Assembly: GCA_002007425.1 (NCBI GenBank)
Contig: MUGK01000007.1
Location: forward strand, 1-38,752
Source of the DNA: Chromatiales bacterium USCg_Taylor
GTDB lineage: Bacteria; Pseudomonadota; Gammaproteobacteria; JACCXJ01
DNA: 38,752 nucleotides
Direction of reading: 5' to 3'
Shown: positions 1 through 38,752 of the stretch, in pieces
Layout of the letters: the number at the start of each line of letters is the position of its first letter
Position numbering within the stretch: position 1 is the stretch's first letter
The notes under the pieces: generated by a model
Seen by the model: the letters and a program-made list of their open reading frames with translations, nothing else
Told to the model about the DNA's origin: nothing
The model's database searches: none
Translations under genes and position numbers: made by a program

Positions 1-2
1 GC

Positions 3-278
3 TCGCGCGTGCCTTCGCTCAATGACTTTACGCCGTCCATCTAGAGGACGGCTATCGCGGGCTCCTCGCCTCGGTCTTCGACCTTCCATGGCTCGTCGGA
101 GGAGCAGCAGGCGGCTGAAATAGAACAGAAGGAACGAGCGGAGCAGAAAAGGTTACGCGATGAGCAAGGAGCGAAGATCCGGGAACTCCTCATGCGGGCG
201 CGCCGGGAACAAAGCGAAGGCACGGATGTCGACGAGGAGACGCTATCGAATCAAGACGAGAGTACCGCGCCGCATTAG
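3..278 (+). pseudogene. C-terminal remnant of an unrecognised coiled-coil protein
   Basis: One frame has GC-rich third positions throughout but contains an amber stop at 42-44. After that stop it stays open to TAG at 276-278 and has no usable start until an ATG near 192. The translated tail is rich in Glu, Gln, Lys and Arg (for example EEQQAAEIEQKERAEQKR), as in a charged coiled coil, and ends in an acidic stretch. It may be the end of a longer gene that starts left of the window and carries a nonsense mutation, or two unrelated ends. No family was recognised and no function is proposed. Confidence 0.25.
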
Positions 279-290
279 AAACGAACCCAG

Positions 291-326
291 GAAAAACGGT
301 GCCGGTCAGGAAGCCCGGCCGGCACC
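291..326 (-). terminator. Rho-independent terminator
   Basis: GGTGCCGG (298-305) pairs with CCGGCACC (319-326), giving an 8-bp GC-rich stem. Read on the minus strand, the stem is followed by a short T run (complement of the A run at 292-296). It lies just downstream of the minus-strand GlcG/HbpS-like gene, so it most likely ends that transcript. Confidence 0.6.
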
Positions 327-351
327 ACTCTGTGACTCTTATAGCGATCTA

Positions 352-1149
352 TTACTGTACCGGTGGTAGAAGCGTTTCATCGCCAGTATTTAGGCACGTG
401 GGGTGCCCAAAACCACCTGCGCTCACACCTTCCTGTTGACCCGCTTGGGAGGTGATGTCGTAGATGATGTTGTCCGGGTGAGTAGGCGGATTGGCGACGC
501 CATTGACGCCAGATAGATTGTCGAGGCCGAGGTTGTCTCGTGTTCTCCAAGCGATCATGTGATCGGCACAGGATGTGTCGCCGCTTACGCCCAGGCCGCC
601 GATGATGCTTCCATTATAAAGCCCCAGACCGCCTCCAAACACATTGACGCCGCCAACGAAGTTGCCCACCAGCGGATCGTTTGGCTGGCCGTATTTGTTT
701 GCATTACCGCCCGCGTGCCCGTTGCCGCCATAGGCCACAGCCGTGTCAACGGGGTTGCTATGCTGTAGGCCGTAGAGACTGCCACCCGGTGACACCGCCG
801 AGTAGAGATTCGCCGTGGATAACGATAATCCATCAAGGCTAAACGCGTTGGCTGTGTTGGCCTTCTGGGCGGAGATCGCACGGCTGCCTGGCCATTGTGA
901 ACCTCTATCGTCCCCGGAAAATGCAACTGCGCAAACTTTCCCGTCGCGGTTGACGATCGTGGCCCACATCTCGTGATTGAGACCGCTACCTTCAGTGGCT
1001 ACAGCGGCATCGAGAGCAGCGAGCAATGCGGCATGACTCGGCAATCCCCTACACGCCTTGGACTTACCTTTCTGGGCATACGCGGCACCCGAGGCCAGGC
1101 TCAAAGCGATGGCGACGGTGAGCACGGTTAAACGATTGAAAGCTTGCAT
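352..1149 (-). CDS. Secreted GlcG/HbpS-family (DUF336) protein
   Basis: Encodes a 265-aa protein with an N-terminal signal peptide (hydrophobic core TVLTVAIALSLASGAAYA, cut after AYA). The mature part resembles the GlcG/HbpS (DUF336) fold. It has a VNRDGKVCAVAF strand, an Ala-rich helix with SRAISAQKANTANAF, and a glycine-rich GGGLGLYNGSIIGGLGVSG segment typical of the family. HbpS proteins bind haem or its degradation products, but many homologues have no known role, so no substrate is claimed. An upstream in-frame ATG at 1164 would add five residues. However, GGAGGAAG lies inside those codons, seven bases before the ATG at 1149, so 1149 was chosen. The gene is transcribed alone and ends at a strong hairpin. 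Confidence 0.75.
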   Translation of the reverse strand: MQAFNRLTVLTVAIALSLASGAAYAQKGKSKACRGLPSHAALLAALDAAVATEGSGLNHEMWATIVNRDGKVCAVAFSGDDRGSQWPGSRAISAQKANTANAFSLDGLSLSTANLYSAVSPGGSLYGLQHSNPVDTAVAYGGNGHAGGNANKYGQPNDPLVGNFVGGVNVFGGGLGLYNGSIIGGLGVSGDTSCADHMIAWRTRDNLGLDNLSGVNGVANPPTHPDNIIYDITSQAGQQEGVSAGGFGHPTCLNTGDETLLPPVQ

Positions 1150-1407
1150 AGATGCTTCCTCCATGTGTTTTTAATTAAAAAACAACGTTATTCCAGCTTG
1201 CTCGGCCCATCCCCGGCTCGCACCCGGCTGCACGGTGTGCCAACCTGTAAACCGCTTCCCCAAGAGCCAAACCGCGGCCAGTGTACAGGAAACCATATTT
1301 TTTTGGTAACTGAGCTAGTGGCGCGCTAGCCCGCATGCCGTGAGCGTAGGTACAATGACGTAGTTCCCGCGTTAGTTCCCGGCGAGGAAGGCCCGACAAG
1401 CGCAGCC

Positions 1408-2736
1408 ATGAGCTCATTAGCGACGATTACAGAAACTCCACCGACAAGCGCCGAACGCCTGGGCAGCCACTTGATTGCCGCAGGCAAGCTCTCGCGGGAG
1501 GGGCTCGAGAGCGCCTCGCGCCTGGCGCAAACCAATGCCGAACATCTCGGGACGGTGCTGGTCAAGCTGGGCCATGTTTCGGAGCGGGACCTAGCGGAAG
1601 CCCTCGCGGCGCTGCTCGAACTTCCGCTCCTCGCCGCGGACGCCTACCGGGACACACCGATCTATGAAGAGCAGGTCTCGGCGAAGTTCCTGAAAACCGC
1701 TCGGGCGATCCCCATCTTCGAGCAGGATGGTGCCCTGGTCGTGGCGATGGCCATGCCCGAGGATACCTATGTCATCGAGGCGCTCACGCTTGCCTGTGGG
1801 CGGCCCGTTCGGCCGGCCATCGGCGTGACTTCGGAGATCCTCACCGCGATCGAACGGCTGTACGGAACCGGTAAAACGGTTCTCGACCAGATCGTCGATG
1901 ACATCGAGACGCGCACCGAGGTGAGCGAGCAGGAAGATATCGAGCGGCTCAAGGATCTAGCCAGCGAAGCCCCGATCGTGCGCTTGGTGAACCACCTCAT
2001 CAATCGCGCCATCGACTCGCGCGCCTCTGATATTCATATCGAGCCGTTCGAGAACCGGCTCAAGGTCCGCTACCGCATCGACGGTGTGCTGCACGAGGTC
2101 GAATCCCCGCCCGCCCGCTCCACCGCCGCCGTGATCTCGCGCGTGAAGATCATGGCCAAGCTCAACATCGCCGAACGCCGCCTGCCCCAGGACGGCCGCA
2201 TTCAATTGCGCGTCCAAGGCAAGGAAATCGATCTCCGAATCTCGACAGTTCCGACACTGCACGGGGAAAGCGTGGTCATGCGGGTATTGGACAAACAGGC
2301 CATCAGCTTCGAATTCCAGCCGCTCGGTTTTAGCGACGATGTGCTCAAAGCGTTCCTCGAGATTCTGGATCTTCCCCACGGGGTCCTGTTGGTGACCGGG
2401 CCCACGGGAAGCGGCAAGACAAGCACGCTGTACGCGGCGCTCAAGCGGCTCAACACCCCCGAGCGGAAACTCTTCACCGTCGAGGATCCGGTGGAATACC
2501 AGCTCGAGGGCATCAATCAGATCCAGGTGAAACCGCAGATCGGTCTTAATTTCGCCAACGCCCTGCGATCCATCGTGCGCCAGGACCCCGACGTCATCAT
2601 GATCGGGGAAATCCAAGCCGCGGCGATCGAAGCCCGCATGCGCACCATGTTCCAAGACGGTGTCGTCGACCGTCAACGGCGTCCTGGCGCAGCGCTTGGT
2701 GCGGACGCTATGCATACAATGCCGGCGTCCCTATGA
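1408..2736 (+). CDS. gspE: Type II secretion ATPase GspE, 5' part (broken gene)
   Basis: This is the N-terminal three quarters of GspE, the hexameric cytoplasmic ATPase that powers type II secretion. Residues 1-150 form the MshEN/GspE N domain. The ATPase core follows, with Walker A GPTGSGKT at 331-338 and Walker B DPDVIMIGE at 393-401. Directly after Walker B, the expected His box and about 40 residues of the core are absent. They are replaced by QAAAIEARMRTMFQDGV, a 62-bp copy of sequence from the gene's own 3' end, which also shifts the frame. The last about 24 residues of this ORF are therefore out-of-frame junk. The rest of GspE continues in another frame at 2660-3046. As assembled, the ATPase cannot be functional. 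First gene of the secretion operon. Confidence 0.85.
   Translation: MSSLATITETPPTSAERLGSHLIAAGKLSREGLESASRLAQTNAEHLGTVLVKLGHVSERDLAEALAALLELPLLAADAYRDTPIYEEQVSAKFLKTARAIPIFEQDGALVVAMAMPEDTYVIEALTLACGRPVRPAIGVTSEILTAIERLYGTGKTVLDQIVDDIETRTEVSEQEDIERLKDLASEAPIVRLVNHLINRAIDSRASDIHIEPFENRLKVRYRIDGVLHEVESPPARSTAAVISRVKIMAKLNIAERRLPQDGRIQLRVQGKEIDLRISTVPTLHGESVVMRVLDKQAISFEFQPLGFSDDVLKAFLEILDLPHGVLLVTGPTGSGKTSTLYAALKRLNTPERKLFTVEDPVEYQLEGINQIQVKPQIGLNFANALRSIVRQDPDVIMIGEIQAAAIEARMRTMFQDGVVDRQRRPGAALGADAMHTMPASL
2604..2665 (+). repeat. 62-bp direct repeat, copy 1 (ectopic copy in gspE)
   Basis: Identical over 62 bases to 2923-2984. This copy sits in the wrong place, between the Walker B codons and the codons for SSTVNGVLAQRL, where family members carry roughly 40 other residues. 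The offset of 319 is not a multiple of three, so the reading frame changes. The flanks differ on both sides (T before copy 1, C before copy 2; T after copy 1, A after copy 2). Confidence 0.95.
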
Positions 2737-3046
2737 GGCGCTGCCCGAGATCGTGGAGGAACTGAAACTGCGCGACTATGTGCAAGATAAGAACGTCGTG
2801 CTTTATGAGCCCGTCGGCTGTCCCCAATGCGCGGGGACGGGGTTCCGAGGGCGCACCGCGATCCTCGAGTTTCTAGCCATGACGGATCCGATCCGGCGGC
2901 TGGTGCTCAAGCGCGCCGATGCCGGGGAAATCCAAGCCGCGGCGATCGAAGCCCGCATGCGCACCATGTTCCAAGACGGTGTCGACAAGGCGCTTTCTGG
3001 GATCACGGCCATCGAAGAGGTGTTGCGCGTGACCAACGTCTCCTGA
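2660..3046 (+). CDS. gspE: Type II secretion ATPase GspE, 3' fragment
   Basis: This is the C-terminal part of GspE in frame +2 relative to the 5' part. It begins with SSTVNGVLAQRLVRTLC, the segment that follows the core in intact GspE. It keeps the zinc-binding tetracysteine pair (CIQC and CPQC, about 40 residues apart) and the family ending GITAIEEVLRVT. The GTG at 2660 lies inside the ectopic repeat and is probably not a natural start. The fragment is better read as part of one gene spanning 1408-3046. The legitimate copy of the 62-bp repeat is at 2923-2984, within the helical C-terminal domain. gspF starts two bases after its stop. Confidence 0.8.
   Translation: MSSTVNGVLAQRLVRTLCIQCRRPYEALPEIVEELKLRDYVQDKNVVLYEPVGCPQCAGTGFRGRTAILEFLAMTDPIRRLVLKRADAGEIQAAAIEARMRTMFQDGVDKALSGITAIEEVLRVTNVS
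2923..2984 (+). repeat. 62-bp direct repeat, copy 2 (native position)
   Basis: Identical to 2604-2665. Here the encoded GEIQAAAIEARMRTMFQDGV is in its expected place, near the GspE C terminus and just before DKALSGITAIEEV, so this is taken as the source copy. Confidence 0.95.
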
Positions 3047-3048
3047 GC

Positions 3049-4269
3049 ATGGCGCTGTATCGCTACAAAGCCGCCAACCCCGAAGGCGAGGTCCTCGAAG
3101 GCGAGTTGGAAGCACGCGATCAAGCCGCGGCCATCGAGCGCCTGCAATCGCTCGGTTACATCCCGATCCGGGCCGAGCAAACTCTAGCCGGGGGCGCCAG
3201 ACGCTCGGGCTGGATCACGCTGCGGCGCTCGAAGCGCTTGTCGCAAGCCCAGTTAGTGGTCCTGACCCAAGAGCTCGCCACCTTGCTGCGCGCGCGGCTG
3301 CCGCTTGACCGCGCCCTGGAGGTGCTCATTGATCTCTCCGGCCAGGGAACCGCAGGCCAACTGCTGACACGCATCCGCGAGGGCGTCCACGGCGGCGCCA
3401 CGCTCTCGGCTGCCATGGAGGCCCAAGGCGGTGTCTTCTCGCGGCTTTATCTCAATATGTTGCGCGCGGGCGAAGCGGGAGGCGCCGTCGAGCTGGTGCT
3501 GACGCGTCTGTCCGAATACCTCGAGCGCGCCCGCGAGCTGCAGGAGAGTGTCACCTCCGCGCTCATCTATCCTGCCATACTCCTCGGCGTGGCAGGGCTC
3601 TCGGTGCTGGTGCTCCTGGTGTACGTGGTACCGCAATTCGAGCAGTTATTTTCGGATGCGGGCGCGGCCTTGCCGTTCGCCACCCAAGTGGTCATCTCGA
3701 TGGGAAATTTTCTGCGTGATTACTGGTGGCTGCTCATCCTGGCCGCCGTGGCGATTGGACTCTATTTCCGCAAGCAACTCTCGCAACCCGCGACGCGTTA
3801 CCGCTGGGACCAGCGGTTCCTGAAGCTGCCCTTGGCCGGAGAGCTGATCACGAAGATCGAGGTGGCGCGCTTCAGCCGCATGCTCGGCACCCTGCTCACC
3901 AACGGCGTGCCCTTGTTGAGCGGGCTATCGATCGTGAAAGAGACCCTGGGGAACCAAGTCTTGGCGGAGGGCGTGGGCACCGTCGCCGAGCGCCTGAAAC
4001 ACGGCCACGGGCTTGCCGAGCCCTTGACAGAGATGGCTTATTTCCCTCGCCTTGCCGTACACATGATGCGCGTGGGGGAAGAGACCGGACAGCTCGAAGA
4101 GATGCTCATGCAAGTGGCCGAGGTCTATGATCGCGAAGTGCGGGCCACGGTCAAGCGCATGCTGGCGCTCTTGGAACCGGTACTGATCCTGGGCCTCGGT
4201 CTCGTGATCGCGGCCATCATCATGTCGATCCTAATCGCGATCTTGAGCGTAAACGAGCTTGCGTTTTAA
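3049..4269 (+). CDS. gspF: Type II secretion inner-membrane platform protein GspF
   Basis: Encodes a 406-aa polytopic inner-membrane protein that forms the base of the secretion machine and contacts GspE and GspL. The N-terminal region starts MALYRYKAANPEGEVLEGEL, the family opening. Two T2SF repeats follow (about 70-195 and 270-395), each ending in hydrophobic helices, for example LLGVAGLSVLVLLVYVVPQF near 175-195 and a last helix at about 375-400. The length fits the family. The frame stays open upstream to 2827, but the ATG at 3049 gives the conserved N terminus and lies two bases after the gspE stop. The gene looks intact. Confidence 0.95.
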   Translation: MALYRYKAANPEGEVLEGELEARDQAAAIERLQSLGYIPIRAEQTLAGGARRSGWITLRRSKRLSQAQLVVLTQELATLLRARLPLDRALEVLIDLSGQGTAGQLLTRIREGVHGGATLSAAMEAQGGVFSRLYLNMLRAGEAGGAVELVLTRLSEYLERARELQESVTSALIYPAILLGVAGLSVLVLLVYVVPQFEQLFSDAGAALPFATQVVISMGNFLRDYWWLLILAAVAIGLYFRKQLSQPATRYRWDQRFLKLPLAGELITKIEVARFSRMLGTLLTNGVPLLSGLSIVKETLGNQVLAEGVGTVAERLKHGHGLAEPLTEMAYFPRLAVHMMRVGEETGQLEEMLMQVAEVYDREVRATVKRMLALLEPVLILGLGLVIAAIIMSILIAILSVNELAF

Positions 4270-4297
4270 ACTTCCGTCAACCAGAGGACTAAGCGAA

Positions 4298-4729
4298 ATG
4301 AAACGAACTAAGGAACCCCGTTCACCGCGGGGTTTCACGCTCATCGAGTTGCTGGTGGTACTGGTGATCCTAGGGCTGCTCGCCGGTCTCGTGGGACCCC
4401 AAGTCATGAAATACCTGAGCGGGGCGAAAAGCGACACAGCGCGGCTGCAAATAGAGGATCTCGCCGCCACCTTGGACATGTACCGCCTCGAGATCGGCCG
4501 CTATCCCACGAGCAACGAGAGTCTCAATGCGCTGGTCGAGGCGCCGGCCGGGACCGAACGCTGGAATGGGCCCTATTTAAAGAAGAAGCAAGTACCCAAA
4601 GATCCCTGGGGCTTCGACTACCAGTACCGGTTTCCGGGTGAACACGGCGATTTCGACCTGTACACGCTCGGCGCGGACAACGCCGAGGGCGGTGAGGGCG
4701 AGAACCGGGACATCGGCAATTGGCAATAG
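4298..4729 (+). CDS. gspG: Major pseudopilin GspG
   Basis: Encodes the 143-aa major pseudopilin that builds the periplasmic piston filament. It has a short basic leader ending SPRG, the prepilin peptidase site before FTLIELLVVLVILGLLAG, and the conserved Glu at mature position 5. The C-terminal part contains GPYLKKKQVPKDPWG and DFDLYTLGAD, regions that form the calcium-binding loop in GspG. The frame is open from 4259, but AGAGGA about ten bases before the ATG at 4298 and the leader length favour that start. It follows gspF after 28 bases. Confidence 0.93.
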   Translation: MKRTKEPRSPRGFTLIELLVVLVILGLLAGLVGPQVMKYLSGAKSDTARLQIEDLAATLDMYRLEIGRYPTSNESLNALVEAPAGTERWNGPYLKKKQVPKDPWGFDYQYRFPGEHGDFDLYTLGADNAEGGEGENRDIGNWQ

Positions 4730-4739
4730 AGTTTCGCCT

Positions 4740-5171
4740 GTGCCCCGCGGGTTCACGCTGGTCGAGCTTTTGATCGTATTGGTCATCGGCGGCCTCATGC
4801 TGTCCGTGGTTCCTCCCCTGTTCTCGAAAGGCGTTACGGGCGTGGAGTTGCGCGCGGCCGCGCGCGAAGTAGCCGCGGCGCTGCGCTACGCCCGTAGCCG
4901 GGCGATTAACCGCCACGTCGAATCCACCGTGACGGTAAACCTCGCCGATAAGCGCTATGAGATCAGCGGACGCAAAGGTACCCGAACGCTACCGCAAGGG
5001 GCCGACATCAAGCTAGACACCGCCCGCTCGCAGACGCGTTCCCAAACCACCGGGGCGTTTCGATTCTACCCGGACGGCAGCTCGACCGGCGGTCAGATCA
5101 CGCTCTCGAGCGGCCCGTTGCGGTATGTCGTCGATATCCATTGGTTGACCGGCCGCGTTGCGATTCACTGA
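4740..5171 (+). CDS. gspH: Minor pseudopilin GspH
   Basis: Encodes a minor pseudopilin of the tip complex. The N terminus PRG before FTLVELLIVLVIGGLML is the type IV prepilin peptidase site and transmembrane helix. The rest (AAREVAAALRYARSRAINR and a beta-rich C-terminal domain) fits the GspH/FimT fold. The start is uncertain. GTG at 4740 gives an unusually short four-residue leader. An ATG at 4638 would overlap gspG by 92 bases and add a non-family extension. No strong ribosome binding site is visible, so coupling to gspG termination is likely. The 3' end overlaps gspI by 14 bases. Confidence 0.85.
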   Translation: MPRGFTLVELLIVLVIGGLMLSVVPPLFSKGVTGVELRAAAREVAAALRYARSRAINRHVESTVTVNLADKRYEISGRKGTRTLPQGADIKLDTARSQTRSQTTGAFRFYPDGSSTGGQITLSSGPLRYVVDIHWLTGRVAIH

Positions 5172-5565
5172 TCACTGGCGGGGCGCGCGCGGCTTTTCCT
5201 TACTCGAGGTGTTGGTCGCGTTCTCGATCTTGGCCATCGCCTTAGGCGTGCTGCTGCAAATCTTCGCCACCGCCCTGCGTAGCAGCAAGCTCGGCGCCGA
5301 GTACACGGAGGCGGTCTTGTGGGCCGAATCCTTGCTGGCAGGCGCGGATCTGGAGACGGCACCGCCAGGCGAGGAGACGGGAGACATCGCCGGCCGCTAT
5401 CAGTGGACGCGCCACGTCCAACCCTATATTCCCGCCCATCTCGACCCGGCAAAGCTGCCGCTCGACGCCTACCGAGTCACGGTCAGCGTGCTCTGGCAAG
5501 AAGCCGCGAAAAGGCGCGCGGTTACCCTAACTAGCTTGAGGCTGCGCCCGCGGCTGCGCCGATGA
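5158..5565 (+). CDS. gspI: Minor pseudopilin GspI
   Basis: Encodes a 135-aa minor pseudopilin with the cleavage site ARG before FSLLEVLVAFSILAIALGVLL, the Glu at mature position 5 and a GspI-like middle (SSKLGAEYTEAVLWAESLLA). GspI nucleates the tip complex with GspJ and GspK. Translation appears to start at TTG 5158, inside the end of gspH, giving a 12-residue leader; no ATG or GTG is available nearby. The stop overlaps the gspJ start as ATGA, so the two are translationally coupled. Confidence 0.88.
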   Translation: MRFTDHWRGARGFSLLEVLVAFSILAIALGVLLQIFATALRSSKLGAEYTEAVLWAESLLAGADLETAPPGEETGDIAGRYQWTRHVQPYIPAHLDPAKLPLDAYRVTVSVLWQEAAKRRAVTLTSLRLRPRLRR

Positions 5566-6275
5566 CGACGCTGCAGCGCGCGGGCGGCGGATTCACGCTC
5601 GTCGAGCTCTTGCTCGCACTTACCCTCACCGGCCTCATCATGGTGGCGCTCTACAGCGGATTGCGGGTCGGGACCCGCGCCTCGGACGCCGCCGAGACGC
5701 GGGCAGCCCTGACCGAGGATCAGCGGGCGGTCGCCGGTTTCATTTCGCGCCAGGTAACCCGCGCCTATCCCCTCGTCTGGCTCGACCAAGGCGAACAGCA
5801 GCTTGTATTTCGCGGCAGTTCTCGATCCCTAGTCTTTACCGCCAACTCACCCATCCGGGGCGAGCCGGGCGGGCTCTACATCGGCGCGATCGAGCTCGTC
5901 AGCGGCGGCCGGCTCGTATTCACCTATTGGCGCGCCGAACCCGATCTCGACGACCCGTTGGTTGCTCCCGAGCACGCTCGCCGAACCGTGATGCTCAACC
6001 GCGTTCAGGACGCCCTGTTCTCCTACTACGGGAAATCCCGCCGCGTCACCGCATGGCACGACACCTGGAACGACGACCAACGGCTTCCGGCGCGCGTGCG
6101 GCTCACTATCAAGACCGCAAGGCACGGCGACTGGCCCGTGCTCGTGATCCCGATCCATGCGGAACCGGACACCGGCGAACCGCAACTGCTCATGCAGCCG
6201 CCCGAATCCGCAGACGAATCTGATCCGAACCTGGATGTTGACGAGTTCGGCGACGAGGATCCCGAAGGTTTCTAG
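5562..6275 (+). CDS. gspJ: Minor pseudopilin GspJ
   Basis: Encodes a 237-aa minor pseudopilin with the leader MTTLQRAGGG, cleavage before FTLVELLLALTLTGLIMVAL, and the GspJ-type segment RAALTEDQRAVAGFISRQV. The C-terminal half is the beta-rich GspJ domain. It ends in an acidic tail (DVDEFGDEDPEGF) that is longer than usual. GspJ joins GspI and GspK at the pseudopilus tip. The start overlaps the gspI stop by four bases. Confidence 0.92.
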   Translation: MTTLQRAGGGFTLVELLLALTLTGLIMVALYSGLRVGTRASDAAETRAALTEDQRAVAGFISRQVTRAYPLVWLDQGEQQLVFRGSSRSLVFTANSPIRGEPGGLYIGAIELVSGGRLVFTYWRAEPDLDDPLVAPEHARRTVMLNRVQDALFSYYGKSRRVTAWHDTWNDDQRLPARVRLTIKTARHGDWPVLVIPIHAEPDTGEPQLLMQPPESADESDPNLDVDEFGDEDPEGF

Positions 6276-6296
6276 CCTCCTGGACGTTTACGCACT

Positions 6297-7208
6297 ATGA
6301 AAGCTATACCGGCGCCGGCGATGGAGCAGGGCCTCGCGCTCGTGATCGTCCTCTGGATGGTGGCCTTGCTGAGTATCGTGGCCGCCAGCCTGGCTTTCAG
6401 CATGCGGACCGAGACCACGCTGGCTCACGACCTCGTGGCACAGGCACAGGCCCGCGCGCTCGCCGAGGCGGGCGTGTATCGCGGCATCCTTGAACTGTAC
6501 AATCCCGATCGCTTGCGTCGCTGGCGCGGCGATGGCAGCTCCCACCGGATCCGCTTCGGGGGGGTGCCGATCACGGTGTCGCTGCAGGACGAAGCGGGCA
6601 AGATCGATCTCAATAGCGCGCAGCGCGATCTCCTCGGCACCTTGCTCCGGGCCTCGGGTATGGACGACGAGCGGCGTGATGCGCTGCTCGACGCGATTGA
6701 AGACTGGCGTGATGCGGATAGCTTGCGGCGCTTGAACGGCGCCGAAGATCAAGAATACGAAGCCGCCGGCAGGACCTACGGGGCCAAGGACGCTACGTTC
6801 AATACCGTCGAGGAGCTGCAACAGGTGCTCGGTGTGACACCGCGCTTGTTCAAGCGTCTGCGGCCCGCGCTTACCGTGCACTCCCATTCGGCGGGTATAG
6901 ACGTTCAGCTGGCGCCGCCCGCGGTCCTGCGCGCATTGTTGCTGTCCGATCAAGACGCCGAGCCTGATCTCGAGGAAATCCTCGCCCGCCGGGGCGACGA
7001 TGCCGCGGAACCCGGCAAGAGCTCGCCCGATGCAGTCACGCCGGTTATCGACCCCCGCTTTGCGGCGCCAAGTAATGGTGTAATCTATACCGTGCGGGCC
7101 GAGGCCAGGTTACCGGCCCAGACGCGCGCTTCCGTCGCCGCAACCGTAAAACTAGCTCGCCGCTCCGGAAGACCGTATACCGTGCTCGCGTGGCAGGAAG
7201 GCGATTGA
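6297..7208 (+). CDS. gspK: Minor pseudopilin GspK
   Basis: Encodes the 303-aa tip pseudopilin GspK, the largest of the set. The leader ends EQG before LALVIVLWMVALLSIVAASL, a hydrophobic helix. The following QDEAGKIDLNSAQRDLL is the hallmark GspK signature. The middle keeps the large alpha-helical insertion (helix-hairpin-helix-like DDERRDALLDAIEDWRDAD) characteristic of GspK. The length fits the family. It starts 21 bases after gspJ. Confidence 0.93.
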   Translation: MKAIPAPAMEQGLALVIVLWMVALLSIVAASLAFSMRTETTLAHDLVAQAQARALAEAGVYRGILELYNPDRLRRWRGDGSSHRIRFGGVPITVSLQDEAGKIDLNSAQRDLLGTLLRASGMDDERRDALLDAIEDWRDADSLRRLNGAEDQEYEAAGRTYGAKDATFNTVEELQQVLGVTPRLFKRLRPALTVHSHSAGIDVQLAPPAVLRALLLSDQDAEPDLEEILARRGDDAAEPGKSSPDAVTPVIDPRFAAPSNGVIYTVRAEARLPAQTRASVAATVKLARRSGRPYTVLAWQEGD

Positions 7209-7225
7209 GAGTTAGAGAAAAAGCA

Positions 7226-8338
7226 GTGTCTAGCGTCGGGAGGTTAAACATCGATCGGGTGCGGGCGCAGGCACGCGGGTTCTTCGATTGGTGGTTGAGC
7301 GAGCTTTGGATGCTGTTGCCGGACTCGATACGGCGGCTGGCAAACATAGAGCCGGAACGCTGGATCGTGCAATGGCTCGACACCGAGATCGAGGTTGTTC
7401 GGGAGAGCGACGGGCATGATCCGGCCGTCCCGCGTTCCCGCTTCTCTGCCGCCGCGCCGTCGGAGGTTGCGTTGGAGGCATTGCGGCATCTCGGGAGCGA
7501 TCGGACGCCCGCAACCGAAGTGATACTGGAGCTACCGCCGCAGCGCGCGTTGCGCCGGGAGGTACACCTGCCGCTGGCTGCCGAGGAAAACCTCAGGGAG
7601 GTCCTCGGTTACGCCATGGACCAGGAGACGCCGTTTAAAGCCGGCCAGGTCTACTACGACTTTCGTGTCCTCGAACGAATTACGGCAGCAAAGCGTTTGC
7701 GGGTCGAGCTGACTGCCATCCCCCGCGTCTCATTGGATGAGATCCTCGGCAAACTCGCACCGTTCGGCCTGCATCCCGACCGGGTACGGACGCCGGAAGC
7801 GAGAGGCAACGGTAATGAGATCAATTTACTGCCGCTCGACCGGCGGCGAGTGAAAACGCCTATCTGGCAGGGCCTGAATCTCGCCCTAGCAGCTGCGGTC
7901 GCCGCTCTACTCGCCGGCGCCGTGACCGTACCCTTGATACAGAAGCAACGGTCTATTACCGTGATCGAAGGCCGAATCGCCGAAGTTAAGACACAGGCCC
8001 AGGCCGTGCACGATCTGCATCGGCAGCTCGAAGTCTTGGCCAGCGACTCCCGCTTTCTCATCGAGAAAAAGAAGGCGACGCCGGTAACGATTGGGGTTCT
8101 GGACGAGCTTACCCGCGTGCTGCCCGACGACACTTGGCTGTACCAGTTTGAGATCAACGGGATAGAAATGACGATGCAAGGTGAATCTTCCACCTCCTCG
8201 GCGGTCATTGGCCTCATAGAGGCATCGCCGTTATTTAAGAACGCCTCGTTTCGGTCGCCCGTAACCCAAAACCGCCTAACCGGCGCCGAGCGTTTCAATC
8301 TCGCCGCCGAAGTGCTTGCGGAGGCCGGCTCATCATGA
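7226..8338 (+). CDS. gspL: Type II secretion protein GspL (PilN-domain type)
   Basis: Encodes the bitopic inner-membrane protein that links GspE to the periplasmic parts. The cytoplasmic N-terminal about 210 residues are divergent, with ELPPQRALRREVHLPLAAEENL resembling the GspL/PilM actin-like fold. A single membrane helix near 213-235 (LALAAAVAALLAGAVTVPLI) is followed by a PilN-like periplasmic domain (VLDELTRVLPDDTWLYQFE). The frame is open from GTG 7190, inside gspK. GTG 7226, downstream of a purine-rich stretch, gives about 370 aa and was preferred, but the choice is uncertain. The stop overlaps gspM as ATGA. Confidence 0.85.
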   Translation: MSSVGRLNIDRVRAQARGFFDWWLSELWMLLPDSIRRLANIEPERWIVQWLDTEIEVVRESDGHDPAVPRSRFSAAAPSEVALEALRHLGSDRTPATEVILELPPQRALRREVHLPLAAEENLREVLGYAMDQETPFKAGQVYYDFRVLERITAAKRLRVELTAIPRVSLDEILGKLAPFGLHPDRVRTPEARGNGNEINLLPLDRRRVKTPIWQGLNLALAAAVAALLAGAVTVPLIQKQRSITVIEGRIAEVKTQAQAVHDLHRQLEVLASDSRFLIEKKKATPVTIGVLDELTRVLPDDTWLYQFEINGIEMTMQGESSTSSAVIGLIEASPLFKNASFRSPVTQNRLTGAERFNLAAEVLAEAGSS

Positions 8339-8934
8339 TGGAGCGCCTCACCGCGGGTCAACGCCAAGGGGCGGCCGTCGGCCTGCTGTTACTGCTGCTC
8401 GCCGCTTTATATATGGTCTTTATCCAACCGCTGGTTTCGGTCTACGGAGATTACGGAGAGCGGATCGCGGATCTCCAGAATCGATTGGCGGGTTACGAAC
8501 GCGTCGCGAGCCGTAGCACCGAATTACAGCAGCAGTTCGCGCGGCTCAAGGGGCAACTATCCAAGCAACAACGCGGGTATTTGCAGGGCAACACGCGCGC
8601 ACTCGCGGCCGCGGAGATGCAACAGCATGTAAAGAAGGTCGTTGAAGCAAACGCTGGACGGCTCAATAGCATTCAGATCATGCCCGACACGACAGAGGAT
8701 GGAGGCAAAGCCGACGCCAAGCAACCCGTATCGATCAAGGTCCAAATGTTGGGTTCCACCGAGACGGTACAACGCGTGTTTCACACCTTGGAAGCAGGAC
8801 AGCCGCGCATGTTTGTCGATCAAGTGTATCTGCGCGGCCGGAACGCTTATCAGTTCCGGCCGGGGAAACCACCGAATGACGAGCTGGATATTCGCTTTAG
8901 TCTCTCCGGTTTTATGGCGCTTGAGAAGTCATGA
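8335..8934 (+). CDS. gspM: Type II secretion protein GspM
   Basis: Encodes a 199-aa inner-membrane protein with an N-terminal helix (QGAAVGLLLLLLAALYMVFI), then a coiled coil (about 40-85) and a small ferredoxin-like periplasmic domain. This is the GspM/XpsM architecture, and it partners GspL. Family recognition rests mainly on architecture and position between gspL and the gspN-like gene. The start overlaps the gspL stop by four bases, and its own stop overlaps the next gene by four bases. Confidence 0.85.
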   Translation: MMERLTAGQRQGAAVGLLLLLLAALYMVFIQPLVSVYGDYGERIADLQNRLAGYERVASRSTELQQQFARLKGQLSKQQRGYLQGNTRALAAAEMQQHVKKVVEANAGRLNSIQIMPDTTEDGGKADAKQPVSIKVQMLGSTETVQRVFHTLEAGQPRMFVDQVYLRGRNAYQFRPGKPPNDELDIRFSLSGFMALEKS

Positions 8935-9578
8935 AGTGGCTAGGATCCATGAGTGCCGTCACCATGACGCTGGGCGCGCTGTGTGCGGTACTGGGTCTCG
9001 TGCTCGCCTATGAGCTCGCGGTCCCCTCGGAACCAGTGCAGGTCGACGCGGCAACTACGGACCTGCCTTGGAAGGCGCCCGCCGTCGAAAGCGACTTTAC
9101 CTTACCTCCGTTGAGTCAATTCCAGGAAATCATCACCCGCCCCCTATTCTTGAAGACACGCCGTCCGGCGCCGAGCGCGAATACCGGTGCCGCGACGCAG
9201 TCCACTTCGGAGACTCCCTTGAGCAAGTATGCCGTCTCGGGCGTCGTGATCACACCCGAGCAACGCTTCGCTTTGATTCGCGGAATTAACGACAACACGC
9301 TCCAGCGCGTCGCGGATGGCGAGGAGTTTCATGGTTGGACCGTGAAAGCGATTGAGCATGAAGGTGTGGTATTCACACGAGAGCGAGAACAGGAACGTCT
9401 ACCGTTGCTCCGCAAAACCCCGGAGAAGTTCAAGGTGGCCGCCCAGCGCGCCGCGCTCCTGGCCCGCAGGCGACTCGCCATCCCCGCGCCACGGAATCCC
9501 GCCGCGCCACCCCGGGCGCCAGCCCAGCAGCCACCCCTGGAATCCGGAGAACGGCCCGAGAGAGGCCCGCGCGATTAA
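8931..9578 (+). CDS. gspN: Type II secretion protein N (GspC/XpsN-like)
   Basis: Encodes a 215-aa bitopic protein with an N-terminal membrane helix (about 8-28), the segment FQEIITRPLFLKTRRPAP, and a small beta domain (KYAVSGVVITPEQRFALI ... VADGEEFHGWTVKAIEHEGV). This matches the homology region of GspC/XpsN, the link between the inner-membrane platform and the secretin. The tail after about residue 165 is basic, then Pro-rich and probably disordered. Its place between gspM and gspD is where Xanthomonas-type operons carry xpsN. It overlaps gspM by four bases. Confidence 0.75.
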   Translation: MKWLGSMSAVTMTLGALCAVLGLVLAYELAVPSEPVQVDAATTDLPWKAPAVESDFTLPPLSQFQEIITRPLFLKTRRPAPSANTGAATQSTSETPLSKYAVSGVVITPEQRFALIRGINDNTLQRVADGEEFHGWTVKAIEHEGVVFTREREQERLPLLRKTPEKFKVAAQRAALLARRRLAIPAPRNPAAPPRAPAQQPPLESGERPERGPRD

Positions 9579-9732
9579 GGCGGCCTAATATCGAAGTGAT
9601 CTTATATTTATCGGATAACACCATGACTAAGGAGATTTTTATTTTAAGTTCGCTTATAGTAGTGTGAGAAATCTCCGCGGGCCGACACCAGTCCCTCGCC
9701 GCACTTGGCACAATTGGGGTTATCAAGCTGTA

Positions 9733-11895
9733 ATGGACCTTAGGGCGCTGTGGGTTCGATGGATCTTAGTAGTCGCCGGCCTTAGCGTTGGTGGCGCCTG
9801 TACCGTGTCGCATCCGCACAAGCCGGAACCGAGCGTTTCTATCGCCCGCGCGCCGTCGCCCCCGGTGATCCACCCCGCGCCTCCGCCCATCAGCGAGGTC
9901 ATCTCGCTGGGAGACCCCGACGACAAGAAACCCCTCAAGACCGAAGTCAAGATTTATCCCGGGAGCGGTACTTTCGTGAAACCGCAAGGCGGATACAAAG
10001 GTCCACCGCCGAGCGACGATAGGGGAGAATACACGCTCAACTTCGAAAACACCGATTTGCAGGAGGTGGTCAAGGCGGTCCTGGGCGATCTCCTCAAGGA
10101 GAACTATTTCATCGACCCGAAGGTGGCGGGGACGACCACGATTCAGACGACCCGGCCGCTCAAGCGGCACGAGTTGCTACCGACGCTGGAAAACCTGCTG
10201 CGCTTGAACGGCGCCTCGCTGCTGCGAGCCGAAGGCATGTACAAGATCCTCCCTTCGGCGCAAGCCGCCCGCGGTTCCCCGCCGTCGTCGGTGAGCCGGC
10301 TCGCGGCGGCGCGCGGTTTTACGATTCGCGTCGTGCCGCTGCGTTACGCCTCCGCCCGCGAGCTCCACAAGTTAATCGAGCCCTTCTTGCCTCAAGACGC
10401 GCCGCAAATCGTAGACGCGCAACGCAACCTTTTGATCCTGACCGGGAGCGAGCAGGAAATCCAAGCCGCCGTGGAGCTTGTGGAGCTGTTCGACGCGGAT
10501 TGGCTCAGCGGGATGTCGATGGCGCTGTTCAAGCTTCAGCACGCCGAGGTCAAGACGCTGCACGGCGAGCTGGAAAAGATCTTTGGCGAAAAAGACAGTC
10601 CCCTGGCCGGGGTTGTGCGGATGGTGCCGGTGGAGCGCCTCAACGCGCTGCTCGTCGTCTCCTCGCGTCCGGGTTATCTCGACCAGGCGCGGAACTGGAT
10701 CGAGCGCTTGGATCAAATAGGCGATTCGGTCAGCCCGCGCCTCTATGTTTATCGCGTACAAAACGGCAAGGCGGCCGATCTTGCCGCCGTGCTCGGCGGG
10801 ATCTTCGGCGCCGAGGCCAAACCCTCCGAAGCGGGCGCGCCACCGCCGGAATTCGCTCCCGGCGAAACCCAAACCACGCTCGAAAGCGAGGCCGAACCAC
10901 CCACTCCGGGCGGAGGCTTGAGCAAAAGCACGCGCTCCAAGACCAAAGGGACAGAACGCGGCGGCGTGTCGGTGGTCGCGACCGAGACCCTGCGCATCAT
11001 CGCCGACGAGACTAACAACGCACTTCTGATCATGGCCAAGGTGCAGGACTATAAGATGATCGAGGCCGCGCTGAAACGCCTGGATGTCATCCCGCTGCAG
11101 GTGCTGATCGAAGCCACTGTCGTCGACATCACGTTGACGGATGATCTGCGATACGGGATCGAGTGGTTGTTTAGGAACAGCGCCCCAGGCAGCGGCAACA
11201 TTGGCCAGGGTAAGCTCGACCTAGCGGGGCTTGACGCTATAGCTCCAGGCTTTTCTTATGCGCTAATGTCAGGCAACCGAGTTAGGGCCGTATTGAACGC
11301 GCTGGCTGACCAGGGCAAGCTGAACGTCCTGTCTTCGCCTTCCTTAATGGTACTCGACAACCAAACTGCAACCATTAAGGTGGTCGATGAGGTGCCGGTC
11401 ATCACCCAGGCGCGGACACCGGTGGACACAGTGAACCAAGATAGCATCGACCAACTCCAATCCGTCGAGTTCAAGGAGGTCGGCGTGATCCTCGAGGTTA
11501 CGCCGCGCGTCAACCTCGGCGGGCGCATCACCCTCGATCTCAGCCAGGAGGTATCCGAAGTCGATAGAACCCCCGCCCGGGTAAATACTGCGGGAAATCC
11601 CTCGTTCATCCAACGCAACGTACAGACCACCGTCACCGTCCAGAGCGGTGAGAGCCTCGTCCTCGGCGGCTTGATCAGCGAGACCAAAATCCAGTCGAAC
11701 AGCGGTATCCCATTCCTCAAGGATATCCCTGTGCTCGGGGCTCTGTTCAGCCAGACCCGGGACTTCACCGATCGCCAGGAGCTTATCGTCCTGCTGACCC
11801 CTCGGGCGGTTCGTGACGAGGCCGAGGCGCGCGCGGTGACCGAGGAGTTTCGCCACCGGTTGCGCGAGCTGGAGTCCATCAAGCCGGGCGGTTGA
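9733..11895 (+). CDS. gspD: Type II secretion outer-membrane secretin GspD
   Basis: Encodes a 720-aa secretin that forms the outer-membrane channel. The signal peptide ends in GGAC with Cys23, a weak lipobox. The N0 domain (YTLNFENTDLQEVVKAVLGD) begins near residue 105. N1-N3 modules follow, with a Ser/Gly/Pro-rich loop at about 360-410. The C-terminal secretin domain contains NVLSSPSLMVLDNQ, VPVITQ and the closing motif IPFLKDIPVLGALF, then QELIVLLTPRAV. ATG 9733 was chosen because the upstream extension to 9664 lacks signal-peptide character. It is separated from gspN by 154 AT-rich bases, so a separate promoter is possible. It looks intact. Confidence 0.93.
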   Translation: MDLRALWVRWILVVAGLSVGGACTVSHPHKPEPSVSIARAPSPPVIHPAPPPISEVISLGDPDDKKPLKTEVKIYPGSGTFVKPQGGYKGPPPSDDRGEYTLNFENTDLQEVVKAVLGDLLKENYFIDPKVAGTTTIQTTRPLKRHELLPTLENLLRLNGASLLRAEGMYKILPSAQAARGSPPSSVSRLAAARGFTIRVVPLRYASARELHKLIEPFLPQDAPQIVDAQRNLLILTGSEQEIQAAVELVELFDADWLSGMSMALFKLQHAEVKTLHGELEKIFGEKDSPLAGVVRMVPVERLNALLVVSSRPGYLDQARNWIERLDQIGDSVSPRLYVYRVQNGKAADLAAVLGGIFGAEAKPSEAGAPPPEFAPGETQTTLESEAEPPTPGGGLSKSTRSKTKGTERGGVSVVATETLRIIADETNNALLIMAKVQDYKMIEAALKRLDVIPLQVLIEATVVDITLTDDLRYGIEWLFRNSAPGSGNIGQGKLDLAGLDAIAPGFSYALMSGNRVRAVLNALADQGKLNVLSSPSLMVLDNQTATIKVVDEVPVITQARTPVDTVNQDSIDQLQSVEFKEVGVILEVTPRVNLGGRITLDLSQEVSEVDRTPARVNTAGNPSFIQRNVQTTVTVQSGESLVLGGLISETKIQSNSGIPFLKDIPVLGALFSQTRDFTDRQELIVLLTPRAVRDEAEARAVTEEFRHRLRELESIKPGG

Positions 11896-11910
11896 TCGCC
11901 AGCACGTTAT

Positions 11911-11939
11911 TTCTTACCGGACCATGCATAAACTATAAT
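11911..11939 (+). promoter_or_regulatory. Possible sigma-70 promoter for glnA
   Basis: A perfect -10 hexamer TATAAT (11934-11939) lies 17 bases after a poor -35 (TTCTTA, 11911-11916), about 125 bases before the glnA start. A sigma-54 type GG-N10-GC element was looked for in 11900-12060 and not found. Confidence 0.35.
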
Positions 11940-12063
11940 TCAACGGCGGGCGGTTGTTCGTGGTACCTTTTCGTGGTGCTTGGAATTTCCGGCCGGCCCA
12001 GTTTCACGACCTGTCGGACCCCTGCGAAGAAAACTCAAAATACGATTCAGGAGGAGGGTTGTT

Positions 12064-13476
12064 ATGACGCCGAAAGAAATCATCGATCTCATCAAGGCCA
12101 AGAACATTGAAATCCTAGACCTCAAGTTCCAGGATTTCCCCGGCACTTGGCAGCATTTTTCAATACCGGTGAGCCAGGCCGTGCCGGAAATCTTCGACGA
12201 AGGACTGGGTTTTGACGGATCCAGCATCCGGGGCTGGCAAGCGATCCATGCCAGCGACATGATGGTGGTGCCGGACCCGGTCACGGCCGTCATCGACCCC
12301 TTTACCGAATGCCCGACACTCTCGTTGATCTGCAATATCGTCGATCCGGTCACCCGCGAGCAATATTCACGCGATCCCCGCTATGTCGCGGTCAAGGCTG
12401 AAAATTACCTGAAAAGCTCCGGCATTGGCGATGTCGCGTATTTCGGGCCGGAAGCGGAGTTCTTCATCTTCGATGGCATTCGCTTCGACCAAAATGCCCA
12501 CGAGGCTTATTACCACGTCGAGTCCGCGGAAGGGGTGTGGGACTCGGGGAGCGACAATGGCCCGAACCTGGGCTACAAACCGCGCCACAAGGAAGGCTAC
12601 TTTCCCGTACCCCCGACCGACTCGCAGCAAGATATTCGCACCGAGATGATCCTGGAGATGGAGAAGGCCGGGATCGTGGTCGAAAAGCATCATCACGAAG
12701 TGGCCACTGCGGGGCAAGCGGAGATCGATCTGCTTTACGATTCGCTCACCCGCATGGCCGATAAGATGATGATGTACAAGTACATCGTCAAAAACGTCGC
12801 CTTGCGACACGGCAAGACCGTCACCTTCATGCCCAAACCGCTGTTCGGGGATAACGGATCGGGCATGCACACCCACCAGAGTATCTGGAAAGGGGGTCAG
12901 CCGCTCTTTGCCGGCGACAAATATGCCGGGGTGAGCGATCTCTGCCTGTGGTACATCGGAGGCATCTTGAAACACGCCCCGGCGCTTTGCGCTTTCGTGG
13001 CCCCGACCACCAACTCCTACAAGCGCCTCGTGCCCGGCTTCGAGGCCCCCGTCAACCTGGCCTATTCCTCGCGCAACCGCTCGGCGTCGATCCGCATCCC
13101 GGTATACTCCCCGAGCCCCAAGGCCAAGCGTATCGAAGTCCGCTTTCCCGATCCCTCCTGCAATCCGTACCTGGCGTTCGCGGCGATGTTAATGGCGGGC
13201 CTCGATGGCATCATGAACAAGCTCAACCCGGGCGATCCGTTCGACAAGAATCTCTACGACTTGCCTCCTGAAGAGCTGGCCAAGGTCCCGAGCTGCCCCG
13301 CTTCGCTCGAAGCCGCACTCGATGCGCTGGAGAAAGACCACGAGTTTTTGTTCAAAGGCAACGTCTTTACCCGCGATGTTGTCGAGACCTGGCTCGAATA
13401 CAAGCGCACCAAGGAATGTGATCCCATCCGGCTGCGTCCGCACCCGTATGAGTTCGCACTTTACTACGACGCGTAA
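12064..13476 (+). CDS. glnA: Glutamine synthetase, type I-beta
   Basis: Encodes a 470-aa glutamine synthetase that makes glutamine from glutamate, ammonia and ATP in the cytoplasm. The beta-grasp domain carries [15 protein letters not shown]. The catalytic domain has the family motifs [18 protein letters not shown] and [20 protein letters not shown]. Tyr398 in NLYDLPPEE is the adenylylation site of the GSI-beta class, so control by GlnE adenylylation is expected. The frame is open from 11980, but GGAGGAGGG about six bases before ATG 12064 fixes the start. The length equals that of the E. coli enzyme plus Met. Monocistronic, followed by a hairpin shared with the convergent gene. Confidence 0.97.
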
Positions 13477-13547
13477 GAACGCGGTCTAGGGGCTATTCCC
13501 GAAGCTGCGTGCCGTCCCGCGATTAGGACCCCCTCCCTCCGGAAGGA

Positions 13548-13575
13548 CCCCCTCTCCCGCCGGAGAGGATGGGGG
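13548..13575. terminator. Palindromic hairpin between convergent genes
   Basis: CCCCCTCTCC (13548-13557) faces GGAGAGG-AT-GGGGG (13562-13575) across a four-base loop, a strong hairpin with one bulge. It lies between the glnA stop and the end of the convergent cupredoxin gene and could terminate both, although there is no clear T run. The sequence resembles the palindrome at 21775-21830, so it may be a copy of a dispersed CTCTCC-type repeat. Confidence 0.5.
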
Positions 13576-13589
13576 TGAGGAGATCTCAT

Positions 13590-14027
13590 TCAACGCACCT
13601 CTAACCGCCCTTCCATCCCCTGTTCGCGGTGGCTGGGAAGGAAAAGCAGTTTTTTATCGCAATAAAACGTGAAGACTCCTGTCTTCCTGGGCGTGAAGAG
13701 AACGCGCGCGGAATCTCCGGCTGCGACCTCTTGCCGGACACGGAATCCAGCCTGGGGATCCGCCAGCACCAGGTTATGAGGCACGAGAAACGCCGTATTA
13801 CGAAGTATCAATACCACCGGTCGGCCGGCTTCTACGACAAGATGGTCCGGTGCGTAGGAATAACTATCGAGGCTCACCTCGACGCGCTGCACGCCGCGCG
13901 CATCCGGATGGACCAGGAAGGGCTCGGCCAGGCTCGCGGGCGCTACCGATAAAAGGCCCATTGTTACGCTCCAAATCGAAACGAGCTTGTGCAACACGAA
14001 GCCTGCGGTACGAAGCGCCTCGCTCAA
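13590..14027 (-). CDS. Secreted cupredoxin-domain protein
   Basis: Encodes a protein of up to 145 aa with an N-terminal signal sequence and a single cupredoxin fold. Predicted type 1 copper ligands are the His in PHNLVLADP, the Cys in FTFYCDK, and the His and Met in LPSHREQGMEG. This is the Cys-x-His-x-Met loop of blue copper proteins and cytochrome-oxidase-like domains. It probably carries electrons or binds copper in the periplasm; the partner is unknown. A TTG start at 14027 overlaps the asnS stop by four bases. A GTG at 13997 would also give a full signal peptide, so the start is uncertain. Last gene of the mrp-dcd-asnS transcript. Confidence 0.75.
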   Translation of the reverse strand: MSEALRTAGFVLHKLVSIWSVTMGLLSVAPASLAEPFLVHPDARGVQRVEVSLDSYSYAPDHLVVEAGRPVVLILRNTAFLVPHNLVLADPQAGFRVRQEVAAGDSARVLFTPRKTGVFTFYCDKKLLFLPSHREQGMEGRLEVR

Positions 14028-15424
14028 AACTCAAGGTGCTTGGGCGTGCGCGGGAACGGGATCACGTCGCGAATGTTGGTTACCCCCGTCACCAACATCA
14101 AGAAGCGCTCGAACCCCAGCCCGAAACCGCTGTGAGGCACGCTGCCGAAGCGCCGCGAGTCCAGATACCACCAATAGTGACCCTGGTCGAAGCCCATCTC
14201 GTTGATGCGCGACCGGAGTACATCGTAGCGCTCTTCGCGCTGGCTGCCGCCGATGATTTCTCCGATCCTAGGCACCAGGACATCCATCGCGGCGGCCGTA
14301 CGCCCATCGTCATTGAGCCGCATGTAGAACGCCTTGATGTCCTTGGGATAGTTATAGACGATGACCGGTTTCTTGAAATAACGCTCGGTGAGGTAACGCT
14401 CGTGCTCGGTTTGCAAATCGGCGCCCCATGCCGGCTCGAACTCGAAGGATTCGCCCGAGCGCCTCAGAAGCTCGATGGCATCGTCGTAAGGCAAGCGTTC
14501 AAAGGCGTTCGCGGCGATATTCTCAAGTGTCGCCATTAAGGATGGATCGACGAAACGCGCGAAGAGCCGCAGATCCTCGCGGCAGCGATCCAGCGCGTCG
14601 GTGACGAGATAGCGGATGAACTCCTCCGCGAGGCTCATGTTCGCGTCGAGATCATAGAACGCCATTTCCGGCTCGATCATCCAAAATTCGGCCATGTGCC
14701 GGGCGATGTTGGAATTCTCGGCCCGGAAGGTCGGACCAAAGGTGTAGATCTCACCGAGCCCGAGCGCGAACATCTCGCCCGAGAGTTGACCGGAGACCGT
14801 CAGCTTGGCTTCCTTTCCGAAGAAATCCTCGCTGAAATCGACCCGCCCGTCTCGCTTCGGAACGTTTCTCAAGTCCAGCGTGGTGACGCCGAACATTGCC
14901 CCGGCCCCTTCGCAGTCCGAGGCGGTCAGGATCGGGGCATGGATATAGCAGAAACCGCGGTCTTGGAAAAATTGGTGAATAGCATGCGCAAGCCGCGACC
15001 GCATGCGGAACAGCGCGCCGTATTTATTGGTCCGCGGCCGCAGGTGGGCAATGGTACGCAAGAATTCGTCGGAATGCCGTTTCTTTTGCAGAGGGTAATC
15101 CTCGGGACAGGTCCCGATGACCGTGATCCTATCGGCTTGGATCTCCCACGGCTGCCCGCTCCCTGGTGATGCGACCAGCTTGCCTTCGACCGCAATCGCC
15201 GCGCCGGTGCCGAGATCCTTTGCTTCAGAATAGTTGCCGATGCCGGCGTCCACGATGACCTGGATGTTTCTGAGACACGACCCATCGTTGATCTCAAAAA
15301 AGGAAAAACCCTTGGAATCCCGGCGGGTCCTAACCCACCCCTTGATCAGCACCTGCTCGCGCGACGCCGCGCCATCGAGGAGTGTCACGATTTTGTCTCG
15401 TTTCAGCGCAACGGTCTGTTCCAC
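14024..15424 (-). CDS. asnS: Asparaginyl-tRNA synthetase
   Basis: Encodes the 466-aa class IIb synthetase that charges tRNA-Asn. The OB-fold anticodon-binding domain occupies about 25-125 (VLIKGWVRTRRDSKGFSFFE). The catalytic core has class II motif 2 (FRAENSNIARHMAEFWMIEPE) and motif 3 (GFGLGFERFLMLVTG). The closing VIPFPRTPKHLEF and the absence of an AspRS-type insertion identify AsnRS rather than AspRS. ATG start with a 16-base gap after dcd. It looks complete. Confidence 0.96.
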   Translation of the reverse strand: MEQTVALKRDKIVTLLDGAASREQVLIKGWVRTRRDSKGFSFFEINDGSCLRNIQVIVDAGIGNYSEAKDLGTGAAIAVEGKLVASPGSGQPWEIQADRITVIGTCPEDYPLQKKRHSDEFLRTIAHLRPRTNKYGALFRMRSRLAHAIHQFFQDRGFCYIHAPILTASDCEGAGAMFGVTTLDLRNVPKRDGRVDFSEDFFGKEAKLTVSGQLSGEMFALGLGEIYTFGPTFRAENSNIARHMAEFWMIEPEMAFYDLDANMSLAEEFIRYLVTDALDRCREDLRLFARFVDPSLMATLENIAANAFERLPYDDAIELLRRSGESFEFEPAWGADLQTEHERYLTERYFKKPVIVYNYPKDIKAFYMRLNDDGRTAAAMDVLVPRIGEIIGGSQREERYDVLRSRINEMGFDQGHYWWYLDSRRFGSVPHSGFGLGFERFLMLVTGVTNIRDVIPFPRTPKHLEF

Positions 15425-15440
15425 GGATCCCGAACTTCTC

Positions 15441-16007
15441 TCAGGTCTTAGGCAGCGTCACGCCGCGCTGCCCCTGATACTTTCCTCCGCGATCCCGGTA
15501 CGAGATCTCGCAGGGATCATCCGATTCGATAAAGATCACCTGCGCGACGCCCTCATTCGCATAGATCTTTGCGGGCAAGGGCGTGGTGTTCGAAAACTCC
15601 AAGGTGACATGTCCTTCCCATTCGGGCTCCAAGGGCGTGACGTTGACGATGATTCCGCAGCGGGCATAGGTCGACTTCCCGAGACAGATGGTGAGCACAT
15701 TGCGCGGAATGCGGAAGTACTCGACGGTGCGCGCGAGCGCGAAGGAATTCGGGGGGATGATGCAGACGCTCGCCGCCACATCAACGAAGCTCTGCGGATC
15801 GAAATTCTTGGGATCGACGATGGTGGTGTTGATGTTGGTGAAGATCTTAAACTCGTTGGCGCAGCGGATATCATAGCCGTAGCTCGAGGTGCCGTAGGAA
15901 ATGAGCCTGCCGTCACCGTTGGCGCGAACCTGGCCGGGCTCGAACGGTTCGATCATGCCATGCTCTGCGGCCATGCGCCGGATCCAGCGATCGGATTTTA
16001 TCGACAT
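15441..16007 (-). CDS. dcd: dCTP deaminase
   Basis: Encodes a 188-aa trimeric enzyme that deaminates dCTP to dUTP for thymidylate synthesis. Family motifs are visible: [16 protein letters not shown] near the N terminus, [17 protein letters not shown], the active-site strand [19 protein letters not shown], and the C-terminal [12 protein letters not shown] that folds over the nucleotide. The length matches the family. It starts six bases after the mrp stop, so the two are co-transcribed. Confidence 0.96.
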
Positions 16008-16013
16008 CGTACC

Positions 16014-17105
16014 TTACGTATTCTGGATCACGATCTTCGGAAAGCGCGCCGAGTAGTCCTTGGCCCGCAGCGAGAGCTTCGCCGCTATCTTGCGCCCGAG
16101 GTCGTGGAAGATCCGCGCCGCCCGCGAGCCGGGGTCCATGGCCACCGTCGGCCGGCCGTTGTCCACCCCCTCTCGGATCCCGATCTCGAGCGGCAAGGAT
16201 CCGAGGAGATCTACTTGGTACTGCGCGGCCATGGAAGCGCCGCCACCTTGCCCGAAGATGGGCTCCTCGTGTCCGCACTGGCTACAGACGTGCGTACTCA
16301 TATTTTCGACGATGCCGAGCACCGGTACCTCGACTTTCTCGAACATCTTGAGCGCTTTGCGCGCATCAAGCAACGCGATGTCTTGGGGCGTCGTGACGAT
16401 GATCGCACCGCTGACCGGAATTTTCTGGCACAAGGTCAATTGAATGTCGCCCGTGCCGGGTGGCAGATCCACGACCAAGTAATCGACGTTGCGCCACTTG
16501 GTACCGGTTAGCAACTGCTCCAGGGCGGAGGTCACCATCGGGCCGCGCCAGATCATCGGCGTCTCTTCGTCGATGAGATTGCCGATCGAGATGGCTTGCA
16601 CGTGGTAGCTGACCAGTGGTTCGAAGGATTTGCCGTCTATGGTCTCGGGTTTCCCCCGGCAGCCGAGCATCCGGGGCTGGCTCGGACCGTAGATATCGGC
16701 ATCAAGGATCGCGGCCTGCGCGCCTTGCGCCTGAAAGGCGAGCGCTAGATTAACCGCGACGGTTGATTTACCCACCCCACCCTTGCCCGAAGCGACGGCG
16801 ATGATATTTTTGACCTCGGGTAAGGGAGAGACGCCCTTTTGCACCGAATGCGAAATGATCTTCTGCGTGACCTCGACACTTGCCTCGCGAACGCCCTCGA
16901 CATTGCCGAGCACTTCCTTGAGCGCGCCCTTCAAGGATTCACTCCAGCCTTTGATCGGATAACCGAGCTCGACCGCGACGCGCACGCGATCGCCGTCGAT
17001 GCGTATATCCTTGACCGCTTTGGCGCTGACGAGATCGCACCCGAGATAAGGGTCTTGATAGCGCTTTAACGCGGCTTCGATGTGCTCTTTCGTGACGGTT
17101 ATCAT
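16014..17105 (-). CDS. apbC: Iron-sulfur cluster carrier protein Mrp/ApbC
   Basis: Encodes a 363-aa P-loop ATPase that carries and delivers Fe-S clusters in the cytoplasm. A MIP18/DUF59 domain (about 1-85) precedes the MinD-like ATPase core with deviant Walker A ASGKGGVGKSTVAVNLA. It also has DADIYGPSQPRMLG, DYLVVDLPPGTGD and the cluster-binding pair CSQC. First gene of the minus-strand group with dcd and asnS, and divergent from metG across 123 bases. The pairing of mrp with metG is common in proteobacteria. Confidence 0.95.
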   Translation of the reverse strand: MITVTKEHIEAALKRYQDPYLGCDLVSAKAVKDIRIDGDRVRVAVELGYPIKGWSESLKGALKEVLGNVEGVREASVEVTQKIISHSVQKGVSPLPEVKNIIAVASGKGGVGKSTVAVNLALAFQAQGAQAAILDADIYGPSQPRMLGCRGKPETIDGKSFEPLVSYHVQAISIGNLIDEETPMIWRGPMVTSALEQLLTGTKWRNVDYLVVDLPPGTGDIQLTLCQKIPVSGAIIVTTPQDIALLDARKALKMFEKVEVPVLGIVENMSTHVCSQCGHEEPIFGQGGGASMAAQYQVDLLGSLPLEIGIREGVDNGRPTVAMDPGSRAARIFHDLGRKIAAKLSLRAKDYSARFPKIVIQNT

Positions 17106-17228
17106 CGTAGATTTCGGCCAGGAATGCGTACGGCCATTCTACACCAAATCCTGTAGCCACGAGGCGCGATGACACGGCGCTGGCTTGATGTTAACTTAAG
17201 AAATCCCTATTGAAGGAGTATTACCGCC

Positions 17229-19256
17229 GTGAACGGACCGAGAGACATCCTGGTCACCAGCGCCCTCCCCTACGCCAACGGCCCCATTCACCTCGGGCAC
17301 CTGGTCGAATACATCCAAACCGACATCTGGGCACGCTTCCAGCGGATGCGCGGCCACCGCTGCTACTACGTGTGCGCCGACGATACCCACGGCACGCCCA
17401 TCATGCTGCGCGCCGAGGTCGAGCAGGTCGCCCCCGAGCAACTCATCGCGCGCATGCAGGAGGAACACCTGCGCGATTTCACGGAGTTTCACATTGCCTT
17501 CGACAACTACTATTCGACCAACTCGCAAGAGAACCGTGCGTTGGCAGAGGGCATCTACCTAAAGCTAAAGGCCCGGGGGCTGATCGAATCGCGCACCATC
17601 GAGCAGCTCTACGACCCGGTCAAGAACATGTTCCTGCCGGATCGGTTTATCAAGGGTGAATGCCCGCGCTGTCATGGCCAGGACCAGTACGGAGACGCCT
17701 GCGAGATCTGCGGCGGCACCTATCAACCGACCGAGCTTATCAATCCTTATTCCGCGCTCTCAGGCGCGGCTCCGATCCGCAAGCAATCGGATCACTATTT
17801 CTTTCGCTTGAGAGAGTGCGAGGACTTTCTCAGGGAATGGACGCGCGCCGGTCACTTGCAGCCCGAAGCCGCCAACAAACTCAATGAGTGGTTCACCGCC
17901 GGTCTTAAAAATTGGGATATTTCGCGCGATGCCCCGTACTTCGGTTTTGAGATCCCGGAGGCGCCGGGGAAATATTTCTATGTCTGGCTGGATGCACCGA
18001 TTGGTTACATGGCGAGTTTCAAGAATCTCTGCGAGCACGCCGAGCTCAACTTCGATGCGTACTGGGGAGCGGCGTCGAAGGCCGAGCTCTATCACTTCAT
18101 CGGGAAAGACATCCTGTATTTCCATGCCTTGTTCTGGCCCGCGCTGCTGCATTCTTCAGGCTATCGCACGCCCTCCCGGATCTTCGCGCACGGCTTCCTC
18201 ACCGTGAACGGGGAAAAGATGTCGAAGTCGCGCGGGACCTTTATCACTGCCCGCTGCTACCTCGATCACATCAATAACCCTGAGTATCTACGCTACTACT
18301 ATGCGTTTAAGCTCAACGGTACGATGGAGGACATCGATCTCAATCTCGCGGACTTCGCCTCCCGCGTCAATGCGGATCTGATTGGAAAATACATCAATAT
18401 CGCGAGCCGGGCGGCCGGATTTATCACCCGGCGCTTCGACGGCGAGTTGGCCGCTCCGGTTCACTGTCCCGAGGACGCCCGCGCGCTGATTCAGAACTCC
18501 TTGGACGTGGCCGGCCCGATTGCCGAAAATTACGAAGGCCGTAATTACGGGGCGGTCCTGCGCGAAGTCATGCGAGTTGCGGACACCGTCAACCAATACT
18601 TCGACCGGCACCAACCTTGGCTACTAGAAAAAGATCCGGTTCGTAAGGAAGAATTGCAACTGGTCTGCTCGAAGAGCTTGCATGCGTTTTATGTCCTTTC
18701 GGTCTACCTCGCGCCCATCCTCCCCAATCTCACGGAACGCGTCGCGCGGGATCTTTTTGGACTCGACCAGGGTTTTAACTGGCGTGATCTCGACACCCTG
18801 CCAGCACGTATTCGCCCTTACCGGCACTTGATCACGCGCATCGACCCTAAAACCATCGAGGCCCTAGTCGCCGCGAATCGTGAGAGCTTGAAACCAAGCA
18901 CGATTGCTCCTGCAGCCTCGCGTGCTACCGAAACAATTACCGTCGAAGACTTCGGCAAGATAGATTTACGCATCGCCCGCATCGTCAGCGCCGAGCTCGT
19001 CGAGGGCGCCGATAAGCTCGTTAAACTCACTGTCGATCTCGGCGGCGCGCAACGCACCATATTCGCCGGTATCAAATCGGCCTACGCCCCCGAGCAATTG
19101 GTCGGCCGGCTCACGGTCGTCGTCGCCAATCTCGCCTCCCGCAAGATGCGTTTCGGGGTTTCCGAGGGCATGGTGCTCGCGGCCGGCGCGGGCGGAAAAG
19201 ACATTTTTCTCCTCAATCCCGACGAGGGGGCCCAACCGGGCATGCGGGTGAAATAG
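17229..19256 (+). CDS. metG: Methionyl-tRNA synthetase
   Basis: Encodes the 675-aa class I synthetase that charges initiator and elongator tRNA-Met. The HIGH-type signature HLGH is at 21-24. Four zinc-binding cysteines lie at about 145, 148, 158 and 161 (CPRC and CEIC), and KMSKS is at 330-334. The alpha-helical anticodon domain follows. From about residue 570 a C-terminal tRNA-binding/dimerisation OB fold ([19 protein letters not shown]) is fused, as in the E. coli enzyme. GTG start with GAAGGAG about ten bases upstream. No damage seen. Confidence 0.97.
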
Positions 19257-19450
19257 CCCGCCGGTAAACACCGGTGACACCTCGGCGGCTCACGGTGATG
19301 CGCCATCGGCGGCAGCCGGGTCATTGCCTATTCCAAAGGCGTTGCTTGGCACGCGACTGTCCCATCGGCAGTACTCTTTATTTTCTTCCTGTTGACCGAG
19401 GGATCAGGCGGTACTACGATGCTAATACCTTGTTTACTGGGGCACCAGGG

Positions 19451-19741
19451 ATGTCCATCACCAGCCTCAAGCTGCCTGACGAGTTAAAGGAACGCATAGC
19501 TGCCCTCGTGGAGGAAAGCGGCCAGTCCGCGCATGCGTTTATGGTAGAAGCCATCGCAAGAGAGACTGAACGCGCGGAGTTGCGTCGCCAATTCCTTGAG
19601 GATGCTCGCAAGGCTGAGGGCGACGTGCTACGTGCCGGCAAAGTGTATGATGCGGAGGAGGTTCTTGACTACCTTGACGCTAAAGCAAAGGACGGAGACG
19701 CCAAGCGCCCGCGTGCCAAGACATGGCAGCGGTCCAGCTGA
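19451..19741 (+). CDS. Ribbon-helix-helix (CopG-type) antitoxin
   Basis: Encodes a 96-aa protein whose first 45 residues form a ribbon-helix-helix DNA-binding unit (MSITSLKLPDELKERIAALV, then a Ser-rich turn and HAFMVEAIARETERAEL). The charged C-terminal helix would wrap the toxin. It overlaps the following RelE/ParE gene by 19 bases, the classic type II toxin-antitoxin order, and would be expected to autorepress the operon. The frame extends upstream to 19274, but ATG 19451 gives the conserved antitoxin N terminus. The ribosome binding site is weak. Confidence 0.8.
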   Translation: MSITSLKLPDELKERIAALVEESGQSAHAFMVEAIARETERAELRRQFLEDARKAEGDVLRAGKVYDAEEVLDYLDAKAKDGDAKRPRAKTWQRSS

Positions 19742-20019
19742 GTCCGCGCGCAGTAACGGATCTCGAGCGAATATTTGAATTCATTGCCGAACGCGACCCA
19801 ACCGCGGCCTTCGCGACGATTAAAGACGTGCGCGAAGCAGTCCAGCTCCTGGCACGGCACCCCCTGATCGGCCGCCTCGTTGACACTCACTGCCGTGAGC
19901 TGGTCATCTCGAAGGGGCGTACCGGTTACGTTGCATTATATCGTTGGTTCGAGGCGACTGAGACAGCGTTAGTTCTTCGGATCCGAAATCAACGTGAAGC
20001 CGGATACCAAGGACATTAA
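19723..20019 (+). CDS. RelE/ParE-family toxin
   Basis: Encodes a 98-aa toxin-like protein. Family features are the N-terminal VQLSPRAVTDLERIFEFIAE, the middle PLIGRLVD and the closing strands TGYVALYRW and VLRIRNQREAGY. The spacing and length fit ParE/RelE plasmid-stabilisation toxins. Whether it inhibits gyrase (ParE) or cleaves mRNA (RelE) cannot be told from sequence. It overlaps its antitoxin gene by 19 bases and looks intact, unlike the vapC toxin 4 kb away. Confidence 0.8.
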   Translation: MAAVQLSPRAVTDLERIFEFIAERDPTAAFATIKDVREAVQLLARHPLIGRLVDTHCRELVISKGRTGYVALYRWFEATETALVLRIRNQREAGYQGH

Positions 20020-20077
20020 ATACTCACGTCTTGAATGTTGAACACACCAAAATAAACTCACACGCCCACTCGAGCTA

Positions 20078-21286
20078 CTACCAGAGCCCGGGGATTTTGC
20101 GGCCGTCGGTCCAGGTGTACCGGCACTTGCCGTTGTCCACGTTACTCGTGCCGACGTCGCGGCAGCAAGGTGTGATCGCTGTGCAGGTGAGACCACGGTA
20201 GAGGTACCGCGAGATCTTATTTTGAGCCGAGGAGGAGGGATGGAAGCAGTCGCAGTTTTGGATGTCGCTCGAGCTGAACTTGTAGTTGCTGATGGCTTCG
20301 CTGTACTGAACCTGGACCCCGTTGGCCTTGGTCACGTTGCCGGTGCCGAAGGGGGCATTGGCCGGGACGTTTGCGCCTGCCGCCACCGCGGCGTACTCGT
20401 TGGTGACCCGGATGAGGATGTTCTTGTAGGCCCGCCAGGTGCGGTGGGCATGGGCTACCCGGGCATCGGAGCAGTCGTCGGAGGTGACCGACTCGCAGAT
20501 GCCCGGGCCCTCGAACACATCGGCGACGTCGGTCTGCGCGGTATCCCAGACGTCCTGGCAGCTGCAGTCGAAGAAAACACCACAGTCCACGTTCTTTCCC
20601 GGGTGATTGCACAGCTGAGAGACCCGCACCAGAATGGCGACCCCGATCCGGCTGTCCGGGATCTGCACCAGCTCGTCGAGGGCGCGACGAAACTGCTTCT
20701 CGAAGGCGAAATTCTTGGTGCGGCAGTAGTTATTCGGGTCCTTGGTGGAGCTGGGGGTGCAGGTCGAGAACCTATCACGGTGCCCCTGGCAGATGTCGTT
20801 GTGGCCCAGGAGGAACGCGATGTACCGAGGAGCCGCCCTGGTGACGATCCAGTTCCGGGCCGCGACCGCCTGTTTGTAGGCATCGTCGCGCATGTTCGCG
20901 CCGCTCACCGCGGCGTTATAGGCGGAGAGGTTCTTGTTGTTGGCGCATTCCAGCCGTTCCTTATGGCTGTACACGGGATCGGCCGTGCATAAGGTGCCGT
21001 TGTTGTCGTTGGTCGCCCAGCTATACTTGGTCTGGTCGGCGAAGGCGCAGCTGCCCTCGAAGAACTCCCCGCCGCCGGCGTTGTACGCCCGGGCCATGCT
21101 GTCGCCGATCACCGCCATCGAGGACACGGTCCTCGAGGTGAAGCTCGCGGCATCGATCGATCCCAGAGCGCCTTCATCGGGCTCGCCGAGCGCCGCTTCT
21201 CCGTACCCGATCGCGATGCCGAGCCACAGCACCGAGAACGCGCGGCCGACCGAACCTTGCTTGATCGTTGTCACTTTCTCCCCCAC
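20078..21286 (-). CDS. Secreted cysteine-rich SGNH/GDSL hydrolase
   Basis: Encodes a protein of about 402 aa with an N-terminal signal-like segment (FSVLWLGIAIGYGEAALG). SGNH blocks are visible: GDS at 61-63 (nucleophile Ser63), Gly129 in AAVSGANM, GHND at 161-164, and DCFH at 346-349, giving the catalytic Asp and His. This marks a serine esterase or lipase of the GDSL class. It holds about 18 cysteines, some paired (CSC, CDC, CC), so the exported form should be disulfide-stabilised. The substrate is unknown. GTG 21286 is used; GTG 21274 behind GGGGGAG is an alternative start. It could be an export client of the type II machinery, but nothing in the sequence shows this. Confidence 0.75.
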   Translation of the reverse strand: MGEKVTTIKQGSVGRAFSVLWLGIAIGYGEAALGEPDEGALGSIDAASFTSRTVSSMAVIGDSMARAYNAGGGEFFEGSCAFADQTKYSWATNDNNGTLCTADPVYSHKERLECANNKNLSAYNAAVSGANMRDDAYKQAVAARNWIVTRAAPRYIAFLLGHNDICQGHRDRFSTCTPSSTKDPNNYCRTKNFAFEKQFRRALDELVQIPDSRIGVAILVRVSQLCNHPGKNVDCGVFFDCSCQDVWDTAQTDVADVFEGPGICESVTSDDCSDARVAHAHRTWRAYKNILIRVTNEYAAVAAGANVPANAPFGTGNVTKANGVQVQYSEAISNYKFSSSDIQNCDCFHPSSSAQNKISRYLYRGLTCTAITPCCRDVGTSNVDNGKCRYTWTDGRKIPGLW

Positions 21287-21289
21287 TCT

Positions 21290-21502
21290 TCAAAGCGCCT
21301 TCGGCGGCAGGTCGTCGCCGCGTCTTGTTTTGTGACACGGCATGCAGACGATGTGGCGCATCATAAACTCTTGCTGCAACTCCCTACGCGAGTTCCGGCC
21401 ACTCGTTGACATAGAAACGTAAGCGATCTTACTTTGTGAGCGGCTACAAGAAAAGGTGACAGATTTATTTTCCGCTCGTTTGTCTGGCCGCCCTGCTGAC
21501 AT
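21290..21502 (-). other. Short ORF ending in a CxxCH haem-type motif
   Basis: A 70-codon frame on the minus strand ends three bases before the GDSL hydrolase start. Its last 25 residues contain MMRHIVCMPCHKTRRGDDLP, with CMPCH matching a c-type haem attachment site. The upstream half overlaps the palindromic element at 21451-21533 and shows no signal peptide. It may be the tail of a decayed cytochrome or a chance motif. Confidence 0.2.
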
Positions 21503-21533
21503 AAGGGGAGAAAAATAGATTTGTCACTTTTTT
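21451..21533. repeat. Inverted-repeat element (REP/MITE-like)
   Basis: The left arm at 21451-21473 (AAAAGGTGACAGATTTATTT...) and the right arm at 21508-21533 (...ATAGATTTGTCACTTTTTT) are imperfect inverted repeats of about 23 bases, separated by about 35 bases. No transposase lies inside or beside them. The end sequence resembles the GTGACAGATTTATTTT-type ends I associate from memory with REP-associated (RAYT) palindromes. That assignment is an inference. Confidence 0.6.
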
Positions 21534-21577
21534 CAGGCTGGGCGCCACATGGCACACGCAGCGAACGGCTCGCCCAT

Positions 21578-21922
21578 TCACCCCACGCTCACTGGCACGA
21601 GGGTCATAGTGTCGTTACCGAAGATATCGATCACCTTGACGGCCACGGTGTAGCGGCCCGCCTGGGTGTAGGTACGTGGCGCTGAGAGGAGTTCCAGCGT
21701 GCGGTTCTTGCGGGTGCGGAAGCTCTACCATTCGTTTTCGAAGATGTAGCTGCCGGTCCAGCGTTCTTCAAATTCTCCCTCACCATCAATCCCTCTCCCG
21801 GTGGGAGGGAGAAGGGTTGGAGATGAGGGGTTGTTCTCCACATCCACAACGGCACTTTCCATCCCGGCATTCTTCGCCACCTTGATGATCTCCCTGCGGC
21901 TCATATAGTCGAAGTCCACGGC
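21578..21922 (-). pseudogene. 3' remainder of mod, cut off by nonsense codons
   Basis: This stretch continues the mod frame without a shift. After the TGA at 21923-21925 it reads AVDFDYMSRREIIKVAKNAG, then a repeat-derived segment, then EERWTGSYIFENEW. A second stop (TAG, 21725-21727) follows. The frame then continues SFRTRKNRTLELL ... AGRYTVAVKVIDIFGNDT to a final TGA at 21578-21580. These segments are the normal C terminus of this methyltransferase family, so the stops look like TGG to TGA and CAG to TAG mutations. The span 21578-24010 is exactly 811 codons. Confidence 0.75.
21775..21830. repeat. Palindromic repeat inserted in the mod 3' end
   Basis: CCCTCTCCC (21791-21799) faces GGGAGGGAGAAGGG across a short loop, with outer arms CTCACC and GGTTGGAGATGAG. 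It lies inside the mod reading frame and encodes the low-complexity PSSPTLLPPTGRGIDGEGE, which interrupts the family sequence without shifting the frame. It is similar to the hairpin at 13548-13575. Confidence 0.6.
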
Positions 21923-24010
21923 TCAGTAATCCACCCAGTCGGTCCAGTGTTTCGTGAGCATCTCGCGGTTGACGACGCCGTCCTTGTCCTTGCTTATCTT
22001 GAAGAGTTGGCCCTGTTCGCAGACGACCTGGGACTTGCCGTTCTTGAGACTTGCGGCGGCGGCGTCAAGCGCGCCTTGGGTGTAGTAGACGGAGAAGTCG
22101 GTCAGCTCGATTTGGAGCGCGAGCTTATCTTTCTTGTCGTAGCGCGGCGTGGCTTCGACGAAGCTCACGTCGTGGAACACCACCTGGCCCTTGTCCACGG
22201 CGCGTTTGTCGAAAACCTCGGCCGGGATATATTTGGGAGCGAGGTCGATGCCCTTTTGCCTGGCCTCGTCCAGCACCGCGGGGAAGAGGCCCATCTCGAA
22301 CTCAAAGGCCAGCACGTCCACGCGCGAGGCGCCGCGCTTGCGGCATTCGGTGATGACCTCTTCCACGAACAACCGGCCCACGGGCAGGTTGATCGGGCCG
22401 ACCACCACCAGCCGCCCCGCGTTCTTGCCGTGGAAGACGCTCGCGTCTTCGAGCGGCTGGGTGCGGTAGGCGCGCAGGATGAGATCGCGGAACTCGCGTT
22501 CCTTTTGCGTCAGGATGCGCCGCTGTCTTTTTTCCCTTGTCATTCCGGCCGACGAGCCGGAATCCACTTCTGATAATTCTGGATTCCCGCTTTCGCGGGA
22601 ATGACGGTCGAGGGAAAAATTGACACCGAGATACGCCTGGCGCTCGTAACGGCCGAGGTTCAGTACCTCGAAGGCGCGGAACGGTTTGCCCGATTCCTTG
22701 AGATCGCGCTGCACCTGAATGAGCCGCTTGCGCGTGGTGTGGATGGCGAACTTGCCGAGGTCGGTGCAGATCCACTTGCGGCCAAGCTTTTCCGCCACCG
22801 CCGCCGTAGTGCCGGAACCGCAGAAGAAGTCGGCGACCAGATCGCCGTCGTTACTGCTGGCTTTGAGGATCCGTTCGAGCAGGGCTTCGGGTTTTTGGGT
22901 GGGATACTTTGTATCTTGCAGCGATTGCGAATTTACAGCCGGGATGTCTGCCCAAAGGGACTGCAAGGGGACACCTGGCATCTCGTCGAGGTAGTAGATT
23001 CTGCGCGGGACTTCGTTACTGGTATATTCGATGCGTCCAGCGGCTTGGGGCGCCTTCATCTTTTCTTCAGTGAGTGTCCAAATTCTGCCCTTTGGCGGGG
23101 CCTTGCCTTTCCAAAGATAATTTGCCGGACGACCATGCGCCGGTGCGTCGAGTGTGACGAGTTGGTAAAACCGCCCAGATACATCCGCCTTAAAGTGGCT
23201 CTTGATGTATGACCCTTCGTATGGAGCATAAGGCTGGTTCCAGACATGGCGATCTGGAGATTTGGTGTAGAACACGAGGGAGTCACAAGTGTTGCCATTT
23301 TTCCCTGGACCGTTGTGGGCATAGGTTCGCCGCCAGGTGATGTCATTTTGGAGGCAGTTCCCGCCAAAAACCTCATTCAGCACGAGTCGCAGGAATGCAT
23401 TCACCCGCCAATCGCAATGCACATAAATACTCCCCTCCTCAGCCAGCAAATCCCGCATCAGGATCAACCGCTCGTAGATCATCGAGATGAACGAATCCGC
23501 CCCGCGCCCCCAGGTGTCCCGGTAGGCGATCTGTTCGAGCAGGTTCGGTTCCTTGTGGAAGGTCTCACCGCCAATCTCGATGTCCATGGAGAAGTCGGCG
23601 CCGACATCGAAGGGCGGGTCGATGTAGATGAGCTTCAAGCCGCCCGCCTCCTCGATCTGCCGGCGCAGTGCGCCGCTCTTGAGCGAGGACAGGATCAGCT
23701 TGTTGTCGCCCCAGATGAGCTTGTTGGTCCAGCCCTTGAGCTGACGGCCGCGGAAATCGAAGAGATCGAGCTGCGGCGATTCCGGCGCCTCCCGGCGCGG
23801 CTCGTCCACGTGCTCCAGCGACTGGAACGGCAAGACGGTGGTGCAGACCTCGCGGCTCTTGCCGTTCCACACCAGCTCCACCTCGCGCTTGTCCTCGAAC
23901 AGGACGAAGCGGTATTGCTCCGGCAGCGGCTTGCCCTGCTGGATGAGCTGAATCAGATCGCGCTTCTCGGCGTCCGTCAGGTCATAAACGGGTTTGCTCG
24001 CGCGGGACAT
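21923..24010 (-). CDS. Type III-like DNA methyltransferase Mod (C-terminally truncated)
   Basis: Encodes a beta-class site-specific DNA methyltransferase of about 695 aa as read. The catalytic DPPF motif is at 131-134 (YIDPPFDVGADF) and the S-adenosylmethionine motif FCGSGTT at about 396-402. The order DPPF before FxGxG is typical of type III Mod and of N6-adenine/N4-cytosine methylases. TRKRLIQVQRDL and RLFVEEVITECRKRGASRV follow. Residues about 468-492 (DRHSRESGNPELSEVDSGSS) come from an inserted palindromic repeat. Translation stops at a TGA where relatives have Trp, so about 115 codons are lost. ATG 24010 was preferred over TTG 24019. It is last in the group res-vapB-vapC-mod. Catalytic motifs are intact, so activity remains possible. 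Confidence 0.85.
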   Translation of the reverse strand: MSRASKPVYDLTDAEKRDLIQLIQQGKPLPEQYRFVLFEDKREVELVWNGKSREVCTTVLPFQSLEHVDEPRREAPESPQLDLFDFRGRQLKGWTNKLIWGDNKLILSSLKSGALRRQIEEAGGLKLIYIDPPFDVGADFSMDIEIGGETFHKEPNLLEQIAYRDTWGRGADSFISMIYERLILMRDLLAEEGSIYVHCDWRVNAFLRLVLNEVFGGNCLQNDITWRRTYAHNGPGKNGNTCDSLVFYTKSPDRHVWNQPYAPYEGSYIKSHFKADVSGRFYQLVTLDAPAHGRPANYLWKGKAPPKGRIWTLTEEKMKAPQAAGRIEYTSNEVPRRIYYLDEMPGVPLQSLWADIPAVNSQSLQDTKYPTQKPEALLERILKASSNDGDLVADFFCGSGTTAAVAEKLGRKWICTDLGKFAIHTTRKRLIQVQRDLKESGKPFRAFEVLNLGRYERQAYLGVNFSLDRHSRESGNPELSEVDSGSSAGMTREKRQRRILTQKEREFRDLILRAYRTQPLEDASVFHGKNAGRLVVVGPINLPVGRLFVEEVITECRKRGASRVDVLAFEFEMGLFPAVLDEARQKGIDLAPKYIPAEVFDKRAVDKGQVVFHDVSFVEATPRYDKKDKLALQIELTDFSVYYTQGALDAAAASLKNGKSQVVCEQGQLFKISKDKDGVVNREMLTKHWTDWVDY
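22539..22605. repeat. 67-bp double-hairpin palindromic repeat inside mod
   Basis: The ends GTCATTCC and GGAATGAC are inverted. Between them lie two hairpins: ATTCCGGC/GCCGGAAT (loop CGACGA) and ATTCCCGC/GCGGGAAT (loop TTTC). This is the GTCATTCCCGCGAAAGCGGGAAT type of dispersed repeat known from many proteobacteria. It is embedded in the mod coding region without breaking the frame. Confidence 0.85.
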
Positions 24011-24015
24011 GGCGC

Positions 24016-24467
24016 TCAAACAAGTATGTCCTCAAAGGACAATACAGCGATGCGCCGCCGTGCAGCGGTCTTGATCCGCTTATCCCCGGTGATGAAGGCG
24101 TGGCAACCCACAGAAAGCGCCGCAGCTAGATGAAGCGCATCGGCAAGCTTCAACCCGCGGTGCTTCGCCCGCAGTTCGGCGGACAGGTCCGCGACGGCGT
24201 CGTTCACTGAATTATGGCGATCGGCCCCGGCCGGGCGAGCATGGTCCGGTATATCTCTGCCAGACGGTCGTTACCGCTTCTCAAAGGCTGCACCAGGACC
24301 TCGGCGCGGACGATGGGCGAAACAAACGCCTGGACTTCACTGGAACTGACAGCCTGCAAGAGGGAACGGACAGCGGCGGGCTGTGTGGCGGCGTCAGTTT
24401 CTATGGCGTAGATGAGCGCATTGCTGTCGAGGTAAATTCGTTGTCCCCGTAGTTTCTCAATGCTCAT
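24016..24467 (-). pseudogene. vapC: VapC-type PIN-domain toxin, frameshifted
   Basis: Two overlapping frames together make one PIN-domain ribonuclease of about 150 aa. The 5' part (24467 to 24204) has the first acidic residue in RIYLDSNALIYAIE and the Glu in SPIVRAEVLV, then ends at a TGA after PIAIIQ. The 3' part (24207 to 24016) continues NDAVADLSAELRAKHRG. It holds the remaining acidic residues in LKLADALHLAAAL and FITGDKRI. The total span is 452 bases, one short of a multiple of three, so a single-base deletion near 24206-24212 explains the break. All four catalytic acids survive in the DNA. It overlaps vapB by 11 bases, and its stop lies six bases before the mod ATG. Confidence 0.8.
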
Positions 24468-24705
24468 CGCGGTCTTTTCGCAGTTCCCTGACGTAGGCGA
24501 CGACCTCGTCCATAGACTTGTAGTGCGGGTGCGCGCCGACGAACTGCGTCAGATCCGGCTCCGCCGGTTGCGGCTCCAGCCGCTCTTCGGCCAGCCCGCG
24601 CGCGATCAGGTCAGCTATTGTATCCTTGAGCTTGCGGTCGGTCTGTGCGGCGCGGATTTTTACTTCGCGCATCAGCCGGTCGGGCAGTTCCAGCGTAGTT
24701 TTCAC
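24457..24705 (-). CDS. vapB: VapB-type antitoxin
   Basis: Encodes an 82-aa antitoxin with an N-terminal ribbon-helix-helix-like DNA-binding segment (MKTTLELPDRLMREVKIRAA, then KLKDTIADLIARGLAEE) and an acidic, flexible C terminus that would bind the PIN toxin. It overlaps the start of vapC by 11 bases, as usual for vapBC. The pair sits between the restriction gene res and the methylase gene mod, which is unusual. The antitoxin frame is intact although its toxin is frameshifted. Confidence 0.8.
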   Translation of the reverse strand: MKTTLELPDRLMREVKIRAAQTDRKLKDTIADLIARGLAEERLEPQPAEPDLTQFVGAHPHYKSMDEVVAYVRELRKDRDEH

Positions 24706-24745
24706 GTCGGCATCTCCATAAATATGGGTTTATGGCTAGTTTAAC

Positions 24746-25846
24746 TCAGTGCTGATAGTCCCGGAAGGCGGCGGTAAAGCCGGCGAAGTCCTTGGTTGGC
24801 GTACGCTCAAAGCCCTGCTGGTCCACGTAGAGGAAACGGTACTCGGGCCCGCCCTCCACTTGGCTCGCGCTTGTCGCATCCACGCACCACTGCTTGAGCC
24901 GGGCCATTTTTTGCGGCAGGTCAATCTCCTCGCGGCCCTTGGTTTCGACGATCCAGACCGTGCCGTCGGCGGTCTTGGCGAGAAAGTCGGGAACGAAGCC
25001 GACGGCGAGGTAGTTCTTGGCGAAGGCGACGACATCCGGCGCCTCGTCGAGAAAGCGCGCGAAGCGGAGCTCGAAGCCGCCGGCATGTGGCTCACCGACG
25101 ATTTTGCTGAACAGCGATTTCTTGGGCGCGAGGTAGGGCCGGTTCTCGGTGCGGAAGGGACGGGTGTCGCGCAGGCGGACGCGATCTTCGATACGGGAGG
25201 TGCCGGTATCCTGAACCGTGAGCGCATTGATGGCTTGCTTGAACGAGTCGAACAGGAGCTTCCCGGCCTCGGGCTCGGAGAGGTTGCGCAGCACCACCGG
25301 ATCTTCGAGGTTGACCGGCTTTGCTTCGAACAGATGCCCGGCCATGAACGCTCTGACCTTCGGATAGAGCACGTCGTAGCCGCCCACGAGGCGCAGTTCC
25401 TTCAACAGTTGGCGGGCGAAGAAAGCAACCACGGAGCGGTAGTCCGCGGGGCCGGCACTATCGAGCCGGATGGTGTGATGCACTTCGGCATCGAGCATGG
25501 TCTTGAAGACGATCTCGCGCGTCTCTTCCGGCGTGAAGGGTCTAAGCGGAAGCTTCGGATTGCCGAAGCTTGCCGGATCCAGCGCTTCGAGGTTCTTGTA
25601 CTCGCGGTTGAAGCGGCGCGAGAGTTTCGGGATTTCAATGTCAGCACATCGAGGTTCTTGTGGCGTTCTGGGTGTCCACCTCGACAATGAGCGAATCCTT
25701 GCGGCCGGCGCCCGGCCCCATCGGCACCCGTTCGAAGGTGACTCCCTCGCTTTGAATGCTTTCGACGAACTCCATGAAGGCGGGCGTGCCCATGACCGCG
25801 ACGGTCTCCGGGATTTCAGATCCGAAGTACATCCGCCGTAGACCAC
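24746..25846 (-). pseudogene. res fragment: C-terminal nuclease part
   Basis: This open frame holds the last third of Res. Genuine family sequence begins at about 25637 (ADIEIPKLSRRFNREYKNLE). It includes KELRLVGGYDVLYPKVRAFM and AINALTVQDTGTSRI. It ends with a PD-(D/E)xK nuclease core, VGFVPDFLAKTADGTVWIVE followed by TKGRE, which would cut DNA in the intact enzyme. The first about 70 residues upstream of 25637 in this frame are antisense-like junk overlapping the middle fragment. The nuclease residues are intact, but the part is out of frame with the rest. Confidence 0.75.
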
Positions 25847-26177
25847 GCCCTATGGTTTGTTCGGGGAGTATGTTGCTTGGGGCGGCGAACGCGCGCAGGC
25901 CAACGATGGTGGTGACGTTGCGCACGTCCCAACCCTCCTTGAGCATCAGCACGGAGACGATGGCTTTGTAGGGGCTGGCCCAGGAGTCGATCGCGTTCGC
26001 CTGTTTGCGCAACAGCTCCAGTTCGTCTTTGTGCTTGCCGGTGGATGCCTCGGAGATCTCGCCGTTGTTCTTGGTGTGAATGATCAGCACCGCGTCTTGC
26101 AACTCGGGACAAGTCTTTTCCAGCCAAGCGCCAACCTCGTCGCAGTTGCGGGTGTCGTCCACCATGACGAAGAGCAC
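25641..26177 (-). pseudogene. res fragment: helicase second-domain part
   Basis: This open frame carries AKKAVLFVMVDDTRNCDEVG (partly upstream of the nominal start), HTKNNGEISEASTGKHKDEL, the motif V region VLMLKEGWDVRNVTTIVGL and the motif VI arginine fingers in EQTIGRGLRRM. It ends VDTQNATRTSMC at a frameshift stop. Family sequence extends upstream in the same frame to about 26274. It is an internal piece of the broken res gene rather than an independent gene. Confidence 0.7.
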
Positions 26178-26702
26178 CGCCTTCTTGGCCAGCGTCTCGT
26201 GCTCCGCGTAGCTCTTTCGCCACTCTTCGATCCCGAGTTGCAGATAATCGGCATAGCGCTCGGTAAAGATCGCCTGTCGCCATCTTTAGGACATAGCGCG
26301 GCCAGTCCTCGTCGAACATCCCCGCCGAGACCGCGCCCGACGCGTCGAATCGGAGGAGGTCGAACTTGTCCCTGACCTTACGCGCGTCAAGCAGCCAGAT
26401 CACCGTTTCCACTGCTTCCCGCTGCGCGAAGTAATACCGGAACGGCGACAGCGTGCCGTCGGCCTGCTCGACCGGGTGCTCGGTCTCGAACCACCAGTTC
26501 AGGAGCGCGCGCGAGGTCTCCGAGGCGCCGGCGTAGCCCGCACCCCGCCACACCGCGACGTCACCGCGTACCTTGGCGACCAGGGGGGCGGCAGTAGCTT
26601 TTCGTAGGCCGTGTTCCGCAGTTCTTCCGCGGCCGGAAACCAGCGCCGGCCCGGCGGCAGCACCGCATAGGGCGATTCAGGAAAGTCAGGATGCAGTGCC
26701 AT

Positions 26703-27022
26703 AGGTCGCGATGCGTGTAAGGCGGGATATAGAATAACGCTCTTGTTTCTCAGATAGGAAAGTACTGAGGGCCGGGCCTGTTGTCAATCACAGTGGAAAT
26801 CGAGGCGAAATCCCGCGCTTTGATGGTTATGCGGGTGAAATAAGCCGCCCGCCGATTGCAGCGTTCGCCTAACCCATATAAAAAAGCCCCCTGGCGGGGG
26901 CAAAGTGGTGGAGGCTAAGCTGTAGCCCATCTTAGAGGAGTTTGAGCCGTCGCGGAATGTGACAAATTGCCGCACCACTGAAGTTATCGACGCAAGCGCA
27001 CTTATGTCGTGGTCGATGATCC
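26703..27022. other. Gene-free interval between res and the tungstate regulator
   Basis: About 320 bases without a supported gene. It holds the upstream region of res and, at 26880-26901, a terminator that reads out of the regulator gene. A 64-codon minus-strand frame (26784-26978) runs through the terminator stem and has no recognisable protein features. No promoter for res could be placed with confidence. Confidence 0.6.
26880..26901 (-). terminator. Rho-independent terminator of the tup operon
   Basis: On the minus strand GCCCCC-GCCA-GGGGGC forms a six-pair all-GC stem with a four-base loop, followed directly by six T residues (complement of 26880-26885). It lies about 120 bases after the regulator stop codon, so it is the likely end of the tupBCA-regulator transcript. 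Confidence 0.8.
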
Positions 27023-28114
27023 TTACCAGACTACCGGGGCGTTGCTATAGGCGATGACGCTATCGACGGGCACGATCGTCCCTGCCTGAGCAGCATCGTA
27101 CCCCGGAAGCGCGCCGGCTTGCGATTTAAACTCGGCGCTACGCAGCATGCTGACAAGCTCCGATACTGCGGACTTCGAGAGGGTATCGCGAGGCAGGGCA
27201 AACCAATAGTTTTCCCACGTGACCGAGATAAAATGCAGGCCGAAGTGACGCGCCGCCGCTTCGATCCCGAAGCCGGCATCGGCCCCGCCACTCGCCACGA
27301 TGGCCGCCACCGCCATGTGCGTGAATTCCTCGGTGCTGTAGCCGTGGATGGCCTCGGGCACGACAGCGGCCTCTTCGAGCAGGAGGTCCAGAATCATGCG
27401 CGTTCCCGATCCGGGTTGGCGATTGACGAAGCGTAGCGAATCCTTGGCGAGATCGGCGACCGATTCGATGCGCTTGGGATTGGCTTGCGCCGCCATGATT
27501 CCCTGCCGGCGGCGCACCGCATGAATGAGCACATCCGAGTTGGGGTCCAACGAGCGCCGAAAGCGCGGAGCGAGGCGCGCGCCGAGCGCGCCGTCCGGGA
27601 GATGAAAACCGGCCAGATCACACTTCGAGCCGCGCAAGAGGCGGACGCTGTCGAGACTACCGCGAAACTGGAGATCGACCCGGATCCCCCGCTGCGCCTG
27701 CAAGAGATCTCGCAAGAGCGGGATCGCCAGCCCGTGGCTCGCGTAAATGCGGAGCGGCGGCCCGCTGTCCACCTGCAGGACCGCGCGCAGTTCCGCGGCA
27801 AGCTCGGAGCCGAGGCTCTCGAGCTCCGGCCCCAAGCGTGCGTTGATGCGGCGCTGCCCCCAAAGCAGTTTTTGCCCGAGCGGCGTCAGGGTAGCACCCC
27901 GACCGCGTTCGAGACGCGCGAGAGGTTGTCCAATCACTCGCTGCCACTTTCGCAAGAGCCCCCATGCATAACGATAGGAAACCCCTTGGTCTTTAGCGGC
28001 GGCCTGCAGCGAGCCGCGCTCGTGCATGTATTGTAGCAGTCGGAAGAGCTCAGGCTCGACCGTCTCCGCTTGAGCGAGCCCCAGCGACCAATGCAGACCG
28101 AACCGGATCTCCAC
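27023..28114 (-). CDS. ModE/LysR-type regulator with PBP-like sensor domain
   Basis: Encodes a 363-aa protein. Residues about 20-110 are a ModE-like winged helix (LFRLLQYMHERGSLQAAAKDQGVSYRYAWGLLRKW ... TLTPLGQKLL). Residues about 120-355 form a periplasmic-binding-protein-like domain (LRIYASHGLAIPLLRDLL, RFVNRQPGSGTRMILDLLLEE, DAGFGIEAAARHFGL). No signal peptide, so it acts in the cytoplasm. This architecture is known from regulators of molybdate or tungstate uptake. Its place 12 bases after tupA suggests it senses the oxyanion and controls this operon. GTG start without a clear ribosome binding site, so translation is probably coupled to tupA. Confidence 0.85.
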   Translation of the reverse strand: MEIRFGLHWSLGLAQAETVEPELFRLLQYMHERGSLQAAAKDQGVSYRYAWGLLRKWQRVIGQPLARLERGRGATLTPLGQKLLWGQRRINARLGPELESLGSELAAELRAVLQVDSGPPLRIYASHGLAIPLLRDLLQAQRGIRVDLQFRGSLDSVRLLRGSKCDLAGFHLPDGALGARLAPRFRRSLDPNSDVLIHAVRRRQGIMAAQANPKRIESVADLAKDSLRFVNRQPGSGTRMILDLLLEEAAVVPEAIHGYSTEEFTHMAVAAIVASGGADAGFGIEAAARHFGLHFISVTWENYWFALPRDTLSKSAVSELVSMLRSAEFKSQAGALPGYDAAQAGTIVPVDSVIAYSNAPVVW

Positions 28115-28126
28115 AATAACTTTATC

Positions 28127-28972
28127 TTATTCGGTCCCCGTTTTCTTTACAGCTGCAGCATTGGGTTTGAATAGTACCTGGCCTTCCACTTGGAATGCCG
28201 CTATGGCCGCCTGACCTTCGGATGAGGTCATCCAATCCATAAAAGCTAGACCCGCGTCTTTCTTGACGTGCTTGTGTTTCGCGGGGTTCACCAAGATCAC
28301 GCTGTATTGATTAAAGAGCCTTTTGTCGCCCTCGTCCAGCAAGGCCAGTTCGCCGCGATTCTTGAACGTCACCCAACTGGCGCGATCCGAAAGCGTATAA
28401 GCATTCAAACCCACCGTGGTATTGAGCGTCGCCCCCATGCCGGACCCGACTTCCTTGTAGTTTTTACCCAGCCCCTTTTTCGGATCGATGCCAGCTTCCT
28501 TCCATAAGCGTAATTCGACGCGATGGGTGCCGCTATCGTCACCGCGGGATACAAAGGTCTGTTTGGACTTTGCGATCTTCTGAAAATCACTGACCGCGTC
28601 CTGCTGAGATCTGATCCCGGAAGGATCTTTTTCGGGGCCGACGATCACAAAGTCGTTATACATGACTTCGCGGCGATCGACACCGTAACCCTTTTCGACG
28701 AACTGAAGCTCACCGATCTTGTCGTGAACCAGTAGCACATCGGCATCGCCTTTTTGGCCTAATTTGATTGCCTGCCCGGTCCCGACCGCGACGACGTGCA
28801 CTTCGATCCCCGATTTTTTCTTGAACAGGGGCAAATAATAGTCGAAAAACCCGGAAGCCTCCGTGGAAGTCGTGGACGCCAACGTTATAAACGAATCGGC
28901 GGCCAGCACCGGTAATGCCGACAACGCGAGCGAAACGACAGCCCATCGTAGTGTACCTAGAAACAGTTGCAT
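28127..28972 (-). CDS. tupA: Tungstate ABC transporter substrate-binding protein TupA
   Basis: Encodes a 281-aa periplasmic binding protein with a signal peptide (WAVVSLALSALPVLA cut before ADSF). The mature N terminus has the oxyanion-binding ASTTSTEASGFFDYYLP motif. VAVGTGQAIKLGQKGDADVL, SRGDDSGTHRVELRLWKEAG and the TupA-type ending (AFMDWMTSSEGQAAIAAF) identify the tungstate subgroup rather than ModA. The frame is open to 29011, but AAAGGAG about eight bases before ATG 28972 decides the start. It lies 32 bases after tupC. It should deliver tungstate to TupB for tungsten enzymes such as W-formate dehydrogenase, though no such enzyme is in the window. Confidence 0.93.
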   Translation of the reverse strand: MQLFLGTLRWAVVSLALSALPVLAADSFITLASTTSTEASGFFDYYLPLFKKKSGIEVHVVAVGTGQAIKLGQKGDADVLLVHDKIGELQFVEKGYGVDRREVMYNDFVIVGPEKDPSGIRSQQDAVSDFQKIAKSKQTFVSRGDDSGTHRVELRLWKEAGIDPKKGLGKNYKEVGSGMGATLNTTVGLNAYTLSDRASWVTFKNRGELALLDEGDKRLFNQYSVILVNPAKHKHVKKDAGLAFMDWMTSSEGQAAIAAFQVEGQVLFKPNAAAVKKTGTE

Positions 28973-29004
28973 GATTGCACTCCTTTTGTCGTTGTTAAAA
29001 AGCT

Positions 29005-29808
29005 TCACCATAAGAGATCGCCTTTCAGAAAGGCTTTCGCATCGGGATGGATAGGATCGGCAAAAAAATCCGGCGCGGGTGCATGCGCCAGCAACCGGCC
29101 GCGGTGTAGAAATAAGACTTCGTCAGCCAGACGGCGTGCTTGTCCTAAATCATGGGTGGTCATGATGATCTTGGTGCCAGTATTGTGAAAAATCCGGATC
29201 ACGTCTTCGACGGCGCGCGTCGTCGCCGGGTCGAGATTCGCTGTAGGCTCGTCTAAAAATAACACTTCCGGGTCCACCGCCCAGGCGCGCGCTAATGCCA
29301 AGCGCTGTTGCTCACCGCCCGACAAGGTCCGCGCGTAGCGGCCTGCCAGGCGTTTAAGCCCCGCCATCATCAATGCTTGTGTGACTCGCGATTCCCGCAC
29401 GGCGCGATCGATACCTTGTATGCCTAAGGCATAATCGATATTGGCAGCCACGGAGCGACGAAGGAGGACGGGCCTTTGAAACACCATCGCTTGATAGGCT
29501 TGTGCTCGAACGGCGGCGGGCCCGAGCCACTTTATCCGGCCACTGCTCGGGGCCAAAAGCCCGTGGCAGAGACGCAGGAAAAGACTCTTACCCGCGCCAT
29601 TGGGTCCGAGCACGACGGTGCTCCTACCGTGATCCAGACAGCAAGAGACTCCTTCCAACAGTGCCTGACCGTCTCTATGAAAACTAAGCCCCTCTATTCG
29701 AAGAGGGAGGATCCCCCCGCCTGCCCGTAATCCTCGCGGTTCGGCGATCGAGGAGATCTCAGTCGGCGAACGGTTCGGAAGAGTCTTTGGTAATGTAGAC
29801 AGCTGCAT
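29005..29808 (-). CDS. tupC: Tungstate ABC transporter ATPase TupC
   Basis: Encodes a 267-aa ABC ATPase with Walker A LGPNGAGKS, Q-loop VFQRPVLLRRSV, signature LSGGEQQRLALARA, Walker B VLFLDEPTANLD and the switch His in TTHDLGQARR. It energises tungstate import through TupB. The first about 38 residues form a non-conserved leader. No better start exists downstream, and ATG 29808 overlaps the 3' end of tupB by 50 bases, so tight coupling is expected. Confidence 0.9.
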   Translation of the reverse strand: MQLSTLPKTLPNRSPTEISSIAEPRGLRAGGGILPLRIEGLSFHRDGQALLEGVSCCLDHGRSTVVLGPNGAGKSLFLRLCHGLLAPSSGRIKWLGPAAVRAQAYQAMVFQRPVLLRRSVAANIDYALGIQGIDRAVRESRVTQALMMAGLKRLAGRYARTLSGGEQQRLALARAWAVDPEVLFLDEPTANLDPATTRAVEDVIRIFHNTGTKIIMTTHDLGQARRLADEVLFLHRGRLLAHAPAPDFFADPIHPDAKAFLKGDLLW

Positions 29809-30463
29809 TAATCATCAGAACTATAAAGATGAGCACGAAACCGAGCGCAAGCGCTAGAGCCAGATCCCCTCTTGCGGTTTCCAATACGATCGTCGTGGTC
29901 ATCACCCGGGTTTCGCCGGCGATGTTACCCCCTACGATCAAAACCGCCCCCACTTCCGCGACCGCCCGTCCGAAACCGGCGAGCACCACGGTCAGAAATC
30001 GATTCCGTCCTTCCCACAGTAGAGTCCGCAGAGCTTGAATGCGGCTGGCGCCAAGCGATCTCAGCTGCTCTTGATACTCTTCGCACAGATCCCGAAACAC
30101 TTGCCGACTCAAGGCGGCAATGATGGGCGTCACCAGTATGCATTGTGCAATCACCATAGCCGTTGGGCGAAACAGGAGCCCGAATTCACCGAGCGGACCC
30201 GAACGCGATAGCAATAAGTAGACGGTCAAGCCGACCACGACCGGCGGTAAGCCCATCAAAGCACTCATAAGGATCATCAAGAACCGACGGCCGGGGAATC
30301 GGGTGATTGCGATCGCCGCGCCCAGCGGAAGTCCGATCAACGTCGCCAAGGCCACCGCCGTTAGGCTGACCTGCAAGGACAACAACACGATTTCGGCAAG
30401 GCTCGCATCGAAACCCAGTACCATGTTCAACGCGGTTACCGCCGCCGCCCTTATCTCCTCCAT
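29759..30463 (-). CDS. tupB: Tungstate ABC transporter permease TupB
   Basis: Encodes a 234-aa inner-membrane permease with about five hydrophobic segments: near 22-47, 57-80, 95-115, 150-175 and 195-225. The EAA-type coupling loop is SRQVFRDLCEEYQEQLRSLG and the following helix. GLPPVVVGLTVYLLLSRSGPLG and GRAVAEVGAVLIVGGNI are typical of the TupB branch of MetI-like permeases. It is the first gene of the tup operon, with ATG preceded by a weak GAAGAG, and faces the divergent porin gene. Confidence 0.92.
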   Translation of the reverse strand: MEEIRAAAVTALNMVLGFDASLAEIVLLSLQVSLTAVALATLIGLPLGAAIAITRFPGRRFLMILMSALMGLPPVVVGLTVYLLLSRSGPLGEFGLLFRPTAMVIAQCILVTPIIAALSRQVFRDLCEEYQEQLRSLGASRIQALRTLLWEGRNRFLTVVLAGFGRAVAEVGAVLIVGGNIAGETRVMTTTIVLETARGDLALALALGFVLIFIVLMINAAVYITKDSSEPFAD

Positions 30464-30696
30464 GGCCGACGCTCTTCGCCGAACCGGATGCGGTGCCTAC
30501 TCATATATGTATAACGTTTCCTATTTATTAGGGATTGTCGTATCACATATTATATTACAGTCGTGGGAATTTATTATATTCGGTATGAATATGCATATTT
30601 AGATTCAACAGTCGTCCGTGACCGAAAGAGAAACGATAATCACCATCTCGGGAGCCGAGTCACGAAGTAGCATCTAAGACTTAGAGCGATTTAAAA
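30464..30696. promoter_or_regulatory. AT-rich divergent control region, tup operon / porin
   Basis: 233 bases, far richer in A and T than the surroundings, between divergent starts. It contains CATATATG (30502-30509) running into TATAACG (30510-30516), like a half site of ModE boxes (TATATAACG type). It also holds two ATTATATT direct repeats (about 30549 and 30573) and a perfect 12-bp palindrome AATATGCATATT (30588-30599). It probably holds both promoters and an operator. The exact elements cannot be fixed by eye. Confidence 0.45.
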
Positions 30697-32088
30697 ATGA
30701 TTAAAAAAACGACACTGGGCTATCCCTTACTCCTTTGGAGCTCGTTGCTCAGCGCCGAGCAAGCTGCACCTATGGCGTGGCGAGTCCACGATGCGCTAGG
30801 CTTACCCCCCTGGTTACAACTTTCTTTTGAGCATCGCACGCGCTACGAAAGCGTGGACAATCAATTTCGCGCGCTCGGTACCGGCGGTGATCAAGTCATC
30901 GCTTTTCGCACGCTGGCATTGCTTGAAGCGACATTCGCGTCGTGGCGTGTTGGCGGCGAATTCATGGACTCTCGCTTGGCACTTGACGACAGCGGGACTC
31001 CAATCGACACGACCCAGGTTGATGAAGCCGAACTCTTGCAAGCCTACGCCGCCTGGAACACCAAGAATCTCTTGGGTTCCTATTTGAGCGCCGAATTCAA
31101 AGGCGGGCGCCAAACCATCGATCTTGGGAGCCGCAGGTTGGTTGCACGAAATTCCTTCCGGAATACTATCAACTCGTTCACGGGTTTACATTTTATGACT
31201 GAGATACCGGGGCAATGGCAAGCGCGAAGCTTCGTCGTGCTCCCCGTGACCCGCCTCCCGGACACCGTTAGCGAAATCGTAAACGATGAAGTCGAATTCG
31301 ATGAAGAAAGTTTTAACACCTACTTTGGCGCCTTGTTTTTACGCCGCGATCAGGTCATGTGGGGCGCCAACGGAGAGATCTATTTCCTGGCGTTGAACGA
31401 AGAGGACGGCTCCGATCTCGCGACGCGGGACCGAGAGCTCTATACGGCGGGGTTTCGGATCTTTAAAGATCCTGCTAAGGGACAGGTCGATTTCGAGCTC
31501 GAATCTATCTATCAGTTTGGCCAATCGCGCGCCTCCACCCAAGTAACCGACACGGAGGATCTTGATCACTTTGCTCATATGCAGCATGGGCAGATCGGTT
31601 ACACCTTCGCTCTTCCCTGGTCGCCTCGCTTCCTGGCTCAATACGATTATGCGAGTGGAGATGAGGACCCTACCGATGACGACAGCGGTCGATTCGATAC
31701 CCTGTTTGGCGCGCGTCGCTTCGAATTCGGTCCCACCGGGATCTGGGGTGCGTTTGCGAGGAGTAATATCAGCTCGCCCGGTTACCGGCTAATAGTAAAG
31801 CCTCACGAGACCGTATCCGCGTTCATTGCTCACCGCCTTTTCTGGCTTGCGCAATCGAAGGACGCGTGGACTACAGCCAACATCCGCGATGTCACGGGTC
31901 AGTCGGGAGATTTCATCGGTCATCAAATCGAAGCGAGTGTCAACTGGCAGGTGATCCCGAAGAACATCACGCTAGAAGCAGGCTGGGCGTATCTTGTTAA
32001 AGGCGAATTCGCGGAGGACGCCCCGAACGCCCCGGTCGATACGGATGACTCGAACTACGTCTATGCGCAAACAGTGCTGCAGTTCTAA
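30697..32088 (+). CDS. Outer-membrane beta-barrel porin (alginate-export family)
   Basis: Encodes a 463-aa protein with a short signal peptide (YPLLLWSSLLSAEQA). The rest is alternating polar and hydrophobic beta strands ending in Tyr-Val-Tyr-Ala-Gln-Thr-Val-Leu-Gln-Phe; a terminal Phe is usual for outer-membrane barrels. LQLSFEHRTRYESVDNQFR, FKGGRQTIDLGSRRLVARNS and a DYASGDEDP loop fit the alginate_exp (AlgE-like) porin family, whose members carry many anions besides alginate. No alginate genes are nearby, but it is divergent from a tungstate importer. A role as an oxyanion channel is therefore possible, as an inference from position only. Confidence 0.8.
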   Translation: MIKKTTLGYPLLLWSSLLSAEQAAPMAWRVHDALGLPPWLQLSFEHRTRYESVDNQFRALGTGGDQVIAFRTLALLEATFASWRVGGEFMDSRLALDDSGTPIDTTQVDEAELLQAYAAWNTKNLLGSYLSAEFKGGRQTIDLGSRRLVARNSFRNTINSFTGLHFMTEIPGQWQARSFVVLPVTRLPDTVSEIVNDEVEFDEESFNTYFGALFLRRDQVMWGANGEIYFLALNEEDGSDLATRDRELYTAGFRIFKDPAKGQVDFELESIYQFGQSRASTQVTDTEDLDHFAHMQHGQIGYTFALPWSPRFLAQYDYASGDEDPTDDDSGRFDTLFGARRFEFGPTGIWGAFARSNISSPGYRLIVKPHETVSAFIAHRLFWLAQSKDAWTTANIRDVTGQSGDFIGHQIEASVNWQVIPKNITLEAGWAYLVKGEFAEDAPNAPVDTDDSNYVYAQTVLQF

Positions 32089-32221
32089 GGTGATGTACTA
32101 CCCACGCTGCCGGCAACCACATGGGAGTAGATCGACCACTGAGCGAGGGACGGACCCTGTGCCCGCTGGACGCCGCTCGCGGGCCGGCCGGTGGCCTATT
32201 GAGGGCTTGCTCTACGGCTGG

Positions 32222-32249
32222 CCGCCGGAAGGAAGGATCCTTCCGGCGG
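32222..32249. terminator. Strong hairpin between convergent porin and ampE
   Basis: CCGCCGGAAGG (32222-32232) and CCTTCCGGCGG (32239-32249) form a perfect 11-pair stem with a six-base loop, 134 bases after the porin stop and 39 bases before the ampE stop. There is no T run on either side, so it may be a bidirectional terminator of unusual type, a stem protecting the mRNA 3' end, or a palindromic repeat. Confidence 0.5.
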
Positions 32250-32287
32250 GCGCCGAGCCATTGCAAAGTCCGCGGTCGACCGGTGGG

Positions 32288-33148
32288 CTAGGGTATCCAG
32301 GTAATGACACAGATGATCACCAGTATCGCGAGCAGTACCACGAGCGTGCGAGATACCAGGGCATGTGCCGCCGTGATTCTCTCAGCCTCATCACCCGAAG
32401 TCACCCCCTCCAATGCGCCGCTGCCGCTTTGTTTGAGCACGGTATCGGTGTGCTGTAAATCGAGAGTTTCCGTCACTCGCCAGTGATTGAATGCGCCCGC
32501 GAAATTACCGGCGATAGCATATCCAAGAGCCGCGATTCTCGCCGGGAGCCAAGATAGTGCATTGCGCACCCGGCTGGCCCATTCGCTCAGGCCCGAGGCG
32601 GCTTGGGTGGCGTAATGACTCAACTCATTGGAAAACCGGAACAGCACCGCGCCGAACCAGCCCAATAATGCAAACCAAAATATAACCCCGAACACGCGCC
32701 CGTTCGCTTCGGTAAATACCGATTCCACCACCGTCCGGCCGCGCGATTGCGTATCCACCGGGCTTGCGGAACGGGAAAACGTCTGCGCTAAGCGATTCGC
32801 CTCGTCATCGTTGCCACTTCGTATCGCATTAACGATAGCCTTGATGTCCGCATCAAGATCCTGTAGGCCAAGGCAATACAACAAGATCACAATCGACAGC
32901 AAGAATCCGAGAAACGCGAGGATGCCATCGATAAATGAGAACACGAAATAGAATACTAAAACCGGTAAGGCAATCAAAATAGCAACGCCCACCGGACCCT
33001 TGAAGACTTCGATACCCCCGAGCTTCTGCTCGGCCATGCCCGCTAAAGCGCGGTACCAGCCCAGCCTTCGCAGCTCCCTGAATTTTGCTAACGGTCCCGC
33101 TAGAAATTTCTCCACCGCCGTGGCAATCAGGATGATAAGTACGTTCAT
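32288..33148 (-). CDS. ampE: AmpE-like inner-membrane protein
   Basis: Encodes a 286-aa membrane protein. Hydrophobic segments lie near 55-75, 77-95, 155-175 and 265-285. LGWYRALAGMAEQKLGGIEV and the helix FGVIFWFALLGWFGAVLFRFSNELS match the AmpE/CobD-like fold. AmpE is linked genetically to AmpD in beta-lactamase induction, but its biochemical role is unclear. It starts 28 bases after ampD and is co-transcribed with it. ATG start with GGAGGAATAACA just upstream. Confidence 0.85.
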   Translation of the reverse strand: MNVLIILIATAVEKFLAGPLAKFRELRRLGWYRALAGMAEQKLGGIEVFKGPVGVAILIALPVLVFYFVFSFIDGILAFLGFLLSIVILLYCLGLQDLDADIKAIVNAIRSGNDDEANRLAQTFSRSASPVDTQSRGRTVVESVFTEANGRVFGVIFWFALLGWFGAVLFRFSNELSHYATQAASGLSEWASRVRNALSWLPARIAALGYAIAGNFAGAFNHWRVTETLDLQHTDTVLKQSGSGALEGVTSGDEAERITAAHALVSRTLVVLLAILVIICVITWIP

Positions 33149-33176
33149 TGTTATTCCTCCATCACTGTTTAGCCCA

Positions 33177-33791
33177 TCACCTAACTATTAGTCTTTTTAA
33201 TCTACCCCAGTCGAACGCCGGTCCCGGATCGGTCTTGCGGCCCGGCGCTATATCGCAATGTCCAACGATTCGGTCAAGCGCGATCCCCGGCCACGCCCGC
33301 ATGATCAGCTTGGAAAGTTCCGCCAGTACACCATATTGCATCTCTTCATAGGGATCTTCGTCCCGGCCTTCCAATTCAATACCAATGGAAAAGTCATTGC
33401 AAGAACGCCGGCCCTGAAACTCGGACATGCCTGCATGCCACGCCCGCCGGTGAAAGGGCACGTATTGGATTACTTTACCCTCACGTTTAATCACCACGTG
33501 CGCCGATACCCGCAGCGGTTCAATGGTTCGAAAGTAAGGATGCGCATCGGCATGCAATCGATTGGTGAAAAATTCATCGATATAATCGCCTCCATAACTT
33601 CCCGGAGGCAGACTAATCGCGTGTACCACCAGAAGATCGATGGGCGTATCTGGAGGCCGATCGTCACAGTTGGGGGACGGGACCCGCCGAACCCCGGTCA
33701 ACCACCCCTCTTCGTCCACGCGCAACGGGCCGGCTGGCCGCGACGCTTCATCCACGAGCTGCACACACCCTTGGCCTGTCAGTGCATGCAT
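33177..33791 (-). CDS. ampD: 1,6-anhydro-N-acetylmuramyl-L-alanine amidase AmpD
   Basis: Encodes a 204-aa cytoplasmic zinc amidase that cleaves anhydro-muropeptides during peptidoglycan recycling. Zinc ligands fit the His in LLVVHAISLPPG and the His and Asp in GHCDIAPGRKTDPGPAFDW. RAWHAGMSEFQGRRSCNDFS and SIGIELEGRDEDPYEEMQ are also typical. The mature-type start could lie a few codons in, since the first 20 residues are weakly conserved. It heads the ampD-ampE pair. Confidence 0.93.
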   Translation of the reverse strand: MHALTGQGCVQLVDEASRPAGPLRVDEEGWLTGVRRVPSPNCDDRPPDTPIDLLVVHAISLPPGSYGGDYIDEFFTNRLHADAHPYFRTIEPLRVSAHVVIKREGKVIQYVPFHRRAWHAGMSEFQGRRSCNDFSIGIELEGRDEDPYEEMQYGVLAELSKLIMRAWPGIALDRIVGHCDIAPGRKTDPGPAFDWGRLKRLIVR

Positions 33792-34049
33792 CGGTGCTAG
33801 GTACTTTCTTAGGTCGTTCTTGATGTCCTGGATGCACTGTACCGCCGTCTATGTCAGACTCGTGTTCGGACAGATGGATGCCCCCTGGTGGAAGAGAAAC
33901 CCTGCCGCCCGTTCGCATTCTAGCATGGGATTAACGGATGTCTTTTACACCGATGGGACTTTTTTAAGATATTCAAGCTGTTGTCGAGATGAATTGCGTA
34001 ACTGCCTCACGCACTGAGCTCAAATTTATAGAATTACATATGAGACAAT

Positions 34050-34886
34050 GTGTTAGATGATTCTTTAAAGGATATCGATGTGGCTCAGGCCCTCCAAGAA
34101 GATGTAGGCGAGGGTGATGTCACCGCCGCTTTGATCCCGTCGGACCACCATTCGAGGGCCCATGTGCTAACACGGGATGATGCGGTTCTGTGCGGAACAC
34201 ACTGGTTTAGCGCTGTCTTTCATCGGCTCGACACGCGGATCGAGATTGCATGGCGGGCGCAAGATGGCGACGAGGTCCTGCCTAACCAAGAGATCTGCGT
34301 GCTCGCCGGCCCCACCCGCGCGTTATTGACCGGGGAGCGCACCGCCCTGAATTTCTTGCAGATGTTGTCCGGGACCGCCACCGTGACGCGCGGCTATGCC
34401 CGTACGTTGCACGGCACCCAGACCAAATTACTCGATACTAGAAAGACCATCCCGGGATTACGCGAGGCGCAGAAATACGCCGTTCGCTGCGGTGGGGGTT
34501 ACAACCACCGCCTCGGCTTGTTCGATGGGGTCCTGATTAAGGAAAACCACATTGCCGCCGTCGGCTCGATCGCCGGAGCCGTCGCTAGCGCCAAGGCGTG
34601 CTATCCGGAGATGCAGGTTGAGGTGGAAGTGCAGAATCTGGCGCAGCTTGACGAGGCGATTTCCGCCGGCGCCGACATCGTGTTACTCGATAACTTCACC
34701 GTGGATCAACTGCATGCGGCTGTCGCCCGCAATCGCGGGCGGGTTCGGATCGAGGCCTCGGGCGGATTCGATCTCGACACGCTGAGAGCGGCCGCCGAGA
34801 CCGGAGTCGATTTCATTTCCGTCGGCGCCTTGACTAAGCATGTCCAGGCGATCGATCTCTCGATGCGTTTTCTCCATGACCACTAA
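34050..34886 (+). CDS. nadC: Nicotinate-nucleotide pyrophosphorylase NadC
   Basis: Encodes a 278-aa quinolinate phosphoribosyltransferase, making nicotinate mononucleotide in de novo NAD synthesis. The N-terminal domain has ALQEDVGEGDVTAALIP. The barrel holds LNFLQMLSGTATVTRGYA, LLDTRKTIPGLREAQKYAV, HRLGLFDGVLIKENHI and SGGFDLDTLRAAAETGVDFI, all family motifs. GTG start at 34050; no strong ribosome binding site is visible. Its stop lies one base before the target duplication of the MITE that follows. Confidence 0.95.
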   Translation: MLDDSLKDIDVAQALQEDVGEGDVTAALIPSDHHSRAHVLTRDDAVLCGTHWFSAVFHRLDTRIEIAWRAQDGDEVLPNQEICVLAGPTRALLTGERTALNFLQMLSGTATVTRGYARTLHGTQTKLLDTRKTIPGLREAQKYAVRCGGGYNHRLGLFDGVLIKENHIAAVGSIAGAVASAKACYPEMQVEVEVQNLAQLDEAISAGADIVLLDNFTVDQLHAAVARNRGRVRIEASGGFDLDTLRAAAETGVDFISVGALTKHVQAIDLSMRFLHDH

Positions 34887-34891
34887 ACTAA

Positions 34892-35034
34892 GGAAGCTCT
34901 GCAAAAGTGTCGCGAGCAAGCCCAGATGCGCGAAGCCGCGGAGCGAGTTGCGAGACATATCAGGTAGATAGGCGAGCGACGAGCAAGCACGCGACAAAGC
35001 AGATGGGCTGCGCAGTAACTTTTGCAGAGCTTCC
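34892..35034. mobile_element. 143-bp MITE with IS5-type ends
   Basis: Perfect 17-bp terminal inverted repeats, GGAAGCTCTGCAAAAGT (34892-34908) and its complement (35018-35034), flank 109 bases with no transposase. CTAA is duplicated directly outside both ends (34888-34891 and 35035-35038). CTAA fits the YTAR target of the IS5 group, so the element was probably moved in trans by an IS5-type transposase. It sits between convergent nadC and the cyclohydrolase gene. Confidence 0.85.
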
Positions 35035-35658
35035 CTAAAGCTTGTTTCTTACCAGCGCATAGACCCGTTCCGTCAACGCATCGGCGCCATTCGTGATTTG
35101 CCCCAGTTCCGCCAAGCGCTCCTTGACAAAACTCGTATCCTTAATCGCGCCTGCGTTGATGTAGACGTTCAGGGCCGCGCTCCGCAGTGCGGCATAGGCG
35201 GCGAGGACCGCGACCCCCGCGTCGCTAATGACGTTGCGGTTACCCTTCTCGGCGACCCGATGGCTCAGGGCAATCGCTTCCGCGCACGCCCGGGCGCACT
35301 TGAGCGGCACCTCGGTGGCCGCGCGCAAGGCCGACTGAATCGCCTCACTGCGCGCGGTCTTTTGCGCCTCGGTCTCTTTCGGGAGGCCGTAGGCCGCCAT
35401 CACCTGATCGAACGCCTCGACATCGGCGCGCACCATGTCGGTGAGACGCTCCCGCAACTCCTCGGCTCGGCGCAGGACATCCTTCATGTCATCCTCGACG
35501 TCGAGATAATTCTGCTTACCGATGGTCAGATTGCACACCATGCTGACGAGGGCCGCGCCCATCGCCCCCATGATCGCGGCCGCGCTCCCTCCGCCCGGCG
35601 TGGATGATTTGCTCGCGAGCTCGTCTAAAAACGTCTGTATCGGTTTATCTTTAATCAT
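35035..35658 (-). CDS. fchA: Methenyl-H4F cyclohydrolase / formimino-H4F cyclodeaminase family (Fch-like)
   Basis: Encodes a 207-aa mostly helical protein of the FTCD-C family. IQTFLDELASKSSTPGGGSAAA is the folate-binding N terminus. AALVSMVCNLTIGKQNY and AEKGNRNVISDAGVAVLAAY are further hallmarks. Stand-alone members act as cyclodeaminases in histidine degradation or as methenyl-H4F cyclohydrolase (Fch) in methylotrophs. With mtdA divergently next to it and no histidine-degradation genes nearby, Fch is the better reading. Its TAG stop (35037-35035) lies inside the CTAA duplication of the MITE. Confidence 0.85.
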   Translation of the reverse strand: MIKDKPIQTFLDELASKSSTPGGGSAAAIMGAMGAALVSMVCNLTIGKQNYLDVEDDMKDVLRRAEELRERLTDMVRADVEAFDQVMAAYGLPKETEAQKTARSEAIQSALRAATEVPLKCARACAEAIALSHRVAEKGNRNVISDAGVAVLAAYAALRSAALNVYINAGAIKDTSFVKERLAELGQITNGADALTERVYALVRNKL

Positions 35659-35837
35659 CGCTCCCAGCCCTCACGGCATCTTTTCGGCGCCTGGATTATA
35701 CGCGAACCCGCCGCGAGCCCGGAACCTCGATTGAGCGAGTTGTCCCCGTGCATGGCTTGCGGTACCTTAAGCTTACGATCGGCGCCGGGCCGCCCAGCGA
35801 CAAGAATCACGTCTGCTCACGATTGAGGACAATAACG

Positions 35838-36713
35838 ATGAAAAAGTTGCTCTTCCAGTTCGATACCGACCCCCTTCCGAGCGTTTTCGACACCGTCGTA
35901 GCCTACGACGGCGGCGCCGATCACGTGACGGCGCATGGCGGCGTGACACCCGCTAATGTGGGATCGCTGGTGGAAGGCACGATCTTCACACGCGCGCCCA
36001 AGGACAAGAAATTCACCGCGATTTTTGTCGGCGGCAGCGATCTCGGAGCAGGTCAGGAATTATTCAAAGCGGTAAAAAAGAAGTTCTTCGGTGACTTTCG
36101 CGTCTCCAGCATGCTCGACAGCAACGGCAGCAACACGACGGCCGCCGCCGCGGTGGCGAGCCTGACCAAGCAGCGTTCGGTCGCCGGGAAGAAGGCCGTG
36201 GTGCTTGCGGGCACGGGACCCGTGGGTCAGCGGGCGAGCGTGATGTTAACCCAGGAAGGCGCCGAGGTGGTCTTGACTTCACGCAAGATGGAACGCGCGC
36301 AGCTCGCGTGCCGCATGATGAAGGAGCGCTTTGGGACAGATATTACCCCGGCGGTTTGCTCCTTCGATGGACCCGAGGTTCGCGATCCGTCGGTCAGAGA
36401 GGTGTTGAAAGGCGCACACGTGGTGCTGGCGACGGGGGCCGCGGGGGTGCATTTGCTCAATGAAGAACACTGGAAGGACCACCCGAGCATCGAAATGCTT
36501 CTTGACGCTAACGCCACACCACCCCTCGGCCTGGGAGGCGTCGATATGATGGACCGCGCCAAGGAGCGCTACGGAAAACTTGCCTACGGGGCCATCGGGT
36601 TCGGCGCCTTGAAGATTACCCTGCATCGCGCCTGTATCGGCAAGATGTTCGAGCGCAACGACCAAATTTTCGATGCCGAGGAAATCTACGCCTTGGCCAA
36701 GAGCCTCGCGTAG
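35838..36713 (+). CDS. mtdA: NAD(P)-dependent methylene-H4F/H4MPT dehydrogenase (MtdA/MtdB)
   Basis: Encodes a 291-aa dehydrogenase of the MtdA/MtdB family, found mainly in methylotrophs. MKKLLFQFDTDPLPSVFDTV and YDGGADHVTAHGGVTPANVG form the pterin-binding part. SMLDSNGSNTTAAAAVASL and the Rossmann loop VVLAGTGPVGQRASVML bind NAD(P). LKITLHRACIGKMFE closes the protein. MtdA interconverts methylene- and methenyl-H4F (and H4MPT), the step next to Fch. MtdA and MtdB are hard to separate by eye. The frame is open to 35748, but GAGGAC eight bases before ATG 35838 and the family N terminus fix the start. Confidence 0.9.
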   Translation: MKKLLFQFDTDPLPSVFDTVVAYDGGADHVTAHGGVTPANVGSLVEGTIFTRAPKDKKFTAIFVGGSDLGAGQELFKAVKKKFFGDFRVSSMLDSNGSNTTAAAAVASLTKQRSVAGKKAVVLAGTGPVGQRASVMLTQEGAEVVLTSRKMERAQLACRMMKERFGTDITPAVCSFDGPEVRDPSVREVLKGAHVVLATGAAGVHLLNEEHWKDHPSIEMLLDANATPPLGLGGVDMMDRAKERYGKLAYGAIGFGALKITLHRACIGKMFERNDQIFDAEEIYALAKSLA

Positions 36714-36745
36714 CGAGGATGTAACGCGCTCCCCGGAGCCGTCCG

Positions 36746-37423
36746 ATGGTTGCGGCAGTGGCGGCGGCCACCACCTTCTCCGAGATCTTGCACGCGAGCG
36801 CCGCGGACCTGCGCGAGCTGCTCGGCAAGCGCAAGCCTTCATCTCAGCCACGCAAAAGACTCGGCAACGCCGCCGCGCGCCTCGGCCTCACCAAGGCACG
36901 GCTGGTTTGCGCGCTGGGCTTTAACCGCGATGCGCGCGAGCTCGGAGCGGAGTTATTGGCACTCGGTTACGCCTCCTACGACGACTTGGCGCAGCATCGC
37001 AACCACGTGTTCGTCACCGATGTCTACGCGGAGATACCGCTCGACGATGTGCTCGTCATCTATTCCCACGCCAAGGATGACCCCGACACGTTATCGATCT
37101 TGCAATACCTGATGCTCAGGCGGCTGTCCCAGATCGAGGCGGCGATCGACGCTCAGGTGCAGGTGTGGGTCATCGAGCGCTATAAACGCGAGGTCCGACA
37201 CATTTACCTGAATGGAATCGCTCAAATAGCGTTTGTCGAGGGCCGGCTAGAGCAAGGCCACCCCGGCTTCCGGGCGTTAGCGAATGAGCTGAAGCTCGTC
37301 ATTGATAGCAAGCTTTTGAGCGGGGGCGAGATCTGTGCCCGCGAATCGCTCTTAGCCAGTGAGAAAAAACGGTTGATCGAGCGCGGGCTGGCGCCGGCCG
37401 CCGGCTCAAATGCTACGGCATAA
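36746..37423 (+). CDS. Unrecognised protein downstream of mtdA
   Basis: Encodes a 225-aa soluble protein with no signal peptide or membrane segment. I do not recognise the family. It begins Ala-rich, has a basic stretch (LLGKRKPSSQPRKRLGNAAA), then ARLGLTKARLVCALGFNRDA. The C-terminal half looks helical and contains QYLMLRRLSQIEAAIDAQVQ and REVRHIYLNGIAQIAFVEGR. CGGAG eight bases before the ATG supports the start. It follows mtdA by 32 bases and is probably co-transcribed, so a link to C1 metabolism is possible but unproven. Confidence 0.7.
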   Translation: MVAAVAAATTFSEILHASAADLRELLGKRKPSSQPRKRLGNAAARLGLTKARLVCALGFNRDARELGAELLALGYASYDDLAQHRNHVFVTDVYAEIPLDDVLVIYSHAKDDPDTLSILQYLMLRRLSQIEAAIDAQVQVWVIERYKREVRHIYLNGIAQIAFVEGRLEQGHPGFRALANELKLVIDSKLLSGGEICARESLLASEKKRLIERGLAPAAGSNATA

Positions 37424-37570
37424 AAAGCATGCCGAACCCAGGCGTTTTCTATTGGCAATGCACCGTACCTGGCGCTATGCTTGCATTATGACCGCTGTCC
37501 AATCCGTTTATCAACGTCATCGTCTCACGTCAGCTTCGTAATAGATTCGCTAGCGCGGGGAGGGAACTCG

Positions 37571-37708
37571 ATGCGATTGCACACCGTGGCTTTCATCTCG
37601 GGCGCGCTGCTAGCGGCCAACCCCGCATTTTTCCGATCTCCGGTGCAATGCCGCATCGCCGGGGAAACGGGCGCGAAGCCATGTCATTTCGAGATCGACG
37701 TCCGATGA
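37571..37708 (+). CDS. Small secreted-type peptide coupled to a membrane protein
   Basis: Encodes only 45 aa. It starts with a signal-like hydrophobic segment (MRLHTVAFISGALLAANPAF) followed by a short polar part with two cysteines (VQCRIAGETGAKPCHF). GGGGAGGG six bases before the ATG is the best ribosome binding site in this part of the window. Its TGA overlaps the next ATG as ATGA. These two features argue that it is translated, either as a functional peptide or as a leader for the following gene. No family was recognised. Confidence 0.55.
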   Translation: MRLHTVAFISGALLAANPAFFRSPVQCRIAGETGAKPCHFEIDVR

Positions 37709-38752
37709 CCCAGCACTCTCATTCGGTCGAACCTGAGCACACCGAATTGCTCTCAGGCACGCCATCAGGAGAGCTCGCGGCGGGCTCCGTGGTAGCCCTC
37801 CAGCCCGGCCAGCGTGCGGAAAAACCCCCGCCGGCGCCGCCGGATGCCGTGCATCAGCACCGCATCTCCGAGGTGCAGGCATCGGTCTACAGGTTTCTGC
37901 GCTACGCCGCCTCGCGCTCGGACATCGAACTTGGCAAGGCGCTCGTCGACAGCCTGATACCGGTCCTGCGCCGGAAGCCGGATATGCTCACACCCGAAGA
38001 TGAGGCGGTGCTATGGGACGGCTACAATCGCGTGAGCAAGTTGGTGGCGCCGGCAACCGACGAAAGCCTGAGCATCACCGATCAGATCCGGCAAGCGCGG
38101 GCGTCGCCCAGGAGCGAGGCCGCGAAATCCTGGCCGGTCGTGAACTGCATCCGTATAGAGCTGCGCAAGACCGTATACCTTTTGATGTTCATGTTGTCGG
38201 TGTTTGTGATCACACAGGCCTACGTCATCCTGCTTACCGACGCGCTCCAGGACCACGCAGATCTCCGCGAAGAATACCAGGCCGTTACCGCGCACATCGG
38301 GGATCTGTGGGACGCGAACCCTGACATCAAGGAGCATGTCTCGCCCTTGAAGCCACTTGTCGACCGGCAGGCGGACCTGGAGCGAAAGATGGAGGTCACA
38401 AGCCGCGCCGAGGCAAGGTTGATGGAGATCTGGTGGTGGATATACCCCGACCCTGCCGAGGCTGTCTCCAACGACCACGAAGAGTATTTAAAGGCCGCGC
38501 TCGCGATCGAGGGTTACTCGCGATCCCTGCTCAGCATTCTTTCCCAGTATGTACTGCCTTTGATACTGGGTCTGCTCGGCGCCATTGCCTATTTGGTGCG
38601 CCGTTCGCTCTTTAGCCTGGCGTACAACAGCTATGCGCCGAGCTTCGGGGGACAGTTTACCCTAGCGTTGCATAAATCTCGGTTGATGGCGATCTCACGC
38701 AGCTTTCAAAGCCGCCAGGTAATGCAACAGTTCCTCCTGGACCGCTTGATTG
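37705..38752 (+). CDS. Two-TM coiled-coil membrane protein, 3' end beyond window
   Basis: An open frame of 349 codons runs off the right edge. It begins MTQHSHSVEPEHTELLSGTP with a Pro/Ala-rich, probably disordered N terminus, then a helical cytoplasmic-type domain (about 50-140). A membrane helix follows at about 156-178 (VYLLMFMLSVFVITQAYVIL). A charged stretch of about 90 residues, probably coiled coil, leads to a second helix near 277-298 (YVLPLILGLLGAIAYLV). The layout suggests the loop between the helices faces the periplasm. No catalytic motif or known family was recognised. It is translationally coupled to the 45-aa peptide gene by an ATGA overlap. Confidence 0.75.
   Translation, partial: MTQHSHSVEPEHTELLSGTPSGELAAGSVVALQPGQRAEKPPPAPPDAVHQHRISEVQASVYRFLRYAASRSDIELGKALVDSLIPVLRRKPDMLTPEDEAVLWDGYNRVSKLVAPATDESLSITDQIRQARASPRSEAAKSWPVVNCIRIELRKTVYLLMFMLSVFVITQAYVILLTDALQDHADLREEYQAVTAHIGDLWDANPDIKEHVSPLKPLVDRQADLERKMEVTSRAEARLMEIWWWIYPDPAEAVSNDHEEYLKAALAIEGYSRSLLSILSQYVLPLILGLLGAIAYLVRRSLFSLAYNSYAPSFGGQFTLALHKSRLMAISRSFQSRQVMQQFLLDRLI

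Follow-up and report, generated by a model that had tools for sequence, protein, structure and literature searches.

The gspE gene that opens a type II secretion operon is broken in the stretch of DNA analysed here (the window: contig C203, positions 1-38752, 38,752 bp), where the coding sequence behind the Walker B motif gives way to an exact copy of a segment from the 3' region of the same gene. In our judgement the break probably arose as an error of local assembly or gap closing; the genome is a draft and probably derives from a metagenome. Loss of the ATPase as a matter of biology is the less likely reading, and the finding is probably an ordinary one.

Structure of the gspE lesion

Two open parts of gspE lie on the plus strand. 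The 5' part (1408-2613, 402 codons) encodes the N-terminal domain, Walker A (GPTGSGKT) and Walker B (DPDVIMIGEI), and the 3' part (2666-3046), open in another frame, begins with STVNGVLAQRL and encodes the CxxC pairs and the C-terminus. The TIGR02533 profile matched the former over positions 3-321 (7e-129, 430.6 bits) and the latter over positions 368-486 (5.2e-36, 124.3 bits). The gene therefore carries, with high scores, all the domains of a GspE-type secretion ATPase outside the lesion; unlike such ATPases, it lacks profile positions 322-367 (46 positions, including the His box) and its frame is broken, so that no complete GspE can be obtained from the contig sequence. Walker A and Walker B are present, the stretch holding the His box is missing, and the frame is shifted behind Walker B; the two partial matches do not reach the curated cut-off of TIGR02533 (630 bits, full profile).

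Compared with the relatives, the native core missing between Walker B (…IGEI) and STVNG amounts to 46 codons, or 138 nt. The first-pass annotation had proposed that roughly 40 residues, among them the His box, were lost and that a 62-bp copy stood in their place. The core with its His box is indeed gone and the copy is where it was said to be, but the loss is somewhat larger, and the foreign patch, at 2614-2665, comes to only about 52 nt, since the copy opens with bases that are expected at that site anyway. With 52 nt in place of 138 nt the net change is -86 nt, which shifts the frame.

Directly downstream of gspE, gspF (3049-4269, plus strand) is intact and has NCBIfam XpsF/GspF matches, and gspG, H, I, J, K, L, M, a gspC-like gene and gspD (4298-11895, plus strand) are all open. 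The position of gspE as the first gene, with gspF, G, H, I, J, K and D behind it, is that of a gsp operon. The earlier claim that the other ten secretion genes are intact stands as far as open frames go; F, G, H, I, J, K and D are also matched to their families, while L, M and the C-like gene are assigned by position and open reading frame only. A search of the window for Rfam families and tRNA genes returned none.

The copy responsible for the break is one of a pair of exact direct repeats of 62 bp, whose presence, position behind Walker B and effect on the frame were all borne out. Copy 1 (2604-2665, plus strand) lies directly 3' of Walker B, such that DPDVIMIGEI is read in the gspE frame, followed by copy 1 and then by SSTVNGVLAQRL in another frame. 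Copy 2 (2923-2984, plus strand), which occupies its native position in the region coding for the C-terminus (GEIQAAAIEARMRTMFQDGV), aligns without gaps with the relatives and is presumed to be the source of copy 1. The copies are 319 bp apart in the contig, a spacing that would be 405 bp in an intact gspE, and they show no divergence (100% identity). The pair is the sole exact direct repeat of at least 28 bp within the window, and its length is far beyond chance, as 40 sequences simulated from the window with a second-order Markov model had longest exact repeats of 13-19 bp. No internal exact repeat above 14 bp was present in the gspE of 61 recognised intact relatives, no further copies of the 62-mer were found outside gspE, and a search of viral contigs for the junction sequence found none.

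In about 1.05 Mb of the genome, the gspE case was the only out-of-frame local copy seen. Other near repeats were considered as a sign of systematic misassembly and rejected, since those examined in contigs C5, C37 and C140 are mobile-element remnants or in-frame tandem domains. In C140 (3567-4090), a nearly exact in-frame tandem duplication of 174 bp at a spacing of 348 sits in a protein with repeated extracellular domains, CARDB-like by eye.

At the left junction, the copies already differ at 2603, one base upstream of the repeat, and no more than 11 nt can be shared (CGGGGAAATCC), because the codon after GEI encodes an Arg that is invariant in the relatives. At the right junction the copies diverge after 2665, and the homology may range from 0 to 6 nt according to which codon natively precedes STVNG. 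Short shared sequence had been suggested at both junctions. The left junction allows it, up to 11 nt; the TCG proposed for the right would need a native Ser, whereas the closest relative has Thr (ACC), which would give no homology, and most of the others have Thr as well.

Relatives, selection and other broken genes

The gspE core was compared in 84 relatives, four from a whole-genome search and 80 from genome contigs, and 83 of them are intact across it. The nearest relative, which shares the family but not the genus and is 81% identical in DNA over the stretch tested, has 46 codons between GEI and STVNG, as have nearly all the others; a second genome of the species was sought and none was found. 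The one exception, Methylobacter MAG WM.3.3 (L122), has a frame break in gspE shortly before Walker B, judging from its translation alone.

Apart from the replaced core, no lesion was seen in gspE, and its two halves have their match in one and the same gene of the nearest relative. The dN/dS values against the nearest relative were 0.14 for the 5' part, 0.21 for the 3' part and 0.20 for gspF (327 codons), which, at the level of sequence comparison, shows purifying selection on both halves of gspE like that on gspF and no trace of decay. A decayed gspE was accordingly rejected as an explanation, both halves being constrained.

The first-pass annotation had also suggested looking for the missing segment or a second gspE elsewhere. 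Neither turned up in the genome bin, in which no short contig carries the missing core; apart from the two halves of gspE themselves, the only matches were to three PilT/PilU-like genes, all on contig C84. On C84 (around 4960-5050, minus strand), a pilU-like gene flanked by a pilT-like gene and another pilU-like gene is frameshifted and has apparently lost a short segment ahead of Walker A. A PF00437 search of the genome showed no pilB-like gene.

Within the window, the type III restriction gene res (24746-26700, minus strand) is a pseudogene, and the neighbouring mod gene (21923-24019) is open. The frame of res is shifted in a run of C near 26588 and twice more, by one base each time, near 25650, and near 26270 everything between KMATG and FTERYADYLQLG, comprising Walker A and the helicase core, is lost. 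This core deletion was considered as a second join point and rejected on account of the several further small frameshifts in the gene. As the lesions of at least this one gene are several and resemble natural decay, real pseudogenes do occur on this contig.

Draft assembly and contig order

The genome is a 246-contig draft of 2.96 Mb, estimated to be 93% complete with a contamination of 0.48%. Our survey listed about 120 of its contigs, of which 118 could be placed in series and about 105 were read. Contig numbers track decreasing length, with the exception of 49 of the 118, each of which is longer than its slot. C203 is one of these: at 38,752 bp it stands between contigs of 12,433 and 12,272 bp, roughly three times what its rank would predict, and therefore was apparently extended or joined after the primary assembly. 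The series is most simply read as contigs that were sorted by length and of which some, probably including C203, were extended or joined afterwards.

Short internal N runs occur in four sampled contigs, C113 (at 6052, 3 N), C8 (4399, 5 N), C31 (12065, 4 N) and C118 (5233, 46 N), and all four are out of order (one-sided Fisher p = 0.044). Such runs mark contig joins; the NNN at 6052 of C113 is flanked on both sides by the same 8 bp (ATCGATCT), and two of the runs coincide with frame breaks in genes. An excess of frame breaks in joined contigs was not found, the candidates from a noisy detector numbering 8.49 per 100 kb in out-of-order contigs and 7.75 in those in order. At the left end of C203, positions 1-110 of the window are repeated on C5 (8793-9510) and C37 (about 340-390), near a remnant of a REP-associated transposase, and the contig probably stops there because its sequence recurs in the genome.

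Origin of the break

The first-pass annotation had named template switching or microhomology recombination on the one hand and assembly error on the other, making no choice between them. Either may have produced the observed sequence, and we favour the assembly error because of the draft status of the genome and the evidence that C203 was joined after the primary assembly, because the copies are without divergence and gspE is otherwise undamaged, and because the distance to the source in an intact gene fits the usual short-read insert. According to this hypothesis, coverage would have failed inside gspE, leaving a gap; reads from about 400 bp downstream may then have extended the left contig through the 11-nt match (CGGGGAAATCC) during joining or low-k local assembly, and the false left end would have been fused to the right contig. 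The organism itself would then possess an intact gspE and a complete secretion system.

Scaffolder errors with duplicated flanks, as well as local assembly errors, have been described for MAGs (Chen et al. 2020, PMC7111523), and high mis-assembly rates have been stated for gap closing (PMC9575681). Like the MAG errors, the gspE break would place a short stretch of incorrect sequence at a single site within a gene of a draft, in a genome with other short N-run joins, one of them with duplicated flanks; it would differ from them in being an exact local copy joined by very short overlaps. The origin from similar k-mers that had been proposed is doubtful, since the shared sequence of at most 11 nt at the left and 0-6 nt at the right is below a k of 20 or more. 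Only gap closing or a local assembly at low k could make use of the left match, and the right join is left without an explanation. Some assemblers perform local assembly at a k near 10-11 and could use the 11-nt match at the left, the right join needing a forced fusion. Other points tell against an artefact: the joined contigs are not clearly richer in frame breaks, the bin has no short contig with the missing core, and real pseudogenes lie on the same contig.

A real and recent double template switch, by which gspE would truly be lost, is the main rival reading, and one that we find rather unlikely. During replication or break repair, the growing strand would have switched at a match of up to 11 nt, copied about 50 nt from about 400 bp downstream and switched or been joined back 138 nt further on. 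Events of this kind leave locally templated DNA where native sequence has been deleted, with a short homology at one junction, which is the anatomy seen here; the left junction does allow 11 nt of homology, and other broken genes exist in this genome. In E. coli, microhomology-mediated junctions of 2-15 bp and complex products have been described (PMC2621351), and the gspE allele resembles templated insertions of the MMBIR/FoSTeS type in that sequence from nearby has been copied into the site of a deletion, the left junction sharing up to 11 nt; it departs from them in that its right-hand microhomology (0-6 nt) is only putative and in being known from one draft contig. Two switches are needed, however, the right-hand homology may be nil, the copies have not diverged, neither gspE nor the ten neighbouring genes carries other damage, and all but one of the relatives are intact at the core. 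We doubt that, in this uncultivated, gammaproteobacterium-like organism, a genuine two-step templated insertion has very recently disabled the secretion ATPase while leaving the remaining type II secretion operon intact. A minority strain or a chimeric library molecule (a strain variant or template switching during amplification), with the junction chosen by the assembler at thin coverage, would explain joining at very short homologies, which an ordinary k-mer assembler would not do unaided, and is compatible with a draft from a mixed population, but it is very improbable, given that two switches would seldom fall within one read length and that direct evidence of strain mixture is lacking at an estimated contamination of 0.48%.

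With a local assembly or gap-closing error as the preferred reading, the case illustrates that one bad join can mimic gene loss in a draft genome and mislead pathway calls, which in this instance would give a secretion system lacking its motor. If the mutation were true, it would be a clean and recent bacterial double template switch, a mutation of a known kind.

Follow-up and report, generated by a model that had tools for sequence, protein, structure and literature searches.

In the window (the whole stretch of 38,752 nucleotides analysed), the 3' ends of the convergent genes nadC and fchA are separated by a short element flanked on both sides by CTAA. The features of this locus are as follows:

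34050..34886, plus strand: nadC, with the stop codon TAA at 34884-34886 (TIGR00078, PF01729/PF02749; sequence)
34888..34891, no strand: first copy of the target duplication, CTAA (YTAR), 4 bp (sequence; identical 4-mers at the other copies of the same genome)
34892..34908, plus strand: left terminal inverted repeat GGAAGCTCTGCAAAAGT (sequence; genome-wide end matches)
34892..35034, no strand: MITE with type A ends and core 1, 143 bp
34951..34976, minus strand: core centre, CGAGACATATCAGGTAGATAGGCGAG, whose reverse complement fits CTCGCCTATC-N5-GATATGTCTCG (class scan; conserved fold)
35018..35034, minus strand: right terminal inverted repeat, fully complementary to the left (sequence)
35035..35038, no strand: second copy of the target duplication, CTAA (sequence; 35035-35037 are the fchA stop)
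35035..35658, minus strand: fchA, methenyltetrahydrofolate cyclohydrolase, named fch in the earlier note (NF045657, PF04961)

Reading from the end of nadC to the end of fchA, the order is TAA (34884-34886), a single A (34887), CTAA, the 143-bp element and again CTAA. The earlier note had placed a MITE exactly between the two convergent stop codons, and its coordinates and letters proved to be correct on rereading, as did the 17-bp perfect ends (GGAAGCTCTGCAAAAGT at 34892-34908 and 35018-35034). It had also claimed that the target overlapped a stop codon and that neither gene was harmed. The second CTAA does contain the fchA stop TAG, which is the reverse complement of 35035-35037 in the minus-strand ORF 35035..35658, and the nadC TAA ends one base before the first copy. 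Since the stop predates the insertion and both sides retain a copy, the fchA protein is unchanged. Both products match their family models nearly from end to end (TIGR00078 covers residues 11-274 of the 278 amino acids encoded by nadC, and NF045657 residues 1-207 of the 207 of FchA); hence, the two neighbours of the MITE are whole proteins of known families.

The BLAST search of the element against its own genome (2.96 Mb) gave 50 rows corresponding to 40 distinct places, the ten rows removed being the second strand or the second piece of an already counted copy. One further copy was located by its end, which stands at the border of a contig, and brought to 41 the full or partial members of the core family that were read; 36 of them have type A ends (like those of the copy in the window, or nearly so) and five have other ends. 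The 16-bp end has 71 matches in the genome with up to two mismatches, against a single one for the reversed control pattern, and the flanking 4-mers are identical in 15 of the 24 own copies having two A-type ends, where chance would give 0.7%. The BLAST copies, the end matches relative to the control and the identical flanking 4-mers show that the element is not a chance pattern. It is short and multi-copy, it has terminal inverted repeats and a target duplication, and its ends are like those of a resident IS; the element is therefore a non-coding MITE of the IS5 kind, and the other copies on which the mobility proposed in the earlier note depended do exist.

As for the enzyme, an IS5-type transposase had been suggested on the basis of the CTAA target. 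The left end of a resident IS, GGAACCTCTGCAAAAG, is found at ten contig ends, always preceded by TTAA, CTAA or TTAG, and the MITE ends match it at 15 of 16 bases. This end leads into an open frame beginning MSRQMTLGTGF (translated by eye, first codons only). The assembly lacks the rest of this IS, and the class of the partner was read from its relatives, a class-wide search for which gave matches in 6 of 369 genomes. The complete relatives have the left end GGAACCTCTGCAAAAG or GGAACTTCTGCAAAAG and a right end of the GGAATCTCTGAACAAG kind; one of them (L276, in G341) has CTAA on both sides and a 319-aa product, and another (L272, in G125) has TTAA flanks and a 318-aa transposase belonging to the IS5 family (NF033581, E 1.3e-105; PF05598; PF01609). 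The flanks of both, like those of the ten resident ends, agree with the 4-bp YTAR that we take to be the target of the IS5 group. The resident ends matching the MITE and the IS5-family transposase of L272 thus bear out the proposed class of mobilising enzyme. Six DDE_Tnp_1 matches in the own genome were considered as the autonomous partner; the ORFs around five of them were read, and none was accepted because no MSRQMTLGTGF start occurred among them, the comparison being of starts rather than end to end. The search of plasmids with the IS end returned no match.

In the main type A subfamily, both ends copy the left-end kind of the IS, while the ends of a minor subfamily (L023, L028 and L030; GGAAACTCTGAATAAG and variants) resemble the right-end kind. 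L025 (C13:24130-24225) and L027 (C4:7901-7998), both of type A and only about 100 bp long, lack nearly all of the right end, down to TCC, and still have a matching CTAA or TTAA after the element.

The empty site that the earlier note had proposed to look for in relatives was found at the level of gene order and not base by base. A match to nadC is present in 20 of 27 relatives, and in two of them (G009 and G012), both from other families, nadC and fchA are convergent without the element; their nadC-fchA gaps measure 173 and 69 nt and give no base-for-base alignment to the site of the element. In G001, the sole genome of the same family, a different gene follows nadC. The gap of G009 (L183, G009:C114, 1405-1577) holds a different palindromic repeat, CACGGAGACACGGAGG ... 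CCTCCGTGCCTCCGTGG, and it looks as if convergent nadC-fchA gaps collect repeats.

The overlap of target and stop codon is not restricted to this locus. A called stop lies inside the duplication in 19 of 41 copies (a count that mixes 36 type A and five type B elements, three of the 19 being type B) versus 28 of the 161 control YTAR sites at which no gene would be disrupted (odds ratio 4.1, p 2e-4) and 28 of all 499 YTAR sites, the genes having been called by a codon-score caller trained on the window, in which the lowest-scoring training gene scores below the highest-scoring wrong frame. For type A alone and at a stricter score, the duplication coincides with a called stop in 15 of 36 elements. 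When the nearest facing gene end is considered, 15 type A elements lie in the stop and five at 1-60 nt beyond it, the corresponding numbers for the control sites being 50 and 56 (p 0.019). For the type A IS, ten flanks could be read; none of them is stop-anchored, against 16 of 54 MITE borders (p 0.055), and two of the ten enter open frames. Since the ten IS flanks lack stop anchoring, selection fits better than pure targeting, and the removal of harmful insertions by selection may supply part of the excess at stop codons.

The same habit is displayed by a second set of MITEs of this genome. Their type B ends, GAG[GC]TTGTGAATAAATC, give 78 matches at two mismatches or fewer (0 for the reversed control) and are bordered by 3-bp TNA duplications, identical in 16 of 23 two-ended copies and all TNA; most borders read TGA or TCA. 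Among 61 elements, the duplication is a stop in 22 (in 20 with the stricter score), versus 78 of the 716 TNA sites at which no gene would be disrupted (p 1e-6). By nearest end, 20 type B elements are in the stop and 11 at 1-60 nt beyond it, against 141 and 276 control sites (p 8e-4); restricting the count to T[CG]A gives 18 and 7, against 82 and 155 (p 3e-4). The partner of type B presumably belongs to the IS1031 group, with its TNA duplication, and a 3-bp TNA duplication is indeed what these MITEs carry. A target duplication of three nucleotides is given for the IS1031 group in PMC2516522. Probable IS ends of two kinds, GAGGCTGTGAATCAATTGTC and GAGGCTGTGAAAAAATTGTT, are located at contig ends (L202 1697-1768, L265 2818-2901, L229 1-92 and L253 1-93; L230 1-68 and L249 1656-1727) and are candidate partners of type B; of their six flanks that were read, two are anchored at a stop.

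In other genomes, elements having the same core and other ends could be compared with respect to long ORFs ending exactly at the border. With CAGGC..GTTGAAAAA ends (YTAR), nine of 19 elements had this arrangement; the figures were six of nine for GAG..GTGAATAAATC ends (TNA), four of 22 for Nitrosomonas-type ends (YTAR; median GC content of the loci 51%) and none of 16 for GGGCACCTCGAAAAACC ends, where the 4-bp duplications lack a consensus. The CAGGC..GTTGAAAAA and GAG..GTGAATAAATC groups differ from the GGGCACCTCGAAAAACC group (p 2e-4). Pooling all YTAR or TNA ends, 19 of 50 elements are stop-anchored against 0 of 16 for GGGCACCTCGAAAAACC ends; thus, the stop habit tracks the ends, i.e., the transposase, and not the core.

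The copy number, the matching IS ends, the duplications, the stop anchoring in two MITE types of this genome and its dependence on the end type elsewhere are shown by the sequences. Very probably, the element is a non-autonomous MITE of a modular family that an IS5-type transposase, acting in trans, placed in YTAR, and its insertion duplicated the stop codon of fchA. The transposase would recognise the MITE ends in trans and insert into YTAR, many harmless instances of which, in a GC-rich genome, would be stop codons; an insertion in a stop would duplicate it and leave to each neighbouring gene its own copy, which is what would have occurred at the fchA stop. That the element itself moved is suggested by its sequence and that of its copies. 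We think that the excess at stops may reflect a stop-like target together with the purging of harmful insertions.

Other explanations for the position of the copies can be envisaged. The hairpin might be retained at gene ends for a benefit to the host, as a terminator, a block to transcription or a stabiliser of the 3' end of mRNA, the position at stops being a by-product. The fold of the element (z -6.0 versus shuffles), the covariation in its conserved arms described below and the many copies at gene 3' ends would agree with such a role. The bidirectional terminator of the earlier note was not recovered, though, as no intrinsic terminator is predicted in 34700-35250 (0 found; 0.6 in shuffles); the MITE ends hold only a CTTTTG run, with no U-tract after the hairpin. 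Moreover, stop-anchored genes show no orientation preference (19 vs 15, p 0.61), and the stop habit follows the end type instead of the core, which makes a host benefit quite improbable. The sigma-70 promoter scan at the locus found none, and the best Rfam match reached 15.9 bits versus the 55 needed. Alternatively, the transposases might choose stops by more than YTAR or TNA, for example by the flanking sequence or by the state of the DNA at translation ends. The preference for stops over matching sites 1-60 nt downstream, seen above with both types (15/5 vs 50/56 for A; 20/11 vs 141/276 for B), is in favour of an active choice; the ten IS flanks, none of them stop-anchored and two in open frames, and the lower anchoring in the AT-richer Nitrosomonas-type loci (4/22) speak against it, and it is considered rather unlikely. 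A further candidate is a palindrome of the REP/BIME type, spread by a tyrosine (RAYT) transposase. The element shares with these repeats its palindromic structure, its intergenic position and its multiple copies; REP/BIME elements are not known to make a target duplication, which is present here (15 of 24), and the terminal repeats match an IS5-type IS. Even though the termini of GTAG REPs are reported to give stop codons to flanking ORFs (PMC3733652), this last origin appears extremely unlikely.

The core of the element is also present in other genomes. Of the 369 genomes of the class, 19 contain the centre CTCGCCTATCT-N3-TGATATGTCTCG (up to two mismatches), with 0 matches for the reversed control in the whole set, and the centre CTCGCCTATC-N5-GATATGTCTCG (up to one mismatch) occurs in 11 of 398 genomes of the phylum, the class pattern thus allowing one mismatch more and having a shorter free loop. 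The scan of GTDB contigs, which selects on the centre motif, so that the conservation of that motif is better judged from the class scan, recovered at least 116 stretches, 12 of its 118 matches being too close to a contig end to read. The records with the centre, among the matches listed, are from Nitrosomonas, Halothiobacillus, Rhodocyclaceae, Accumulibacter, Pseudomonas, Magnetococcales, Geobacteraceae and others. The core elements are mostly about 140-152 bp long, with the core in central position and variable ends (GGAAACGCTGATTAATT, CAGGCTGTTGAAAAAC, GAGGGTGTGAATAAATC, GGGCACCTCGAAAAACC and others that are less frequent). Across Proteobacteria and Geobacteraceae, a single hairpin core, centred on TATC-N5-GATA, is associated with five or more types of ends. 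Conversely, the same ends may enclose other centres: in the own genome, some type B elements have core 1 (L201-L205 and L238) and others a second centre, GGAATCCTCATGTAT..ATACACT.CGGTTCC, with arms similar to those of core 1, while a third centre is found in three type A copies (L022, L207 and L208).

The centre of the core forms the TATC-N5-GATA stem, and in 29 diverse inner regions, 95.3% of the cells in 20 pairs are standard pairs. Ten pairs have changed on both sides, in 79 cells versus 22.4 in shuffled data and at most 29 with the partner slid. The invariance of the centre is partly the result of selection of the rows, since they were found via the centre; the covariation of the arms was not so selected. 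Hairpin-templated repair could also generate arm-to-arm changes; a conserved structure is favoured because the unpaired columns remain unpaired. A short peptide encoded by the core, in the frame through GCCTATCT that is open in several copies, was set aside, as third codon positions looked, by eye, as fixed as the others. No viral contig matched the core.

The phylogenetic tree of the region between the ends was constructed on 71 of 153 core matches and 112 columns, leaving out unclear ends, near-duplicates and odd lengths. Types B, H and A were rejected as single clades (AU p 1.6e-11, 6e-5 and 4e-5, respectively); type N is one group, well supported, and type C is one group, weakly supported. 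From this topology we infer that ends and cores have been exchanged, and the family looks modular, with one core placed within ends for different transposases and other centres within the same ends. It might be argued that no exchange occurred, the core family being old and the ends of each lineage having drifted alongside its own transposase; different end types are in fact partly alignable, with some letters in common (by eye), and both N and C stay together on the tree. This is doubtful in view of the rejection of A, B and H as single clades, of the occurrence in one genome of the same core under two end types with different duplication lengths, and of the two centres found under one end type. 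Besides end exchange, a more general proposal is possible, to which we give somewhat less than an even chance: the core, CTCGCC-TATC-N5-GATA-TGTCTCG with its covarying arms, may be a conserved structural module that moves between the ends of different transposases in Proteobacteria and Geobacteraceae, i.e., a shared selectable part carried by many transposases (for example a host-factor site, a folded DNA aiding transposition, or an RNA) and not a decayed IS interior; in GC-rich genomes, these elements would spread through stop codons, the duplicated target restoring the stop.

The usual description of a MITE is that of a single IS reduced in size. If the presence of a covarying core under the ends of several transposases is confirmed, MITEs would have conserved, exchangeable parts of their own, and a MITE family could outlive its transposase. 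The stop-codon rule, in turn, would be a simple and testable reason for the spread of these elements in compact GC-rich genomes without gene breakage, and it predicts their locations from the target motif alone.

Some known systems resemble the window MITE. MITEAba12, an IS5-family-related MITE, is likewise short and non-coding, with the ends of a resident IS and duplications of the length made by that IS; its duplications are of 9 bp and its ends are the most conserved part, whereas here the core is conserved, the ends vary from genome to genome and the target is duplicated as YTAR or TNA (PMC6382973). The IS5 of E. coli inserts at CTAA or CTAG, in agreement with the CTAA of the window MITE, and shares the IS5-family DDE transposase with the relatives of the partner IS, but it is autonomous, while the MITE has no gene (PMC11677980). 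The GTAG-tagged REPs are also palindromic and lie near genes, often falling on the stop of a flanking ORF; in that case, the repeat terminus supplies the stop, whereas for the MITE the stop is the target, duplicated outside the element, and REPs, unlike the MITE, depend on tyrosine transposases (PMC3733652). Finally, the Tn3-derived TIMEs are also miniature elements that form mosaics and have short conserved core stretches, but their mosaics pair elements around other DNA, while here ends and hairpin centres are combined within a nearly fixed 143-bp plan (PMC4133298). The position of the window MITE is well explained, and as a kind of element it is not unusual; what stands out more is the stop-codon habit, measured for two end types, and a structured core that looks exchangeable, neither of which was found described in the open-access literature searched. 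The nearest printed statements concern the GTAG REP termini (PMC3733652) and one IS that takes the stop of its own transposase from its target (PMC4133298).

Other observations regard single elements. The type A copy L207 (C13:15939-16093), which has the third centre, shows stops called within the duplication on both sides at the looser score. A core-1 element with long inverted arms (L161) comes from a record whose title names a Klebsiella pneumoniae isolate, a host remote from the others; the record is possibly mislabelled or contaminated. Lastly, some type B elements with the second centre have an added set of small hairpins that brings them to about 210 bp; in seven of them in the own genome (L223, L233, L235, L240, L252, L254 and L256, of about 207-212 bp), this extra module (e.g., CGTTTCGCCGGGAGCGAAACG and GCCCCGAAGGGGC) adjoins the second centre.
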